A stretch of 64,000 nt of DNA, taken from the NCBI GenBank assembly GCA_014323545.1, contig CP058647.1, positions 2,892,001 to 2,956,000 on the forward strand. The letters are read 5' to 3'. The notes beneath the pieces are model-generated. The model was given only the letters and a program-made list of their open reading frames with translations, did not search any database and was not told where the DNA came from. This stretch comes from Hyphobacterium sp. CCMP332 (lineage in GTDB: Bacteria > Bacteroidota > Bacteroidia > Cytophagales > CCMP332). Every line of letters starts with the position of its first letter. Position 1 is the first letter of the stretch. This document shows, one piece after another, positions 1-64,000 of this stretch. A program made the translations under genes and the position numbers.

Positions 1-1838
1 AAAGGGAATTACAGAAAGCGGCATGTTGTAACCTGAGTGAAAGTTTTGAAACCAATCCGAGCATTGATGTTTCATTTTCCGATGCAATTACCGGTACACG
101 TCAAATTCAAATGCTCGGACTTTCCGGTCCCAATATTCTTATTACCAGAGAAATGATTCCCGATCTCAGGGGAATCGGTGCTGTCAATGGATTGCAGTTT
201 TACCCCGGCACCTGGATTCAAAGTATGCAGATAAGCAAGGGAAGTGGATCTGTTGTAAATGGTTTTGAAAGTGTTGTGGGACAAATCAACATTGAACTCA
301 AAAAAGCTGAATCTGGCAAAAAGGCCATGATGAATGTTTATGGCAATGCAGGCTCGGCCATGGAATTCAATGGAGATGTCAGGTCTGATATTAGCAAGAG
401 GGTAAGTACGGCATCCATGATTCAATTGCGAAATCTATCAATCGAAAATGATAATAATTCCGATGGCTTTCGCGACATGCCCCTTTCAAATAAACTGATT
501 GCTTTAAACCGCTGGAAGTTTGATTGGGGTAAGGGATATTTTAGCCAGGTAGGTGTCAGAGCATTATTCGTTGATAATGAAGGTGGACAATTATCCGGAA
601 AGATCAATGAAAACCACGGAGTATGGCGACTGAATCATATGACACAAAGAATGGATGTATGGGCAAAAACTGGAAAAATATGGCAAGGAAAACCATGGAG
701 GAGTACCGGTATTCAATTGAATGGAACCTTCCACGAACAAAATTCTAATTATGGAATGAGAACCTACGATGCCCGACAGAGAAGTCTTTATTTCAATTGG
801 ATTTATCAATCAATTATTTCCAATACCGCTCATGTGGTAAAAATGGGACTGAGTTATCAGCAGGATAATTTTAATGAACAAGTCGATTCAATAGATTTTT
901 TGAGAGATGAATATGTGCCGGGTCTTTTTACAGAGTATACTTTTTTGCCAAATGATCGTTTTACGTTGGTAGTTGGACTTCGAGCGGATCACCATAATTC
1001 ATACGGTACTTTTTTAACGCCAAGACTGCATTTACGGTATGGCATTTTTGAAAAAACCACTATTAAACTATCCGCTGGAAGATCATTACGCACGGCTAGT
1101 ATTTTTGCAGAAAACCAACAAATTTTTGCTTCGGCTCGCGATATCAGAGTATTTTCTCAAAATGAATCAAGTCCCTATGGCCTTGATGCAGAAGTATCCT
1201 GGAACTATGGAATAAATCTGATTCAAAAATTTGAACTGGATTACAGAGAAGGCGCATTGATTCTTGATTTGTATCGTACAGATTTTGAGAATCAAATTGT
1301 AGTAGATTACGATCGAAGTCCACAGCAGGTATTATTTTATAATTTGAATGGGCGTTCTTATTCGAACAGTATTCAGGCCCAATTGGATTACGAATTGATC
1401 AACCGGCTGGACATGCGCCTGGCCTATCGCTGGTACGATGTAAAAACGCAATATCATTTTGACATTCTTCAAAAACCCTTGATTTCTCAACACAGGGCAT
1501 TTATCAATCTTGAATACAAAACAAGGAATTACTGGAGTTTTGATTGGACCCTCAACTGGAATGGAAGCAAGCGTTTGCCTTCAACCCAAAGTAATCCTGA
1601 ATCATTCAGGCTAAGAGCGAATTCACCAGATTTTTACTTAATGAATGCTCAAATTACCAAAACCTTTAACGAACGTTTCGACATTTATTTAGGATCTGAA
1701 AATATTTTAAATTTCCGTCAGTCGAACCCGATTATTTCTGCTGATGACCCTTATGGAGAATATTTTGATGCTTCCTTAGTTTGGGCACCTGTATTTGGGC
1801 GAATGGTATATTTGGGCGCTAGATTGAAATGGTTATAA
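1..1838 (+). CDS. TonB-dependent outer-membrane receptor, 5' truncated by window edge
   Basis: The open frame is already running at position 3, well before the first ATG at 111, so the gene starts outside the window. The visible part begins inside the plug domain (Lys-Ala-Ala-Cys-Cys then Asn-Leu-Ser-Glu-Ser-Phe-Glu) and carries the typical plug ending (SGSVVNGFESVVGQINIEL, about residues 83-101 of the visible part). A long stretch of alternating beta strands follows, as expected for a 22-stranded barrel, ending in an aromatic-rich C-terminus. The Cys-Cys plug motif reminds me of Bacteroidota receptors found beside heavy-metal-associated proteins, so copper or another metal is a possible substrate; this is recollection, not proof. 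It ends 24 bp from the convergent phosphatase gene. Confidence 0.88.
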   Translation, partial: RELQKAACCNLSESFETNPSIDVSFSDAITGTRQIQMLGLSGPNILITREMIPDLRGIGAVNGLQFYPGTWIQSMQISKGSGSVVNGFESVVGQINIELKKAESGKKAMMNVYGNAGSAMEFNGDVRSDISKRVSTASMIQLRNLSIENDNNSDGFRDMPLSNKLIALNRWKFDWGKGYFSQVGVRALFVDNEGGQLSGKINENHGVWRLNHMTQRMDVWAKTGKIWQGKPWRSTGIQLNGTFHEQNSNYGMRTYDARQRSLYFNWIYQSIISNTAHVVKMGLSYQQDNFNEQVDSIDFLRDEYVPGLFTEYTFLPNDRFTLVVGLRADHHNSYGTFLTPRLHLRYGIFEKTTIKLSAGRSLRTASIFAENQQIFASARDIRVFSQNESSPYGLDAEVSWNYGINLIQKFELDYREGALILDLYRTDFENQIVVDYDRSPQQVLFYNLNGRSYSNSIQAQLDYELINRLDMRLAYRWYDVKTQYHFDILQKPLISQHRAFINLEYKTRNYWSFDWTLNWNGSKRLPSTQSNPESFRLRANSPDFYLMNAQITKTFNERFDIYLGSENILNFRQSNPIISADDPYGEYFDASLVWAPVFGRMVYLGARLKWL

Positions 1839-1862
1839 CTTGAATTAGGCCTTCGGGATTAA

Positions 1863-4085
1863 CTAAACTCTGACACCCAGTACACAAACATCATCCAGTT
1901 GATCTTGATTGCCTTTCCAATCATCAAATTCTTTGCTTAATACATTTTTCTGTTCGTGAATGTCGGATTCCACCAGATTCAAAACCAATTGTTTAAGTGG
2001 TTTATAACGGTATTTTTTATTTTTTGGTCCTCCAAACTGATCGGCAAAGCCATCGGACATTAAATAGAATAACTCACCTTTTTTAAATTTGATATGATGT
2101 TTGGTAAATGGCTTTTGATGACTTGAAAATCCAATCGGTTGTTTATCGCCTTTTATTTCGGCCAGTACAAATTGTTCGCTTTCCATTATTTCAATCGCCT
2201 CTGATCGCTTTTCCCGAATGATGTAAATAGGATTGTTGGCGCCGGCCCATTCTGCTTCCAAAGTATTTAGATTGAGAGCGATGAGCGAAATATCCATTCC
2301 ATCTTTGCTGTCTTCGATATCTTCTGACTGACTTAATTGATTGACAATTTTTTCCCTCAATTGATTTAATATCAAATCAGGGGTAATGTGAACCTCCGTA
2401 CTTATGATCTCATTTAGATAAGCAGTCCCTAACATCGTTAAAAATGCTCCTGGCACACCATGGCCTGTACAATCTGCCACAGCCAGATACCACCAGTTAT
2501 CCTGCTTCACGCTCCAGTAAAAATCACCGGAAACTATATCCCTTGGCCTGAAAAAGACGAAATGTTCCGGAAGTACGGGCGCTACGGTTTCTTCTTCTTT
2601 TAATAATGCATTTTGAATTCTGCTGGCATATCGAATGGATGAAAGTATTTCAAGGTTCTTCTTTTCAATGATCATTTTCTGATCTTCAATTTCCCGCCTC
2701 TGTTTTCTTGAAAGCCTCAAGGCACGATAAATAAAAAATGATACGACTATTACTATAAAAATGATGGCGCTGAGAAACAATTGTCCCATCCTTTGTCTTT
2801 TTAATTCCTCCTGATCTAGGGCCAATTGTTTTTGATATTCAGCATCTTGCAAAGCCTGCTTTTTTTCATATTCGTATTTTGCTTCCTGGCGGCCTATTTC
2901 CTGTTGTTTTTCCTGTGAAAAAATACTGTCTTTCAGATTGGTATATAATTCGTGATAGACCAAAGCGCTGTCGTATTTCTTAATGGATTTGTATGTGTCA
3001 TACAAATGATTGTAATGGTACAATTGATTTTGCTTCGCGCCGATTTCCTGAGACATCTTAAGTGCCTGCAAAAAAGCATTAATCGCTTTGCGGTATTCCT
3101 GATTAGTAAAATAGATAGCTCCAAGAGTGCTATAGGATTGCATAATATTGTAGGGACTGTTTATTTGTCTGGCTATTTTTATGCCTTTTTTCAGGTAGTA
3201 TTTGGCTGAATCCTGAAGACTGTTTTTTACATCATCAATATTGGCATATTGATATAAATCGTGAAATGTATTAAGAGAATCAAGGGGAAAGCTATAAAGA
3301 TGATTTAAGATTTCGGCAATGTTTTGGTAGATAATGCTAAGCCCGTTATAGTCTTTGTATTGTAATTTGTATTCGGCCGATTTCTTAAAAAAATACAGGG
3401 ATTTGGTAAATTTTCCCTGGTTGGCGTAAATCCCACCAATATTGGTATAGCCGTAGGATAAACTCTTAATATCATTGAGCTTTTTAAAAATATGTATGGC
3501 ACGCTCATAATAATGTAAGGCAGTATCAAATTCCTGCTGATAATAATAAATGATTCCAATATTGGTCAGGGCGCCACCGATGCGTTGATCATCATTCAAT
3601 TTTTCCAATACTTTTAAGCCTTCGTGCAACAATTCCAACGCTTTTGAATAATCCGAACGCTCTGAGTAAACATTACTTTGATTTACCAAAACTGTACCCT
3701 TTAACGATTCCAGATCAAAGGAGTCGGCAATTTCAAGGGCCCGCTCAAAAAATGCAATAGAGGAATCGTATTGCGACTTTGCCAGGCCAATGGTACCCAT
3801 AATATTGTATGCTTTCCCACGGCCTTTGTGCCAGTTTATATTTTGAGATAAGGCAAGCGTTTTATCGGCGTAAATTTGAGATTCTTCTATTTCTCCAATG
3901 AATTTGTATTCATAGGCCAGGTCATGCAAATGATTTACCGTATTGCTGTCTTCTTGTGTTACATCCAAAATTTTAAGCAATGAATCGATGTTGGGATTGG
4001 ATTCTAATTCACTGATATTCTCTTGTCCAAATAAAGGCAGCAAAGGAAATAAAAGAAGCGTTGACAGAATTGCATTGAATCTCAT
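1863..4085 (-). CDS. TPR-repeat, membrane-anchored SpoIIE/PP2C-type serine phosphatase
   Basis: A 740-residue signalling protein. Residues 1-21 are a signal peptide. Residues about 50-375 hold tandem TPR units (repeated Ala/Tyr/Asn-rich pairs such as ALTNIGIIYYYQ). A Gln/Lys/Glu-rich coiled coil leads into one membrane helix at about 434-455, then a second short coiled coil. The C-terminus from about 500 is a SpoIIE-type PP2C domain with metal-binding aspartates in SGDFYW (about 519), VADCTGHGVPG and DGFADQFGG. In this architecture the TPR part is periplasmic and the phosphatase cytoplasmic, probably acting on an anti-sigma-antagonist-like or other phosphoprotein. No partner kinase or STAS protein is adjacent, so the substrate is unknown. 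Confidence 0.9.
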   Translation of the reverse strand: MRFNAILSTLLLFPLLPLFGQENISELESNPNIDSLLKILDVTQEDSNTVNHLHDLAYEYKFIGEIEESQIYADKTLALSQNINWHKGRGKAYNIMGTIGLAKSQYDSSIAFFERALEIADSFDLESLKGTVLVNQSNVYSERSDYSKALELLHEGLKVLEKLNDDQRIGGALTNIGIIYYYQQEFDTALHYYERAIHIFKKLNDIKSLSYGYTNIGGIYANQGKFTKSLYFFKKSAEYKLQYKDYNGLSIIYQNIAEILNHLYSFPLDSLNTFHDLYQYANIDDVKNSLQDSAKYYLKKGIKIARQINSPYNIMQSYSTLGAIYFTNQEYRKAINAFLQALKMSQEIGAKQNQLYHYNHLYDTYKSIKKYDSALVYHELYTNLKDSIFSQEKQQEIGRQEAKYEYEKKQALQDAEYQKQLALDQEELKRQRMGQLFLSAIIFIVIVVSFFIYRALRLSRKQRREIEDQKMIIEKKNLEILSSIRYASRIQNALLKEEETVAPVLPEHFVFFRPRDIVSGDFYWSVKQDNWWYLAVADCTGHGVPGAFLTMLGTAYLNEIISTEVHITPDLILNQLREKIVNQLSQSEDIEDSKDGMDISLIALNLNTLEAEWAGANNPIYIIREKRSEAIEIMESEQFVLAEIKGDKQPIGFSSHQKPFTKHHIKFKKGELFYLMSDGFADQFGGPKNKKYRYKPLKQLVLNLVESDIHEQKNVLSKEFDDWKGNQDQLDDVCVLGVRV

Positions 4086-4125
4086 ATACAGGCTTATGGA
4101 TTCAATTTATAAAAAGCATTCCTAT

Positions 4126-4680
4126 TTAAGAATTATTCATTGCCCTTTTAGCTTGAGCGATATGTCTTAATTCATGGTTTAACAGAAATAAAAAACAAAC
4201 CCCCAATCTCAATTTTAGCCAGGATAAAGCACTTTGTACTTTTATTTTGTTGATATCCAGGTCTTTAGAATTTTGAATAAAGCCCCTTAACTTTTCATGG
4301 AATTCAAAAAAACGATCAAACACCTCTTCTTTATTGAGATTATCCAATTTACCGGGTTCGAAAAAGTCAAACGTTTTCATCGGCATTTTTGCTTTTCCGT
4401 TTGATTTTAAACCGACTGAGCTGACCATTATATCTCCAAATAGTCCTGCTTTATATTTTTTTTGAGGGTTTTTAGGTACATCATTTAATGCCTTATTCAA
4501 ATTGGGAATATAGACCTGGTAGGTTTGATTTAAATGATCAATGCATTCCAATGCGCTCCACTTTTCAGCAGAGGGCTTTTTCTTGAGCAGATGAGCATCC
4601 AATTGCTGCCATTTTTTTAAAATGCTATTTACCTCTTCCCAGTTTTTTTCTAATTCGGAGAAATACAATTGGATTTCCAT
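4126..4680 (-). CDS. DinB-family protein
   Basis: A 184-residue protein matching the DinB/YfiT four-helix fold: an N-terminal helix with KPSAEKWSALECIDHLNQ, where the His is a usual metal ligand, and a C-terminal NHELRHIAQAKRA, which supplies the other histidines. Family members are metal-dependent, often thiol-transferase-like enzymes; the substrate cannot be read from sequence. It is transcribed in the same direction as the upstream Crp-like gene, 54 bp downstream of it, so it may share that transcript. No signal peptide; probably cytoplasmic. Confidence 0.8.
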   Translation of the reverse strand: MEIQLYFSELEKNWEEVNSILKKWQQLDAHLLKKKPSAEKWSALECIDHLNQTYQVYIPNLNKALNDVPKNPQKKYKAGLFGDIMVSSVGLKSNGKAKMPMKTFDFFEPGKLDNLNKEEVFDRFFEFHEKLRGFIQNSKDLDINKIKVQSALSWLKLRLGVCFLFLLNHELRHIAQAKRAMNNS

Positions 4681-4734
4681 TTTTATAATTTTTACAAATC
4701 AACAAATCACATTCAATATCTCTCTTGATCCAAA

Positions 4735-5322
4735 TCAAGAAATACGTTTGGCTCGCATCCGGCTAAATGTTTCAGGGCTCATGCCCAAATAGGAAGCGAG
4801 GTATTTTTGAGGAATTTGCAATAATGGTTTTGGAGCTCGTTTCATAAAGGCTTTAAAGCGCTCTTCGGCAGTGCAGCTTTGCATTTCTATTTCTCTTTTA
4901 ATCCGGCCAAAGAGAATGTCTTTTAAAAACTCAGAATACCATTGAAATAGCATTGGAATTTGTTCAAAACTACTTTGCCAGTCCTCATAATTGATTCTTA
5001 AAAAACTTGAAGGACTAATGCTTTCAACATAGAATTCAGACTTTTCCAGATACAGAAAAGATTGAAAATCACCGGAGAAACTTCCTTCAAAAGAAAAACC
5101 CAAAATATGTTCTTCGCCTTTCTTGTCAATAAAATATAATTTTTGCACACCCTGTATCACAAAATAGAAATAGGGGTCTATGGCACCGGCTTTTACCAAA
5201 AATTCACCCGATTGCATTGAAAAAGGCTGCCATTTATTCAGAAAATGAGCTAGTTCTATTTCATTTAGCTCAACAGACTTTTTAATTAAGTTGGCAAGTT
5301 TTTCCCTGGCATCATTCATCAA
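4735..5322 (-). CDS. Crp/Fnr-family transcriptional regulator
   Basis: 195 residues. Residues about 20-125 form a cyclic-nucleotide-binding-type jelly roll (GEFLVKAGAIDPYFYFVIQG is a typical stretch). The C-terminus has a helix-turn-helix ending (YLASYLGMSPETFSRMRAKR). No four-cysteine FNR iron-sulfur motif is visible, so it is probably not a classical oxygen-sensing FNR. The ATG overlaps the 3' end of the pirin gene by 11 bp, so the two are translationally coupled. The small size is typical of Bacteroidota Crp-like proteins that respond to unknown stress or electron-transport signals. The effector is unknown. Confidence 0.88.
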   Translation of the reverse strand: MMNDAREKLANLIKKSVELNEIELAHFLNKWQPFSMQSGEFLVKAGAIDPYFYFVIQGVQKLYFIDKKGEEHILGFSFEGSFSGDFQSFLYLEKSEFYVESISPSSFLRINYEDWQSSFEQIPMLFQWYSEFLKDILFGRIKREIEMQSCTAEERFKAFMKRAPKPLLQIPQKYLASYLGMSPETFSRMRAKRIS

Positions 5323-6193
5323 ATTCTTCTATTAAAACTCCCATTTTACCCATTTGATAATCTCGCATGGCCTGCATGATTTGGCTTTGAGTATTCATTA
5401 CAAATGGTCCATAAGTTTCCAATGGTTCGTTCAAAGGTTTGCCTGCCAGCAAAATGCCGCGAAAATCCGATTCGGTCTTTAGATGAATGGTATCTCCATC
5501 ATTTTTAAACCAAACAAGATTTTTTCCCTCAACAGGAAATTTCTTATTGAATTCTACAGCTCCATCCAATAGGTAAATAAATGAGTTATAACCATCGGGA
5601 ATTCTAAATAGGTATTCTTTATCTTTTTTAAAGTTTAAACGTAAAGCAATAATTTCCGAATTGCTCTGAACAGGGCCTTTTATGCCCTCGAATTCTCCTG
5701 AAACTACTCTTACCGATTTTCCCTCGGCACTTGAATCTGTCAATGGTGTTGAAGCTTCGTCCAGCGCCTGATAATTGGCAGGATTCATTTTTTTATCGGC
5801 CCTTACATTGATCCAGAGTTGAATTATTTCCTGGTACCCACCTTTTTCAATCAGAGCTTTGGACGGTCTTTCGCTATGAATTATTCCCTGACCCGCGTCG
5901 ACCCATTGGGTACCACCTTCCTTAATAATGCTGCTATTTCCAAGTGAATCTCTATGGTGAACATCGCCTTCAAAAATAAAAGTAACCGGGCTAAAGCCCC
6001 GATGTGGATGGGGGCCAATACCTACATCATTGGCTCTTCTATTTTGTGGCACTTTTACTCTGGCATGATGCAAAAGAAGAAAAGGATCTATTTGCTCTAC
6101 ATTTTGTGTAGGAATAGGCTGCAGTACGGGAAAGCCGCCCATATCTACAGGGTGTGCCGGAAGGATTTTGTGAATTAGCTTAAACTCTGCCAT
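5312..6193 (-). CDS. Pirin-family cupin protein
   Basis: 293 residues with two cupin halves. The N-terminal cupin holds the family's metal-binding signature: [13 protein letters not shown] around residues 62-74, and a second ligand pair in GIIHSERP around 103-110 (His and Glu). The C-terminal half ends with the usual pirin segment ([23 protein letters not shown]). Bacterial pirins bind Fe or Mn, and some are quercetinases or redox-sensitive regulators; the role here is open. It is the first gene of a pirin-crp pair, and it is divergent from the DUF255 gene with only 36 bp between start codons, which leaves both promoters in the same short spacer. Confidence 0.9.
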
Positions 6194-6214
6194 AATTCTT
6201 TTTTTTATTTAAAC

Positions 6215-6224
6215 CTTTGCAAAG
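6215..6224. promoter_or_regulatory. CTTTGCAAAG palindrome shared by divergent promoters
   Basis: The 36-bp spacer between the pirin and DUF255 genes contains a perfect 10-bp palindrome. Read on either strand, it supplies the TTTG end of a -7-like element (AACCTTTG on plus, TGTCTTTG on minus, each one base off TAnnTTTG). Both genes could therefore start from opposed promoters that overlap in one site. The promoter reading is inference; the palindrome is seen directly. Confidence 0.5.
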
Positions 6225-6229
6225 ACAAA

Positions 6230-8365
6230 ATGATTTATTTCAAAAACAAAATGGACCTTTTAAAGATATCAAAAATCACTCTCAGGATATTTATCTTGCT
6301 GACCATTTTGTTTTCATGCGCTCAAAGTCAGGAAAAAATGCATACCAATAAACTTATCAATGAATCCAGTCCATATCTCTTACAACATGCCCATAATCCT
6401 GTGGATTGGTATCCCTGGGGAGAAGAGGCGTTGAAAAAAGCCAAAAGCGAAAATAAATTATTAATTATATCGATTGGCTATTCTTCCTGCCATTGGTGTC
6501 ATGTAATGGAGCATGAATCATTTGAAGATTCTGCAGTTGCTCAGCTGATGAATGAACATTTTGTATCCATTAAGGTGGATAGGGAAGAACGTCCTGACAT
6601 TGATCAGATTTATATGGAAGCGGCTCAATTGATATCAGGCAGTGGAGGTTGGCCACTGAATGCAATTGCCCTGCCCGATGGCAGACCCATTTTCGCTGGC
6701 ACTTATTTCCCAAAAACACAATGGATGCAACTCTTGCAAAATGTACAGAAATTTTACACTCAGGAGCCCGCGAAAGCATTGGAGCAAGCGCAGAAACTGA
6801 CAGAAGGTATTCGCATGGTTGAATCTAATCTCGATCCTTCACAAAGCGGGGATTATGAAAAGGAGGAATTGAGAAAAATTGTGGCAGCCTGGATGCCAAA
6901 AATGGATAATAAATGGGGTGGTCAGGATAAAGCACCAAAATTTCCAATGCCGGTAGGTTTGGATTTTTTATTGCAATATCAATACCTAGAAGGTGACCTG
7001 GAAGTACGTCAAATTTTGGAACTGAGCCTGGATAAAATGGCTATGGGAGGAATTTACGATGCCGTTGGCGGTGGTTTTGCCCGTTACAGCACCGACAGAT
7101 ACTGGAAAGTGCCCCATTTTGAAAAAATGCTTTACGATAATGCCCAATTGGTTTCATTATACAGCCAAGCCTATCAGGTGTTTAAAAAACCTTTATATAA
7201 AGAAGTGGTATACGAAAGTCTGGAATTTATTGAACGGGAAATGACTGGTGAGGCCGGACAATTTTATTCTGCCATTGATGCCGATAGCGAAGGGGAGGAA
7301 GGTAAATTCTATGTATGGAGTAAAGATGAATTTGAAGAAGTATTGGCTGCGGATAAAACTATTTTTAATAAAGTTTTTAACATCACTGATGCGGGAAACT
7401 GGGAGCATGGAAATAATGTATTGATTCGGGAAAAATCCTGGGAAGAACTGGCTAAAGACGAAAATCTGAGTCGCGAAGAATTGCTAAGTAAATGGGAAAA
7501 TGCCAAATCCAAACTTTTAGAGGTAAGAGATAAGAGAACCCGTCCCGGATTGGACGATAAAGCGCTCACATCCTGGAATGCTTTAATGATAGAGGGCTAT
7601 ATAGACGCCTACAAAGCATTTTCTGATCAAAATTTTTTAAATGCAGCAATTAGAAATGCCGAATTTCTGGATAAGCATATGCTCAGTGCAAATGGAAAAT
7701 TATTGAGAAACCATAAAGATGGAAAGTCAGTTATCAATGCTTTTCTCGATGATTACGCCTTGCTTTCTTCTGCCTACTTTTCTTTATACCAGGTAACTTT
7801 TGAAGTAAAGTGGTTGGAAAAATCAAAGCTTCTAACGGATTATGCAATAAAGAATTTCTCTGACTCCGGCAATGCGATGCTCTTTTATACTTCTTCTGAA
7901 GATCAGGCTTTAATTGCAAGAAAAAAGGAAGTGACAGACAATGTCATCCCGGCTTCGAATTCTGTAATGGCTCATAACCTTTTCAATTTGGCAAAAATGT
8001 ACGATGAAGAGTTCTACATGGAAAAAGCCGAAGAGATGTTATCTTTTGTCAGGGATGACCTTGAGAAATACGGATTGTATTATTCAAAATGGTCTGCACT
8101 TCTAATCAGATTTAATTATCCGGTCATTGAATTGGCCATTTCGGGAAAAAAATACAGTGAATACAGACAGAAAATTGATCTTAATTATTTGCCTTTGACC
8201 ATTAAAATGGGCTCGGCAAAAGAAAGTGAACTTCCTTTACTCAAAAACAAATATATAGCGGGGCAAACAACACTATTTGTTTGTAAAAACAAAGTATGTG
8301 ATCTGCCGGTAACCGAAGTGGAGAAGGCTTTACATCAGATAAGAGCTATCCGTCTTGATGAATAA
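6230..8365 (+). CDS. DUF255 thioredoxin-fold lipoprotein (YyaL / SPATA20 family)
   Basis: 711 residues. A lipobox (LLTILFSC, Cys at 30) suggests a lipoprotein. The N-terminal thioredoxin-like domain has the family hallmark [12 protein letters not shown] and the redox-type motif SSCHWCHVM (Cys87 and Cys90). The remainder is an alpha/alpha toroid-like region similar to N-acylglucosamine epimerases ([17 protein letters not shown]). The molecular function of this widespread family is not established. An ATG at 6251 would give a shorter, equally good lipoprotein signal; 6230 lies only 10 bp after the -7-like element, so the later start is possible. Confidence 0.9.
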
Positions 8366-8755
8366 TTAAAGTACCGATTCATCCAGAGGTTCCCAAAGCT
8401 CTATTTTAACACCGTCCGGATCCATGATCCAGCCAAATTTGCCGTATTCATAGGTTTCCATTTCACCTACGATTTGTACGCCTTCTTTTTTGAGTGCCTC
8501 AAGAAGTTTTTCCAAATTATCTACCCTGTAATTGATCATAAAATCTTTTTTTGAGGGATTCATGTATTCGGTATTTTTATCAAAAGGCCCCCATTCTGTC
8601 CGCCCCTTTTTATCGGGTTCATCAGCATGACGCCAGTGAAAAGTAGCGCCGTATTGATTCGTATTTAATCCCAGGTGTTTTTTATACCATTCTTTTGATT
8701 TATCGGGATCCTCAGATTTAAAAAATATCCCGCCGAGTCCTGTTACCCTTTTCAT
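8366..8755 (-). CDS. VOC-superfamily (glyoxalase/bleomycin-resistance fold) protein
   Basis: 129 residues with one VOC unit: GGIFFKSEDPDKSKEWYKKHLG at the start and the closing YGKFGWIMDPDGVKIELWEP, where the last Glu is the usual metal ligand. Proteins of this size with WGPF and MINY segments are common in Bacteroidota, and their substrates are unknown. The gene directly follows the S9 peptidase gene (stop and start are abutted at 8755/8756), so the two probably form an operon. It converges on the DUF255 gene with no spacer at all. Confidence 0.88.
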   Translation of the reverse strand: MKRVTGLGGIFFKSEDPDKSKEWYKKHLGLNTNQYGATFHWRHADEPDKKGRTEWGPFDKNTEYMNPSKKDFMINYRVDNLEKLLEALKKEGVQIVGEMETYEYGKFGWIMDPDGVKIELWEPLDESVL

Positions 8756-10684
8756 CTAACTGTTTTTTATGTTGTTTTTATTGTAATCTTCTTTTTTAGA
8801 CAAGTATTGATCCAGAAACTCAAGAATTTTCCCATAGGCTTCGATTTGATTTTCTTTTTTCAGAAAGCCATGACCTTCATCTTCAAAAAGAACATACTCA
8901 ACAGGAACTTCATTGGCTCTCGCGGCTTGCACTATTTCATCTGACTCCACCTGCAATACTCTCGGGTCATTAGCACCCTGCAATACCATTAGCGGTTTAA
9001 CAATATTTTCCGCATTAAAGAGAGGTGAAATTTTTCTTAACCGAATTGAATCTTCTGTAAAAGGATTACCCATTTCAGCATACAGGGCTTCCCTGAAACT
9101 TTCCCAATATGGTGGAATGGACTTGAGTGTTCTTAACCAATTTGTAACGCCAAAAATATTGACACCTACATCAAAAGCCTCAGGTTCTAAAGTCAATGCT
9201 GCCATAACCATATAACCGCCATAGGAGCCGCCAATTATCCCAATTTTACTTGTGTCGATGTAGTTCTGTTGGGCCAGAAAATCTTTGGCTTTAATACAAT
9301 CCATCAAATCGCCTTCACCGTGATTTTGGTCATCCATTTGATAAAAAGTCTTTCCATAGCCACTGCTACCTCTGTTATTGACTGCAATGATGGCATAGCC
9401 GTGATTGACAAGGTATTGAATAAGTGAAGAAAAACCTGTTCGACTTTGTCCTCCGGGCCCGCCATGAACCCAAACAAGGGCCGGCACTTTATTGTCTGAA
9501 GTAGCCTGAATTGGTTTATAATAGATAGCAGGAATCTGTGTGCCGTCAAAAGATTCGTATCGAACCACTTCCGCTTCTACCAGATTATTTTCTTCGATTT
9601 CAGGATTGAGCGAATTGGTCAATCTTGTAAATTCTCCTGATTCAAAATTGTAGTAATACAGGTCATTTGGCGATTTCGAACTTCCAACTGTCATTCGCAT
9701 CGCTTTTTCACTTCGGCTAATGTTTACACCCTTGATATCAATGTTGCCAAAATCCGGGAGTTCTACTTTTTCCCCGCTCTCCATATTTGTAATTGTAATC
9801 GTAGTTTTGGCATCTTCATTTTTTCCTACAACTCTGTATTTGCCAGAATATGAAAAATAGGCATATGAGATATCCCAATCTGAATCCATAATTTTGGTTT
9901 TTTCACCGGTATTTATATCGTAAGCCATTAAATAGGTAAACTCTGCGCCTTCATCGGTTAAATAATAAAGCTTTTGATTGTCTCTGCTAAATTCAGCAGC
10001 GGAGTAGGTGGCAGAACCCTCATGTTCAGAGATATGGGTTAATTCTTTTTTGCTGAGATCGTATAAATAGAGGTCATTATCGCTTGTGGTATTGCTTTTT
10101 TGAAGTGTTATGAATTTTTTATTATCAGAAATACCTGAAAAACTCATTCCGTCTTTATTCTCGTAAATCTTTTTACTGCTCAAATCACTCAATTGAAGAT
10201 CATAGAGATCGAAATATTTGGGGTCCCTTTCATTGGTCAGATAGAAAAAACTTTTTAAGTCGTAGGCCCAACCGGCAAAACTTGCTTTTGCTCCTTCAGC
10301 AGGTGTCAGATCTGTAATTGTGCCATCCAGGTCGCGCATATAAATATGGCTAATTTCATCGCCATTATTGTCCATCGAAAAGAGAATGCGCTCATCATTT
10401 GGGAAATAGGAAATGGCGAAAATTGAGCTGCTATCGGATTCCGTGATCGGACTTTCTTCTCCGCTCCCCACAGACATTTCGTAAATATTGTAAATGCCGG
10501 TTTTATTGTGATGAATCAACAATTTACTTTCGTCCGGAGAAAAATATCCTCCGCCAACACTGAGATTATCAAAAAACTGTTCAATTGTGTAGCTTTCTAC
10601 TTTGGGGATTTCGATCTGTTTTTCTTCTTTTTTAGCACAGCCAATTAGAAAAAAGAAGGATAAAATGATTGATAAATTTTTCAT
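8756..10684 (-). CDS. S9-family prolyl-oligopeptidase-type serine peptidase, lipoprotein
   Basis: 642 residues. The signal peptide ends in a lipobox (FFFLIGCAKK). Residues about 40-370 form a WD40-like/beta-propeller domain with repeated D-L-Y-D-L and Y-F-S-Y-S-G-K units. The C-terminal alpha/beta hydrolase domain has the oxyanion region WVHGGPGGQSR, the nucleophile elbow GGSYGG, an Asp in QGANDPRV and a His in DEGHGF, completing the catalytic triad. Family members are dipeptidyl or acylaminoacyl peptidases. A surface or periplasmic role in peptide trimming is likely. It heads an operon with the VOC gene. Confidence 0.93.
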   Translation of the reverse strand: MKNLSIILSFFFLIGCAKKEEKQIEIPKVESYTIEQFFDNLSVGGGYFSPDESKLLIHHNKTGIYNIYEMSVGSGEESPITESDSSSIFAISYFPNDERILFSMDNNGDEISHIYMRDLDGTITDLTPAEGAKASFAGWAYDLKSFFYLTNERDPKYFDLYDLQLSDLSSKKIYENKDGMSFSGISDNKKFITLQKSNTTSDNDLYLYDLSKKELTHISEHEGSATYSAAEFSRDNQKLYYLTDEGAEFTYLMAYDINTGEKTKIMDSDWDISYAYFSYSGKYRVVGKNEDAKTTITITNMESGEKVELPDFGNIDIKGVNISRSEKAMRMTVGSSKSPNDLYYYNFESGEFTRLTNSLNPEIEENNLVEAEVVRYESFDGTQIPAIYYKPIQATSDNKVPALVWVHGGPGGQSRTGFSSLIQYLVNHGYAIIAVNNRGSSGYGKTFYQMDDQNHGEGDLMDCIKAKDFLAQQNYIDTSKIGIIGGSYGGYMVMAALTLEPEAFDVGVNIFGVTNWLRTLKSIPPYWESFREALYAEMGNPFTEDSIRLRKISPLFNAENIVKPLMVLQGANDPRVLQVESDEIVQAARANEVPVEYVLFEDEGHGFLKKENQIEAYGKILEFLDQYLSKKEDYNKNNIKNS

Positions 10685-10726
10685 TATAAAATTGAAGATT
10701 GGGTTCTGTTCTAATTGTAAAGAGTT

Positions 10727-11839
10727 TTGAAATTAACAAAATACTCATATAAGTCCATAATTATATCACCTTGCATATCAGATAGAGGCTTATTTATTAT
10801 CAATTTATTTGTACTGCTTATTTTAAGTGCTTGTCAGCAATATCCGGGTGAATACTCCCGCGATAATCTTTCAAATAGGAATAGATTCAAATCCATCCAC
10901 CTTTTTGCCAGAGAAGAAATTGATTCGCTGGAATTGGAACGGTTAAAAGATTTAAATATTAATTCAATTGTTCTTGTTCCATTTCTTTATCAAAGAGGAT
11001 TGAATACCGATACGGTCATATCTCCGGGAAAGAATAGCTATGAATGGACAGAGCGCGAAGAGGGGATTATCCAAATGGCTCGGATTTGTCGGAAAAATGG
11101 ACTTGATCTAATTCTAAAACCTCATATATGGCCGGTGGGTGTTAAAAATGGAGAATGGAGAGAAGCTATTGAACCTGACAGCAATAATTGGCATGGTTGG
11201 GCAAGGTCATATGAAAAAGCAATCTTGAATTATGCAGAAATTTGTCAAGAGGAGAGTATTGCTATGCTCTGCATTGGTACGGAACTAAAGCAACTTGTTT
11301 TGGCCAAACCCGAATTCTGGAAAAGCATAATAAAGAATGTTCGAAATGTTTACTCGGGGAAATTGTGCTATGCGGCTAATTGGTATGATGAATACGAAAA
11401 GATCACATTTTGGAATGAATTGGATTACATAGGAATTCAGGCTTATTTTCCAATTTCAAGTCTGGATTCATCCAATTATACCTACATGGAAGCACAATGG
11501 CTGAAATACTGTGAAAACATTAAAAAGCTTAGTGAGAAATTTAACAAACCGGTACTTATAACTGAACTGGGTTATAGAAGCTCTGTCAATGCGGGTGTGG
11601 AACCATGGCTTTGGGATGAACATTGGGGAAGGAAGGGAAAAAATCAATCAGCATCTGAAGATATGCAAGCGCAGTGTTTCAAGGTTTTTTTTGAAACGGT
11701 ATGGAAAGAAGATTGGTGTGAAGGTGTATTTATCTGGAACTGGAAAAGCCCCTACCATCGTTTTGGAGGGCCTCAAACTTCTACTTTTACCCCTCAGAGA
11801 AAAAAATCAGAGCAAGTAATAAAAAACTATTTCAAATAA
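10727..11839 (+). CDS. GH113-like TIM-barrel glycoside hydrolase, lipoprotein
   Basis: 370 residues with a lipobox (LLILSACQQ, Cys36). The barrel resembles the GH113 (beta-mannanase-like) group: a proposed acid/base Glu186 in CIGTELKQ and nucleophile Glu280 in VLITELGYRS, with LKPHIWP and WNWKSPYHR segments. GH113 members cleave beta-1,4-mannan or related glycans; the substrate here is inferred only from the family. The only usable start is TTG at 10727, and it overlaps a -7-like GAGTTTTG. The first 20 residues before the hydrophobic segment are unusual, so the annotated N-terminus may be wrong. Confidence 0.72.
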   Translation: MKLTKYSYKSIIISPCISDRGLFIINLFVLLILSACQQYPGEYSRDNLSNRNRFKSIHLFAREEIDSLELERLKDLNINSIVLVPFLYQRGLNTDTVISPGKNSYEWTEREEGIIQMARICRKNGLDLILKPHIWPVGVKNGEWREAIEPDSNNWHGWARSYEKAILNYAEICQEESIAMLCIGTELKQLVLAKPEFWKSIIKNVRNVYSGKLCYAANWYDEYEKITFWNELDYIGIQAYFPISSLDSSNYTYMEAQWLKYCENIKKLSEKFNKPVLITELGYRSSVNAGVEPWLWDEHWGRKGKNQSASEDMQAQCFKVFFETVWKEDWCEGVFIWNWKSPYHRFGGPQTSTFTPQRKKSEQVIKNYFK

Positions 11840-11870
11840 TAGATTTTTGACAAAAAATCAACTCTATTGC

Positions 11871-12932
11871 TTAATAATACTTTCCTTCTCCCTCCTTTGG
11901 GATGATAAAATTCTCCTTTTCAATATTTGATTCTGATAATTCTTCATTAAGCTCTTTTATTGGATCATTCTGCCCATCATCAGCGAGCGGGAAGGTACCA
12001 AAATGCATGGCGATACTTTTTTTACTATTTACATCCTTATGAATAAGCAAGGCTTCTTTTGGATCTACATGGATGGCGGACATAAACCAACGCGGTTTAT
12101 AAGCTCCAATAGGAATCATTGAAACATCCATCGAATCAAAATGTCTTCCTATCTCTATGAATATATTTTTATCATAGCCTGAATCGCCTGCAAAATAGAT
12201 TTTTTTGTCTGCGCTATGTATAACATAACCAGCCCATAGGGTAGCATTTCTATCGAACATGCCTCTGCCTGAGAAATGCTGCGCGGGCACCGCGGTAATT
12301 TTCAAATCCTGAAAAACTGACATTTCCCACCAATCCAGATCAATTGTATTATCAAAACCCAGTTTTTTGATAAAAGCCGAAACACCCAATGGAGAAATCA
12401 CTTTAGGATTGAATTTTACAGCCAATTTTTTCATGGTATTGGCATCGAGATGATCATAATGATTGTGCGAGATTATAATGAGATCGATTTTCGGAAGGTC
12501 TTCAAATTTTATTCCAGGCGGGCGCATTCTTTCAGGCCCTGCAAACTGAAAAGGACTTGTTCTTTGACTCCAAACAGGGTCTGTTAGGATATTGAGGCCC
12601 TTATATTGAATTAAAAATGTAGAATGGTTTACAAAAGTGATTTTAATTTTATCAGGGTCGGGGTTAGATTCCGGAGCGGGTCCGATGGCTAGGTCCATGT
12701 TCTTTGCCCATGGCTCTCTTTGTCTGTTGAGCAAAAATTTGAACACATCGCCAAAACCTTTGGCTTCAATACCGCTTGAATTTTTGAACTGTTTACCATC
12801 AAAATGCGCCAATGCTTCTCCCTTGTACACAGGAGCTGATACAACATAGCCAATCAGAAAGACCGCAGAAATGAAAATTGCAATTGCTGTTAGAAAAATT
12901 ATCAAAATTCTGAATACTGTTTTAGGTTGCAT
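11871..12932 (-). CDS. Metallo-beta-lactamase-fold hydrolase (NAPE-PLD/UlaG-like)
   Basis: 353 residues. The N-terminal membrane segment (about 8-30) probably anchors the protein. The metal-binding motif HNHYDHLD (about residue 156) has the HxHxDH form, followed by AQHFSGRG, AGDSGYD and a late AMHFGTF, giving the full MBL ligand set. The GPERMRPPGIKFEDLP stretch is typical of the group that includes eukaryotic NAPE-PLD and bacterial lipid or phosphodiester hydrolases. The substrate is unknown. It converges with the GH113-like gene, with only 31 bp between, and is divergent from mutS2. Confidence 0.88.
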   Translation of the reverse strand: MQPKTVFRILIIFLTAIAIFISAVFLIGYVVSAPVYKGEALAHFDGKQFKNSSGIEAKGFGDVFKFLLNRQREPWAKNMDLAIGPAPESNPDPDKIKITFVNHSTFLIQYKGLNILTDPVWSQRTSPFQFAGPERMRPPGIKFEDLPKIDLIIISHNHYDHLDANTMKKLAVKFNPKVISPLGVSAFIKKLGFDNTIDLDWWEMSVFQDLKITAVPAQHFSGRGMFDRNATLWAGYVIHSADKKIYFAGDSGYDKNIFIEIGRHFDSMDVSMIPIGAYKPRWFMSAIHVDPKEALLIHKDVNSKKSIAMHFGTFPLADDGQNDPIKELNEELSESNIEKENFIIPKEGEGKYY

Positions 12933-12982
12933 AAAAAAAACATGGTAATGTAAATAAAACTCAAAAACAATTATTCAGTTTT

Positions 12983-12990
12983 TAGTTTTG
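12983..12990 (+). promoter_or_regulatory. Bacteroidota -7 element of mutS2
   Basis: TAGTTTTG is an exact match to TAnnTTTG and ends six bases before the ATG at 12997. With transcription normally starting about 5-7 bases after this element, the mRNA would begin at or next to the start codon. No convincing -33 TTG is visible. Confidence 0.6.
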
Positions 12991-12996
12991 CAATAT

Positions 12997-15399
12997 ATGC
13001 TCTATCCCGAAATACAATTTGAGTCTAAACTCAATTTTCCAGAAATAAGAAAATGGCTTGAAGAAGACTGTTTGACAAATATGGGAAAAGAAAAAGTTAA
13101 AGATATTTCTTTTTCCAATAATCCGGATCGGATTAAAATATGGCAACAACAAAATGAAATTTTCAAACATCTGATTGATGAAGATGCACTTTATCCCAAA
13201 ATATATTTCGAAGATATACGCCCGCATCTTCAAAAGGCAAAAGTGGCAAATTCCTTTCTTGAACCCGAAGAACTACTTCAAATTCGACAACTTCTTCAAC
13301 TCAGCGACCAATGGTTGGAATTTTTTGAGGATGATGAGAGTGGTATTTATTCAAGCCTGAACGTAGCTTCACCCTCTCTTGAATCTAGAGATATCATCAT
13401 TTCGCTGATAATTGAGGTTATAGATTCCAAAGGAGAAATTAGGGATGATGCTTCCGAAAAACTCAGAGAAATACGCTCGGATATTCGGGTTATCGAAAGC
13501 CGTGTCAGACGTTCGATGAACGATACCTATCAAAGCGCCAAAGAGAAAGGCTATCTGGCTGAACAGACTGAAATTACTATTAGAAATGGCCGCCTTGTTA
13601 TTCCTATGGCAGTTGAAAATAAAAGAGCGATTCGTGGTTATGTACACGCACATTCATCTACCGGACAGACTGCCTTTGTGGAACCTTCGGAGGTTTTTGA
13701 GATGAATAACGAATTGCAGGATTTAATTACCGAGGAACGCCGTGAAATAATTAGGATTTTAACTGAAGTTACTAAAGACATCAGAACGCATATCAATGAA
13801 ATCGAAGTTTCAATGCATTTTCTGGCAGACCTCGACATAATTCGTTCAAGAGCAAAGCTGGCTGTGAGGATAAACGCCAAATTCCCTCAATTATCTAAAT
13901 CAGGCCAACTCAAATTGATCGATGCCAGGCATCCCTTGCTATTTGTACATCACAAAGAGCTAAATAAGGAAGTAATTCCACTTGATCTGGAAATCAACGA
14001 GAAAAACAGGATTTTACTTATTTCAGGCCCCAATGCAGGCGGGAAATCAGTGGCCTTAACAAGTTTGGGAATTCTTGTTTATATGTATCAATGCGGTCTT
14101 CCTGTATCGCTTTCTGAAAAATCCGAGATGGTCATTTTCAATGATATTTTTATCGATATCGGCGATGAGCAGTCCATTGAAAATGATCTGAGTACATACA
14201 GTTCACACTTGACCAATATGCGGGAAATGCTGAAATATGCGGGAGGTAAATCACTCATTCTTCTCGACGAGTTTGGAACCGGTACCGATCCCCAGTTTGG
14301 CGGTGCAATTGCAGAGGTGATACTCGAGGAATTGAATAATAAAAAGTGCAAAGGATTGATTAACACCCATTATTCAAATCTTAAAGCCTTTGCAGATAAA
14401 ACGGAAGGACTGATCAATGGCGCTATGCTATTTGACCTTGAAAATATGGAGCCCTTGTACAAACTTGAAATGGGCAAGCCCGGAAGCTCATTTGCATTTG
14501 AAGTAGCTGAAAAAATAGGTCTACCTCAACATATTTTGGATAAAGCAAAAGGCAATATTGGTTATAGTCAGATCGAATACGATAGAATGCTAAATGAATT
14601 GGAGGCGGAAAAAAAGGAGCTTGAAGAACTCAATAGAAATATGAGTAAGAAAGATGCAAACCTTGATAAAGTGGCCTCTCAATATCGCGCCATGAAAGAA
14701 AAACTACAATCGGAGAGAAAAGAATTGATTGAGCAGGCAAAAAAAGAAGCAGCTGGGATTGTAAAAGGTGCAAACAAGCGTATTGAAAAAACAATCAGGG
14801 AAATACGCGAAATTCAGGCGGATAAAAGTAAGACTAAAGAGTTAAGAGAAAACCTTAATAAGTATCTCGATAATACCGAGGAATCGCTTTCCAATTTCAA
14901 AAAGGTGCCTGAAAAGGAGAAGAAAGAAAAGGTGGATGTACCAAGTGGACCAATAGGGATTGGCGACGAAGTGGAGCTTATTGACTCAGGAGCTAAAGGA
15001 GAAGTCATTAATATTAAGGGCAAGGAAGCAGAGATCGCAATTGGGAATATACGTTCCTATGTAAAACTGAAAAAGCTTAAAAAACTCTCCGGTCCTGTGA
15101 AATCAAAAAATGAATCAGCCGGATATTCTTCTTTTACCAAAATCGATCCTGTATCCTTTTCACCCAATTTAGATGTTCGCGGAAAGCGGGCGAACGATGC
15201 CATCGACGAACTGGAAAGGTTTATCGATAGGGCAATAATGGCAGGAATAAAAGAATTGTCAATCCTACATGGCAAAGGCGATGGCATTTTGAGAAAAGTG
15301 ATTCGCGAGCAACTTAAAGCATACTCACAAGTTAAAAACTTTGAAAGTGAACATGTAGAAAGGGGAGGAGATGGGATTACGCTTGTTTCATTGAAATAG
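12997..15399 (+). CDS. mutS2: Endonuclease MutS2 (MutS-family ATPase with Smr domain)
   Basis: 800 residues from the ATG at 12997; a TTG nine bases upstream is less likely because it lies in the -7 element. Order of parts: an N-terminal core and lever region, a MutS ATPase with Walker A GPNAGGKS and Walker B LLDEFGTGTDP, a long charged coiled coil (about 520-640), a KOW-like stretch, and a C-terminal Smr nuclease domain (LDVRGKRANDAIDEL and HGKGDGILR). There is no mismatch-recognition domain. MutS2 proteins act on branched DNA or on collided ribosomes, with the Smr domain as nuclease. Length is near the usual 780-800. The gene stands alone and is followed by hairpin-forming sequence. Confidence 0.95.
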   Translation: MLYPEIQFESKLNFPEIRKWLEEDCLTNMGKEKVKDISFSNNPDRIKIWQQQNEIFKHLIDEDALYPKIYFEDIRPHLQKAKVANSFLEPEELLQIRQLLQLSDQWLEFFEDDESGIYSSLNVASPSLESRDIIISLIIEVIDSKGEIRDDASEKLREIRSDIRVIESRVRRSMNDTYQSAKEKGYLAEQTEITIRNGRLVIPMAVENKRAIRGYVHAHSSTGQTAFVEPSEVFEMNNELQDLITEERREIIRILTEVTKDIRTHINEIEVSMHFLADLDIIRSRAKLAVRINAKFPQLSKSGQLKLIDARHPLLFVHHKELNKEVIPLDLEINEKNRILLISGPNAGGKSVALTSLGILVYMYQCGLPVSLSEKSEMVIFNDIFIDIGDEQSIENDLSTYSSHLTNMREMLKYAGGKSLILLDEFGTGTDPQFGGAIAEVILEELNNKKCKGLINTHYSNLKAFADKTEGLINGAMLFDLENMEPLYKLEMGKPGSSFAFEVAEKIGLPQHILDKAKGNIGYSQIEYDRMLNELEAEKKELEELNRNMSKKDANLDKVASQYRAMKEKLQSERKELIEQAKKEAAGIVKGANKRIEKTIREIREIQADKSKTKELRENLNKYLDNTEESLSNFKKVPEKEKKEKVDVPSGPIGIGDEVELIDSGAKGEVINIKGKEAEIAIGNIRSYVKLKKLKKLSGPVKSKNESAGYSSFTKIDPVSFSPNLDVRGKRANDAIDELERFIDRAIMAGIKELSILHGKGDGILRKVIREQLKAYSQVKNFESEHVERGGDGITLVSLK

Positions 15400-15407
15400 A
15401 AATTCAG

Positions 15408-15502
15408 ATTCCAAGGACCCATAAAATACACTTTTTGACTTCAGGGCAAGCAAGCCTTGGAATGACGAATTCTAAGTTGAAAAAATTATGTTTTCGTCAT
15501 TC
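15408..15502. repeat. Two overlapping, mutually exclusive hairpins after mutS2
   Basis: ATTCCAAGG (15408-15416) pairs perfectly with CCTTGGAAT (15455-15463). GAATGACGA (15460-15468), which shares GAAT with that arm, pairs perfectly with TCGTCATTC (15494-15502). Only one hairpin can form at a time. The CCTTGGAATGACG core looks like a dispersed intergenic repeat of a kind seen in other bacteria. It could end the mutS2 transcript, but there is no run of T directly after either stem. Confidence 0.55.
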
Positions 15503-15569
15503 GATTACTTGAAACCGGAGTCTATCATTTTGCCAATCCAACAATTTCCCAGACCTTTGTTGTGGTATT

Positions 15570-15740
15570 ATAGGTGTTTCTCTAAAAACGAAACTTAATA
15601 GGGAATCCGGTGTAATCCCGGAGCTGTCCCCGCAACTGTAAGCCCCCTTTCCATTTTGGAAAGTAACATGTTTTTACACTACAGCCACTGTCGCTAGACG
15701 GGAAGGCGGTAAAAACGGGTGAGCCAGGAGACCTGCCATA
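15570..15740 (+). promoter_or_regulatory. Cobalamin (adenosylcobalamin) riboswitch
   Basis: The region contains the conserved blocks of a class I B12 riboswitch in order: an AGGTG-containing P1/P2 start, AATAGGGAATCCGGTG, a GAGCTGTCCCCGCAACTGTAAG stretch, GCCACTG, CGGGAAGG, and GTGAGCCAGGAGACCTGCC (the B12 box region). It lies directly upstream of the BtuB-like receptor gene, with about 115 bp between riboswitch and start. B12 binding is expected to turn the operon off. No other gene lies in the 455 bp between mutS2 and the receptor; the rest holds the hairpins listed separately. Confidence 0.95.
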
Positions 15741-15854
15741 ATACACAATATCAATGCTTTCGGGTGAAAGGCATAGGTGATAAACACTTGTTGTTTTTTC
15801 ATTTATTCTTCCAATCCAAAGGCTTTGAGATTTTTATTATCTAATGAATAAAAA

Positions 15855-17750
15855 TTGAGAGCTGGGATTTTAATGTATGTATGTGTGTGCTTGATTCCGT
15901 CGATATCACGAGCTCAGTGGTCGGACACGCTTAAAGAGGTTATCATTGAATCACCGCAATGGTCGGATCAGAATACCTCCTTACTGGTTTATGATTTCAA
16001 GGAAAACTTTTCCATAAATCCTTCAGTTCCCAATTCCTATAATGCACTTCAAACACAATTCGGACTTAATTCACTGAATTACGGAAGCAGTGGAATTATT
16101 GCCCCGAGAATCAGAGGAACCAATCCCGAACATACCGCTCTGGTTTGGAATGGAATCAATATTAATCATGCCGGACTTGGTCAAAGCAATGGTTTCAATA
16201 TTCCGCTGGTTCAAGGACAAAACCTTCAACTGGCTTACGGCGGAGGTTCGGTGCCTTTCGGTTCTTCAGCGATTGCAGCTTCAATCCTTTTAAATGATGA
16301 TTTGAGTTTTAAGGAGAAGAATGAATTATGCCTTTCAGCATCCTATGGAAGTTTTAACACCATCTCATCTCAGGCAGGCTTTAAAAAATCAGACTCCAGA
16401 AATTCCTTAAGAGTAAATATTTACCGGGTTCAGTCAGACAATAATTTTGAATATGTCAACACGAGTGATTTTAGAAGACCGACGGTAAGACAAAACAATT
16501 CGGCCTTTTTACAAAATGGCATTCAGGCCAATTTTGCACAAAGATTAAATAATAAGCATCAGATCCGATTTCACTCCTGGATCCATGACGGATATACTGA
16601 AGTACAGCCCACGATGAGCAACCGAAATTCGGAAGACAGCCAGAGGGATCATTTTCACAGATACAAATTCTCCCATTTATACGACAGCAGGACTGGGCTT
16701 CTGCAGACTGACTTATTCTACACTTCAGACGATATCGAATTTAATGGTGCTTATTCGGGTATTCAGAGATACGGTCTCAGAAGTAGTTTGAACAAAAAAT
16801 TAACAAACTTTTTGAATTCAGGTATTGGGATTAATTATGAATATTTCCTTCCTGATTATGCCAATTTCCCCGAAAAGACCGATGAATCCAGATTGTCATT
16901 TTATTCATTCAATACGGTGACTTTTGGAAAATTAACCGCGAAAATAAATCTCCGATATACTCTTATTGAAGGTTATAAGGTCCCCTTTACACCGAATGCG
17001 TCTGTGGATTATGTATTGGTAAACAGAGATGAAAAGCTGTTGAGACTTAAGGCATCTTATTCCGAAAATTTCAGACTACCCACACTGAATGAGCGCTATT
17101 GGGTGCCGGGAGGAAATCCGGATATATTACCTGAAAGCAGTACACAATACGAATTTGGTATGGAGACAGGAAAAGGTCTGTTAAAAATGGAGCTTTCTTA
17201 TTTCCATATGGATATTTCAAATGCCGTTCAATGGATTTTAAAAGACAGTGTATGGTCAGGACCCGGAATAATAAAACTTTTGTATACAGATATCTACAGT
17301 CCTGAAAATATCAATAAGGTGCAGACAGAAGGGATTAATAGCAGACTATCCCTGGAAAAAATACAGGTAGGAAGCTTTACATTGAATTCGTGTATCGCCT
17401 ATAATTATACAAAAGCCAGGGATGAAGAGCGTTCAGGACAGAGATTGTATACACCATATCACAGTCTGGCGGTATTTGCAGGACTAGCCTTGAAAAAATA
17501 TTCTTTCAAAAGCTCATACCAGTTTGTTTCGGAGAGAAATGTATCGGTCGGTGTTCTTGATCCCTATGATCTATTGAATCTATCCATTTCCAGAGATTTC
17601 AAATTCAAGAAGCATCATATAAATCTGGCATTTCAAATCAACAATGCCCTTGATCAGACTTATCAAACATTTATAAACCGCGCAATGCCGGGAAGGAATT
17701 ATCTAATATCCATACGCTATAAACTTAATCTTAATGAGAATTTTAACTAG
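15855..17750 (+). CDS. btuB: BtuB-like TonB-dependent receptor (vitamin B12 uptake)
   Basis: 631 residues from TTG 15855. An ATG at 15873 would give 625 residues but leaves a signal peptide with no positive charge, so the TTG is preferred; a stop in the same frame at 15849 rules out earlier starts. The signal peptide is about 1-21. A TonB-box-like TLKEVIIES is followed by a plug domain (FGLNSLNYGSSG, IRGTNPEHTALVWNG, YGGGSVPFGSSA) and a barrel with the ending YQTFINRAMPGRNYLISIRY typical of BtuB-type receptors. The upstream cobalamin riboswitch makes a corrinoid the most likely cargo. The next gene overlaps its end by 17 bp. Confidence 0.88.
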   Translation: MRAGILMYVCVCLIPSISRAQWSDTLKEVIIESPQWSDQNTSLLVYDFKENFSINPSVPNSYNALQTQFGLNSLNYGSSGIIAPRIRGTNPEHTALVWNGININHAGLGQSNGFNIPLVQGQNLQLAYGGGSVPFGSSAIAASILLNDDLSFKEKNELCLSASYGSFNTISSQAGFKKSDSRNSLRVNIYRVQSDNNFEYVNTSDFRRPTVRQNNSAFLQNGIQANFAQRLNNKHQIRFHSWIHDGYTEVQPTMSNRNSEDSQRDHFHRYKFSHLYDSRTGLLQTDLFYTSDDIEFNGAYSGIQRYGLRSSLNKKLTNFLNSGIGINYEYFLPDYANFPEKTDESRLSFYSFNTVTFGKLTAKINLRYTLIEGYKVPFTPNASVDYVLVNRDEKLLRLKASYSENFRLPTLNERYWVPGGNPDILPESSTQYEFGMETGKGLLKMELSYFHMDISNAVQWILKDSVWSGPGIIKLLYTDIYSPENINKVQTEGINSRLSLEKIQVGSFTLNSCIAYNYTKARDEERSGQRLYTPYHSLAVFAGLALKKYSFKSSYQFVSERNVSVGVLDPYDLLNLSISRDFKFKKHHINLAFQINNALDQTYQTFINRAMPGRNYLISIRYKLNLNENFN

Positions 17751-18801
17751 ATCGATTTTAATTTATTTTCTTTTCTTTTTGAACGCATGCAATTCAAATG
17801 ATGATGATAATGTAAGGCCAACTCAAGTTTCTAATTCTCAACAAATACTTGTTGTCAATGAGGGAAATTTTGGCCAGGGAAATGCTTCATTAAGTCTTAT
17901 AGAAGAGGGAAAACTTGTAATTAGCAATGATTTAATTGCTGAGGCCAATAATGGGATTACAACAGGTGATGTTGTTCAGTCTGTTTATTATTCAAATGGG
18001 TTAATCTATATCGTTTCTAATGTTGAAAATAGAATTCTTGTTATAAATTCTAAGACATTTCAACAAGTCGATGTAATCGAAAGCAATCTTGAAAATCCAC
18101 GTTACATCAATATTACCAGGGGTAAAATTTTTGTTACTAACTGGGGATCAGATTTTGTAAACTCCTTTGTTTCGGTATTTAGTGAAAGTGACCTTTCATT
18201 TAATTATAAAATTTCAACAGACCCCGGGACTGAAAAAATATTTACAAATGATGGTCAGGAATTTTGGGTAAGCAATAATTTCAGTAATACAATTCAGGTA
18301 TTTGAATTTGGTAAAAATGAAATAAAAGAAACAATTCAAGTTGGTTATGCTCCTAATGGAATAAACAGTCTTCAAGCTGATGAATTATTTGTGTTATGCC
18401 AGGATACCTTTGGTGGATCAAATGGATATATTTACAAAATAGGGATTGAAGGTTATCAAAAATTAGATTCCGTTCAGCTTGGAATTAAGCCTGGTGATCA
18501 ATTAGAATTCAATTCAATTTCTTCTAAAGGTGGTTTTTTGTTTTATGGGGGAACAAGTGTTTTTACATTTGATCCTTCCAATCGATTTAGCATATCTGAA
18601 AATAAACTTGCTGATTTTTCATCTGAACTGGGTTCGATTTACGGCATAGGAATTGACAATTCCGGAGATCTATGGATTGCAGACCATCTTGATTTTACCA
18701 GAAGTGGTAGAGTTGTAAAAACTAATGGAAATAATCCGGGAAAAATTGTAGAAAGTTATTCTGTGGGTATTGGACCTAACGGGTTTTTATTTAAATATTA
18801 G
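17734..18801 (+). CDS. BtuG-like beta-propeller surface lipoprotein (DUF5074/YncE-like)
   Basis: 355 residues. The lipoprotein signal ends at NAC (Cys19), followed by an Asn/Asp-rich stretch as in surface-exported Bacteroidota lipoproteins. The body is a run of propeller blades (ILVVNEGNFGQGNASLSL, GLIYIVSNVENRILVIN, GKIFVTNWGSD, GDLWIADHLD). The NEGNFG opening is typical of DUF5074 proteins that sit beside TonB receptors. In Bacteroides, BtuG is a propeller lipoprotein that captures cobalamin for BtuB; here the 17-bp overlap with btuB and shared riboswitch argue for that role. The function is inferred from context. The base composition is visibly more AT-rich than btuB. Confidence 0.8.
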   Translation: MRILTRSILIYFLFFLNACNSNDDDNVRPTQVSNSQQILVVNEGNFGQGNASLSLIEEGKLVISNDLIAEANNGITTGDVVQSVYYSNGLIYIVSNVENRILVINSKTFQQVDVIESNLENPRYINITRGKIFVTNWGSDFVNSFVSVFSESDLSFNYKISTDPGTEKIFTNDGQEFWVSNNFSNTIQVFEFGKNEIKETIQVGYAPNGINSLQADELFVLCQDTFGGSNGYIYKIGIEGYQKLDSVQLGIKPGDQLEFNSISSKGGFLFYGGTSVFTFDPSNRFSISENKLADFSSELGSIYGIGIDNSGDLWIADHLDFTRSGRVVKTNGNNPGKIVESYSVGIGPNGFLFKY

Positions 18802-20063
18802 GTCTTTTGCTTTTTCTTCTTTGCAGCCGGGAATAATATATTATTCAGAATTAATCTGTATCCCGGTGAGTTTGGATGCAGGGTTAGATCTGTTGGTTCT
18901 TCTCCCACAAAATGCTGATAATCTTCGGGGTCATGACCTCCGTAAAAAGTCCAGAAGCCTTTGCCTATAGTTCCATGTATATATCTGGCCTCATCAATAC
19001 TTTTTGTCTCACCCATTATTATAACATCGGGCTTGATCAGTCTTTTCTTGTAAGCTGTGGTTTGCCCCATAAATCCTTTGACGGTACTTTCATGATTTTG
19101 AGTCAACATGGTTGGGATCGGATCCCATTTTGCTGAGAATTCAAAAAGAGAGAAAAAGTCGTTGTTTTCATTGAGACCTCTTTCTCTGGACTCATTATCG
19201 ATGTTGGAATATTCGTATTCCATGGGATTCATTCGCAATTGAAAATCCTTAAATGCAAGTGTAGGCTCATAATTGAGCTTGGAATTGGCCCTTGGATCAG
19301 CAGGGTCACCATCAAACATGTGTTCACAAATATCCACACCATCGGCAGAAAGCGCGATATCATAGGTATCGGTAGCGGAACACATTGCGAACAAGAAACC
19401 ACCACCCAGCGTATAGGCTTTTATTCTTTTTACAATCTCTAATTTTAATTGTGAAACCTTTGTGAAGCCATGTTTTGCAGCCGTCTCCTCAAATTCCTGA
19501 ACCTGATCCTGATACCATTTTTTATTTCTGTGAATGCTGTAAAATTTACCGTATTGTCCGGTAAAGTCTTCATGGTGTAAATGCAGCCAGTCGTATTTGC
19601 TCAAATCCCCTTTCATCACTTCATCATCAAAAACTACATCGTAGGGAATTTCAGCATAAGTCAAAACCAGAGTTACCGCATCATCCCATGGTTGGGCCGT
19701 TTTAGGAGAATAAACTGCAATTTTAGGTGCAACCTCAAGTTTCATCACATCCATATTTTTATTTGGACTGGCGATGAGTTCTACGATTTGATTGGCTTCG
19801 GCATCTGAAATAACCTCATAGCTCACGCCTCGAATGATTAGTTCATTTTGAAAAAGCTGAGCATTTTGAAATAAAAAACTTCCACCGCGGTAATTTAATA
19901 GCCACTCCACCTCTTGCTCCTGTGCGAGAACCCAATAGGAGATTCCATAGGCTTTCAAATGATTGGACTGGGCTTCGTCCATTGGGATTAAAATCTTCGA
20001 GCTAAAAGCACTGATTACAATGGAAAGGGAAAAAAGGATTAAAAAGCTAAGCTTCTTTATCAT
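18798..20063 (-). CDS. Secreted protein of the family often labelled 'asparagine synthetase B'
   Basis: 421 residues with a signal peptide (about 1-22). It starts KILIPMDEAQSNHLKAYG and carries a flavodoxin/amidotransferase-like core (KIAVYSPKTAQPWDDAVTLVL, YDWLHLHHEDFTGQYGKF and GGGFLFAMCSATD, where the Cys sits at the place of a nucleophile elbow). It has none of the AsnB synthetase domains and is exported, so the common database name is very probably a mis-transfer. True activity is unknown; a ThuA- or glutamine-amidotransferase-like fold is my best guess. It is convergent with the BtuG-like gene and overlaps its stop by 4 bp. Confidence 0.75.
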   Translation of the reverse strand: MIKKLSFLILFSLSIVISAFSSKILIPMDEAQSNHLKAYGISYWVLAQEQEVEWLLNYRGGSFLFQNAQLFQNELIIRGVSYEVISDAEANQIVELIASPNKNMDVMKLEVAPKIAVYSPKTAQPWDDAVTLVLTYAEIPYDVVFDDEVMKGDLSKYDWLHLHHEDFTGQYGKFYSIHRNKKWYQDQVQEFEETAAKHGFTKVSQLKLEIVKRIKAYTLGGGFLFAMCSATDTYDIALSADGVDICEHMFDGDPADPRANSKLNYEPTLAFKDFQLRMNPMEYEYSNIDNESRERGLNENNDFFSLFEFSAKWDPIPTMLTQNHESTVKGFMGQTTAYKKRLIKPDVIIMGETKSIDEARYIHGTIGKGFWTFYGGHDPEDYQHFVGEEPTDLTLHPNSPGYRLILNNILFPAAKKKKQKT

Positions 20064-20093
20064 GACTATTTAAATTGTGATATAATTAGTAAT

Positions 20094-20106
20094 CTTGTTA
20101 TACAAG
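20094..20106. promoter_or_regulatory. CTTGT-TAT-ACAAG inverted repeat in divergent spacer
   Basis: A perfect 5-bp inverted repeat with a 3-bp centre, lying in the 71-bp spacer between the divergent secreted-protein and ABC-permease genes. The size and position suit an operator, but it may be chance; no regulator gene is adjacent. Confidence 0.3.
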
Positions 20107-20134
20107 AAAAACAGAGCTAAAATAGTTCTCCTTA

Positions 20135-21358
20135 ATGAATCTACGGAATAATATTTCGGAAAGTTTTAAATCCATAAAGGATAATCTTTTAAGGACTATA
20201 CTTACTGCAACGATAATTGCCATAGGAATAATGTCTTTGGTCGGAATTCTTACGGCAATAGACGGAATGAAAGCTTCAATTACCGAAAGTTTAAGCACTT
20301 TGGGTGCCAATAGTTTTGAAATATATCAAAAAAGAACAGGTAGAAGACGCGGTGAGCAGCGAAAAGTTTATCCCAGAATCACTTACAGACAAGCTTTAAA
20401 ATTCAAAAAAGAATACAATTATAGCAATAGCGTGGGTATATATGAATGGGTCAGTGGATTGGCCGAAGCCAAGCGCCATTCTAAAAAAACGAATCCAAAT
20501 TCGGAAGTCATCGCAATTGATGAGAATTACTTAAACAATGAAGGTTATAATCTAATAAAGGGCAGAGGTTTTTCCAGTCAGGAGTTAATGCGTGGACTAA
20601 ATGTTGCTATAATCGGCGAAGAGATTGTAGAAACTCTCTTTGGTGAGGAAAACCCGCTCAATGAAGAAATTTTAGTATTGGGTAAATATTTTAAAATAAT
20701 TGGAGTCATTGAAAGCACCGGCGGCGTATTTGGAGGAAGTGGCACCAATAGAAATATTCTGATCCCACTTGTAGCATCACTGCCTTTTTTAAATGAACCA
20801 AGTTTTGGAATTACAGTAGGCATAAATACCGATCAGGATTTGAACTACGCCATGGGAATGGCTACGGGCTTAATGCGACAGATCCGCAAAGATCCTTTGA
20901 ATAAAGAGGATTCCTTTACAATAGAAAGAAGCGATTCGATAAGCTCCACCTTGGATGAAATATCTGGAAATTTAAAAATGGGTGGTTTTATTATTGGTTT
21001 TATTACTTTATTAGGCGCGTCAATAGGATTGATGAATATTATGCTGGTATCTGTAACCGAAAGAACAAGAGAAATCGGGGTAAGAAAAGCATTAGGTGCT
21101 AAACCGGGCACCATTCGAGAGCAATTTTTGATAGAAGCAATCGTAATCTGTCAGCTTGGTGGCATTGCTGGCGTAGTTTTAGGATTGGGAATTGGCAACA
21201 TTATTGCAGTTACTATTGGAAGCAGAGTTTTTGTTGTACCTTGGCTATGGATGTTTGTTGGAATAGTTATTTGTTTAGTAGTAGGAGTTATATCCGGTTT
21301 TTATCCTGCCGGAAAGGCTTCCAGGCTAGATCCTATTGAAGCTTTAAGGCATGAATAA
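20135..21358 (+). CDS. MacB-type ABC transporter permease (FtsX family)
   Basis: 407 residues. The topology is classic: one membrane helix at about 21-43, a large periplasmic MacB-PCD-like domain (about 44-285), then three helices in the C-terminal FtsX domain (FIIGFITLLGASIGLMNIMLVSVTERTREIGVRKALGAK and the final GVISGFYPAGKASRLDPIEALRHE). Such permeases pair with a cytoplasmic ATPase and act as mechanotransmitters for efflux or lipoprotein release. No ATPase gene lies beside it here, so the partner must be encoded elsewhere. Substrate unknown. Confidence 0.93.
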   Translation: MNLRNNISESFKSIKDNLLRTILTATIIAIGIMSLVGILTAIDGMKASITESLSTLGANSFEIYQKRTGRRRGEQRKVYPRITYRQALKFKKEYNYSNSVGIYEWVSGLAEAKRHSKKTNPNSEVIAIDENYLNNEGYNLIKGRGFSSQELMRGLNVAIIGEEIVETLFGEENPLNEEILVLGKYFKIIGVIESTGGVFGGSGTNRNILIPLVASLPFLNEPSFGITVGINTDQDLNYAMGMATGLMRQIRKDPLNKEDSFTIERSDSISSTLDEISGNLKMGGFIIGFITLLGASIGLMNIMLVSVTERTREIGVRKALGAKPGTIREQFLIEAIVICQLGGIAGVVLGLGIGNIIAVTIGSRVFVVPWLWMFVGIVICLVVGVISGFYPAGKASRLDPIEALRHE

Positions 21359-21411
21359 TGCGAACTATTTCTAAATAATTCATTACATAGGGTATATTTT
21401 AGAAAAATATA

Positions 21412-21419
21412 TAAATTTG
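21412..21419 (+). promoter_or_regulatory. -7 promoter element of the secreted-protein gene
   Basis: TAAATTTG matches TAnnTTTG exactly and lies 37 bp before the ATG at 21457, which leaves a leader of about 30 bases. No clear -33 TTG is present. Confidence 0.5.
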
Positions 21420-21456
21420 AAATTGTATTATCCGAACTTTTAATTGTCGAATTCTC

Positions 21457-22239
21457 ATGAATTTGAAATCATACCTGGCAGTACTTTCCTTATTAATCTC
21501 TCAAATAGCCCTTGGCGGAGAGATAACACTTGTTGGACAATATCACGGCAAGGATTTGTATGTGCAGAACCCATTCAATGGTTCTTCCACTTCTGAATAT
21601 TGTGTAGATGAAGTCTACATTAATGGTAAGTTGAAGCCGCATAAAAATCAGGGAGCATTTATTATTTCGCTTAACTATTTGAAAATGGATGAAGCCATTG
21701 AAATTCGGATAGTTCACAAAGATGGATGTACGCCTAAAATTCTTAATCCCAATGTTTTCGTCACAAACAAAGCTTTTAAATTTGAATCATTTGATGTGAG
21801 CGGCGATGGGGTAAATTGGTCCTCAATTGGCGAAAAACCACAAAACACTTATAAAGTAGAGCATTTTGTAAATAATACATGGAAAGTAGTTGGCGAGGTA
21901 TCTTCACAGGGAAGACCGGGGACCAATTCCTATTCTTTGAAAACTTATCACCACAGTGGTAACAATAAGTACAGAATCAAATATGAAGAAAGAACCGGGC
22001 AGGTTTACAATACTAGAATTAAGGAGTTCACTTCTGATCTACCACCTGTAACCTTTAACCCACCGAAACCAAAGGATAAATTAACCTTATCGCGCGAAAC
22101 AGATTATGAAATTTTGGATCATTTCGGCAATGAAATTAAAAAGGGCAGGGCAACAGAAATCGATGTCAGCGATCTGAAAACAGGTCAGGTTTATTATCTG
22201 GTAATAGATAATCGAACAGAAAACTTTTTCAAGAAATAA
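21457..22239 (+). CDS. Secreted protein of unknown function with a T9SS-like C-terminal segment
   Basis: 260 residues, signal peptide about 1-20. The N-terminal part (EITLVGQYHGKDLYVQNPF) and the middle are beta-rich with no domain I recognise. The last about 45 residues (YEILDHFGNEIKKG then IDVSDLKTGQVYYLVIDN and a final FFKK) follow the pattern of type IX secretion type A sorting domains: strand, Gly-turn, hydrophobic-Asp-Leu-x-x-Gly, strand, basic end. If correct, it is exported to the surface by the T9SS. A strong terminator follows the stop directly, so it is a single-gene unit. Confidence 0.8.
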   Translation: MNLKSYLAVLSLLISQIALGGEITLVGQYHGKDLYVQNPFNGSSTSEYCVDEVYINGKLKPHKNQGAFIISLNYLKMDEAIEIRIVHKDGCTPKILNPNVFVTNKAFKFESFDVSGDGVNWSSIGEKPQNTYKVEHFVNNTWKVVGEVSSQGRPGTNSYSLKTYHHSGNNKYRIKYEERTGQVYNTRIKEFTSDLPPVTFNPPKPKDKLTLSRETDYEILDHFGNEIKKGRATEIDVSDLKTGQVYYLVIDNRTENFFKK

Positions 22240-22245
22240 ATCTTA

Positions 22246-22268
22246 GCCCCGAATTTCGGGGCTTTTTT
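22246..22268 (+). terminator. Rho-independent terminator
   Basis: GCCCCGAA / TTCGGGGC forms an 8-bp perfect stem with a single-base gap between arms, followed by six T residues. It starts six bases after the stop codon of the secreted-protein gene. Confidence 0.93.
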
Positions 22269-22334
22269 AATGCCTCAAAGCCAATTTGTACGATTCTGAT
22301 GTTTTTTTCTCACTTTTGCATGGAGGTTTTTAAG

Positions 22335-22775
22335 GTGAATATCAAAAAGCATTTATACATATCGATCACTTTGATGATTATATTGTTGTCACAATCAACA
22401 TTAGCGCAAGAACTTGAGGCAAGAAGTGATGTGAACGAGGATTTGCCTTCTACTGCAATAGATATAAAGCAAAATAAAAATTTCAATGGAAGTAAAACCC
22501 CTAATTTCCCAAAATCTAAAATTTATATAATCGTAAGAAAACCGGAAAAAGTTCTCTACGGAAATCCGTGCATGGAAGAGATTGCCGACGAAATGGGTTT
22601 TGAATATCTTTTGATTCCCAAAACTTCAGCAGAAGGCTATACCGATGAAGAACCTTTCTGGCATAATCTTAAAGCCCATTTTAAATTGATGAAAAAAAAC
22701 GGCCCCTTTTATAAGAGAAAGTTGAAAAGGGCCATTAAATTCTGCAGACAAATGTCCGGTGATTTTGTAGCCTAG
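22335..22775 (+). CDS. Small secreted protein of unknown function
   Basis: 146 residues from the GTG at 22335. This start gives a standard signal peptide (MNIKKHLYISITLMIILLSQSTLAQ, written in part) and has a GGAGG Shine-Dalgarno at 22322-22326, rare in this phylum. A -7-like CACTTTTG at 22311-22318 places the transcript start before it; the ATGs at 22299 and 22320 would fall in or too near the promoter. The mature part is basic at the end (KRKLKRAIKFCRQM) and has two Cys (in NPCMEE and KFCRQ). No domain recognised. Its stop overlaps that of the convergent purB by 4 bp. Confidence 0.75.
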   Translation: MNIKKHLYISITLMIILLSQSTLAQELEARSDVNEDLPSTAIDIKQNKNFNGSKTPNFPKSKIYIIVRKPEKVLYGNPCMEEIADEMGFEYLLIPKTSAEGYTDEEPFWHNLKAHFKLMKKNGPFYKRKLKRAIKFCRQMSGDFVA

Positions 22776-24127
22776 AAGTCAGGATATACTCCTGAATAAT
22801 TTTCCGGATTAATTTTTTTCAATTCTTTCTTTATTTCTTCGCTGATTTTCAGTGTATCTATAAAACGGTGAATGGTTTTCTTATTAATTTCCTTACTTCC
22901 CCTGGTTAGGTCTTTGAGACTCTCATAAGGATTGGGATAATTTTCCCTTCGCAAAATAGTTTGAATAGCCTCGGCTACCACAGCCCAATTGGCTTCAAGA
23001 TCAGCTGAAATGTTTTCCCTGTTGATTTCGATTTTGTCTAATCCTTTTTTTAGAGATTTCCATGCGAGTAAAGAATGGGCCATTGGAACACCGATATTTC
23101 TCAAAACTGTCGAATCAGTGAGATCTCTTTGTAATCTGGAAATTGGAAGTTTTGAAGATAAATGATTAAAAACTGAATTGGCTATACCTAAATTACCTTC
23201 TGAGTTTTCAAAATCAATGGGATTTACCTTATGCGGCATGGCGGAGGAGCCCACTTCTCCTTTATTTACTTTCTGAGTGAAATAGCCCATTGAAATATAT
23301 TGCCAAACATCACGATCAAGATCGATAAGTATTGTATTAATGCGACTGAAATTATCAAATAGTGCTGCTAATTGATCGTAGTGTTCAATTTGTGTGGTAA
23401 ACTGACTTCGTTTTAATCCCAAATAATTTTCGGCAAATGTATTTCCGAATTCCGGCCATTTCACATCAGGAAAAGCTACATGATGTGCATTAAAATTGCC
23501 GGTTGCTCCTCCAAATTTGACTCTGTTTTCAATGGACTTAAGATTTTCAAATTGTACTTCTATCCTTTCAATAAAAACGGCGAATTCTTTACCCAAATTG
23601 GTAGGACTGGCCGCCTGGCCATGAGTTCTGGCAAGCATAGTAACATCTTTCCATCTTTTTGAAAGTTCTTTGAGTTTGTCAATTAATGTTTGCAATTCGG
23701 GATAAATAACCTGATCCAGGCAATCCTTAATACTTAATGGAATTGACGTATTATTAATATCCTGGGAAGTAAGTCCGAAATGAACAAACTCTTTATTTTG
23801 GCTAAGGCCGAGTTCTTCAAGTTTTTCCTTAATAAAATACTCAACAGCTTTTACATCGTGATTAATTTCAGATTCAATGGCTTTAACACGGGATGCATTT
23901 TCCAGACTGAAATTTTCGTATACAGCTCTAAGGTGATTTTTTTTGGATTGAATATCACCAATCCTGTCATTTAAGGGTCCTTCGGCAAGGGCGATCAAAT
24001 ATTCAATTTCAACACGTATGCGGTATTTTATAAGCGCGTATTCTGAAAAGTAAGTGGAAAGTTCTTTAACTTTTTCAAAGTACCGCCCATCAACCGGTGA
24101 TATTGCCTTTAGTGATTCTGCTGACAT
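22772..24127 (-). CDS. purB: Adenylosuccinate lyase
   Basis: 451 residues of the fumarase/aspartase superfamily. Signature GSSAMPHKVNPIDFEN (the mobile catalytic loop with its Ser), with the earlier TSQDINNTSIP and ARTHGQAASPTNLGKE stretches that build the active site. The enzyme acts twice in purine synthesis: SAICAR to AICAR, and adenylosuccinate to AMP. The length matches the E. coli-like long form (about 456). Single gene, cytoplasmic; divergent from the DUF5916 gene. An inverted repeat TGCGAA-T-TTCGCA sits at 24146-24158, just upstream of its start. Confidence 0.97.
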   Translation of the reverse strand: MSAESLKAISPVDGRYFEKVKELSTYFSEYALIKYRIRVEIEYLIALAEGPLNDRIGDIQSKKNHLRAVYENFSLENASRVKAIESEINHDVKAVEYFIKEKLEELGLSQNKEFVHFGLTSQDINNTSIPLSIKDCLDQVIYPELQTLIDKLKELSKRWKDVTMLARTHGQAASPTNLGKEFAVFIERIEVQFENLKSIENRVKFGGATGNFNAHHVAFPDVKWPEFGNTFAENYLGLKRSQFTTQIEHYDQLAALFDNFSRINTILIDLDRDVWQYISMGYFTQKVNKGEVGSSAMPHKVNPIDFENSEGNLGIANSVFNHLSSKLPISRLQRDLTDSTVLRNIGVPMAHSLLAWKSLKKGLDKIEINRENISADLEANWAVVAEAIQTILRRENYPNPYESLKDLTRGSKEINKKTIHRFIDTLKISEEIKKELKKINPENYSGVYPDF

Positions 24128-24307
24128 TCCTGGTATTTAATAAAATGCGAATTTCGCAATTTCAGAACAATTACCTCAATTTCAATATATATTAAGGTAA
24201 AACTGATCTACAAAAACCATTTTAACCCGTTTTTTAGCCAATAGAAATATTTCGGGGCTCATCTACAATAGTTTTTTGAATATTTGCGCTTGATTTTAGA
24301 TTCATTT

Positions 24308-26479
24308 ATGTTGAGAATAATAGTTTTCTTTTCTTTATTGACTTTCTTTTTGGTCGATGACCTGAAATCGCAGGGTTTGCGGGAGTTCAAAGCCAAACGA
24401 GCCATTGATGAGATAAAACTCGATGGAGAAATGATAGAAGAAAGCTGGAATATTGCTGAAGTAGCAAATAATTTTTACCTCAATTCCCCCAACGATACGG
24501 CTGCTCCTTCATCTCAAACGGAAATTCGAATGCTTTTTGATGACAAAGCCATTTATTTCTTTGCAATAATGCAGGATAGTTCGACAAAACCCTATACCAT
24601 TGAAAGTCTTAGAAGAGATTGGGGATTTCAGAGAACAGATAATTTAAGTATTTACATCGATCCATTTAACGATAAAACTACGGGGTTCTCATTTGGACTT
24701 AGTCCTTATGGCGCTCAAAGAGAAGGTTTGATCTTTGAGGGGCAAAACGTGAGCACCGACTGGGATAATGTTTGGTATTCTGAAGTAAAGCGCTACGATA
24801 ATTACTGGACCGCAGAGATTAAAATTCCTTTTAAAACCCTGAGATACAATAATGAAAGCGAATTCTGGAATATCATATTTCTGAGAAATGATTTAAAATA
24901 CAATGAAGTTTCAACCTGGACACCTGTTCCCCAACAATTCAATGGATCAAATCTTGGATATTCAGGTTCGGTAATTTTTGTTGATTCCCTGCCAAAACCA
25001 GGGCCGAATATTACTTTAATTCCTTTTGTAGCAGGAAGGGATGTCAGAAATTATAACGAATCCAATAGTTTAAGTGAAATTGAAATCGGTGGAGATGTAA
25101 AGGTTGGAATAACGCCATCGCTCAACCTCGATCTCACATTTAATCCGGACTTTTCACAGGTAGAAGTGGATCGGCAGGTGACCAATCTGGACCGCTTCGA
25201 GTTGTTTTTCCCTGAAAGGAGACAATTTTTCCTGGAGAATGATGATCTTTTTGGAAGACTGGGTTTTCCAAGAACCAGGGTATTCTTTTCCAGACGAATT
25301 GGTTTACGAAGACCAATCATTTATGGTGCGCGTCTTACCGGAAAAGCATCAGATAATCTTCGGATTGGTTTGTTTAATGTGCAGGAGGGTGGAAATTCAA
25401 ATCAAGATACCTTGAATAATTCTACAGTCGCCATATTACAGCGAAAATTATTTGACCGTTCCAATATCACTGCAGTATTTACAAACCGGCAAGGTTACAG
25501 GCCTTTTTCCGATAGTCTTTCAAATGAGGGTTTTTTAGCCAATGATTATAACCGCGCTTATGGATTTGAATACAATTTACTTTCATCGGATAATCAATGG
25601 ATAGGTGATATTTCAATTTACAGATCTAATAGCCCGAATAAAAACACCAATAATTTTGGACACTCAGGGTTTATAGGATACAATAGTAGAAATTTATTTA
25701 TTGGCTGGGGTCAGGAAATGATTGGGGAAAACTATCAACTCGATTTAGGCTTTCTTCCAAGGACCGGATATTATAAGTTTGGTCCCAATTTCAGATACAC
25801 TTTTTATCCCAATAAATACGGAGTTATCAGGCATGGCCCTGATGCGAGCTTTGAAATATTCACAAATCAGCAATGGGAAAGAACCGATCAGTTTACTAAT
25901 CTGGGATATTCAGTAAGGTTATTGAATACCAGTGAAATAGCTTTGAATTATAATAATACCTATATACTGTTACAGGATACCTTCTTAGTAGGGTTTAATG
26001 AAAATTTCAGAGATACGCTTGTCACGGGAGAGGATTATAATTGGGATGAATACAGTTTTGCATACAGTACGGATGTCCGAAAGAAAATAAATGGTGGAAT
26101 TGCACTTCAATATGGAGGTTTTTTCAGTTCTACACGTTATAATGCAAGAGGATATATCAATTGGCGTTTTCAACCTTACGGCTCCTTTGGTGTAGATTTA
26201 GATTATAACTATCTTGACTTAAGTGGTGAAGGAAAAGACGGCGGTAATTTATTGGTAAGTCCAAGGCTGGACTTAACTTTGAGCGATAAAATATTCCTCA
26301 CTACTTTTGTACAGTACAATGAGCAGATCAACAATTTCAATATCAATAGCAGATTTCAATGGAGATTCAAACCTGTTTCCGATTTTTTCATTGTATATAC
26401 AGAGAATTACTTTAGCGATTCGTTTAAAGCTAAAAGCAGAGCACTAGTTTTTAAATTAACTTATTGGTTTAATGTTTAA
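24308..26479 (+). CDS. DUF5916 outer-membrane barrel protein with CBM9-like N-terminus
   Basis: 723 residues from the ATG at 24308; a TTG at 24284 lies in a -7-like AATATTTG and is unlikely. A signal peptide is followed by a carbohydrate-binding family 9-like sandwich (about 35-215: IDEIKLDGEMIEESWNIAE, FDDKAIYFFAIMQD, YWTAEIKIPFKTLRY). The rest has the DUF5916 hallmark (LDLTFNPDFSQVEVDRQVTNLDRFELFFPERRQFFLEN, quoted in part) and many beta strands of an outer-membrane barrel with a terminal aromatic residue. Function is unknown in the family. The paaE start codon overlaps its end by 8 bp, so the two are coupled, an unexpected partnership. Confidence 0.87.
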   Translation: MLRIIVFFSLLTFFLVDDLKSQGLREFKAKRAIDEIKLDGEMIEESWNIAEVANNFYLNSPNDTAAPSSQTEIRMLFDDKAIYFFAIMQDSSTKPYTIESLRRDWGFQRTDNLSIYIDPFNDKTTGFSFGLSPYGAQREGLIFEGQNVSTDWDNVWYSEVKRYDNYWTAEIKIPFKTLRYNNESEFWNIIFLRNDLKYNEVSTWTPVPQQFNGSNLGYSGSVIFVDSLPKPGPNITLIPFVAGRDVRNYNESNSLSEIEIGGDVKVGITPSLNLDLTFNPDFSQVEVDRQVTNLDRFELFFPERRQFFLENDDLFGRLGFPRTRVFFSRRIGLRRPIIYGARLTGKASDNLRIGLFNVQEGGNSNQDTLNNSTVAILQRKLFDRSNITAVFTNRQGYRPFSDSLSNEGFLANDYNRAYGFEYNLLSSDNQWIGDISIYRSNSPNKNTNNFGHSGFIGYNSRNLFIGWGQEMIGENYQLDLGFLPRTGYYKFGPNFRYTFYPNKYGVIRHGPDASFEIFTNQQWERTDQFTNLGYSVRLLNTSEIALNYNNTYILLQDTFLVGFNENFRDTLVTGEDYNWDEYSFAYSTDVRKKINGGIALQYGGFFSSTRYNARGYINWRFQPYGSFGVDLDYNYLDLSGEGKDGGNLLVSPRLDLTLSDKIFLTTFVQYNEQINNFNINSRFQWRFKPVSDFFIVYTENYFSDSFKAKSRALVFKLTYWFNV

Positions 26480-27599
26480 GAAGATATTTAAAAATAAAAA
26501 AGAAGATAAGAAAGAGGAGTCAAAATCCTCGGCAAGGTATTATGATTTGAAAGTTTCTAAAATCAACAGAGAAACAAAAGATGCAATAACAATATATTTT
26601 GAAAACCCGGAATCGGGATTGCCTGAATATAAATCAGGCCAGTTTTTAACACTGGTGGTTCCCGTTGGAGGGAGCGAACTTCGACGTTCTTACTCTCTTT
26701 GCACAACCCCCTTCGCCGATAAAGAGATGGCCGTTACTGTAAAAAGGATCGAGGATGGGGTTGTATCTAATCATTTGAATGACACCCTTAAAGAAGGCGA
26801 TACGCTTAAAGTAATGGAACCCATGGGCGTGTTTACTACTAATTATAGCACAAACACATATCGTCATTTGATACTAATTGGTGGAGGTAGTGGAATTACC
26901 CCTCTGATTTCAATTTTGAGAAGTGCGCTTATAAAAGAACCTAATAGTTTGGTTTCCCTGATATACGCCAATAGAGATGTTGACTCTATTATTTTTAGAA
27001 ATTATCTGAATGAATTGGAGAATGACTATGGCGATCGATTATGCATCAAGCACATATTGGATAAACCTGCTGATGACTGGGATGGTCATTCGGGATTATT
27101 AACACCGGAAAAATTAAAAAGCATTATTTCTGAATTGCCTTCAAGAGATGATGAATTCACAGAATTTTTCTTATGCGGCCCTACAGGCATGATGGAAATA
27201 GTGCGGGATACGCTTGAGGAAATGAAGATTGACAAGAAAAACATCCACAGAGAGAGCTTTGTAAGCAAATCTTCAAATCCGCTGAACAATGCAACCCAGG
27301 AACAACAAAGCGACCTTGGAAGAGAGGCGCGTGAAGTCACCATAATTTTAGATGGCGAAGAACATCAATTTCAGGTGGAGTCCGAAGAAACAATATTAGA
27401 AGCGGGTCTCGATCGCGATATCGATATGCCCTTTTCCTGTCAGAGTGGATTATGCACCGCTTGCAGAGGCAAATTGGTTTCAGGTAAAGTGGAAATGGAT
27501 GAATCAGAAGGCCTTTCGGAAAAAGAAATCAATGATGGATATGTACTTTGCTGTGTCGGTCATCCAATGACCGATGATGTCAAGATTGAAATCGGTTAA
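26472..27599 (+). CDS. paaE: Phenylacetyl-CoA epoxidase reductase subunit PaaE (FNR-type, 2Fe-2S)
   Basis: 375 residues. After a short Lys-rich start come an FAD-binding domain (RRSYSLCTTP, the usual RxYS motif), an NAD(P)-binding domain (LIGGGSGITPLISILRS, FFLCGPTGMMEIV), and a C-terminal plant-type 2Fe-2S ferredoxin domain with cysteines in SCQSGLCTACRG (about 322-330) and VLCCVGHP (about 360). PaaE passes electrons from NADPH to the PaaAC di-iron centre. The catalytic subunits lie about 5 kb away in a separate operon on the other strand. A general flavodoxin-reductase-like hydroxylase reductase is the alternative, but the order of domains and the paa genes nearby favour PaaE. Confidence 0.85.
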   Translation: MFKKIFKNKKEDKKEESKSSARYYDLKVSKINRETKDAITIYFENPESGLPEYKSGQFLTLVVPVGGSELRRSYSLCTTPFADKEMAVTVKRIEDGVVSNHLNDTLKEGDTLKVMEPMGVFTTNYSTNTYRHLILIGGGSGITPLISILRSALIKEPNSLVSLIYANRDVDSIIFRNYLNELENDYGDRLCIKHILDKPADDWDGHSGLLTPEKLKSIISELPSRDDEFTEFFLCGPTGMMEIVRDTLEEMKIDKKNIHRESFVSKSSNPLNNATQEQQSDLGREAREVTIILDGEEHQFQVESEETILEAGLDRDIDMPFSCQSGLCTACRGKLVSGKVEMDESEGLSEKEINDGYVLCCVGHPMTDDVKIEIG

Positions 27600-27632
27600 T
27601 TCCTAATCCTATATTTTTAGAAAGCATTATTT

Positions 27633-29360
27633 ATGGAAGTAAAAGTTCAAAGAAACTATTTACCTGAAAACTTTAAGGTTGAAGATTGGGATTCGATAAA
27701 ATCGTATTTCGAAGATTTAAAAAATAGGGATTTCAAGTCAAAGGATGATTTTTTACAATGGTTAAAAGATTTGAATGAACTTGAAGCAGCACTACAGGAG
27801 GATCTTGGCCGCAGTTATATTAAAATGACCTGTTATACCAATAACAAGGAATACAGGGACCGATTTAATTTCCTGATTACTGAAATTGAGCCAAGGGTTT
27901 CGCCAGTTATAAATGATCTTAACAAAAAGATAGTCGAAAGTCCCTTTTTGAATGATATTGATATCCAAGGATTTGAAGTAATGATTCGGGGATTAAAAAC
28001 GCAGATTGAATTATTTAGGGAAGAGAATGTTTCATTGTTTTCAAAAATTCAGGGGCTCCAAAGCAAATACGGAGAGATAACCGGGGCATTATTTATTGAG
28101 CATGAGGGTCAAGAGCTCACTTTACCTCAGGCTTCGAATTATCTTATGTCTAACGACAGAAAGGTAAGAGAAGATGTTTTCTATAAAATTTCAGAAGCCA
28201 GGGCTTCAGTTGAAAAAGAACTGGATGATCTTTTTAATGAAATGCTCCCTATACGACAGCAGATTGCTGAAAATGCCGGCTTTAAAAATTTCAGAGATTA
28301 TATTTTTAAAGCTAAGGGCAGATTTGATTATTCGGCCGCAGACTGCAAGACCTTTCACAATTCGGTAAAAAAGGAAGTAGTACCCTTATTGGATGAACTT
28401 GCTAAAAACAGAAAGGAAAGACTTGCAATTGATCAATTAAGGCCCTGGGATCTCAAAGTTGATAAGTTCGGTAAGGATGCTTTAAAACCCTTTGATAGTT
28501 CTGAAGATCTAATTGAAAAATCAATAACCCTTTTTAATAAAATTGATCCATTTTTTGGTTCTTGTCTAAGCACCATGAAAAAAATTGGGCACTTGGATTT
28601 AGAGTCCAGAAAAAATAAAGCGCCTGGTGGTTACAATTACCCACTGGATGAAATCGGGGTTCCTTTTATATTTATGAATGCCACCAGTACATTCAGAGAC
28701 ATGATTACGCTGATGCATGAAGGAGGGCATGCAATTCATTCCTTTTTAGTTCGCGATTATGACTTCCTTTCCTTTAAGCACCCTACTGCTGAGGTTGCAG
28801 AATTGGCAAGCATGAGCATGGAATTGCTAACAATGGATCACTGGAATATATTCTTCAGTTCCGAGGAGGAATTTCTAAGAGCAAAGGAAGAGCACCTTGA
28901 ACAAATAATTGAAACCCTTCCCTGGGTAGCGGTAATTGATAAATTTCAACACTGGATTTATGAGAATCCAAAGCACAGCATTGAAGAACGAAGACAAAAA
29001 TGGTTGGAAATTTTTGATGAGTTTCACAGTGAACTGATCGACTATTCTGGTCTTGATGCTTATAAAAGAATGATCTGGCAAAAACAGCTTCATATTTTTG
29101 AAGTTCCTTTCTATTACATAGAGTATGCAATAGCTCAATTAGGAGCCATTGGGATTTGGCTTAACTACAGGAAAAATAAAGACGAAGGATTAAACAAGTA
29201 TAAAAGGGGCTTGGCATTGGGTTATACCAAAACGATTCCCGAAATTTATTCTGAAACCGGAATAAATTTCAATTTCACGGACGAACACATTTCAGGATTG
29301 ATTAAATCAATCCAATCTGAACTAATTGATTGCAAAACAAAAATCTCTGATCTCAAATAA
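27633..29360 (+). CDS. M3-family oligoendopeptidase (PepF-like)
   Basis: 575 residues, no signal peptide. The zinc motif MHEGGHAIHSF (HExxH form: HEGGH, about residue 361) is followed by a downstream Glu in the PTAEVAELASMSMELL segment, as in thimet/PepF peptidases. The N-terminal half is a long helical cap. These cytoplasmic enzymes degrade short peptides. It lies 33 bp after paaE in the same direction and is possibly cotranscribed with it, though it has no link to phenylacetate metabolism. Confidence 0.93.
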   Translation: MEVKVQRNYLPENFKVEDWDSIKSYFEDLKNRDFKSKDDFLQWLKDLNELEAALQEDLGRSYIKMTCYTNNKEYRDRFNFLITEIEPRVSPVINDLNKKIVESPFLNDIDIQGFEVMIRGLKTQIELFREENVSLFSKIQGLQSKYGEITGALFIEHEGQELTLPQASNYLMSNDRKVREDVFYKISEARASVEKELDDLFNEMLPIRQQIAENAGFKNFRDYIFKAKGRFDYSAADCKTFHNSVKKEVVPLLDELAKNRKERLAIDQLRPWDLKVDKFGKDALKPFDSSEDLIEKSITLFNKIDPFFGSCLSTMKKIGHLDLESRKNKAPGGYNYPLDEIGVPFIFMNATSTFRDMITLMHEGGHAIHSFLVRDYDFLSFKHPTAEVAELASMSMELLTMDHWNIFFSSEEEFLRAKEEHLEQIIETLPWVAVIDKFQHWIYENPKHSIEERRQKWLEIFDEFHSELIDYSGLDAYKRMIWQKQLHIFEVPFYYIEYAIAQLGAIGIWLNYRKNKDEGLNKYKRGLALGYTKTIPEIYSETGINFNFTDEHISGLIKSIQSELIDCKTKISDLK

Positions 29361-29362
29361 CC

Positions 29363-29494
29363 TTAATCGGATAATCCTTCATTAATTTTATTGTCTTCCT
29401 GAATTCTTACAGAATAAGAGAATACCTTTCTGAATGCAGAAATATAGATCTTGTGTAATTCCTGAATATCTGATTGTCTTGAAATGGTTTTCAT
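29363..29494 (-). CDS. Small ORF, 43 codons (third of a tandem set)
   Basis: ATG at 29494 to TAA at 29363 encodes a 43-residue basic-to-acidic peptide (begins MKTISRQSDIQELHKIYIS, ends NEGLSD). It has no signal peptide or Cys and reads like a helix (IQELHKIYISAFRKVFSYSVRIQE, in part). It lies 24 bp downstream of the 46-codon ORF on the same strand and converges on the M3 peptidase gene 2 bp away. It fills an otherwise empty gap and keeps sensible codon use. No homologue is recognised. Coding is inferred, not shown. Confidence 0.55.
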   Translation of the reverse strand: MKTISRQSDIQELHKIYISAFRKVFSYSVRIQEDNKINEGLSD

Positions 29495-29518
29495 AATTAT
29501 TACATTTTAAATTATTAA

Positions 29519-29659
29519 TCAGTGTGCATCAAAATCAATCATCCATGATGGTCGTTTATCCTTGAACTTTGAAAAGGGTTTTTCTACAACCATCTTAATA
29601 CTCTTGCTCAGAGTATTTTCAAGAGGTTTTGATTCAATATGCTTATTCTCTTTTTTCAT
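29519..29659 (-). CDS. Small ORF, 46 codons (second of a tandem set)
   Basis: ATG at 29659 to TGA at 29519; the product is Lys-rich (begins MKKENKHIESKPLENTLSKS, ends SWMIDFDAH). It has a mixed charged, probably helical first half and a distinctive aromatic end (RPSWMIDFDAH). No signal peptide. It sits 75 bp after the 53-codon ORF and 24 bp before the 43-codon ORF on the same strand. A hairpin-forming stretch (29682-29710) and a -7-like AATATTTG lie between it and the first ORF, so it may have its own start of transcription. No family recognised. Confidence 0.55.
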   Translation of the reverse strand: MKKENKHIESKPLENTLSKSIKMVVEKPFSKFKDKRPSWMIDFDAH

Positions 29660-29681
29660 TGCCCATATTTATCGGATAGAA

Positions 29682-29710
29682 AGACGCCCTGATCAGAAAC
29701 CAGCACGTCT
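29682..29710 (-). terminator. Weak hairpin between two small ORFs
   Basis: On the minus strand AGACG ... CGTCT form five pairs, with an inner CTG/CAG extension, then TTTCT. It falls just after the 53-codon ORF and could end its transcript; the T-run is poor, so the call is tentative. Confidence 0.3.
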
Positions 29711-29734
29711 CAAACCATCCAAATCAAATATTTT

Positions 29735-29896
29735 TTACCAGCCATCTTCATCCGACGGATCATTTTGTCTGTAATAGGCATCTACGTTTTCTTCAGTTGC
29801 GTATGTACTTTCATAATAACTCTCCTGAGTAGCATCGTAATCTGCTTCAGAACCTATGACTCCCAGGAACAATAAAAGGCTTACTAAAAATGACAT
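29735..29896 (-). CDS. Small secreted acidic peptide, 53 codons (first of a tandem set)
   Basis: ATG at 29896 to TAA at 29735. The product begins with a hydrophobic segment (MSFLVSLLLFLGVIGSEA) that looks like a short signal peptide or membrane helix. The remainder is rich in Asp, Glu, Tyr, Ser and Thr (begins DYDATQESYYES, ends DPSDEDGW) and has no Cys. If cleaved after the hydrophobic stretch, the exported part would be about 35 acidic, Tyr-rich residues. A candidate promoter lies upstream at 29923-29949. It is divergent from the helical protein gene at 30055. No homologue recognised. Confidence 0.6.
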   Translation of the reverse strand: MSFLVSLLLFLGVIGSEADYDATQESYYESTYATEENVDAYYRQNDPSDEDGW

Positions 29897-29922
29897 ATTC
29901 GTTTAGTTTTTGGTTGTGATAG

Positions 29923-29949
29923 CAAAGTTTGGTCATTTTCATATATCAA
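29923..29949 (-). promoter_or_regulatory. Candidate promoter of the small-ORF cluster
   Basis: On the minus strand TTG is followed after 16 bases by AAACTTTG, one base off the TAnnTTTG -7 consensus, about 27 bp before the 53-codon ORF. The fit is reasonable but not exact. Confidence 0.4.
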
Positions 29950-30040
29950 GGTAGTACAAAAACTATAGTTTACTAAGTTCAAAATATGTTACTAAATTTG
30001 TTTATTAAATAAATAAAATGATTATATTGGTCACTGAAAG

Positions 30041-30048
30041 CATATTTG
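30041..30048 (+). promoter_or_regulatory. -7-like element of the helical-protein gene
   Basis: CATATTTG differs from TAnnTTTG only at the first base and ends six bases before the ATG at 30055, the same spacing as at mutS2, which would give a leaderless mRNA. Confidence 0.4.
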
Positions 30049-30054
30049 AGTCAT

Positions 30055-31587
30055 ATGAAGTTGTATCAAATTGTAGATTTACTAAGTAGACGAATAGATA
30101 AAAAAGATGTTCTATTCAACGGGGAAGAGCAAATAAACCTCGACGGAAAGCTTAAAGAGATGTATGAAGGTTTTGCCGAAGGCAAGTTTAAAACCGATGA
30201 AGATGCAGCTCTGGCTTTATTCGACAAAGGCCCTGACTATCCCTATTATTTTGAAGTCAAAGCAAAATTCAGAGATCAACTTCTAAAAAATCTTTTTCAC
30301 CTTAATTTAAGAAGTGGTAAGTTCTTACATTATTACCGATTGAAGAGTGAGGCAGAAACCAATCTTCAACAGGCCAAAATCCTTTTGGGAATGGGCCAGA
30401 AATTCAATGCGGTTTGGTTATTTAAACGAATATTAAGAGTAGCTGAGCCTTATCATTTTACTGACATACTAAAAGAATGCTATAGGAATCTTAAAAACCA
30501 AATGGTTTATGAGGGCAATGTCAGAAAATATGAAGAATACCAAAAAAAATGGTTGAAATGCAGAGATATTGCAAGTGCTGAAGAGCATGCAGAGGACTTG
30601 ATAAATCAAATCAGAGTGCGTTCTCAAAAGTCGGTGAAAGAAACCAAATCGACATTGGAATTTACTGAAAAAGCCTTTAAGACTATTTCAGATCTAAAAA
30701 ACAAATATGAGACGCCATTTTTAATAGCAAAATATTATACAATAGCAGAATCCTATTATTTAAGAAATTCTAATTGGGAAAAACAATTGGAGTTGTCTAC
30801 AGAAATTGACGAGTTGTCAAAAGAATATCCGGACAAATTTGCCGCGGTCCGGTTACATTCAAACCATGTATCTAAACTTTATGCATTGATTCTTCTAAAT
30901 CGCATAGAGGAAGGTTTGACTTATGTCCAGGATATCCTCGATGAATACAGAGAGGATAGCATTAATTACTATATAATTCTGGAGGATTACTATCTATTAC
31001 AAATGAGGGCCGGCAATTATGAGCAGGCCCTCAATATTGTGAAAATGGCCACTGAAAACCAGTATTTCGAACTGGTACCAAAAATATCAAGAGAAAGATG
31101 GGATATTTATCGCGAATATGCCCTTTTCTACTGCGATGAAATTTCTTCAAATGACATCGCTTTAATTAATTATTTCCCCGAATACTCAAAGGATAAAGTT
31201 GGATTCAATCTTCAAATTCTGATTTTACAAATACTCATTCTTTTACGAGATAATAAGTTTGATATGCTTTATAATCATATCGAAAAATTGAGAATGTATG
31301 AAATACGTCAAATCAGTAAATCCGATAATCGAAGAGCACAGTATTTTTTGAGACTCATACGCCTTCTGATCAATTACGATCTTGATTATGAAAAATGTAA
31401 AAAACAGGGGAATAAATTTTATAACCTGTTAATGAAATTTCCTGAAAGAGAGCAGCCTTATACAGAGGTAGAAATCATCCCTTATGAAACACTCTGGAAA
31501 ACTATATTAACAATGTTGAAATACTCAGAAAAGCGAAATGCAGATAATGGATTCGTCTTTGTAGAGGAAAAAATATTGGAATATTAA
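30055..31587 (+). CDS. Helical-repeat (TPR-like) cytoplasmic protein of unknown function
   Basis: 510 residues from the ATG at 30055; the TTG at 30046 lies in the -7-like element. There is no signal peptide or membrane helix. Almost the whole chain is predicted by eye to be paired amphipathic helices rich in Tyr, Leu, Lys and Glu (for example AKILLGMGQKFNAVWLFKRIL, in part), which suggests a TPR-like solenoid, but no standard TPR consensus or enzymatic motif is visible. It is divergent from the three small ORFs across a 158-bp spacer. A peptide-binding or scaffold role is possible but speculative. Confidence 0.8.
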   Translation: MKLYQIVDLLSRRIDKKDVLFNGEEQINLDGKLKEMYEGFAEGKFKTDEDAALALFDKGPDYPYYFEVKAKFRDQLLKNLFHLNLRSGKFLHYYRLKSEAETNLQQAKILLGMGQKFNAVWLFKRILRVAEPYHFTDILKECYRNLKNQMVYEGNVRKYEEYQKKWLKCRDIASAEEHAEDLINQIRVRSQKSVKETKSTLEFTEKAFKTISDLKNKYETPFLIAKYYTIAESYYLRNSNWEKQLELSTEIDELSKEYPDKFAAVRLHSNHVSKLYALILLNRIEEGLTYVQDILDEYREDSINYYIILEDYYLLQMRAGNYEQALNIVKMATENQYFELVPKISRERWDIYREYALFYCDEISSNDIALINYFPEYSKDKVGFNLQILILQILILLRDNKFDMLYNHIEKLRMYEIRQISKSDNRRAQYFLRLIRLLINYDLDYEKCKKQGNKFYNLLMKFPEREQPYTEVEIIPYETLWKTILTMLKYSEKRNADNGFVFVEEKILEY

Positions 31588-31615
31588 TAGCTTCTAAGAC
31601 TTCTCTGCTTATAAT

Positions 31616-32218
31616 TTATATATCCGGATTCAATACAAAAAGAGGGTAGGGTTCCATGGAAGCATAAGGCTCACCTAATTTTCTAAGCATTTTACTTTTG
31701 TGCTTAATGATCGAATTAATTTCCATGGCCGGTTCATCGTAATGACTCCTTCTGTTAATAACCATGTTATCCATTTGCATGATATCTTTTCGCAACTCCA
31801 CAATTAATGGAACCTGGTCTGAATTCTCAATGGAATCAATAAATGTAAATACAACTCTGAGTGTTGAATCTGTGGCATTGTCGTAAGCATCAATTAATTC
31901 AGAATCACGCATGCTTTGGCGATCATACCGGAAATTGCGTAATGCCTCTATATCGGAATGAATTTTATTTTGATCTACTTCACTCACGTTTAAAACATAT
32001 ACGGCTTCGTCCACCATTCTTTTGACATAATCCAATTTTTTGTTGTCTTCAAAAATCATAGTGTCCCAGGCTTTCTCTACCGCCGATCGAAGACTGTCAA
32101 TTTCAATTTTCAAAGAATCGAGTTTAGCAGCCTTGCTTTTTGAAGAGTCTTTTTTACATGATGTGCTGATTGCCATTAAAAAGGCAAACAGGATAAAAAA
32201 TTGAAATAGATATTTCAT
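31616..32218 (-). CDS. Lipoprotein of unknown function coupled to the paa operon
   Basis: 200 residues from the ATG at 32218, chosen because it gives a proper lipoprotein signal (MKYLFQFFILFAFLMAISTSC, in part; lipobox STSC). A longer reading from 32296 would run into paaD. The mature part starts KKDSSKSKAAK and is a charged, mostly helical protein (IEIDSLRSAVEKAWDTMI) with no recognised domain. It starts one base after the paaD stop, which suggests cotranscription and perhaps coupling with the phenylacetate genes, yet no known Paa protein is a lipoprotein of this kind. Confidence 0.78.
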   Translation of the reverse strand: MKYLFQFFILFAFLMAISTSCKKDSSKSKAAKLDSLKIEIDSLRSAVEKAWDTMIFEDNKKLDYVKRMVDEAVYVLNVSEVDQNKIHSDIEALRNFRYDRQSMRDSELIDAYDNATDSTLRVVFTFIDSIENSDQVPLIVELRKDIMQMDNMVINRRSHYDEPAMEINSIIKHKSKMLRKLGEPYASMEPYPLFVLNPDI

Positions 32219-32219
32219 T

Positions 32220-32714
32220 TTATACCGGTTTAAATTGTTCAAATGCCTGTTGGCAATCATGACAATAATGTAAAGATCTACATAACGTCGGACCAAAAGG
32301 TGTTTTTAGTTCAGTATTTGTGCTATCACAATATGGACAAGCAACATGTTCCAGCAAATCTATGTCAACAATAACAAAATCTTCCCTTGGTGGAGCGAGA
32401 CCAAATTCTTTTAATGCTTTTCTACCTTTTTCTGAAATATTTTTTGATGTCCATGGCTCTTTGAACGAAATATTTACCTGATAATTATCAATGCCGTATT
32501 TCTCCAATGTTTTTTCTACATCTTTTTGCATATAATCCATGGCAGGACATCCCACAAATGTAGGCGTCATATCAACTTCTACGAGGTTCTTTTCAATTTT
32601 AACATTCTTGATAACACCGAGGTCAACTAAGGATAAAACCGGAATTTCCGGATCTTTAACTTCCTCGAGCCATTCTAATATTTGATCTTTATTTATTTCG
32701 GTATAGTCTACCAT
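32220..32714 (-). CDS. paaD: Phenylacetyl-CoA epoxidase assembly protein PaaD
   Basis: 164 residues. The N-terminal two thirds form a MIP18/DUF59-like domain (EEVKDPEIPVLSLVDLGVIKNV, quoted in part, and MTPTFVGCPAMD). The C-terminus has a zinc-ribbon-like pair of CxxC units (HVACPYCDS and HYCHDCQQ) with a TPFGPTLCRSLHYC segment typical of PaaD (PaaJ). PaaD is thought to help mature the metal centre of the PaaAC epoxidase. Its ATG overlaps the paaC stop by 7 bp. The length is close to the E. coli protein (about 165). Confidence 0.93.
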   Translation of the reverse strand: MVDYTEINKDQILEWLEEVKDPEIPVLSLVDLGVIKNVKIEKNLVEVDMTPTFVGCPAMDYMQKDVEKTLEKYGIDNYQVNISFKEPWTSKNISEKGRKALKEFGLAPPREDFVIVDIDLLEHVACPYCDSTNTELKTPFGPTLCRSLHYCHDCQQAFEQFKPV

Positions 32715-33466
32715 TCTGCAGTAGGATCTACATTAAATACTTCTGACATCTCATCCAGTAGAGGTTGTAGGTGATCGGTATGAATTCCATAACGACCGCC
32801 GTATATGGGCTCAATATCATTCCAGTTTGGCAACTGTAATTCTGTTCCTTTAAGAATTGTCTCAATTTGTTCTTTCCATCTTTCTTCAAGAACTTTCTCA
32901 CCTTCAAAAATGAGAGCCTCCTTCATTTCATCCTCATATTTTGAGGGTTCAAATACCCCCAATGCGTATGGCAGACTGTAATCCAATGCTTTTTGCAATC
33001 TAATTATGGCTTCCTCTGTAGAAGAACCCAATTTTCGTACAAAAGACCTTCCATGCATGACATGGTATTTAATTTCACCTTTGATTTTTTGTGCAAGTTG
33101 CGCTAGCGGTTCATAGGAAGATAGGGCCAACATTTCAAAACGAATGGATTCTGCATAATCAAATAGCACATGACGCATGAGACTAAAATCATAATCTTGA
33201 TTTGGTAATTCAACCAATTGAGAATTGTGAAATTGTTCTGCATTTCTGGTAAAAGCATTAATATCCGGTTCGGTTTCACCTATATCTTCAAGCAATTTAT
33301 AAATGGCCCAACTTTGTCCGACTTTGTCTTGAGCCATAGATGAAAATGCAATGTCTTCTTCCAACAATGGACCAACACCGGTCCATTCACTATTTCTATG
33401 GCCAATGATCAACTGATCATCAGCTATTTTATACAATAAGTCTTTTAGAATTTCTTCTTTTTGCAT
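32708..33466 (-). CDS. paaC: Phenylacetyl-CoA epoxidase structural subunit PaaC
   Basis: 252 residues from the ATG at 33466; the open frame continues upstream, but that part lies over paaB. It is a ferritin-like four-helix protein (ADDQLIIGHRNSEWTGVGPLLEEDIAFSSMAQDKVGQ in part; GEIKYHVMHGRSFVRKLG). PaaC pairs with the catalytic PaaA in the multicomponent monooxygenase that converts phenylacetyl-CoA to the ring-1,2-epoxide. It follows paaB by one base and overlaps paaD. Confidence 0.95.
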   Translation of the reverse strand: MQKEEILKDLLYKIADDQLIIGHRNSEWTGVGPLLEEDIAFSSMAQDKVGQSWAIYKLLEDIGETEPDINAFTRNAEQFHNSQLVELPNQDYDFSLMRHVLFDYAESIRFEMLALSSYEPLAQLAQKIKGEIKYHVMHGRSFVRKLGSSTEEAIIRLQKALDYSLPYALGVFEPSKYEDEMKEALIFEGEKVLEERWKEQIETILKGTELQLPNWNDIEPIYGGRYGIHTDHLQPLLDEMSEVFNVDPTAEW

Positions 33467-33467
33467 C

Positions 33468-34085
33468 TTACTTTGTTTGAGATTCTTTGAATTTTTTGAT
33501 TTTATCTGCCGCGCGATAGGCCTGGGCATCTCTATAGGTTTTTTCAGGAAGTGTGGCCCATAAATCGCTGTCCTCTTCTTCGTTAAAGGTAAAATCACGG
33601 GTTCGTATTACCCAGATATTTTTGGTCAGTGGATTGCCCAATTCCTCTTTGGCTTTTTTAGCTGCGTCGATATAGCTGTATGCCAATACAGAAGTTGCGT
33701 GTTTGTGTTGTTTTCCTCTTTTGTCCATTAAAAAGATTTCGCATTGATCTTCTTCTCCTTCATTTTGTTCATCCAAAGATTCTATAAAATCAAATGCACT
33801 TTCTTCCCCTTCAGTAACCTCAGAAGCCCAAATTTTATGCGTAGGGCAAACAGCCATTCCCACACAGGTAAATCTTCTGCTAAATGCTTCTTTTGCAAAA
33901 ACAAAAGCCATTTCAGGATCATCGGCATGAACTATTCCTACGCTTTCAAGTGCTTTGCCTTCTTTTGGAATAAGAAAAACTTCAAAAGTAGTTAATTGAT
34001 CGAGTTCTTTTTTCTGAACCTCATCTTCGAACTGGTCCGGAATGTTTAATCGATTTACTCTTGGGTCTAAACTTTCTAAACTCAT
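33468..34085 (-). CDS. paaB: PaaB subunit of phenylacetyl-CoA epoxidase, internally duplicated
   Basis: 205 residues from the ATG at 34085 (it shares one base with the paaA stop). This is about twice the usual PaaB (about 95). Two PaaB-like units follow each other: residues about 27-88 (TFEVFLIPKEGKALESVGIVHADDPEMAFVFA, in part) and about 113-195 (CEIFLMDKRGKQHKHATSVLAYSYIDAAKKA, in part, ending LWATLPEKTYRDAQAYR). An acidic linker (EEGEESAFDF... type) joins them. PaaB bridges PaaAC dimers in the complex. The duplication may be a Bacteroidota form; see findings. Confidence 0.88.
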   Translation of the reverse strand: MSLESLDPRVNRLNIPDQFEDEVQKKELDQLTTFEVFLIPKEGKALESVGIVHADDPEMAFVFAKEAFSRRFTCVGMAVCPTHKIWASEVTEGEESAFDFIESLDEQNEGEEDQCEIFLMDKRGKQHKHATSVLAYSYIDAAKKAKEELGNPLTKNIWVIRTRDFTFNEEEDSDLWATLPEKTYRDAQAYRAADKIKKFKESQTK

Positions 34086-35071
34086 TAAGCAAAAGGTGTT
34101 TGATATGAAATATTCGGCGTCTTCAAGGCTTCTCGAACCCATCTTCCTCTTTCTTCTGCGGTTCGTCTTACCGCCAGTCTTTCTTTATTGCAAGGCCCGT
34201 CGCCATTGATGACTTTCTTGAATTCCACCCAATCTGGTTCGGTAAACTCCCACTTGCCTGTTTCTTCATTTTTCTTGAGGTTCTTATCAGGAATGCTAAA
34301 TCCCAGTTCCCAGATTTTAGGCACATACATATCCAACCATTGCTGTCGGCAATCATCATTTGAAGCCATTTTAACTTTCCATTTCATCAGTATTTCTGTG
34401 TGAACCGAGATTTTATCCGAGGGTCCAAAAAACATCATCATTGGCGCCCACCATCTGTTGATTGCCTCCTGCATCATTGTTCTTTGTTTTTCAGATCCTG
34501 TAGCCAAAGCAACTACACAATCGTGGCCGTATTTCAAATGGAAAGACTCTTCCTTACAGATTCTGTCAAGAGCTCTTACGTATGGACCGTAACTGCCTTT
34601 GGCATTGGCCAATTGATTTACAATTGCACCAGCATCCACGAGCCAGCTGATAAAACATGAATCGGCCCAGGTAAAAGCGGGATAATTAAAAATGTTGGAA
34701 TATTTTGACTTGCCGTTAATAAGGTCGTTTAGCATGTCCTCGCGATTTTTACCTAATGTTTCTGCAGCTGAATACAATAACTGGGCATGACCAACTTCAT
34801 CCTGTACTTTGGCCATCAAAGCCATTTTTCTTTTAAATCCGGGAGCCCTTGTAATCCAGGTACCCTCAGGAAGTGCTCCGATAATTTCAGAATGAGCGTG
34901 CTGTTCTATCATTCTGATCAATTGTTTGCGATACAATGAAGGCATCCAATCGCTGGGTTCTATCTTTTCACCCCTTGTAATTCTAGCTTCAAATTCTTGT
35001 AATTTTACCGGATCTTCATTTTCGAGATTCGTATTCATTGACTGATCAAATATCTGTCCTCCTCCGTACAT
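34085..35071 (-). CDS. paaA: Phenylacetyl-CoA epoxidase catalytic subunit PaaA
   Basis: 328 residues. The di-iron ferritin-like protein has the usual [12 protein letters not shown]-type start and iron-ligand helices ([47 protein letters not shown]), matching the catalytic Glu/Asp-x-x-His pairs of PaaA. It is the oxygenase subunit of the aerobic hybrid phenylacetate pathway. The start codon is one base after the TetR stop, so tetR-paaABCD is one operon. Lengths and order match other Paa clusters except that paaE is separated. Confidence 0.96.
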
Positions 35072-35072
35072 A

Positions 35073-35660
35073 TTATTTTTGTTTTAAAAGTCCTGTTAAA
35101 AATATATTGGAAAGCTTTTCGCCGATATCCTCAGATTTATCCCTTGATTTCTTATACCAGGTGCTCGTATTGTTTAAAGCTGACAATAGGGTTAAGCTCA
35201 AAATTTTCAAATCGTGATTTTCAAATAATCCATCCTTTATACCTTTCTCGAGAATTTTTCTAAATCTGTTTTCATATTCCTTTCGCATGGAAATAAAATC
35301 ACCCAAATAAGGTTCACTCAAATGTTTCCATTCGTTTTGAAATACAATGGTTTCTTCCGGATCTTCTGTCAGAACTGTTAAATGTGCTTTTATGGCATTT
35401 CTCAATTGCAGTTCTGCATCTAGACCTAAATTCTCGATGGCATCCAGGCTTTGGAAAAAACTATTGGCCATGTCAAAACAGATTTTTTGAAGAATCGATT
35501 CTTTTGATTTGAAATGTGAATATAGACTTCCGGCTTCTATTCCCACCCTCTGCGCTAAATCGCGCATTGATGAGGCTGCATATCCTTTTTCGTGAAATAA
35601 TGCAGCAGCTTCTTTTTCTATTTGCTGCTTGCGAGTCGCGATTTTTGATCCAATATTCAC
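35073..35660 (-). CDS. TetR-family regulator (PaaR-like) heading the paa operon
   Basis: 195 residues. The N-terminal TetR helix-turn-helix ([40 protein letters not shown], in part) is followed by an all-helical ligand domain. The start is GTG at 35660, only four bases after the -7 element, so the message is probably leaderless. It is the first gene of the tetR-paaABCD operon. A palindrome close to the PaaR consensus lies in its promoter spacer, so it most likely represses its own operon and is released by phenylacetyl-CoA, as PaaR proteins are. Confidence 0.9.
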
Positions 35661-35664
35661 ACTG

Positions 35665-35696
35665 CAAAGATATACAACCTAACGTTTGTTAGCAAA
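35665..35696 (-). promoter_or_regulatory. paa operon promoter with PaaR-like operator in the spacer
   Basis: On the minus strand TTTG (35693-35696) and TATCTTTG (35665-35672, exact TAnnTTTG) are separated by 20 bases, a near-ideal Bacteroidota promoter. Between them lies CTAACAAACGTTAG (35679-35692), an inverted repeat CTAAC/GTTAG that differs at one position from the published PaaR consensus CNAACGNNCGTTNG. The operator overlapping the promoter spacer predicts repression. Confidence 0.75.
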
Positions 35697-35736
35697 TTTT
35701 TAATTGTCCAAATCTATAAGCTATTTCGCCATTGAA

Positions 35737-36228
35737 ATGGACGCGAAATACTACAAAAAATATTACGATAAGCTCAATACTCATTTTCAGCTTTTGACTG
35801 CCTTATCCATCTTGTGTTTTATTCCGGTCTGGATGTATGTTGAATCAAAATCAAATGGCGAAGAAGTGGTCTTTATTTCAGAAAGTATCCAATTAAAAAT
35901 TGGTTTGTTTTCTGTGCTTTTAACTTTGATTTTGGTCGGACTTTGGCATTATCAATACCATCGATCTCTAAAAAGTATAAATGTCAAAGAAGCACTATTA
36001 AATAGGCTTAATTACTACAAACGCTATTTTTTAACTTTGATTATAAAAATGACAGCTTTGTCGATTCTCATCAGCATCGTTTATTTTTTTATTCAGGCTG
36101 ATGCTATGATTGCTGCTTATGCAATTCTATTGGTTCTCATTTCCATGAACAGATTGACCTTTCAGAGGGTAGCCAGACAATTGAAAATGAAAGGGGAGGA
36201 AAAAGCGATATTCTTTGGCGAAAAATAG
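35737..36228 (+). CDS. Small integral membrane protein of unknown function
   Basis: 163 residues from the ATG at 35737; an upstream TTG at 35704 is possible. There are four membrane helices in two pairs: about 20-35 (ALSILCFIPVWMYV) and 58-73 (LFSVLLTLILVGLWHY), then 108-124 and 127-145, with a charged loop between the pairs and a basic C-terminus (ARQLKMKGEEKAIFFGEK). No domain recognised. It is divergent from the paa operon, separated by 76 bp, and converges on a small acidic-protein ORF. Confidence 0.72.
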   Translation: MDAKYYKKYYDKLNTHFQLLTALSILCFIPVWMYVESKSNGEEVVFISESIQLKIGLFSVLLTLILVGLWHYQYHRSLKSINVKEALLNRLNYYKRYFLTLIIKMTALSILISIVYFFIQADAMIAAYAILLVLISMNRLTFQRVARQLKMKGEEKAIFFGEK

Positions 36229-36231
36229 AAC

Positions 36232-36444
36232 TTATTTTGAGTTCTTTTTATGTTTTTCTTTGTCTTCCGAAAGATCAATATTGCCTTTAAATTCTTTATC
36301 GAAAAACAAGTCAAAAACCAATTCTGTAAGATCAGGTGACTCCTTTTCAATTTTCTCATGAAATTCCTTTTCTTCGTCGGAATGAGAAGCCTTATTGCCT
36401 TTATTTTTATCTTCCACACCTTTAAAATAAAAAAAACGACCCAT
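36232..36444 (-). CDS. Small charged protein, start uncertain
   Basis: 70 residues from the ATG at 36444, or 61 from GTG 36417. The composition is Lys/Glu/Asp-rich (EKIEKESPDLTELVFDLFFDKEFKG in part), hydrophilic except for LTELVFDLFF. The ATG lies in the loop of a terminator hairpin (36429-36458) belonging to the upstream gene, and the first residues MGRFFYFK read through its T-run, which makes GTG 36417 (preceded by AAAGG) the better start. No family recognised. It follows the outer-membrane protein gene on the same strand. Confidence 0.5.
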   Translation of the reverse strand: MGRFFYFKGVEDKNKGNKASHSDEEKEFHEKIEKESPDLTELVFDLFFDKEFKGNIDLSEDKEKHKKNSK

Positions 36445-36458
36445 AAATAGGTCGTTTT
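36429..36458 (-). terminator. Rho-independent terminator after the outer-membrane protein gene
   Basis: On the minus strand AAAACGACC and GGTCGTTTT form a 9-bp stem with an 8-base loop, ending in a run of eight T. It begins 23 bp after the stop of the outer-membrane protein gene. On the plus strand the stem is followed by TTTTCT and could also stop the membrane-protein gene. Confidence 0.85.
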
Positions 36459-36480
36459 CTAATATAAAGTTGGATTTTAT

Positions 36481-37482
36481 TTATATTCTTATTCCAAATG
36501 AATAGACATTAAAGTCTCCGGTGGGGTTACCATTGAGTTCCGGATTTGTGTTAAATAATGGGCTCAGATCGTATTTTCCAAAGATACTTAAGCCTTTATA
36601 ACTAAATGTTGCCATCAGTCCATATCTCCAGTCGTTAAGATTATAGTCTGATCTATCTTTGACTCTTTTTCTGTCACCTTCTTCAAAATAAACGGTTTTG
36701 GTCCAGCTGCTGAGTTTATAGTTAACATAAGCACCCGCCGCGATTTTCACATTGTCGTCTTTACCAAGATCAAAACCAATAAGCAGTGGTAATCCAATAG
36801 TGGCTATTGCTAATTTTCCTTTTCTTGCAGGGATATCGTTGGTAATTCTCAAATTTCCCGGCAGGCTTGGATCCATATAATCTACCCATTCGCTGATGCC
36901 GTTCATTTTTCTGAGTGTAATATCGTCTTCAAACATCAAATTATTCCAGGTAATTTCAGCGCCAAATTGAAAATTGGCCGGTCCTTTATTTTGACCTAAT
37001 CTCACCTTTTTCATCGAGCTAAGTGCAAAATATCTCGATGACCAATTATTTAATCGATATGGTTGTGAACTTATCTGGGCATTTTTTTCCACCATATTGT
37101 TCAATCCAAAGTCGATATATAAATGATTGGTGATCCTTTTTTTCTTCTTATGCTTATCCGAGATAATTATTCCGTTTCCCGTTTGAATTTCGATAAACTT
37201 AATGTTCTTTTCCTTTTCATCTATGGTTACCGTATTTCCCGATTCAGTCGAATCGAGTAAAGCCTTAAATCCTTTGATTATTTCATTCACATCATAATCC
37301 TCAAGCGATTCCAGATCTTCTTCATTTTCTATGAGGAATATCAATTTACTTTTGCCTATTTTGATTGTAACTGTATCCGGTTCTTCCAAATTGCCGGCAT
37401 TAGACAATTGCGGATTGAATAACAGGCCTGCCATAATGCCAATTACCATTATTAGTTTTAAGTTAAAATTTACTTTTTTCAT
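36481..37482 (-). CDS. Outer-membrane beta-barrel-type protein in a sigma-factor operon
   Basis: 333 residues with a signal peptide (about 1-29, ending SNA). A Glu/Asp-rich segment (about 34-110) precedes a region of about ten strands with alternating hydrophobic residues (FGAEITWNNLMFEDD, IAAGAYVNYKLSSWTK, YGLMATFSYKGLSIFGKYDLSPLF, in part) and a C-terminus FNVYSFGIRI with the aromatic/hydrophobic ending of outer-membrane barrels. It is last in an operon with an ECF sigma factor and a single-TM protein. Probably an envelope-stress-related barrel; the exact role is unknown. Confidence 0.78.
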   Translation of the reverse strand: MKKVNFNLKLIMVIGIMAGLLFNPQLSNAGNLEEPDTVTIKIGKSKLIFLIENEEDLESLEDYDVNEIIKGFKALLDSTESGNTVTIDEKEKNIKFIEIQTGNGIIISDKHKKKKRITNHLYIDFGLNNMVEKNAQISSQPYRLNNWSSRYFALSSMKKVRLGQNKGPANFQFGAEITWNNLMFEDDITLRKMNGISEWVDYMDPSLPGNLRITNDIPARKGKLAIATIGLPLLIGFDLGKDDNVKIAAGAYVNYKLSSWTKTVYFEEGDRKRVKDRSDYNLNDWRYGLMATFSYKGLSIFGKYDLSPLFNTNPELNGNPTGDFNVYSFGIRI

Positions 37483-37493
37483 TGTTTTTAAAT

Positions 37494-38327
37494 TTAATTT
37501 GACCTCAATTTTAATTTGTTAAATGCCAGGTCCGGGACCTCTCCGAGCCTGATTGTTTGTTTATATAAATCCTTATTAAGCGATTCCCTGAATTGTTCAA
37601 ATTTTGACTTTTCATCGCTGCCATTATCATTTGAAGCAAGATTCTCTCTATTTTTTGGCCTTAAAATGATGGTAATGGATTTTGCATCTCCATTATCAAT
37701 TGAACCCTCTTCGGCCTTATTCTTGATATCGGCATCGGCGATCAAAAGCTCCTCTCTTTTATGTTCATTCTTTTGAAGACTGTCATTTTCAAGTTTGGCC
37801 AATAGCGGTTTTTTCAATTCAGCTTCTTGCTGAATTTTTTCGATTGGGCGTGTATTATTTTTTATTGAATCAGTAAATGGAAGATCTTTTATGGTTCTCA
37901 ATTCTGTTTTATCTGCATTCCTGTCATTTATTACATTTCTTCGGGCCTTAGAATCCGTATTAATTTTCTGTTCTGTTTTAATCTCTTTTTCAGGCCAAAT
38001 CAATTTTTTCTGATTTTCGGAATCAATGGAGGCAATGGAATTTCTGATTATAGGCTGTAATTCTGAATTAGATTTCCCTTCGACTCTTTCAATATTTTTA
38101 ATTTCTTCGCTGGCCAGCTTATTTTCTTTTATGCCCGATTTGGAAAATGTAAACCAGAGTGCCGTGATCAGTAGCAACAGTCCGGCGGCTATTCGCACAA
38201 AGAAAATTGCTTTTTTACGGCGTTCCTTTAGAACCAGACCTGATTCTATATCCTTCCATACGGTCAATGGAGGAGCAGACTTAAAATCCTTAAATTTATT
38301 TTCAAAATAATTTCTATCCTTTTCCAT
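37494..38327 (-). CDS. Single-pass membrane protein, probable anti-sigma partner
   Basis: 277 residues. A short cytoplasmic part (about 1-40: DRNYFENKFKDFKSAPPLTVWKDIESGL in part), one membrane helix (about 44-62, IAAGLLLLITALWFTF) and a long, charged, low-complexity periplasmic tail. The N-terminal part has the W-x-D-I-x-x-x-L pattern common at the start of Bacteroidota anti-sigma-like proteins. It sits one base after the sigma-factor stop, so the two are translationally coupled; the partnership is inferred from position. No classical zinc anti-sigma motif (HxxxCxxC) is present. Confidence 0.65.
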   Translation of the reverse strand: MEKDRNYFENKFKDFKSAPPLTVWKDIESGLVLKERRKKAIFFVRIAAGLLLLITALWFTFSKSGIKENKLASEEIKNIERVEGKSNSELQPIIRNSIASIDSENQKKLIWPEKEIKTEQKINTDSKARRNVINDRNADKTELRTIKDLPFTDSIKNNTRPIEKIQQEAELKKPLLAKLENDSLQKNEHKREELLIADADIKNKAEEGSIDNGDAKSITIILRPKNRENLASNDNGSDEKSKFEQFRESLNKDLYKQTIRLGEVPDLAFNKLKLRSN

Positions 38328-38328
38328 T

Positions 38329-38916
38329 TCAGCTCCCTTTTTGGATGAATTGCTTTTTATTCTGTACTCTGTCCTGCAATATTGTCCTTGCCCGGCTCAA
38401 TTGCGATTTCGATGTGTTTTCAGAAATACTAAGCTGTTTTGCAATTTCCTTATGGCTGTATCCCTCTACAGCGTATAAGTTGAATACAGTCCTGTATCCG
38501 ACCGGTAAAGACCGTATTATTTTCAACAAATCCTCTGTTTCCATGTCAATCTGATGCCAGGAAAAATTTTTGTCAATTTGGGTGTTATCAATATCTACTT
38601 CTAAAAACATCTGGCGATTTTTTCGAATGTACATCAGCGCTTCATTGATAAGAATTCTTTTCATCCAGCCTTCAAAACTTCCTTCTCTTTTGTATTTCGA
38701 TATGTTTTCAAATATTTTCATGAATCCATTGGTTAAAACCTCCTCAGCATCTCTTTCATCTTTCATGTAGCGTCGGCAAATCCCAAAAAACGTTGAAGCG
38801 TAAGTGGCATAAAGTTTATGCTGAGCCTCACGCTCTCCGGCTTTGCAGCCTTCAATCACATCTTCTTCGCTTTCGTAAAGCCTCTTTTTACTGAGGAACA
38901 TTTTATTCGGTTTCAA
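38329..38916 (-). CDS. RNA polymerase ECF sigma factor
   Basis: 195 residues (a start at 38901 is also possible). Region 2 is seen at about 26-90 (LYATYASTFFGICRRYMKDERDAEEVLTNGFMKIFENISKY, in part) and region 4 at about 130-185 (LLKIIRSLPVGYRTVFNLYAVEGYSHKEIAKQLSISENTSKSQLSRAR, in part). It heads an operon with a TM protein and an outer-membrane protein, the usual layout for envelope-sensing control. A palindrome TTTGATCAAA (38933-38942) with AACCTTTG on the minus strand lies in its promoter region. Confidence 0.95.
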   Translation of the reverse strand: MKPNKMFLSKKRLYESEEDVIEGCKAGEREAQHKLYATYASTFFGICRRYMKDERDAEEVLTNGFMKIFENISKYKREGSFEGWMKRILINEALMYIRKNRQMFLEVDIDNTQIDKNFSWHQIDMETEDLLKIIRSLPVGYRTVFNLYAVEGYSHKEIAKQLSISENTSKSQLSRARTILQDRVQNKKQFIQKGS

Positions 38917-39017
38917 TTATTAGATGCATCCTTTTGATCAAAGGTTGCACTCCTTTTTAAAAATATTTGAAATTTTTTCAAATACACTAATAATCAGGTA
39001 CTTGAATGGAAGAATAT

Positions 39018-40250
39018 TCAAAGAAAAAAGAAATAGGCAATGAGTATGGCAGCTACTATACCTACAAAATCTGCAAAAAGGCCACCGCTTACAGCATATC
39101 TGGTATTGCGGATGCCCACTGCTCCAAAATACACTGCAATGATATAGAATGTGGTATCCGTAGTACCCTGTAGCGTTGATGAAAGTCTTCCGGTAAAGGA
39201 ATCTGCTCCGTGAATGTTCATGGCATCCACCATCATGCTTCTCGCTGCACTGCCGCTGAGTGGTTTCAAAATGGCTGTGGGGAGTGAAGGAACAAATTCG
39301 CTGGCCCATCCAAGGGATTCCAGCGTCGATTGAAGCGAGCCTATTAAGAGTTCCATTCCGCCTGATGCTCTGAAAACACCTATTGCTACCAATATGGCTA
39401 CAAGAAAAGGGATAATTTTAATAGCCACTTTGAATCCTTCTTTGGCACCATCAATAAATGATTCATAAACATTGATTTTCTTAAGAAAGCCATAGGCAAT
39501 AAATACGGCGATCAGACTAAAAATAATGAGACTGCTCACCTGGCCAGAAATCGCTTCAATTTGTTCGGGATTTAAACTGGATAGAGAATAGAGCAGAAAA
39601 ACGATCAAAGCGGTTACAGCTGCTAATGCCGATAGGAGATAAGGATTTAAAAAGTTGATTTTTTGTTTAATACCCACAAATACGATCCCTCCGAGTGTAG
39701 CTGCAAAAGTTGCCACCAGAATTGGCAAGAATATATCAGCCGGATTTTCTGCTCCCATCTGTGCGCGATAAACCATGACATTAATAGGAATAATGGTAAG
39801 GCCGGAGGTATTCAAAACAAGAAACATTATCTGGGAATTGCTCGCAGCCTTTTTATCTTCATTCAATTCCTGAAGTCCATCCATGGCTTTTAAACCGATG
39901 GGCGTGGCCGCATTATCCAAACCGAGCATATTGGCAGAAAAATTCATAACCATTGTCCCAAATACAGGATGCCCTTTTGGAATCTGAGGAAACAATGGAT
40001 ATAAAAAAGGCCCTAATACCTTTGCCAGGACATTGATAAGGCCTGCATTTTCAGCGATTTTCAAAAAGCCCAGCCACAATGCCAAAACACCGGTTAACCC
40101 TAATGAAATTTCAAAAGCCGTTTTAGAATACTCAAATGTGGCATTGAGCATTTCCGGGAATACTTCCCCCTGACCAAGAAAAATCCATTGAAATAATCCC
40201 AGTAAAAAGGAGATTAAAAAAAAGCCTACCCAAATGTAATTTAGAACCAT
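39018..40250 (-). CDS. Nucleoside-recognition (Gate) membrane protein, SpmA-SpmB fusion type
   Basis: 410 residues with about 9-11 membrane helices. The N-terminal half resembles SpmA (GVLALWLGFLKIAENAGLI, FPQIPKGHPVFGTMVMNFSANMLGLDNAATPIGLKAM, in part). The C-terminal half resembles SpmB (AIKIIPFLVAILVAIGVFRASGGM, GTTDTTFYIIAVYFGAVGIR). In spore formers SpmA and SpmB are separate and act in spore maturation; non-sporulating Bacteroidota carry this fused form, function unclear. Monocistronic, divergent from the TPMT-like methyltransferase gene 37 bp away. Confidence 0.9.
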   Translation of the reverse strand: MVLNYIWVGFFLISFLLGLFQWIFLGQGEVFPEMLNATFEYSKTAFEISLGLTGVLALWLGFLKIAENAGLINVLAKVLGPFLYPLFPQIPKGHPVFGTMVMNFSANMLGLDNAATPIGLKAMDGLQELNEDKKAASNSQIMFLVLNTSGLTIIPINVMVYRAQMGAENPADIFLPILVATFAATLGGIVFVGIKQKINFLNPYLLSALAAVTALIVFLLYSLSSLNPEQIEAISGQVSSLIIFSLIAVFIAYGFLKKINVYESFIDGAKEGFKVAIKIIPFLVAILVAIGVFRASGGMELLIGSLQSTLESLGWASEFVPSLPTAILKPLSGSAARSMMVDAMNIHGADSFTGRLSSTLQGTTDTTFYIIAVYFGAVGIRNTRYAVSGGLFADFVGIVAAILIAYFFFL

Positions 40251-40287
40251 AGAATTTTAAAGCAGTTAATTTAGTATTATTTGCAGA

Positions 40288-40887
40288 ATGGAAGAATTGA
40301 AAAACAAGATAGCTACAGAAGATTACTGGACAAAACGCTATCAAGCTGACAATACCGGTTGGGATATTGGTTATGTTTCGACTCCCCTTAAGAACTACTT
40401 CGATCAATTAAAGGATAAAACGACAAAGATTTTAATTCCGGGATGTGGCAACGCTTATGAGGCTAAGTATCTGTATATGAAAGGTTATACCAATGTTTTT
40501 CTCCTCGATATATCAGATTATCCTCTAAAAAAATTTAATAAGGAAAACCCCGACTTTCCGGAGGATCATTTAATCCATGCCGATTTTTTTGATCATTCGG
40601 ATACATATGATCTAATTATTGAGCAAACATTTTTTTGTGCACTGAATCCGGAATTGAGGGAGAACTATTGCAAAAAGATGCTAAATCTCATGCATTCAGA
40701 TAGCAAATTGGCTGGAGTGCTCTTTAATATTCCTTTGTATCTGGATCATCCGCCATTTGGAGGTCATATTGATGAATACAAATCATTATTTGACAAATTC
40801 TTCCGAATAAAAATTCTTGAAGATTGTAGAAACAGCATACCCGAAAGGATGGGAAGTGAATTATTTATGGAATTATTTAAGAAGTAA
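40288..40887 (+). CDS. TPMT-like SAM-dependent methyltransferase
   Basis: 199 residues of the thiopurine S-methyltransferase-like class: an opening with YWTKRYQADNTGWDIGYVSTPLKNYFDQL (in part), a SAM-binding motif ILIPGCGNAYEAKYL (about residue 50), and a middle DLIIEQTFFCALNPELRENYCK typical of the group. Members methylate thiols, selenium or tellurium compounds or other small acceptors; the acceptor here is unknown. Cytoplasmic, monocistronic, and convergent with the broken DinB gene. Confidence 0.9.
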   Translation: MEELKNKIATEDYWTKRYQADNTGWDIGYVSTPLKNYFDQLKDKTTKILIPGCGNAYEAKYLYMKGYTNVFLLDISDYPLKKFNKENPDFPEDHLIHADFFDHSDTYDLIIEQTFFCALNPELRENYCKKMLNLMHSDSKLAGVLFNIPLYLDHPPFGGHIDEYKSLFDKFFRIKILEDCRNSIPERMGSELFMELFKK

Positions 40888-40894
40888 TTTGAAG

Positions 40895-41430
40895 TTATAT
40901 TATAGATTTTTTTGCATTTTTTATATGCGCCAAATGGTGTTCGCAATGCCATGCATAAATACCAATGTTTGTTTTTAAATCAACACTTTCATTGCTTTCC
41001 GGATGTTTAAATTGCCTTTGTAAATCATCGTCAGATAAGTTTTTTAGCAAATGCACCCATCTTTCGTGAAGACCTTCCAGAATTTTTAGAGAGTTTTCTA
41101 CAGGATAATCTTTTGAATCTGATAATTCAGCCCATAAATTTTCAAAATAGGGTTTGATGCTTGGTTTATCTTCGGTTAAGGCCAGTTTAAATCGTATAAA
41201 ACTGTTCATATGACTGTCAGCACAATGATTTACGATTTGTCTTATGGTCCAGCCATTGCTGCGGTACTTTTTCTCAAAATCCTGATCATTTATGGTTTCG
41301 AGTTCTGTTTTTATTTTTTCAGGAAATTTTTCGATGATACTTATCCAATTTTGTATTTGATGATCATCAATGTTTAGCGGTTTATAAATTTTCCAATTGG
41401 GTATTTTTGAATCTCAATGTCTTTGTTCAT
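40895..41430 (-). pseudogene. BstA/YfiT-like DinB protein broken by a frameshift near 41390
   Basis: The intact-looking frame from the ATG at 41209 (104 residues) covers only the C-terminal part of a BstA/YfiT-like thiol transferase (HxxxHxxH-type helix ...AWHCEHHLAHIKN). In the same frame upstream it continues (KPLNIDDHQIQNWI, then GWTIRQIVNHCADSH) but without a usable start until a stop. A start ATG at 41430 in another frame opens MNKDIEIQKYPIGKF and then stops at 41374. The family begins YPIGK-x-x-P; a one-base shift at the A-AAA-TTT run (about 41390) would join the two. So either a lost base, a sequencing error, or frameshift translation. Total about 178 residues, the normal family size. 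Confidence 0.75.
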
Positions 41431-41619
41431 AGCCTGGAAATTTTCTTTCAATAAATAAAGCAATACCAAAGCATGGGGCTAACTATTTCGCCAAAAGGAA
41501 ATTTAAATTTATCATTTCACATTGGAATTTATCCATAGTACTTATCGTTTTTTACCCCCTTTATTTTCATCATCAAATGTTGGAAGCAAAATGTCCTTCA
41601 TTACAGCGAATGCCAATAT

Positions 41620-42000
41620 TTATTTATTTTCTTCGCGTAAAATTTTTTCCATTTTCCTACCTCTTGCCAATTCATCAATCAACTTTTCCATTCGTCTGCA
41701 ATCACGGTATAAGGCAAATTCTTCTGATATTTCTTCAATACGATATCCGCATACTACACCTTTGATCATATGAGCATTTACATGGATTTTGGCTCCTTCA
41801 AAAAAATCTCTGAAAGTTCCATTGCCGTCAATAAAGGATTCTAATTTATCCTGTTTATAACCTGTTAACCACAAAATAACACGGTCAAGTTCTTCTTTGG
41901 TTCTACCGTGCTTTTCTACTCTACTTAGGTAATGCGGATAAATCGATCCGAAATTCATTTTCGCGAATTGCTCATTTTTTTCTGCTGTTACTTCTGCCAT
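41620..42000 (-). CDS. DUF2200-family protein
   Basis: 126 residues from the ATG at 42000 (an ATG at 42030 is also in frame but overlaps the palindrome). The sequence matches DUF2200: YPHYLSRVEKHGRTKEELDRVILWLTGY (in part), FRDFFEGAKIHVNAHMIKGVVCGYR and LIDELARGRKMEKILR. The function of the family is unknown; members are small, widespread and patchily distributed. It is flanked by the 110-bp palindrome on its 5' side and a 190-bp gene-free stretch on its 3' side, and sits in what looks like an accessory stretch. Confidence 0.9.
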   Translation of the reverse strand: MAEVTAEKNEQFAKMNFGSIYPHYLSRVEKHGRTKEELDRVILWLTGYKQDKLESFIDGNGTFRDFFEGAKIHVNAHMIKGVVCGYRIEEISEEFALYRDCRRMEKLIDELARGRKMEKILREENK

Positions 42001-42024
42001 AACTTGTAATTTATTGAGGCTTAC

Positions 42025-42134
42025 GTTCAACTAAAATGAGTATGCGCTCAAGTATCTCGAAGCACCAATGTTTCTGGTTAGCACTTTCATATTAAATGGC
42101 TCAGTTCGCATATTCATTTTAGTGTTTGTTGAAT
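42025..42134. repeat. 110-bp imperfect palindrome, attC-like
   Basis: The ends are GTTCAAC (42025-42031) and GTTGAAT (42128-42134), which fit the integron attC core forms RYYYAAC and GTTRRRY. The arms TAAAATGAGTATGCG and its near-perfect partner CGCATATTCATTTTA (14 of 15 pairs) lie inside, with six extra bases on one arm. The central 55 bp is less paired. Length and end motifs suit attC, but the spacer asymmetry does not fit well and no integrase is in the window, so an ordinary long hairpin or a MITE-like repeat is possible. Confidence 0.5.
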
Positions 42135-42140
42135 GCCGTT

Positions 42141-44003
42141 CTAATTTAGAAATTCTTCTCCAACCATATTCTGAAATTCAGAAACGGAAACTTTATCTGT
42201 ATTGGCCAGTACTATAACAGTTATATCATGATCTTGAAAATAACTTATTAAAGTGTTGATACCCCATATTTGCCCAAATCGCTGTGTCACTTTGGCAACC
42301 GTCTTATTGTATTGTGGGTATCTAATCCAAAGACCATATCCATACTCCCTGGTTTCAGGGTAGGTGGTCAATAATAATTTTAACGATTTTTCATCAGTTA
42401 ACTTCCGACCATAAAGTGCATCAGAAAATTTGATCAGGTCGGTTGCCGTAGAATACATAGCACCTGCCGAAAAGTAATTTTGTAAAAGTCTTTCTGGATC
42501 CTTCTCAAAATTATTGGCTTCGCTGTTCCATTTATAGCCTTGCGCCAAATCATCCGTCATTGATGATGCTGTGATAAAACCACTGTTCTTCATGTTCAAA
42601 GGATATAAAATTCTTCTTTTTAATATGTTTTGAAAAGAGTCATTCTCGATCCGCTCAATGATCTTTCCCAGAATGATGTACTCGCCATTATTATAGTCGA
42701 ACCTGGAACCTGGTTCTGTTATTTGTTTTCCACTGCAATACTTATGTAGTAGTTCGTCAGTTGAAACCTTTTCTAAGTATATATCAGGAAAACCGATATT
42801 ATCTTTCCTAATATCTTCACAATTCTGAATCCCTGAGGTGTGAGTTAGGAGATGATGAATGGTGATCCTATCGGCTGCTGGTCCTTTGTAATTGGGGATA
42901 TAGTGCGAAATCTCTTTATTCAATTCGAGTTTACCCTCTTCAATTAATTGCAGTACTATCACAGATGTAAAAAGTTTAGTTATAGATGCAATTGCATATT
43001 TTGTATTATTTGTATTGGGGATATTTCCCTCCCTGTTAGCTAACCCAAAACTTTGGTGATATATAGTCCTGTTTTTCTTTTTTATCAGAATAGTACCGTT
43101 GAAGTTGTTTTTAGCTACGAAAGAATTTACCTGAGCAGAGATGTCGTTCTCCATTACAACTCTGAATCCCTTATTGACAGCAAATCGGCTAACATGCTGG
43201 GCATAATTTCTGGCCGAAACCCGACAATCAGCAGGTTTATTATCCCAGCTTCCTCCTCTTAAAACACGAAGGGAACCCTTATCTGCTCCCATAGGATTTA
43301 TTCCAGCCTCGTAAAAATTTTGGTAAAAATCCTCACACCATTCGCTCACGTTTCCACTCATATCGTAAATCCCTAATTCGTTAGCCTTTTTTTGGCCTAC
43401 CTGGTGAACTCCTTTGTCCATCTTAAATTTCCATCCGGTTTTGGACTCTGCTGCAAAATCACTGATCCATCCGACTTCGTCTGGAGTGTTGCTACCGGAG
43501 AAGCTATATCCCAGACTCTTTTGTCCACCCCTCGCAGCGTATTCCCATTCTGCTTCGGTAGGCAATCGATAGTACTTATTGTTTTGCTGAGATAACCATA
43601 CCGTAAAAGCTTTAGCTCCGTACCAACTAGTATTTGTTACCGGATAGTCTTCGAATCCCTTGATAGGTTGAAATGAACCATCCTCCAGTTTTTTAATCAA
43701 TGAGTATTGATCGAATCTATACCATTCACTACCACCCTCGGTTTGATTTCCTAATTGCGACAAGAATTCAGCATACTGCGCATTTGTAACTTCATATTTC
43801 CCAATCCAAAAGTCGTACAACCGAACTCGTACTGAAGGCTTTTCATCACTAATACACTGTTGATTCTGCTCAGTACTACAGCCCATAATAAATTCACCAC
43901 CATCCACGAAAATCAATTCAGGTTCGGTTGCTGTTGAAAGCTGAGCGTACCCAAGTGTGGGAAAAATTAAGAGAAATAAAAAAATGAAAGAATTATAATT
44001 CAT
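42141..44003 (-). CDS. SUMF1-domain / beta-lactamase-family serine hydrolase fusion
   Basis: 620 residues. Signal peptide 1-20. Residues about 28-283 form a SUMF1 (FGE-sulfatase-like) domain (FVDGGEFIMGCS, YEVTNAQYAEFL, LPTEAEWEYAARGG, GNVSEWCEDFY, RGGSWDNKPADCRVSAR). A true formylglycine-generating enzyme has a second active-site Cys, which is Trp/Asp here, so it is not a catalytic FGE. Residues about 290-620 are a class C beta-lactamase/esterase-like hydrolase with SITK (Ser340, Lys343) and YNN (Tyr437). The third motif is GQIWG (about 577-581) where HxG or KTG is expected. Secreted, substrate unknown. Flanked by the attC-like palindrome. Confidence 0.85.
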   Translation of the reverse strand: MNYNSFIFLFLLIFPTLGYAQLSTATEPELIFVDGGEFIMGCSTEQNQQCISDEKPSVRVRLYDFWIGKYEVTNAQYAEFLSQLGNQTEGGSEWYRFDQYSLIKKLEDGSFQPIKGFEDYPVTNTSWYGAKAFTVWLSQQNNKYYRLPTEAEWEYAARGGQKSLGYSFSGSNTPDEVGWISDFAAESKTGWKFKMDKGVHQVGQKKANELGIYDMSGNVSEWCEDFYQNFYEAGINPMGADKGSLRVLRGGSWDNKPADCRVSARNYAQHVSRFAVNKGFRVVMENDISAQVNSFVAKNNFNGTILIKKKNRTIYHQSFGLANREGNIPNTNNTKYAIASITKLFTSVIVLQLIEEGKLELNKEISHYIPNYKGPAADRITIHHLLTHTSGIQNCEDIRKDNIGFPDIYLEKVSTDELLHKYCSGKQITEPGSRFDYNNGEYIILGKIIERIENDSFQNILKRRILYPLNMKNSGFITASSMTDDLAQGYKWNSEANNFEKDPERLLQNYFSAGAMYSTATDLIKFSDALYGRKLTDEKSLKLLLTTYPETREYGYGLWIRYPQYNKTVAKVTQRFGQIWGINTLISYFQDHDITVIVLANTDKVSVSEFQNMVGEEFLN

Positions 44004-44134
44004 GATTTTCTAGTTTCTTACTATGGCATACAACGTCTGTGTAAAGTCCACCTCCATTTTATTCCGGTAGATAAATATGCACTTTATAACCATTTATGTC
44101 AATGGCCCTCTTGATTCTATATAAATGCACAATT

Positions 44135-44170
44135 AAACGTTTAAAAAGTTTAAAAACGTTTTAAACGTTT
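44135..44170. repeat. Three AAACGTTT palindromes
   Basis: Perfect copies at 44135-44142, 44154-44161 and 44163-44170, with a degenerate AAAAGTTT between the first two, lie directly after the methyltransferase stop. They give strong local dyad symmetry. Possible operator cluster or AT-rich fold; role unknown. Confidence 0.5.
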
Positions 44171-44949
44171 TAAAGCCTCAAATAAAAATGCTGCTTAGGC
44201 TGCTTCCGGCGTGTGAAGAGAAGCCCTATTTGAAAAAGATCAATCGATATTCCAAACCTAGAATCTTTTATGAGCTGTTTCCAGCCTCGATTCATATCTG
44301 CGGACCAATAAATATCATCAATGACAAATATTTTTTCATCTGAATTATCTGAACTTTTGTCCAGAATTAATTTCACATAGTTTAATAACGAATCGGCTTT
44401 ATGATCGCCGTCAATGTATATGAAATCCGAATCAAACTCGGGTAAGATATTTGGCAGTGCCTCTGAAAAAGAACTATTTATTATGTCTATGCCGGTCCCA
44501 AGATGCGATTGAGCCAGTTGCGCCAGCTGCGGATCGCCCTCAATGCTCTTCAAATCAGCACGGGGACATCCAAGATTTAAATAAGCGGTAGCGATTCCCA
44601 GGGAGGTTCCTAATTCCAGAATTTTTTTGGGTTTAAAATAGAGCGCAAGCCTGAATAGTAACTCGCATTTTTTTTCATCCGATATGCTGTGCTTTACAAT
44701 CTCGGATATCTTTCGCCTTTTTTTGAGAAGCGTGGATCCTGCTCCTTTATCTACAATGTCAATTTCCCTGCTATTTTGTCTGAAACGCTGTCTTACAGTC
44801 TCGATTTTTGCAAATCCCTCATTGCAAATTTTTTTATTGATTGCTTTGGTGTACAGATCAAAAACAAAAGGTGAATGCAGGCCATGGGCATTGCCCGCTC
44901 TTAGCCAGAATTTTAAAAAGGAAAATGCTCTGAATAAGAATACTCCCAA
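44170..44949 (-). CDS. Class I SAM-dependent (O-methyltransferase-like) enzyme
   Basis: 259 residues from TTG 44949, which abuts the apaG stop in the same frame. An N-terminal segment (FSFLKFWLRAGNAHGLHSPFVFDLY, in part) common in this Bacteroidota family precedes the Rossmann part: ILELGTSLGIATAYLN (SAM motif I), LKSIEGDPQLAQLA and DFIYIDGDHKADSLLNYV, with a VIDDIYWSADM segment. This resembles O-methyltransferase family 3. Acceptor unknown. It is translated directly after ApaG, so the two are probably coupled, but no functional link is known. Confidence 0.82.
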   Translation of the reverse strand: MGVFLFRAFSFLKFWLRAGNAHGLHSPFVFDLYTKAINKKICNEGFAKIETVRQRFRQNSREIDIVDKGAGSTLLKKRRKISEIVKHSISDEKKCELLFRLALYFKPKKILELGTSLGIATAYLNLGCPRADLKSIEGDPQLAQLAQSHLGTGIDIINSSFSEALPNILPEFDSDFIYIDGDHKADSLLNYVKLILDKSSDNSDEKIFVIDDIYWSADMNRGWKQLIKDSRFGISIDLFQIGLLFTRRKQPKQHFYLRL

Positions 44950-45336
44950 TTAATTGAGTAAGAATGGAACAACCAGTGTAAATTCGGGAATCGTAACTGT
45001 TATTTTCTTTCCGTCTACCGCTCTTTCCATTTCATAGCTGCCGTACATTCTTCCCATTCCCGATTTTAAATTACAACCCGAAACATATTCATGCACCTGA
45101 CCCGGTTCTAAAACAGGTTGCTGTCCGATGACGCCTTCACCTTCTACTTCCTTTGGAACATTGTTGGCATCGTGGATATGCCAGTGACGCCGTTTCAATT
45201 GCATGGTGTATTCGCTGCAATTCTCAATCCTGATTTTATAGGTAAACACATAGTGATTGTGTTTCGGACTGGAATACTCCGATTGGAAGTTGTTTTCAAC
45301 TGTGATCTTAATGCCTTCTGTCGTTGCAGTTACCAT
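44950..45336 (-). CDS. apaG: ApaG (DUF525) protein
   Basis: 128 residues with an immunoglobulin-like fold: YKIRIENCSEYTMQLKRRHWHIHDAN (in part), the GEGVIGQQPVLEPGQVHEYVSGCNLKSGMGRMYGSYEM stretch typical of ApaG, and a closing FTLVVPFLLN. ApaG proteins are linked to phosphorus and divalent metal effects, but their activity is uncertain. First gene of a two-gene unit with the methyltransferase. Divergent from ung, with 111 bp between. Confidence 0.95.
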   Translation of the reverse strand: MVTATTEGIKITVENNFQSEYSSPKHNHYVFTYKIRIENCSEYTMQLKRRHWHIHDANNVPKEVEGEGVIGQQPVLEPGQVHEYVSGCNLKSGMGRMYGSYEMERAVDGKKITVTIPEFTLVVPFLLN

Positions 45337-45447
45337 TTATTTTTAAGCTCTAGCACTCAAGAAACGTTTTAAATTAAACAAGAGTTTTATTGAATTACAA
45401 TCTATTTTGGCTAATTAAAAGTTAAATATTAATCAAGAATTTGAAAA

Positions 45448-46110
45448 ATGGAAGTTCAGATTGAAAATAGCTGGAAAAAATTGCTTCAAAACGAGTTTGA
45501 AAAGGATTATTTCGAACAACTCGTTGCTTTTGTAAAATCAGAATATTCCGGTTATAAAATTTACCCTCCCGGGAAATTAATTTTCTCCGCTTTCGAGCAT
45601 ACACCATTTGATAAGCTCAAGGTGGTAATCATTGGCCAGGATCCCTACCACGGCGAAGGACAGGCTCACGGATTGTGTTTTTCCGTGCCAAAGGGGATTA
45701 AATTTCCACCCTCTCTTCAAAATATTTTTAAAGAGCTCAATTCTGATCTTAGTATACAAATTCCGGAACATGGAAATCTGGAACACTGGGCAGATCAGGG
45801 TGTGCTTTTATTAAATGCTACTTTAACGGTAAGAGCCAAAAGTCCGGGTTCACATCAGAATAAAGGCTGGGAACAGTTTACCGATGCAGTGATTGAAAGA
45901 ATTCATGAACAAAAAAAAGGCATTGTTTATATTTTATGGGGTTCATATGCGCAGAAAAAAGGCCATTTTATAAATCGGGATGACAATTTAGTGATTGAAT
46001 CTGCGCATCCTTCCCCATTTTCCGTACACAGAGGTTTTTTTGGTTCAAAACCATTCAGCAGAGCCAATTCTTATTTGATAGCCAAAGGATTAAAAGCGAT
46101 TAACTGGTAA
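45448..46110 (+). CDS. ung: Uracil-DNA glycosylase
   Basis: 220 residues, family 1 UDG. The catalytic motif VIIGQDPYHGEGQAHGL (Asp65 activates the water) and the second motif HPSPFSVHRGFFG with its His are both intact, along with LLLNATLTVRA, which contains the uracil-binding Asn. Removes uracil from DNA to start base-excision repair. Monocistronic, convergent with lepB and separated from it by no base (46110/46111). Confidence 0.98.
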   Translation: MEVQIENSWKKLLQNEFEKDYFEQLVAFVKSEYSGYKIYPPGKLIFSAFEHTPFDKLKVVIIGQDPYHGEGQAHGLCFSVPKGIKFPPSLQNIFKELNSDLSIQIPEHGNLEHWADQGVLLLNATLTVRAKSPGSHQNKGWEQFTDAVIERIHEQKKGIVYILWGSYAQKKGHFINRDDNLVIESAHPSPFSVHRGFFGSKPFSRANSYLIAKGLKAINW

Positions 46111-47217
46111 TTAGTGGATCAATGAAAACAAGCGCGACCACCTTACACGGTCAAATAATCCACCTTCGGGATCCAGTGATAGCCAAATGAGGAGGGCTTT
46201 CCCGACAATATGATCTTCGGGTACAAAACCCCAAATTCTGGAGTCGGCAGAGTTATGTCTGTTATCTCCCATCATGAAATAATAATCCTGCTGAAAAGTA
46301 TAGGTATCGATTTTCTTACCATCAATAATCAGTTCTCCATTTTGTATTAAAACCTGATCGTGGCCTTCATAATCTTTGACTACCATTTCATATCGAATAA
46401 GGAAATCTTTTGTTACCCTCATCTGATCGCCTTCTTTTGGGATATAAAGCGGGCCATAATTATCCTCGTTCCAATCGTAGCTGCCTTCATAGGGATATAC
46501 CCTTGGATTTGACAGACCATCCTCGGCATAGAGCAACCTCACTTCGTCGATATAGGATTGATTTTTTAATAATTCCGAGGTCTCGGGCGTAGTCTTTACT
46601 ACATATCCACCCTGAACCATATCCACACCGGTGATGTCAAATTTTCTAAAGCTCTTTTGACTGATGCGGTTAGCGGTTCGGATATAATATGTATTTTGCA
46701 TTTTCGGTGGATTTTCTACGGCTTCCCCGTTGATAAAAACCTGCAGGTCTTTCACTTCAATGGTATCTCCCGGAATCCCAATGCATCGTTTGATATAATT
46801 TGTCCTCAGGTCTGAAGGGTATTCCTGCTCACGAGGATAATTAAATACCACCACATCATTGTTTTTAACAGAAGTAAATCCCGGTAGCCGGGCCTGGGGT
46901 AATTGAATCCAATCCAGAAAGGAAGGAATATTGGTACCCCAGATTTTTTGATGTGTCAGTGGTAATTGCAGCGGTGTTTTTGGAGTCCTGGGTCCGTAAT
47001 GAAGCTTGCTTACGAAAAGAAAATCGCCTACAAGGAGCGATTTTTCCATGGATGGAGTAGGGATGGTAAAGGCTTCTATTGCAATCCAGCGAATAAATGT
47101 AGCGGCTACAACTGCAAAAATGATTGCATCGGTCCATTCCCTGGTTTTTGAACGTGGTTCCTTGCTCTTCCCGGGAAGAAAAATCTCTTTTAATCGCTTT
47201 AAAAATTTATTTGCCAT
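46111..47217 (-). CDS. lepB: Signal peptidase I
   Basis: 368 residues, longer than E. coli LepB, as usual for this phylum. One membrane helix (about 29-50), then the catalytic Ser56 in IPTPSMEKSLL, the Lys in YIKRCIGIPGD, and the box YYFMMGDNRHNSADSRIWGFVP. The large middle insertion (about 170-280) is typical of Bacteroidota. It removes signal peptides of exported proteins at the inner membrane. It is the last gene of the parA-parB-DUF5683-dapB-lepB run, starting one base after the dapB stop. Confidence 0.95.
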   Translation of the reverse strand: MANKFLKRLKEIFLPGKSKEPRSKTREWTDAIIFAVVAATFIRWIAIEAFTIPTPSMEKSLLVGDFLFVSKLHYGPRTPKTPLQLPLTHQKIWGTNIPSFLDWIQLPQARLPGFTSVKNNDVVVFNYPREQEYPSDLRTNYIKRCIGIPGDTIEVKDLQVFINGEAVENPPKMQNTYYIRTANRISQKSFRKFDITGVDMVQGGYVVKTTPETSELLKNQSYIDEVRLLYAEDGLSNPRVYPYEGSYDWNEDNYGPLYIPKEGDQMRVTKDFLIRYEMVVKDYEGHDQVLIQNGELIIDGKKIDTYTFQQDYYFMMGDNRHNSADSRIWGFVPEDHIVGKALLIWLSLDPEGGLFDRVRWSRLFSLIH

Positions 47218-47928
47218 TTATTCTAAATTCATCATATCGGGCATTCCGAATACACCTTTTTTTCTAATTAACCATTTGGCTGCCGCCAGGGCTCCCTGAG
47301 CAAAGCCGGTTCTTCCTTTGGCTATGTGTGTAAATTCCATCTCATCGATGTTGGAACTGTATCTGACCACATGCGTGCCGGGCACATCCTCCTTTCGGTG
47401 CGCAATAATATTAATTTTATCTTTCTCCTTTTCATCCAATGACCAATTGCCGATTTCCGGATAGGCATTGATTATTTTTTCTGCCAGGCTTATTGCCGTA
47501 CCACTTGGAGCATCGCGTTTGTAGATATGATGTGTTTCTTCAATTTCCACATCGTAATCCGAATATTTGGACATCACCTTTGCGATGTACTGGTTAAAAT
47601 GGAAAAATAAATTTACCCCTAAGCTAAAATTTGAAGCGTAGAAGAAGGCGCCCTTGTTTTCAAGGCAAAGGCCTTTTATCTCTTCGAATTTATCCAGCCA
47701 GCCGGTGGTTCCGCTTACTACGGGAATGTCGTTTTTGATACAAAATAAAATATTGTCAAAAGCGCTTTCGGGATTGGTAAATTCAATTGCCACATTGGGA
47801 TGATGATGTTTCATTTCAGGAAGATCATCGCTGTGAGCTATTTTACAGACTATGCTATCACCATTCGCTTCAGCAAGGGCTTCTATGGCTTTGCCCATTT
47901 TTCCGTATCCGATTAATGCTATTTTCAT
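47218..47928 (-). CDS. dapB: 4-Hydroxy-tetrahydrodipicolinate reductase
   Basis: 236 residues. NAD(P)-binding start MKIALIGYGKMGKAIEAL, the middle VVSGTTGWLDKFEEI and YASNFSLGVNLFFHFN, and the active-site block EIEETHHIYKRDAPSGTAISLAEKI (in part), with its His-His and Lys. It catalyses the second step of the diaminopimelate/lysine branch, needed for peptidoglycan. Short relative to E. coli (273) but normal for this phylum. Its ATG overlaps the DUF5683 stop by 4 bp. Confidence 0.96.
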   Translation of the reverse strand: MKIALIGYGKMGKAIEALAEANGDSIVCKIAHSDDLPEMKHHHPNVAIEFTNPESAFDNILFCIKNDIPVVSGTTGWLDKFEEIKGLCLENKGAFFYASNFSLGVNLFFHFNQYIAKVMSKYSDYDVEIEETHHIYKRDAPSGTAISLAEKIINAYPEIGNWSLDEKEKDKINIIAHRKEDVPGTHVVRYSSNIDEMEFTHIAKGRTGFAQGALAAAKWLIRKKGVFGMPDMMNLE

Positions 47929-48524
47929 TTAAACTGAAAATTTAACGTTAAACCACCTGCCATTGTATTGCCGTTCATATAAATTGCAGGATCCACACGC
48001 ATACTCAGGTCGTCGGTAACTTCAAAGCCCTTGAGATGTCCGTCCACATAAGCATCGGCAATTTGCAGACCGTAAAACAAAACGCCTAAAATTATATTGA
48101 GGTCGCGATACTTTTTAGTGAGATTGCGATTAGCGCGCAAAGCATTTTCAGAAAGTCTGGAAAAATCAGGATCCACCAGGGTATTCTCATCATCATCAGT
48201 CAGATTGTTCAATGATCGCTTGTAGCGTATGTACTGGTCGTGATTGTAAATGGCAATTCCGGTAAAAGCTGCCAGGCCTCCGTAAACCAATGGTATTTTC
48301 CAATAACTTTTAACATAAAACTGCCCCGCACCCGGTAATGCCATGGAAAGATAAGCAGCCGTTGAAGGGTTTAGGTAAGCGTATTTCTCAGCCTTCATGG
48401 CTCTCTTTTCAGCCCGAATGGAATCTTTTTTGGCAAAATAGGCCTCATCCTGAGCAAAACTGAGATTTGCCGAGATTATTATAACAATGACGATCAGTAA
48501 GGATCTGAAATAAACTTCAAACAT
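47925..48524 (-). CDS. DUF5683 membrane-associated protein
   Basis: 199 residues with a signal peptide (about 1-24). Two further hydrophobic segments follow, around AYLSMALPGAGQFYVKSYWKIPLVYGGLAAFTGIAIY and INIILGVLFYGLQIADAYVDGH (both in part), a pattern of DUF5683. The family is unique to Bacteroidota and lies between parB and dapB in many genomes; no activity is known. Overlaps parB by one base and dapB by four, so it is firmly within the operon. Confidence 0.85.
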   Translation of the reverse strand: MFEVYFRSLLIVIVIIISANLSFAQDEAYFAKKDSIRAEKRAMKAEKYAYLNPSTAAYLSMALPGAGQFYVKSYWKIPLVYGGLAAFTGIAIYNHDQYIRYKRSLNNLTDDDENTLVDPDFSRLSENALRANRNLTKKYRDLNIILGVLFYGLQIADAYVDGHLKGFEVTDDLSMRVDPAIYMNGNTMAGGLTLNFQFK

Positions 48525-49420
48525 TAGACATCCAGAATCTCTAATATCCTGTTGAGGTCTTCGGTGGATACAAAAGGAATTTTAATTTCTCCTTTTTCAT
48601 CATCTTCTACCTTTAAGGATATTTTGGTTCCAAAATGCGAAGATAGTTTTGTTTTTAAATCTTTGTACTCAGGGCTGAGCTTTAATTCTTTTTTCCCAGA
48701 GTCTTTTTTTCCTTCAAAACCGTGCCGCACAAGGTCTTCGGTTTTTCTGACGGATAAATTTTTTCGAATGATTTCATTAAATATAGCCAGCTGAAGATCC
48801 ACATTTTCTATTGAAATCAATGCCCGTGCATGGCCCATACTTATCTTTTTATCTCGAACCGCCAATTGAATCTCAGGCGGCAGTTTTAAAAGTCTCAGGT
48901 AATTGGTTACGGTAGATCTGTTTTTGCCTACCCTTGTTCCCAAATCTTCCTGACGCAATTCGCATTCCGAGAGCAAACGCTGATAGGAGAGTGCTACCTC
49001 GATGGCATTGAGGTCTTCTCTTTGTATATTTTCGATTAATGCCATTTCAAGCATTTCCTGGTCGTTGGCAGTACGTATATAAGCAGGAACGCTATCAATC
49101 CCGGCAATTTTGGAAGCTTTTAGTCTTCGCTCTCCGGATATCAACTGATATTGTTTATCCGAAAGTTTTCTTACGGTTATGGGCTGAATAATACCCTGAA
49201 CTTTTATGGACTCAGCCAGTTCATTTAATGTTTCCACTTCAAATTCCGTTCTTGGCTGATATGGATTTGCCTCTATTTGATCAAGCGGAATATCTTTAAA
49301 ATTCAGTGGATTCCGGGTAATCGTAAGATCCCTTCTGTTTTCAAATTCCTCAGAACCCTGTAAAAGTGCACTTAGGCCTTTTCCCAATCCACCTGTTTTC
49401 CTTGTCTTCTTTTCGTTCAT
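48524..49420 (-). CDS. parB: Chromosome-partitioning protein ParB (CTPase/clamp)
   Basis: 298 residues. ParB/Srx N-domain ([44 protein letters not shown], in part; catalytic [12 protein letters not shown] box), then a helix-turn-helix that binds parS ([38 protein letters not shown], in part), then a C-terminal dimer segment. ParB loads on parS and, with ParA, segregates the origin. No consensus parS was found in this window by eye. Its start overlaps the parA stop by 4 bp. Confidence 0.97.
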
Positions 49421-50208
49421 GCCATTTTCTTTGAACCGATTTTGACACCATTGCTTTGAAGCATTTCATGCGCAAGATTTAAATAGCTGATCGCTCCTTT
49501 GCTTTCTGCATCATGAACTATGGCCGGCAAACCGAAACTCGGCGCTTCGCTTAATTTTATATTTCTCGGAATAATGGTTTTAAAAACAAGGTGTTTGAAA
49601 TGGGTCTTAACTTCTTCCACAACCTGATTTGAAAGATTTAAACGGACGTCGTACATGGTCAGCAACATTCCTTCAATTTCAAGCTCGGGGTTTAGACGGG
49701 TTTGTATAATTTTAATGGTATTCAATAGCTTACCCAATCCTTCCAAGGCAAAATACTCGCATTGTATCGGAATGATCACCGAGTCGGCAGCGGTTAGGGC
49801 ATTGACGGTAATTAAACCCAGCGAGGGGGAACAGTCGATAATTATAAAATCGTAATTCCCACGAATTCCGTTCAACACGCCCTTCATTATTTCCTCTCTG
49901 GCTTCAAGGTTGATCATTTCAACTTCTGCTCCCACCAAATTGATGTGTGATGGAAGAATATCAAGCGATGGAATATCCGTTTGCATAATGCAATCTACAG
50001 GGCTGATGTCATCAACCATGCATTCGTATATGCCGTGTTGTATTTCCTTGGGATCGAGTCCTGTCCCTGAAGTAGAATTGGCCTGAGGGTCGGCATCTAC
50101 TATTAGTGTTTTAAAATCCAATACAGCAAGGCTTGCAGCCAAATTGATTGCTGTGGTAGTTTTCCCAACTCCTCCTTTTTGATTAGCTATTGCAATGATT
50201 TTTCCCAT
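49417..50208 (-). CDS. parA: Chromosome-partitioning ATPase ParA (Soj)
   Basis: 263 residues. Walker-type deviant P-loop [18 protein letters not shown] and the following switch regions ([46 protein letters not shown], in part) identify ParA/Soj. It moves ParB-bound DNA by ATP cycling over the nucleoid. First gene of the parA-parB-DUF5683-dapB-lepB operon. A TATCTTTG promoter element lies 34 bp upstream, in a spacer that also contains DnaA-box-like sequences. Confidence 0.97.
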
Positions 50209-50241
50209 GTGAAATTCTGATGTCGAATTAAATTGTTATTG

Positions 50242-50249
50242 CAAAGATA
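50242..50249 (-). promoter_or_regulatory. -7 element of the parA operon
   Basis: On the minus strand TATCTTTG matches TAnnTTTG exactly, giving a leader of about 30 bases. A TTTG lies 22 bases upstream, two or more longer than the usual spacer. Confidence 0.55.
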
Positions 50250-50278
50250 AACAATGCAACAGTATCTGTTTCAAAAGG

Positions 50279-50366
50279 TTATGCACACTTTTTAAGACAT
50301 TTAATTGATTGATAATCAAAAAATTAATGATGAATTGTGTGCTTCTTTATACTAAAATGTGGATAA
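50279..50366. other. Spacer with DnaA-box-like sequences
   Basis: The 163-bp spacer between parA and yidC contains TTATGCACA (50279-50287, one mismatch to TTATCCACA) and TGTGGATAA (50358-50366, a perfect DnaA box on the other strand), in very AT-rich sequence. Two boxes alone are weak evidence for an origin. Confidence 0.3.
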
Positions 50367-50371
50367 GCTCC

Positions 50372-52249
50372 TTATTTTTTTCTTCCGCCTTTGCCCTTGT
50401 TTTTTTGCTTTTGCTGCTGGGCTTTCATTGCCTCCTCAAGTCTAGCAGAAAATCCGGATTTCTTTTTGTTGGATCTCTTTTCCTTCTTAGTCTCCAGTTT
50501 ATCTCTGATGGCTTTATCGTCGATAAATCTCGCAATTAGAAGCTGCTGCGCTATTGTAATTACATTCGAAAGAAAATAGTAATAAGTCAATCCGGAAGAG
50601 AAATTGTTCAAAAAGAACATAATCATAACCGGAAAGAAGTACTGCATCGTTTTCATTGGCCCCTGTTGTTGCATCGGGTTATTTTGATTTTGAACATAGG
50701 TATATGCCAAGGTCGATAAGGTCATCAATAAGGTAAATAAACTGACATGGTCTCCGTAAAAAGGAATATTGAATGGCAGATCCAGTATACTGTCATAGGT
50801 CGACAAATCATGGGCCCATAAAAAGCTTTTTTGTCTTAACTCTACCGAATTGGGAAAGAAATTGAAGAGCGCAAATAATACGGGAATTTGTAAAATCATT
50901 GGTACGCAGCCACTCAATGGATTTACACCAAATTTTTGATACAGCTGCATGGTTTCCATCTGTACTTTTTGCTGGTCATCGCCGATTTTTTCCTTGATCT
51001 GCTCTATTTCCGGCCGAAGCACTTTCATCTTGGCCATGGAAACATAAGAGCGGTAGGAGAGTGGCGACAAAATGAGTTTTACCACAAATACCAGGATCAG
51101 AATGATCAATCCGTAATTGCTTATATAGTTTTCAAGAAAATTGAAGAAGGGGACAACGGTGTATTTGTTGACCGATGCGAAAATTGTCCAACCGAGATAA
51201 ACATTTTCCCCATAGCCCTCGGTAACTTTCTTAAGTATGGAAAAGTTATTTGGTCCAAAATAAAACTGAAAGGATTGCTCTTCGTCGGAAAACATCTGAA
51301 AGGGAATTTCAATGCTTGCAGTTTGCGATTTGACGGTGCTCGAATCATTGGGGTCAAATTCACTACTGAATTCACCATTTTGCATAGGAAGGCTTGAAAT
51401 GAGTCCCGAATTAAAAAACTTCTGTTTCATCGAGAGCCATTTCACATCGTTCACTCCTTTTTCTATAACCTTCTCGGCATCGGCATCATTGGTGACTTCT
51501 TCAAAATCACCTTTGGTATTGTAATAATTGACCGCGGTATGGTTTCGACTTTGATCAATTACATTTTCAAAGCGCTTGAGGTCTTCCTGCCAATAGAATT
51601 GAACATTTTTATTGGCGATTAAGTCGTTTAGTCCATTCACCTGAATTTTGTAATCCACCACATAAGATTTCGGACTGATTTTAAAAATGTGCTTAATCGA
51701 ACCTTTGGATGCGCTGGCACTCAGGCTTAGTATACTGAACTCTTCGCTTTCCGTCAGTTTACCACTGTAATAAAGGTCACTCAAATTGAGTGTTTTACCC
51801 TCAACAGATGTCAATAACCAATCCATTTGGTGATTGGCCGAATCCAAAAGCACCAGAGCTTGTTTTTCGTAAGTAACGTGCTTTTTGAGTACAACTTCTT
51901 TTATTCCTGCACCCTTGTTTGAGATTTTAATTTTGAATACTTCATTTTCAAGTACATAGTACTTTTCTTTACCCTCTGTGTTGGCATAGAGTGCACCCCA
52001 TTTCCCCGCTTTTTCCTGTACCGAAATGCTATCGGCTTGCAGCTCAGTGCTATCTCCTACATTAACAGGGCTGCTCTCAGGCATTCGCTCTTCTGAGCCT
52101 GAATTATTTTTTTCAGTATTATTTTCTATTTGCTCAGCAGGTGCTTCGCTAATAGTTTCTTCGGGTTTTGGCTGTTCACCGAAGAAATAAAGATATCCCA
52201 CGAGCATCGCGGAAATCAGAACAAGTCCGATTAATTGATTTCTATCCAT
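50372..52249 (-). CDS. yidC: Membrane-protein insertase YidC
   Basis: 625 residues. N-terminal membrane segment (about 5-22), a large periplasmic beta domain (about 60-360) and the conserved 60KD insertase core (YISNYGLIILILVFVVKLILSPLSYRSYVSMAKMKVLRPEI, in part; GCVPMILQIPVLFALFNFFPNSVELRQKSFLWAHDLS, in part; and PMKTMQYFFPVMIMFFLNNFSSGLTYYYFLSNVITIAQQLLI, in part). The C-terminal tail is Lys/Gln-rich, as in ribosome-binding YidC. It inserts proteins into the inner membrane. Follows pyrG by 6 bp, so probably cotranscribed. Confidence 0.97.
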   Translation of the reverse strand: MDRNQLIGLVLISAMLVGYLYFFGEQPKPEETISEAPAEQIENNTEKNNSGSEERMPESSPVNVGDSTELQADSISVQEKAGKWGALYANTEGKEKYYVLENEVFKIKISNKGAGIKEVVLKKHVTYEKQALVLLDSANHQMDWLLTSVEGKTLNLSDLYYSGKLTESEEFSILSLSASASKGSIKHIFKISPKSYVVDYKIQVNGLNDLIANKNVQFYWQEDLKRFENVIDQSRNHTAVNYYNTKGDFEEVTNDADAEKVIEKGVNDVKWLSMKQKFFNSGLISSLPMQNGEFSSEFDPNDSSTVKSQTASIEIPFQMFSDEEQSFQFYFGPNNFSILKKVTEGYGENVYLGWTIFASVNKYTVVPFFNFLENYISNYGLIILILVFVVKLILSPLSYRSYVSMAKMKVLRPEIEQIKEKIGDDQQKVQMETMQLYQKFGVNPLSGCVPMILQIPVLFALFNFFPNSVELRQKSFLWAHDLSTYDSILDLPFNIPFYGDHVSLFTLLMTLSTLAYTYVQNQNNPMQQQGPMKTMQYFFPVMIMFFLNNFSSGLTYYYFLSNVITIAQQLLIARFIDDKAIRDKLETKKEKRSNKKKSGFSARLEEAMKAQQQKQKNKGKGGRKK

Positions 52250-52255
52250 TGAAAA

Positions 52256-53875
52256 TTAATTACTCTCGTTTTTATATTGTATAGCTGCTTTGATAAAACC
52301 TGCAAATAAAGGGTGAGGATTTAAGACGGTACTTTTAAATTCCGGGTGAAATTGCGTGCCTATAAAAAATGGGTGATCTGTTATTTCTACGACTTCCACC
52401 AGATTGTTTTCCGGATTAATTCCTGAAGCTATCATTCCATTTTTTTCAAACGTTTCTTTATAAGCATTATTGAATTCATAACGGTGTCTATGTCTTTCAG
52501 ATATTTTTTTCTTTCCATAAAGCTTATTAGCCAGGCTGTCTTTTTTCAGATTGCAAACATAGGCTCCCAATCGCATTGTGCCACCTTTATTTTCAATATT
52601 TTTCTGATCTGGCATTATATCAATGACTTTATCCTTTGCTTTTTCATTAACCTCGGATGATTCAGCATGTTTTAATCCGGCTACATTTCGAGCAAATTCG
52701 ATTACGGCGCATTGCATTCCAAGACAAACCCCAAAGAATGGGATGCCGTTGGTTCTGGCATAATTCACGGTTTCAATTTTACCCTCAATACCTCTTTCAC
52801 CAAATCCCGGTGCTACAAGAATCCCATCCAGATTTGCCAGTTGACGATGTTTATTTTGGTCTGTAATGTGCTCTGATGAAATCCATTTGACATTGACTTT
52901 GCATTCATTTACCGCACCTGCATGAATAATAGATTCGTGTATGGATTTATAGGCATCGTGGAGTTCCACATATTTCCCAACGATTGCTACACTTACTTCG
53001 CCCGTAGGATTCTTTAGTTTACCAAGAAAATCTTTCCATGTTTCAATTTCCGGTTTCTTATTCTTTTTTAATCCAAGCCTCGACATTACACGAACATCGA
53101 GATGTTCCTTGAGCATCATGATGGGAACATCGTAAATACTTTCCGCATCCTGTGCTTCAATCACCGAATTGATCGGGACATTGCAGAAAAGCGCAATCTT
53201 TTTTCTGATGTCCATTGGAAGTGACATCTCCGAGCGGCATACCAAAATATCAGGTTGTATTCCTGCTTCCAGCAATGTTTTGACCGAATGCTGAGTTGGT
53301 TTTGTTTTTAATTCGCCCGATGCTTTGAGAAAAGGGATAAGGGTTAAATGTATAACGGCACAATTGGAGGGCCCCTGATCAAATTTGAATTGTCTCAATG
53401 CTTCAATGAATGGCAATGATTCAATATCTCCAACACAACCACCAATTTCAGTGATGATAATATCGTAATCGTGTTTTTCTGCCAGCAGATTAAAATTTCT
53501 TTTTATTTCATCAGTAATATGTGGAATCACCTGTACGGTTTTGCCCAGGTATACGCCCTGTCTTTCCTGAGAAATAACAGTATTGTAAATTCTTCCGGTA
53601 GTGACATTATTGGCCTGTGAAGTAGGTGTATTTAAGAATCGCTCATAATGGCCTAAGTCAAGATCAGTTTCAGCGCCATCTTCGGTCACATAACATTCAC
53701 CGTGCTCATAAGGATTCATTGTCCCGGGGTCGATGTTAATGTAAGGATCGAATTTCTGGATGGTAACTTTGAAACCCCTGGCCTGTAATAGTTTGGCCAA
53801 AGAAGCTGCGATGATACCTTTACCGAGTGAGGAGGTCACTCCGCCTGTTACAAAAATAAATTTTACCGCTGCCAT
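52256..53875 (-). CDS. pyrG: CTP synthase
   Basis: 539 residues. The N-terminal synthase domain ([27 protein letters not shown], in part, with its P-loop) and the C-terminal class I glutaminase ([18 protein letters not shown] with the nucleophile Cys, and FHPEF with His and Glu near the end) are complete. Makes CTP from UTP using glutamine and ATP. Cytoplasmic. A TACCTTTG -7 element lies at 53901-53908; pyrG-yidC probably form one transcript, divergent from the thioesterase gene. Confidence 0.98.
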
Positions 53876-53900
53876 TCTGAGGATTTATGCATACGGGATG

Positions 53901-53908
53901 CAAAGGTA
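53901..53908 (-). promoter_or_regulatory. -7 element of pyrG
   Basis: TACCTTTG on the minus strand fits TAnnTTTG exactly, 25 bp before the pyrG ATG. No good -33 TTG is seen at 17-20 bases. Confidence 0.5.
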
Positions 53909-53982
53909 TAATTTCCAAGTGTTAATTTCTAATACTATATTTCTGCCTCGGACATTCAAACTTAATTGTAGATTTACAGCGC

Positions 53983-54366
53983 ATGCAGCCCGAATTGATT
54001 AAAAAAATAATTCACCGTCATAGAGTGACTCAGGATGATCTGGCACATTTCAGATATGAAAAGGTGCATTATGTCTGTTCTACATTTGCCCTGGCAAGAG
54101 AAATTGAATGGACCACGCGGCAGTATATAAAAAAGATAAAAAAAGAGGATGAAGAAGGTATAGGCACCATGCTTGAAATATTGCATCACAATCCGGTTTT
54201 CATGGACGAGGAATTTGTGGTTAATGCCGAGGTGGATTCATATGAACACGACGAATTAATTTGCAGCTTTGAAATTAAAGTAGGCGACAGATTGATTGCC
54301 ACGGGAAGGACCGGTCAGAAAATATTGCCTAAATCAGTTTTGGAGAAAAAATTTAAATACGATTAA
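53983..54366 (+). CDS. Hotdog-fold thioesterase-like protein
   Basis: 127 residues. A start with VTQDDLAHFRYEKVHYVCSTFALAREIEWTTR (in part), then GTMLEILHHNPVFMDEEFVVNAEVDSYE (in part) and SFEIKVGDRLIATGRTGQKILPK, matches the FlK-like thioesterase shape: a core helix, a GTxxxxxHxxP segment with its His, and a closing G-x-H/T-x-R strand. It probably hydrolyses an acyl-CoA. It precedes smpB by two bases and may be cotranscribed with it. Confidence 0.75.
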   Translation: MQPELIKKIIHRHRVTQDDLAHFRYEKVHYVCSTFALAREIEWTTRQYIKKIKKEDEEGIGTMLEILHHNPVFMDEEFVVNAEVDSYEHDELICSFEIKVGDRLIATGRTGQKILPKSVLEKKFKYD

Positions 54367-54368
54367 AA

Positions 54369-54830
54369 TTGTCAAAAGGCAGTTCAATTCAACAAAATAT
54401 TAATATCAAAAACCGCAAGGCGCGATACGAATTTGAGATCCTCGATACTGAAGTAGCGGGAATAGTATTGACAGGCTCGGAAATTAAATCCATTCGCATG
54501 GGTAAAGCGAGTTTGCAGGAAGGATATTGTTTTATCGATAAAGATGAAATGTGGATTAAGAATATGCACATTGCCGAATATACGGAGGCCAGTCATGCCA
54601 ATCACGAGCCAACCAGAAAAAGAAAACTCTTATTAAAGAAAAAAGAGATTGAGAAATTTCAGAAAAAAACCGAGGAAAAAGGACTGACCATTGTGCCTTT
54701 GCGCCTATTTATTAATTCCCGAGGCTTTGCAAAAATGGAAATAGGATTGGCTAAAGGGAAAAAGATATACGATAAACGTCAGGATATTAAGAGTAAGGAC
54801 ATGAAGAGAGAAATAGAGCGATTTGGATAA
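54369..54830 (+). CDS. smpB: SsrA-binding protein SmpB
   Basis: 153 residues. Central beta-barrel with KNRKARYEFEILDTEVAGIVLTGSEIKSIRMGKASLQEGYCFI (in part) and the C-terminal basic tail KKIYDKRQDIKSKDMKREIERF (in part), both typical of SmpB. It binds tmRNA and rescues stalled ribosomes. The start is TTG 54369; no ATG in frame lies before the barrel, so this unusual codon is well supported. Two bases after the thioesterase and overlapping the NlpC/P60 gene by 8 bp, so translation is coupled through the run. Confidence 0.95.
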   Translation: MSKGSSIQQNINIKNRKARYEFEILDTEVAGIVLTGSEIKSIRMGKASLQEGYCFIDKDEMWIKNMHIAEYTEASHANHEPTRKRKLLLKKKEIEKFQKKTEEKGLTIVPLRLFINSRGFAKMEIGLAKGKKIYDKRQDIKSKDMKREIERFG

Positions 54831-55572
54831 AAAAGGTATAGCATTCTTATCGGCCATACCGGTAAGAGCAAAAGCATCGGATACATCCGAAATGGTAAGT
54901 CAGATTTTATTTGGCGAGTCTTACACTATCATAAGTGAAGATGACAAATGGTACAAGATTAAAATGGAATACGATGCCTATGAAGGTTTTATTGACAAAG
55001 GCCAATTCCAGGAGCTAGATGCCGAGAACAGAAAAGAATTTCACATTCAAAAAACATTTCTGATTACGCATAATATTAAAATCAGCATAGATGGATTTGG
55101 TCTCCTGAGTCTGAGCCCCGGCTCTGAAGTGCCCCTTTCCTGGATGAATAACGATTTAAAATTTATGCGATCCAAAGGTTTTGATGGTTATGATCCGGAT
55201 CAAATCATACGCGATGCTCAAAAATTTTTAGGAGCACCTTATTTATGGGGTGGCCGTTCAATTTTCGGATTGGACTGTTCCGGATTCGTTCAAATTGTAT
55301 TTAAACTAAGTGGAATCAAATTGAAAAGGGATGCTTCTATGCAAATTGAATCCGGAGAAGAAATAAATCAGTATTCCGATCATAAAAAGGGCGACCTGGC
55401 ATTTTTTGCTAATAATAAAGGCAAAATAAATCATGTAGGTATCATTTCAGAAAAGAATAGGATCATCCATTCCAGTTCCTGGGTAAGGGAGAGTGAATTA
55501 AATAAGAACGGTATTGTGAATGATAATGGAGAAATATCACATCATTTGCATTCGATCAGACGACTCGGATAA
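54823..55572 (+). CDS. NlpC/P60 (C40) peptidase with SH3-like N-terminus
   Basis: 249 residues from TTG 54823, overlapping smpB. The N-terminal part (about 5-60) looks like an SH3b domain (IPVRAKASDTSEMVSQILFGESYTI, in part). The C-terminal NlpC/P60 domain (about 120-249) has a catalytic Cys in LDCSGFVQ and a His in INHVGIISE. This is a cell-wall gamma-D-glutamyl-diaminopimelate endopeptidase type. No signal peptide is evident at the predicted start, so either it lacks export or a start was missed; recycling of imported peptides in the cytoplasm is the likely alternative. Confidence 0.9.
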   Translation: MDKKGIAFLSAIPVRAKASDTSEMVSQILFGESYTIISEDDKWYKIKMEYDAYEGFIDKGQFQELDAENRKEFHIQKTFLITHNIKISIDGFGLLSLSPGSEVPLSWMNNDLKFMRSKGFDGYDPDQIIRDAQKFLGAPYLWGGRSIFGLDCSGFVQIVFKLSGIKLKRDASMQIESGEEINQYSDHKKGDLAFFANNKGKINHVGIISEKNRIIHSSSWVRESELNKNGIVNDNGEISHHLHSIRRLG

Positions 55573-55670
55573 ATCAAAAACCTTGAATTTGCTCAAGTTA
55601 ATTTGTCCTCGCTCCTTTCGGGCAGATTAACAATATTCTCATATTGCTTTTCATCTATAATTAAATTTTC

Positions 55671-55678
55671 TACTTTTG
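55671..55678 (+). promoter_or_regulatory. -7 element of rpsA
   Basis: TACTTTTG is an exact TAnnTTTG match 56 bp before the rpsA ATG. The leader contains AAGGAG-AAGGAG repeats that can act as a Shine-Dalgarno, uncommon in this genome. Confidence 0.6.
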
Positions 55679-55734
55679 CAGTCCTTTTTCGCAAATCAAA
55701 ATAAAATAGCGAATAAGGAGAAGGAGAAAAACAT

Positions 55735-57987
55735 ATGTCAGAAGAAAAAGTAAAAGAAACAAAAACCAAAAAGGAAAACCCGGCTCCGGACCAAACGAAG
55801 GAGCAAGCTGCTGAAAAAAAATCAGCAACGACTAAAAAGGCTACGGAAGAAAAAAAAGCTGAAGTAAAGGCAGAAGCAAAGGCAGAAAAGCCAAAAGCGG
55901 AAGCAAAGCCTAAAAAAGAAACTAAAAAGGAGGAGTCAAAGGCAGAAGCTAAGGCCGAACCAAAGAAGAAAGAGCCTGCTAAAGACGAATCTAAAAAAGA
56001 AGAAGCTAAGCCTGCAGCCAAAAAAGAAGCTGCTACTCCGAAAGCTGAAAGTACTAAAGAAGAAGCTACGGTTGAAGAGCCATTCAGCTGGGACAATTTA
56101 ACCGAAGAAGGTTTCGGTCAGGAGTATTCGGCTAAGGAAAGAGAAGAAATGGCCAAGATGTACGAAGGTACAATCAATCAGGTCGAAGAAAAGCAATTAA
56201 TTACAGGTTCTGTGGTAGGAATCACAGCTAAAGATGTGATCCTTAATATAGGATATAAATCAGATGGTCTGGTTTCATTGTCTGAATTCAAAGACTTACC
56301 GGATCTCAAAGTTGGCGATGACGTAGAAGTTTACCTTGAAACACAGGAAGACAAAAGCGGTCAGGTTGTCATCTCAAGACGAAAAGCAAATATTGTAAAG
56401 GCATGGGAGGCTATTCAGAACTCTCATGAAAAAGATTCTGTAATTGAAGGATTTGTTAAAAGAAGGACTAAAGGTGGATTGATCGTTGATATATTCGGTA
56501 TAGAAGCATTCTTGCCGGGATCTCAAATAGACGTAAAGCCTATCAGGGATTTTGACGTTTTTGTTGGAAAAACAATGGAAGTCAAAGTTGTGAAGATCAA
56601 TTATTCCAATGATAACGTTGTTGTATCTCACAAAGTCCTGATCGAAAAAGACATAGAAGCTCAAAAAGCTGAAATTCTAAATAACCTTGAAAAAGGTCAG
56701 GTGCTTGAAGGAATCGTTAAAAACATGACCAATTTTGGTGTATTCATCGATCTTGGAGGCGTTGACGGTCTTCTTCACATTACGGATATTTCATGGGGAA
56801 GAATAAATCACCCTGAGGAAGTATTAAAACTTGATGAAAAAGTTCAGGTAGTAGTACTTGATTTTGACGATGGTAAAAAACGAATCTCTCTTGGAATGAA
56901 ACAACTTTCCGAGCACCCATGGGATTCTTTACCAAAAGAAATCGAAGTTGGATCAAAAGTAAAAGGCAAAATTGTAAATGTTGCTGATTACGGAGCTTTC
57001 CTTGAAATCCAGCCCGGAGTGGAAGGACTTATCCACGTTTCTGAAATGTCATGGTCTCAGCATTTGAGAAATCCTCAGGATTTCATCAATGTAGGAGATG
57101 AAGTTGAAGCAGTAGTTTTAACAATTGATAGAGAAGAAAGAAAAATGTCGTTAGGTATTAAGCAATTGACCGAGGATCCTTGGACAAAAGCTGAGATACT
57201 TGAGAAATATGCCATCGGAACAAGACACGTTGGTGTGGTGAGAAACCTAACCAATTTCGGACTCTTTATTGAATTGGAAGAAGGAATCGACGGTTTGGTT
57301 CACGTATCAGATTTGTCATGGACCAAGAAAATTAAACACCCTTCTGAATTCGTAAAGGTTAATGATGAACTAGAGGTGGTAGTAATGGAGTTGGATGTAG
57401 AAAACAGAAGACTTGCATTGAGCCACAAGCATATTGAAGAAAATCCATGGGATGCATTTGAATCAGTATTTACCAGAGGTTCAGAGCATCAGGGAACAAT
57501 AATTGAGCTCAATGACAAAGGTGCGAGAATTGAACTTCAATATGGAATCGAAGGTGCGGCTCTACCAAAACATTTGGCTAAAGAAGACGGGTCAAATGCA
57601 CAGGTAGGCGAAACATTGAAGTTCAATGTTCTTGATTTTAACAAGGATGAAAGAAGAATTTCATTATCGCATACTAAAACCTGGAAGGAAGAGGACGCCG
57701 GTTCTACAGAAAAGAAACCCGCTGCAAAACCGGCCAGAAAAACCTCTAAGGCAGTTAGAAATGTGAACAGTTCAACTGAGAAAACAACACTTGGTGAATT
57801 GGAAGCACTTTCTGCACTGAAGGAGCAAATGGAGCAGGACAAGGAGGATAAGATTAAAGCTGCAGCAAAAAAGCCAAGTGCTAAAACAGCAGCAGTTAAG
57901 AAAGAAGAAGCTCCAAAAGCCAAAGCGAAAACAAAGACTAAGGAAAAAGCCTCAAAGAAAGAAGAGGAAGATTCCGAAAAGAAATAG
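55735..57987 (+). CDS. rpsA: Ribosomal protein S1 with long charged N- and C-terminal extensions
   Basis: 750 residues against about 557 in E. coli. Residues 1-about 115 form a Lys/Ala/Glu low-complexity extension (KAEAKAEKPKAEAKPKKE type). Six S1 motifs follow at about 150, 235, 323, 408, 497 and 583 (for example EGIVKNMTNFGVFIDLGGVDGLLHITDISW, in part). The last about 95 residues are again Lys/Ala-rich (AAAKKPSAKTAAVKKEEAPK type). The core is a normal S1 that feeds mRNA to the 30S subunit. Whether the extensions are disordered RNA- or protein-binding arms is unknown. Start chosen by the purine-rich leader just before ATG 55735; a terminator follows. Confidence 0.93.
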   Translation: MSEEKVKETKTKKENPAPDQTKEQAAEKKSATTKKATEEKKAEVKAEAKAEKPKAEAKPKKETKKEESKAEAKAEPKKKEPAKDESKKEEAKPAAKKEAATPKAESTKEEATVEEPFSWDNLTEEGFGQEYSAKEREEMAKMYEGTINQVEEKQLITGSVVGITAKDVILNIGYKSDGLVSLSEFKDLPDLKVGDDVEVYLETQEDKSGQVVISRRKANIVKAWEAIQNSHEKDSVIEGFVKRRTKGGLIVDIFGIEAFLPGSQIDVKPIRDFDVFVGKTMEVKVVKINYSNDNVVVSHKVLIEKDIEAQKAEILNNLEKGQVLEGIVKNMTNFGVFIDLGGVDGLLHITDISWGRINHPEEVLKLDEKVQVVVLDFDDGKKRISLGMKQLSEHPWDSLPKEIEVGSKVKGKIVNVADYGAFLEIQPGVEGLIHVSEMSWSQHLRNPQDFINVGDEVEAVVLTIDREERKMSLGIKQLTEDPWTKAEILEKYAIGTRHVGVVRNLTNFGLFIELEEGIDGLVHVSDLSWTKKIKHPSEFVKVNDELEVVVMELDVENRRLALSHKHIEENPWDAFESVFTRGSEHQGTIIELNDKGARIELQYGIEGAALPKHLAKEDGSNAQVGETLKFNVLDFNKDERRISLSHTKTWKEEDAGSTEKKPAAKPARKTSKAVRNVNSSTEKTTLGELEALSALKEQMEQDKEDKIKAAAKKPSAKTAAVKKEEAPKAKAKTKTKEKASKKEEEDSEKK

Positions 57988-58007
57988 TCTTTAAATATTG
58001 AAAAATT

Positions 58008-58032
58008 AGGAAGGTTTCGGCCTTCCTTTTTT
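58008..58032 (+). terminator. Rho-independent terminator of rpsA
   Basis: AGGAAGG and CCTTCCT form a 7-bp stem with a TTTCGG loop, followed by six T. Located 21 bp after the rpsA stop. Confidence 0.92.
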
Positions 58033-58060
58033 CTTAAATACCTATTTTTGATATTCAAAT

Positions 58061-58131
58061 GGCGCTGTGGCCGAGAGGCTAGGCAGAGGTCTGCAAAACC
58101 TTTTACAGCGGTTCGAGTCCGCTCAGCGCCT
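58061..58131 (+). tRNA. tRNA-Cys (GCA)
   Basis: The 71-nt sequence folds as a cloverleaf: acceptor GGCGCTG/CAGCGCC (7 bp), D-arm with GGC/GCC-type pairs, anticodon stem GAGGT/ACCTT with loop CTGCAAA (anticodon GCA at 58093-58095), and T-arm GCGG/CCGC with TTCGAGT. No CCA is encoded, as usual in this phylum. It lies between the rpsA terminator and its own terminator, so it is probably a single transcription unit. Confidence 0.97.
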
Positions 58132-58137
58132 CAACCA

Positions 58138-58183
58138 AACCTCAAAGTGTGTTCGTAAAGCGAATGGAACTTTGGGGTTTTTT
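58138..58183 (+). terminator. Terminator after tRNA-Cys
   Basis: AACCTCAAAG (58138-58147) pairs with CTTTGGGGTT (58170-58179) with one G-T wobble and a 22-base loop, followed by a run of T. Confidence 0.75.
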
Positions 58184-58361
58184 CATTATTAATCTGCGGA
58201 CGAGACCTCCTCGGTTTAATATTTTAATAATTGTAGTTCTCTTGATTTATAATTGCAAAATCTTTGTATTCATTAATATTTAAGACATTAATTATTTAAA
58301 GTAACCGTGCCTTTCCATATGAAAAAATCCTACTTGTAGACTTGGTCAATGTTATTTATGA

Positions 58362-58390
58362 TAATAATTTAGAACAATTCTAAATTATTA
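58362..58390. repeat. 29-bp perfect palindrome upstream of the act operon
   Basis: TAATAATTTAGAA and TTCTAAATTATTA are perfect 13-bp arms around CAA. It lies about 120 bp before the actA start in a 325-bp gene-free spacer (58184-58509) that shows no ORF or clear -7 element; a GAAATTTG near 58460 is one base off. Confidence 0.6.
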
Positions 58391-58509
58391 GTATTCCTAA
58401 GTATATACAGACATTTAAAAGGCTATAAATCAATATCATAGGTTATTTTTAAGTGTGAAATTTGCTTCTAATATGATTTAGCTCAAAAATACTATTTGAT
58501 TAATTGAGT

Positions 58510-59853
58510 ATGGGTAATAGATTTGTGACGGTTTCTAGACATAAACTGCTAATGCTTAACCGACTCTTTTTAACTTCAGGAAAATTACTAGGCGCACTTA
58601 TTCTTTCATTTACTATTTCTACCGGTTTCGGTCAGGAAGCTTCGGATACAACTGCCGCAGATGCATCTGCTGAACCGGCTGCTGAAGCCGCTGCCTCCGG
58701 AGGTGGAGATGCAGAATTAATTTCGCTAGGAAAATCAGTATTTGAAGGCAATTGTACACAATGCCACGCCTTTGACAAAGTGGTTGTAGGCCCGAATCTT
58801 ACGGGTGCTCATACAAGATGGCCATCGAAAGAAGCCATGCTGTATTTTATAAAATATCCACAGAAAGTTATAGATGGAGGCGATGAATATGCAAAAGGGC
58901 TTTACGAGCAATACAAACAATACATGCCTAATCACGACTTTTTAAGTGATGAGGAACTAAACGGCCTTTATGCTTATATCGTTGAAATGACGGATAACCC
59001 TCCGGCGAAGGAGGTAGCACAGGTAGCCGATGCAGGGGCAGGTGGTACAGCTGCCAGCGGTGCTGCTTTGCCACAAGAATATTTGATAGCTATTATTGGA
59101 ATTCTGGTTGTAATACTTCTCGCAATTATTATTGCACTCGCTCTATTGCTTTCTGTAATGAAGCGATTTGTAAATCAAATGGAAGGTGTTTCCGAAGAAG
59201 AAAAAGCTTATGTAGAACCTAAATTACAATGGTCTAAATTATTTACAAGTGCTCCTTTCCTTAATACGGTTGGAATTATATTCACCCTCATCATATTGAG
59301 ATCAGTCATTGATGGCTTATTTTCTGTCGGTGTGCAACAAGGATATGCTCCAACTCAACCGATAGCATTTTCACACAAATTACATGCAGGAATGTATGAA
59401 ATAGGCTGCCAGTATTGCCATACAGGAGTAGAAAAAAGTAAAAATGCGAATATTCCCTCAGCGAATATTTGTATGAATTGCCATAACCATGTAAAAACAA
59501 CCTCACCCGAAATCCAGAAAATCTGGAAAGCTGTTGAAAATGATCAGCCAATTGAATGGGTAAGAATTCACAATTTGCCGGATCTGGCCTATTTCAATCA
59601 CTCTCAGCATGTGAAAGTGGGTGGACTTGAATGCCAGACTTGCCATGGCCCGATTGAAGAAATGGAAGTTGTTCAGCAATACTCTCCGCTAACAATGGGA
59701 TGGTGTATTAATTGTCACCGGGAAACTGCGGTGAACTACGAGGGCAATGAATACTACGATAAATTAATAGAATTCCATGAAGCAAATCAGGACGACGGTA
59801 TCATGACCGTTGAAGATATTGGTGGTTTGGAATGTTCTAAGTGTCATTATTAA
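58510..59853 (+). CDS. actA: ActA-like multiheme cytochrome c of alternative complex III, with N-terminal cytochrome domain
   Basis: 447 residues from ATG 58510; 58552 is an alternative with a cleaner signal peptide, and a TTG lies at 58504. Six heme-binding CxxCH motifs are seen: CTQCH (about 84), then after a membrane helix (about 195-220) and a second one (about 255-275), CQYCH, CMNCH, CQTCH, CINCH and CSKCH. The last five match the pentaheme ActA; the first, in a small cytochrome c domain with GPNLTGAHTRWP, resembles a monoheme subunit fused on. ActA passes electrons from quinol to oxidases. First gene of the act operon, 24 bp before actB. Confidence 0.88.
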   Translation: MGNRFVTVSRHKLLMLNRLFLTSGKLLGALILSFTISTGFGQEASDTTAADASAEPAAEAAASGGGDAELISLGKSVFEGNCTQCHAFDKVVVGPNLTGAHTRWPSKEAMLYFIKYPQKVIDGGDEYAKGLYEQYKQYMPNHDFLSDEELNGLYAYIVEMTDNPPAKEVAQVADAGAGGTAASGAALPQEYLIAIIGILVVILLAIIIALALLLSVMKRFVNQMEGVSEEEKAYVEPKLQWSKLFTSAPFLNTVGIIFTLIILRSVIDGLFSVGVQQGYAPTQPIAFSHKLHAGMYEIGCQYCHTGVEKSKNANIPSANICMNCHNHVKTTSPEIQKIWKAVENDQPIEWVRIHNLPDLAYFNHSQHVKVGGLECQTCHGPIEEMEVVQQYSPLTMGWCINCHRETAVNYEGNEYYDKLIEFHEANQDDGIMTVEDIGGLECSKCHY

Positions 59854-59877
59854 TAGAAAAATATTTAAACAGATAAT

Positions 59878-62800
59878 ATGGGAAGCAACAAGAAATATTG
59901 GAAAGGTGTTGAGGAACTGAATCAGGATCCGGAATTCCTTCAATATGCCAATAAAGAATTTCCCGAGTACCTTCCTGTAAAGGAACAAAATGGTCCTGCC
60001 AAAGAGGAAGATCAGGAAGAAGGTACAAGTAGGAGGGATTTTCTTAAGCTTATGGGTTTTAGCGTTGCAGCGGCATCCCTGGTTGCTTGTGAAGCGCCTG
60101 TAAGAAAAGCTATACCTTATTTAAATAAACCCGAAGATGTTGATCCGGGCATTCCGAATTATTATGCTTCGTCATATACACAGGACGGTGTTTATGCCAG
60201 TATTCTTGTAAAAACAAGAGAAGGTCGACCTATTTTTGTTGAAGGAAACAAATTGAGTTCGGTAACAAGCGGCGCATTAAATGCAAGAGCAATTGCTTCC
60301 GTTTTAGATTTATATAGCAAAGAGCGATTAACTCAAGCCACCATCAAAGGAGAAAAAGCAGAATGGGACAAAGTTGATGCGGATATAATCTCTAAATTAA
60401 ATTCAATCTCGGCTTCCGGTGGTCGCATTGCATTGGTAGGAAAGAGCGATATTAGTCCATCTTCAAAAATGGCTAAAAAAGCCTTTTCTGAAAAATATGG
60501 CAACGTAGACGAAATCACTTACGATGTAAATACCGTTTCTGCATTAGCCGACGCCAACAAAGGCACTTTTGGTACCAGAATGGTGCCTTCATATGACTTT
60601 AGCAAGGCGAATGTAATTGTAGGTATCAATGCTGATTTTCTTGGTACATGGATTTCACCTGTGGAATTTTCAAGTCAGTATGCCAGAACCAGAAAATTAG
60701 GAAAAAATAAAAAGAGCATGTCTAGGCATTATCAGTTTGAGTCTTTATTGACTTTAACCGGTTCAAATGCTGATTATCGATCAAAAATAAAACCTTCTGA
60801 AGAGGCTTCGATTGTTAAAGCCATTTACGAAGGAGTAAGTGGTGGCTCAAGTCCAAAAGACAATGCCAACTTGTCTAAAGCCATTTCGGATCTGAAAAAG
60901 AATAAAGGTAAATCCCTTTTGGTATCCGGATCTAATGACCCGGATGTTCAAATGGTTGTGAATGAAATAAATAACATTCTGGGAAATTACGGTTCAACAA
61001 TTGACACCACAACACCGGTGTATCTTCGTCAGGGAGATGATATGAAAATGGCAAACTTCATCGCTGATCTGAGCAGTGGAATTTATAGTGCTGTCATTTT
61101 CATGGATTGCAACCCAGTTTACGATCATCCCAATGGTGCAAAATTATCCGATGCGATTAAAAAAGCGCAATTATCAGTTTCAACTTCACTTAGCAATGAT
61201 GAAACGGCAAGTGTTTGTAATTATGTTTGTCCTTCTCATCATTATCTTGAATCATGGAATGATGCTGAACCTAAGAAAGGTCATTTGAGCTTGACTCAAC
61301 CAGCTATTTCTCCACTATTCTCTACCAGACAATCCGAGAGTTCTCTGATGAAATGGTCTGAAATGGACGGTGATTATTACGATTTTATCAAAAAGAATTG
61401 GGAAAGTAATTTCTACCCAGTATCAAGCGGATTTGTAAATTTTGATTCCTTTTGGGACAGGTCTTTACACGATGGTGTATTTGAATTTAAGTCTGAAGAA
61501 TATGCAAGTATGCATGATTCACCGGCTGAAGAGGCTTCCGGTTCTCTGGATGCCGCACTGTCGAATCTTTCTTCGAAGAAGGCTTCAGCTAATGTAGAAT
61601 TACTTGTTTACGAAAATATAAATGTTGGTTCAGGAGCACAGGGCAATAATCCATGGTTGCATGAATGTCCTGATCCAATTACCAAAGTATGCTATGATAA
61701 CTATGTCAGCATGTCAATTACCATGGCAGGAGATACCTACAAACAAGGTGATCTTGTCAAAGTGAGTGCAAATGGACATAGCGTTGAACTTCCTGTATTG
61801 ATACAACCGGGACAAGCCAATAATTTAATTGGTATCGCCTATGGCTTTGGAAGATCAAAAGCCGGAAGAGTTGGAAACGGACTTGGAAAAAATGCTTATC
61901 CATTCATTTCTTCTAAATCAGGTTACTTAAATCACGCTTCCGAAGTAACAATCGAAAAAACAGGCGGAACTTACAAATTGGCACAAACCCAGACGCATGA
62001 AACCGTAATGGGAAGAGAGTTTGTGGTGCAGGAAACCGTTTTATCTGATTATCAAAAAAATCCTAGTGCAGGAAAGCATTCTCCAAAAATTACAACCTAT
62101 GATGGTCACAAAGCCCCTGATTCCATTTCATTGTGGAAAGGGCATGAATATCCAAACCATCATTGGGGATTGGCAATTGACCTTAATTCTTGTACCGGTT
62201 GTTCGGCATGTGTAGTGAGCTGTTTTTCGGAAAACAATATACCAATGGTTGGAAAAGACGAAGTTATTCGTCGTAGAGAAATGCATTGGTTGCGGATTGA
62301 CAGGTATTATAGTACGGATGCGGATTTAGAAGACAAATCTGTTGCCGGTTATAAGGAAATGGAACAAGCTTCTGATAATCCAGAAGTTGTATTCCAACCA
62401 ATGATGTGTCAGCAATGTAATAATGCGCCTTGCGAAACAGTATGTCCTGTTGCGGCAACCACTCATAGTACAGAAGGTTTAAATCAAATGACCTATAACA
62501 GGTGTATTGGAACAAGATATTGTGCAAATAACTGCCCTTATAAAGTAAGACGATTCAACTGGTTTAAATACCATGATAATAAGCAGTTTCCTGGTAACAC
62601 AGCAATGAATAACGATCTCGGTAAAATGGTTCTAAACCCAGATGTGACCGTGAGATCAAGAGGAGTAATGGAAAAATGCACATTCTGTGTTCAGAGAATT
62701 CAGAGTGGAAAATTGGCAGCCAAAAAAGAACTGAGAAAAGTAGAAGACGGCGAAGTGACGACAGCTTGTGCCTCTGCTTGTCCTACCGAGGCACTGGTAT

Positions 62801-62958
62801 TTGGCGACATGAAAGACCCGAATAGCAGAATCAGTAAATTGATAAACGAGGACAATAAGGAAAGAGCATTTCACGCATTAGAGGAATTAACTGTTCTTCC
62901 GAATGTGACTTATCTCAGAAAAGTAAGAAATAAGGATTTAGAAAGTAAAACATCATAG
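59878..62958 (+). CDS. actB: ActB-like Fe-S/molybdopterin-type subunit of alternative complex III
   Basis: 1026 residues. A Tat-like signal ([18 protein letters not shown], in part) with a nearby Cys (LVACE) suggests a lipoprotein anchored after twin-arginine export. Residues about 60-700 resemble the molybdopterin oxidoreductase fold without an obvious cofactor site, as in ActB. The ferredoxin part (about 745-1000) has four Cys clusters: [11 protein letters not shown] (about 771), [14 protein letters not shown] (842), [12 protein letters not shown] (875), and CTFCVQRI (934) with [10 protein letters not shown] (963). It carries electrons to the quinol site. It is between actA and actC, as in known operons. 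Confidence 0.93.
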
Positions 62959-62968
62959 ACCAATAGGT

Positions 62969-64000
62969 ATGGAAGTAGTTTCTACAGTACGAACACCCTT
63001 AGTTACCGGTCAAAAGACCGTCCATGATGTATCGGAAGATATTTGTCATTATGTTGAAGCCAAACCAAACAAACTTTGGATGTTTGGAATAATACTCTCT
63101 CTGGGAGCATTGGGATTTGGCGGATACTGTGTATTCCGGACATTATGGGATGGAATTGGCGTCTGGGGGTTAAATAAAACAGTAGGTTGGGCTTGGGACA
63201 TTACCAACTTCGTGTGGTGGGTAGGTATAGGTCATGCCGGTACCTTGATTTCCGCCATTTTATTGCTTTTCCGTCAGAAATGGAGAATGTCGATTAACAG
63301 AGCGGCAGAAGCCATGACAATTTTCGCGGTAATCTGTGCGGCGCAGTTCCCATTGTTACACATGGGTCGTCTTTGGTTAGGATTTTATTGGGCACTTCCA
63401 TTGCCAAATACTTTTGGATCACTCTGGGTCAACTTTAATTCACCGCTTTTATGGGATGTGTTTGCCATATCCACCTATTTCACCGTATCACTTGTGTTCT
63501 GGTACATTGGCCTTATTCCGGATTTTGCGACCATTAGAGACCGTGCAACCGGAATGAGAAGATCAATTTATGGTGCACTAAGTTTTGGATGGACTGGTGG
63601 CGCCAAAGATTGGAACAGATATGAAACAGTTGCGCTGGTTCTTGCAGGCCTGGCGACTCCTCTCGTACTTTCGGTGCACACCATTGTAAGTTTTGACTTT
63701 GCAACTTCGGTAATTCCTGGTTGGCATACGACTATATTTCCTCCGTATTTCGTGGCAGGAGCAATCTTCTCTGGATTTGCCATGGTATTGACTTTGATGA
63801 TAGTAACTAGAAAGCTATTCAGTCTCGAAGATTATATTACGATTTATCATATTGAGTTGATGAACATTATTATAATCGTTACTGGTTCAATTGTGGGAAT
63901 AGCTTATATCACAGAATTTTTTATTGCCTGGTATTCAGGAGTGGAAGCAGAATCATATGCCTTCCTTAACAGAGCAACAGGGCCGTACTGGTGGGCTTAT
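62969..64000 (+). CDS. actC: ActC-like NrfD-family membrane subunit, truncated at right edge
   Basis: 344 codons are visible from the ATG at 62969 with no stop before the window ends. It shows a series of membrane helices ([56 protein letters not shown], in part; [22 protein letters not shown], in part; [21 protein letters not shown], in part). The pattern and the GHAGTLISA / LHMGRLW segments match the NrfD-like ActC/ActF quinol-binding subunit. It starts 10 bp after actB. Remaining act genes and a cytochrome oxidase probably follow outside the window. Confidence 0.9.

Follow-up and report, generated by a model that had tools for sequence, protein, structure and literature searches.

A conserved small gene divergent from a helical solenoid gene in Bacteroidota: a probable peptide signal and its probable receptor, resembling RRNPP circuits

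What do three small open reading frames do beside the gene of a large helical protein? The question arose in the window, a 64,000-nucleotide stretch of the chromosome of Hyphobacterium sp. CCMP332 (Bacteroidota). There, the 694 bp between the stop of an M3-peptidase gene (29360) and the start of a solenoid gene hold SP1, SP2 and SP3, minus-strand, ATG-started ORFs of 53, 46 and 43 aa in the window's ORF list, all at the sizes originally predicted. The 510-residue protein divergent from them over a 158-bp spacer also agrees with its first description: its AF2 model is all-helical (pLDDT 90.1), and neither Pfam nor NCBIfam returned a match, in keeping with a protein of no known family. Rfam, run on the whole window at gathering thresholds, placed no RNA family in the SP1-SP3/solenoid region. 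The original prediction had proposed a peptide/receptor pair of the Rap-Phr or Rgg kind. For SP1 and the solenoid, conserved divergent pairing, selection on the core in relatives, neighbouring Opp genes and fold matches to Rap, NprR and AimR bear this out; SP2 and SP3 fall outside it. The product of SP1 is probably a secreted signal peptide, and the solenoid its receptor. The features are as follows.

30055..31587, plus strand: solenoid gene, 510 aa, its product proposed to be a cytosolic receptor for a peptide (ORF, translation, homologues, AF2 model, VIA matches)
29897..30054, no strand: divergent spacer, 158 bp, expected site of both promoters and any operator
29735..29896, minus strand: SP1, 53 aa, the proposed precursor of a signal peptide, running divergently from the solenoid gene (ORF; precursor profile; counterparts in G001 and G002)
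29852..29896, minus strand: SP1 hydrophobic leader, residues 1-15 (leader pattern common to 32 aligned precursors)
29738..29761, minus strand: C-terminal core of SP1, DPSDEDGW at residues 46-53, where the mature peptide is proposed to lie (alignment with relatives' cores)
29519..29659, minus strand: SP2, 46 aa, status uncertain, outside the conserved unit (background matches only; codon usage above shuffles)
29363..29494, minus strand: SP3, 43 aa, status uncertain, outside the conserved unit (background matches only; codon usage above shuffles)

Of 390 genomes from the order, 106 have solenoid homologues; across the phylum, 23 of 395 genomes have one. That a small ORF and the solenoid would stay together in relatives held for SP1, while relatives of SP2 and SP3 went undetected: besides the window, 77 of 80 named solenoid loci carry a divergent small ORF of the precursor plan, 70 found by an automated rule and 7 by reading the loci. 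The three exceptions are L102, which has none, L073, with a leader-type ORF lacking Trp, and L077, where there is no upstream sequence. Trp is present in all 77 precursors except that of L050, although the rule by which 70 of them were identified required it. A strict rule placed a precursor divergently upstream in 68/79 loci, compared with 0/79, 2/80, 3/80 and 0/80 on control strands and 15/1580 Markov resamples; with a leader rule free of the Trp condition, 61/79 named loci qualified, compared with 5/79, 2/80 and 3/80 in controls.

We also searched 380 genomes with a precursor profile blind to position, built from solenoid-adjacent precursors and with some rows whose species may be among the genomes searched. 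All 40 matches at E≤1e-4 lay beside solenoids, as did 48 of 50 at E≤1e-3 and 53 of 68 at E≤1e-2. Nine of the 15 matches at E≤0.01 that are not beside a listed solenoid sit in open frames of more than 200 residues, and the contig of one of the 15 (G096:C68) does carry a solenoid ORF, absent from our list. Outside the order, 6 of 15 testable loci have a divergent ORF whose leader is of the same kind, compared with 1 of 47 control stretches. No such upstream ORF accompanies the distant solenoids L010-L018 (including the own-genome paralogue L016), L020 and L022. Twenty further regions, picked mainly for being distant or duplicated, gave a precursor by rule in seven (L188, L191, L196, L197, L199, L205 and L206) and by profile search in L204. 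Because distant or duplicated loci often have no precursor, the pairing does not hold throughout the solenoid superfamily.

Precursors in the relatives share one plan, a hydrophobic leader, a variable linker and a C-terminal Gly/Trp core. SP1, itself a row of the profile, was matched by it in its own genome at E 7.3e-8, and its counterparts in G001 and G002 stand at the same place, separated from the solenoid by 164 and 163 bp. When 32 precursors are aligned, DPSDEDGW of SP1 falls opposite ..RPGDGEGW and ..RPGDGDSW of the nearest relatives and GGxGxW of the others; SP1 has no GGxGxW, and what it has in common with its relatives is an acidic Gly-Trp end only. Its codon usage is better than that of 1000/1000 shuffles. 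A small neighbouring gene whose propeptide-like product ends in a short core recalls RRNPP systems, and release of the core would follow their pattern. RRNPP propeptides have a basic N-terminus and then a hydrophobic stretch, according to PMC10075063. The precursors have the hydrophobic stretch, but Lys or Arg occurs within residues 2-12 in only 3/71, and since a basic N-terminus is so rare, unlike in RRNPP propeptides, Sec export of the precursor is uncertain. Searches of Pfam, NCBIfam and PDB sequences with the precursors returned nothing reliable.

Selection in the relatives is concentrated at the core. Across 45 precursors in 14 groups, pN/pS was 0.27 in the leader, 0.57 in the linker and 0.15 in the core, the last being the relatives' value, with SP1 outside the measurement. 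At 19 loci the core is repeated, from 2 to at least 14 copies, and within genes the copies have changed synonymously while the protein stayed nearly constant (pS 0.376, pN 0.015); in 16 of the 19 genes they differ by no amino acid. The repeated block spans positions -5 to +4 around Trp, with identity of 0.93-1.00 inside it and 0.45 and 0.65 just outside. By these sequence comparisons, a C-terminal core of about 10 residues is shown to be under strong purifying selection in the relatives. At L055, for example, the core reads GGTGTWDDSN. Distances between cores also followed distances between solenoids given OppA (partial Mantel, partial r 0.32, reached by 0/2000 permutations, 61 loci), a correlation to which shared phylogeny may contribute and which we take as weak evidence for a match between peptide and receptor. 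This set comprised 61 of 71 precursor loci, seven having been removed by hand and others for short solenoid calls or missing OppA.

The neighbouring genes suggest a route for the peptide. In 72/80 loci the precursor's strand carries an OppA gene upstream of the solenoid, and in 65/65 of these OppA loci with a rule-found precursor the gene lies beyond that precursor. By Pfam these genes resemble the Opp/App permeases of Bacillus, with SBP_bac_5 confirmed in 9/9 named-locus OppA proteins tested and oppB and oppC (BPD_transp_1) present in two operons tested; unlike those permeases, they stand beside a precursor gene, and no ATPase gene was seen in four operons read by eye (L212-L215). Importer, precursor and receptor genes are side by side in Hymenobacter, Pontibacter, Rufibacter and Adhaeribacter. 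No opp genes adjoin the pair in the window, in L048 and L049 (the two loci most closely related to it), in L050 or in L073, and the window's genome has an unlinked oppABC operon elsewhere on the chromosome. The support that this arrangement lends to import of the core peptide by Opp is genetic only.

We then compared the solenoid with known receptors. At E≤1 its family profile matched none of the RRNPP chains of the PDB, so homology to RRNPP receptors was not detected by sequence; RRNPP subfamilies themselves diverge widely from one another, as PMC9765709 reports. Among Foldseek's best 1000 chains, VIA ranks 1-8 were Rap and NprR (Z 17.6 to 16.1), the best match being 8rst (Z 17.6, 290 aligned, rmsd 4.2), with 4gyo at Z 17.4, 6t46 at Z 16.8 and NprR 5dbk at Z 16.1. 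AimR followed in the same 1000 chains (6s7i, Z 15.1; 5zvv, Z 14.3, with model residues 1 to 490 aligned), and so did helical proteins that are not RRNPP (Rpn6, Z 16.1; LGN, Z 14.9). The model thus has the TPR or TPR-like helical fold of RRNPP receptors, a predicted fold that is shared with them but, because Rpn6 comes so close, not exclusive to them. Foldseek with the full model returned generic TPR matches only, and no viral structure matched it at E≤0.001. By eye, the solenoid has no signal sequence. When the N-terminal part was modelled alone (pLDDT 84), matches covered residues ~85-143 only; no fold or effector domain was recognised in residues 1-84, and HTH was absent among the matches listed, which is a weak test for HTH.

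In Rap-Phr, as the Introduction of PMC11343458 describes it, the propeptide adjoins a cytosolic TPR-type receptor, the mature peptide is C-terminal and of 5-10 residues, some propeptides carry repeated pheromones (1-4), and import is by Opp. Our pair is like this Bacillus (RRNPPA) system in its adjacent precursor and TPR-type receptor candidate, its short C-terminal core, its repeats, and the Rap chains at the top of its fold matches. It differs in having no sequence match, a Bacteroidota host, a leader mostly free of basic residues, opp genes that adjoin the precursor, a repeat number that reaches at least 14 in one gene and an unrecognised N-terminal part. AimR-AimP (arbitrium) and NprR-NprX also join a helical receptor to a small peptide gene, whereas here the gene order is divergent, the peptide codes are other ones, and HTH is missing from the N-terminal model's matches, weak as that test is. 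N-acyl-cyclolysine, a signalling pathway of Bacteroidota covered in the review PMC13419125, belongs to the same phylum but uses chemically unrelated small molecules rather than gene-encoded peptides.

We consider it likely that SP1 and the solenoid belong, as one pair among others, to a Bacteroidota peptide-signalling family that works like the Gram-positive RRNPP(A) circuits. In such a circuit the precursor would be exported, proteases would free the ~10-residue core peptide, and Opp would return it to the cytoplasm, in the window's genome through the unlinked oppABC. The peptide would then bind the solenoid's groove and alter the action of its N-terminal part; our guess is that the circuit controls the divergent promoters. 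RRNPP-type intracellular peptide quorum sensing is described and sought in Gram-positive Firmicutes in PMC10075063 and PMC9765709, and among the open-licence papers listed by our literature searches no title or abstract opening reports an RRNPP-like or peptide/Opp system in Bacteroidota. With a matching circuit, gene-encoded peptide signalling would reach into a large phylum of Gram-negative bacteria, and one would have to ask how a peptide gets across two membranes. We give even chances to a broader claim, that the family is a phylum-wide Gram-negative counterpart of RRNPP with one conserved leader, one receptor family, peptide codes that differ by lineage (GGxGxW in Cytophagales, IDRxED in one family from a different class) and the importer in the same locus in Hymenobacteraceae-type genera. 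If so, two-membrane bacteria would have a gene-encoded, re-imported peptide language, of separate origin or of ancient common descent. Because the codes can be read from genomes, and importer, precursor and receptor genes adjoin in the genera named above, the circuit is immediately testable.

Other readings of the same genes have to be weighed. The precursor might stay anchored in the membrane, its Gly-Trp cores docking the solenoid at the inner membrane and its repeats providing multivalency, with no peptide freed. TPR-like solenoids often bind short motifs, and the rarity of basic leader residues (3/71), arrays of up to at least 14 copies and pairs without neighbouring opp genes would all suit an anchor. 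We nevertheless think this unlikely, given OppA upstream on the precursor's strand in 72/80 loci, a sharply bounded 10-residue block between variable linkers that fits cutting, and best structural matches that are receptors of imported peptides. A bacteriocin-like or modified peptide, regulated by the solenoid or countered by it as an immunity factor, is a reading of the precursor to which we give a slim chance: L075 has three small leader-core genes in tandem, and 2/32 members gave a weak Pfam match to a YxzE-like putative bacteriocin (best E 0.0015), but no maturation enzyme or exporter was read by eye among neighbouring ORFs, and the linked transporter belongs with the binding-protein importers.

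An opp-operon regulatory leader peptide, acting by Trp-codon attenuation with the solenoid as mere neighbour, would account for an ORF before oppA on the same strand in most loci and for the near-universal Trp, though Trp belonged to the rule that found 70 of the 77. The ORF-solenoid pair is kept without opp in the window, L048, L049 and L050, however, from repeat to repeat the rest of the core is conserved almost as well as Trp, and the repeat arrays are long; we find this reading hardly credible. On these opposing points both the attenuator and the bacteriocin readings were rated low. It is very improbable, too, that the window's SP1 alone is a decayed or chance ORF of a family real elsewhere. 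Its core lacks GGxGxW, only two same-family genomes are at hand for comparison, and a single-sequence search missed both, yet its position and divergence are as in G001/G002 (158 vs 164 and 163 bp), it shares with them the leader pattern and an acidic end closing in Gly-Trp or Ser-Trp, and no shuffle equalled its codon usage. The preferred reading remains a freed and re-imported signal peptide.

SP2 and SP3 stand apart from this pair. Searched in 59 relatives' genomes, each gave background matches only, and the two nearest relatives have ~270 bp between the SP1-like ORF and the next gene, with no SP2/SP3 counterpart; a peptide/receptor role for them is not borne out. Small ORFs unconserved beside a conserved solenoid, named beforehand as counting against the original prediction, are thus what we see for SP2 and SP3 as far as tested, and not for SP1. 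These searches are low in power, because the equivalent single-sequence search with SP1 reached true relatives at E 0.11 or missed them, and position revealed them. Both ORFs may be real genes, since such a pair arose in only 0.56% of 5000 first-order Markov resamples of their 374 bp and stop-free shuffles seldom or never reach their codon usage (0/1000 for SP2 and 5/1000 for SP3); two such ORFs also occur in 7/342 same-size tiles of the window, coding tiles included.

The candidate promoter once placed upstream of SP1 fared poorly. In the window's spacer TAnnTTTG, which we take to be the Bacteroidetes -7 promoter motif, is absent toward SP1 and present once in the direction of the solenoid, and in 71 relatives' spacers it is at chance frequency (16 in the solenoid's direction and 18 in the precursor's vs 16.2 expected from shuffles). 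The divergent spacer has a median of 360 bp over 53 linked pairs. Phages gave no match to the window solenoid; among plasmids, one from Hymenobacter carries a paralogue of the L066 solenoid.

An ORF check of the window (2892001-2956000 of a source genome that is one 3.33-Mb contig) found the three small ORFs and facing solenoid gene of the original prediction exactly as claimed. The locus and one flank are:

26472-27599: oxidoreductase gene with FAD/NAD/2Fe-2S domains (Pfam), flanking the small ORFs
27633-29360: M3 oligopeptidase gene (Pfam), on the same flank as the oxidoreductase gene
29363-29494, minus strand: SP3, 43 residues
29519-29659, minus strand: SP2, 46 residues
29735-29896, minus strand: SP1, 53 residues
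30055-31587, plus strand: solenoid, a 510-residue all-helical protein and proposed peptide receptor, divergent from SP1

We take the oxidoreductase to be PaaE-type. The M3 oligopeptidase gene and the small ORFs are convergent, and M3-type peptidases can degrade signal peptides; in two genomes of the same family, G001 and G002, the oxidoreductase gene, not the oligopeptidase gene, adjoins the pair. A 226-codon ORF on the solenoid's other flank has no Pfam match above its cut-off, and a Cobalamin riboswitch (102 bits) lies at 15554-15754 on the plus strand. SP2 and SP3, whose codon usage is non-random, gave only background matches in the 59 genomes searched for relatives.

The solenoid is conserved: homologues occur in 15 of the 59 relatives-set genomes (own genome counted), in 106 of 390 from the order (E<=1e-20) and in 23 of 395 sampled over the phylum (E<=1e-15). 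None of the Pfam or NCBIfam families covers it, and no single Pfam family matched more than 2 of the 51 members scanned (TPR_12, best E 3e-4). Upstream of the window solenoid and of eight homologues (L001-L009), the DNA in every case contains a small divergent ORF whose start is hydrophobic. SP1 ends in DPSDEDGW and is 158 bp from its solenoid; its 47-residue counterparts in G001 and G002 end in RPGDGEGW and RPGDGDSW, at spacings of 164 and 163 bp. Neither of these was found by a single-sequence search with SP1, which reached the counterpart in G008 only at E 0.11.

Among 80 named loci from the genome collection, a fixed rule placed a divergent precursor-type ORF (hydrophobic leader, linker, C-terminal Gly/Trp core) at 70. 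Seven further loci (L050, L056, L058, L062, L067, L091 and L118) have a precursor outside the rule, with different Gly-Trp spacing or, in L050, terminal Phe in place of Trp; of the rest, the leader-type ORF of L073 carries no Trp, L102 shows no such ORF, and upstream sequence is missing for L077. A stricter rule was satisfied in the divergent upstream region of 68/79 loci, compared with 0/79 on the same strand upstream, 2/80 and 3/80 downstream, 0/80 antisense to the solenoid and 15/1580 Markov resamples. SP1 is a member of a precursor family. In Adhaeribacter soli (L075, 1809-2472) three tandem precursor genes have nearly identical leaders and cores. Genomes of genus g77 carry two or three tandem solenoid genes behind one precursor (L196, 331-4835; L204, 2732-5781), perhaps several receptors for one peptide. 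The window genome has a second solenoid (L016/L207, G000:C1:1015746-1017233) without a precursor upstream, adjoining what we read as an FtsX/MacB-like permease gene.

We also searched 380 whole genomes, ignoring position, with a profile (A3) of 32 precursors. All 40 matches at E<=1e-4 lie divergent from a solenoid, 159-508 bp upstream; 48 of 50 at E<=1e-3 and 53 of 68 at E<=1e-2 are beside one. A3 was built beside solenoids, with some of its rows possibly among the searched genomes; the informative part is the absence of strong matches elsewhere.

The leader spans about 14 residues, most of them hydrophobic, and often reads MxELIxxxLLQL, with Lys/Arg at residues 2-12 in 3 of 71 precursors and Gln/Asn at residues 10-12 in 59 of 71; the linker is variable and often Thr/Ser-rich. 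The typical core of the 52 single-core precursors is G-G-[ST]-G-x-W, with Gly at -5 (37/52), -4 (49/52) and -2 (46/52) from Trp; in 50 of the 52, 0-5 residues separate this Trp from the end. Variants such as HGTSGWGDG and TGGTGWGEG are repeated in 19 genes, at least 14 times in L116, whose ORF runs off the contig. Repeats are 0.93-1.00 identical over positions -5 to +4 around Trp, and identity falls to 0.45 and 0.65 immediately outside, a sharp block that points to a peptide of about 10 residues. This is the upper end of the 5-10 residues given for RRNPPA pheromones in PMC11343458. Core copies within genes differ at pS 0.376 and pN 0.015, and in 16/19 genes they encode identical amino acids. 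Between relatives (45/71 precursors, 14 groups), pN/pS is 0.27 for leader, 0.57 for linker and 0.15 for core, values from pooled, non-independent pairs near saturation. From these patterns we read the precursors as translated, selected peptides.

An OppA homologue (Opp, oligopeptide permease) lies upstream of the solenoid on the precursor's strand at 72/80 loci, and beyond the precursor in all 65 OppA loci with a rule-found precursor; six of the other seven have a precursor found outside the rule, and L102 has oppA without one. Of the eight loci without such an OppA, three (L077, L116 and L120) stop at a contig edge and one (L096) carries the gene on the opposite strand; in L048, L049, L050 and L073 it is missing beside the pair. 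OppB homologues share the strand at 47/80 loci, a count from 3-kb flanks that often cut oppB off. Pfam SBP_bac_5 matched 9/9 and 3/3 OppA proteins in two scans and BPD_transp_1 matched 6/6 OppB/OppC proteins; an incomplete OppB piece had no Pfam match. Reading four operons (L212-L215) by eye revealed no gene for a permease ATPase. The window genome encodes two OppA proteins elsewhere, one with oppB and oppC. In G008 (L216, 7735-8079) the gene that follows the precursor, at a distance of no more than about 10 bp, is not an opp gene but one that we read as encoding a small receiver-like protein, possibly an output partner.

Gene order and selection support precursor, importer and solenoid as a functional unit. 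By analogy with RRNPP circuits, the most likely order of events is that the precursor would be made and exported, then cut to the core peptide, which Opp would re-import for binding by the solenoid, changing its activity. We consider it likely that the pair works like an RRNPP system. We do not class it among them because, in tests for two RRNPP traits, no receptor sequence homology was detected and the basic propeptide N-terminus was mostly lacking. An AF2 model of the window solenoid (mean pLDDT 90.1, pTM 0.86, 22 helices) retrieved generic TPR proteins with Foldseek. Within Foldseek's best 1000 chains, VIA-align ranked highest the Rap of phage Phi3T with its pheromone (8rst, Z 17.6, with 290 residues aligned at rmsd 4.2 over model residues 174-496). 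It was followed by Rap bound to competence and sporulation factor (4gyo, Z 17.4), pLS20 Rap with Phr* (6t46, Z 16.8), NprR (5dbk, Z 16.1) and AimR (6s7i, Z 15.1). Since the non-RRNPP proteins Rpn6 (Z 16.1) and LGN (Z 14.9) come close, the fold is support for the receptor reading, not proof. The N-terminal 84 residues modelled alone had no structural match; the solenoid's output may be DNA binding or protein binding. RRNPP(A) systems are described as Gram-positive: the genomes analysed with RRNPP_detector were complete Firmicutes genomes only (PMC10075063), and a 2022 survey covered Firmicutes (PMC9765709). Our literature search, of titles and abstract openings, found no RRNPP-like or peptide/Opp system in Bacteroidota.

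Beyond the order, a divergent ORF with a leader of this kind occurs at 6 of 15 testable loci (16 in all), namely L224, L226, L227, L228, L230 and L234, all outside the class, compared with 1/47 control stretches. Four of the six, in one family (f44), have IDRxED-like ends (FDRYED in L228), not GGxGxW; a common leader with an altered tail is how peptide-code diversification might be expected to look. In L224, from a family outside the class, two tandem IDRxED-type precursors (471-656 and 1067-1240) adjoin the solenoid. A precursor-solenoid pair also occurs on a 44-kb viral-collection contig (L158, IMG/VR; 2594-4419 and 4453-5667), adjoining what we read as a tyrosine-type integrase gene; mobile elements may therefore carry the pair.
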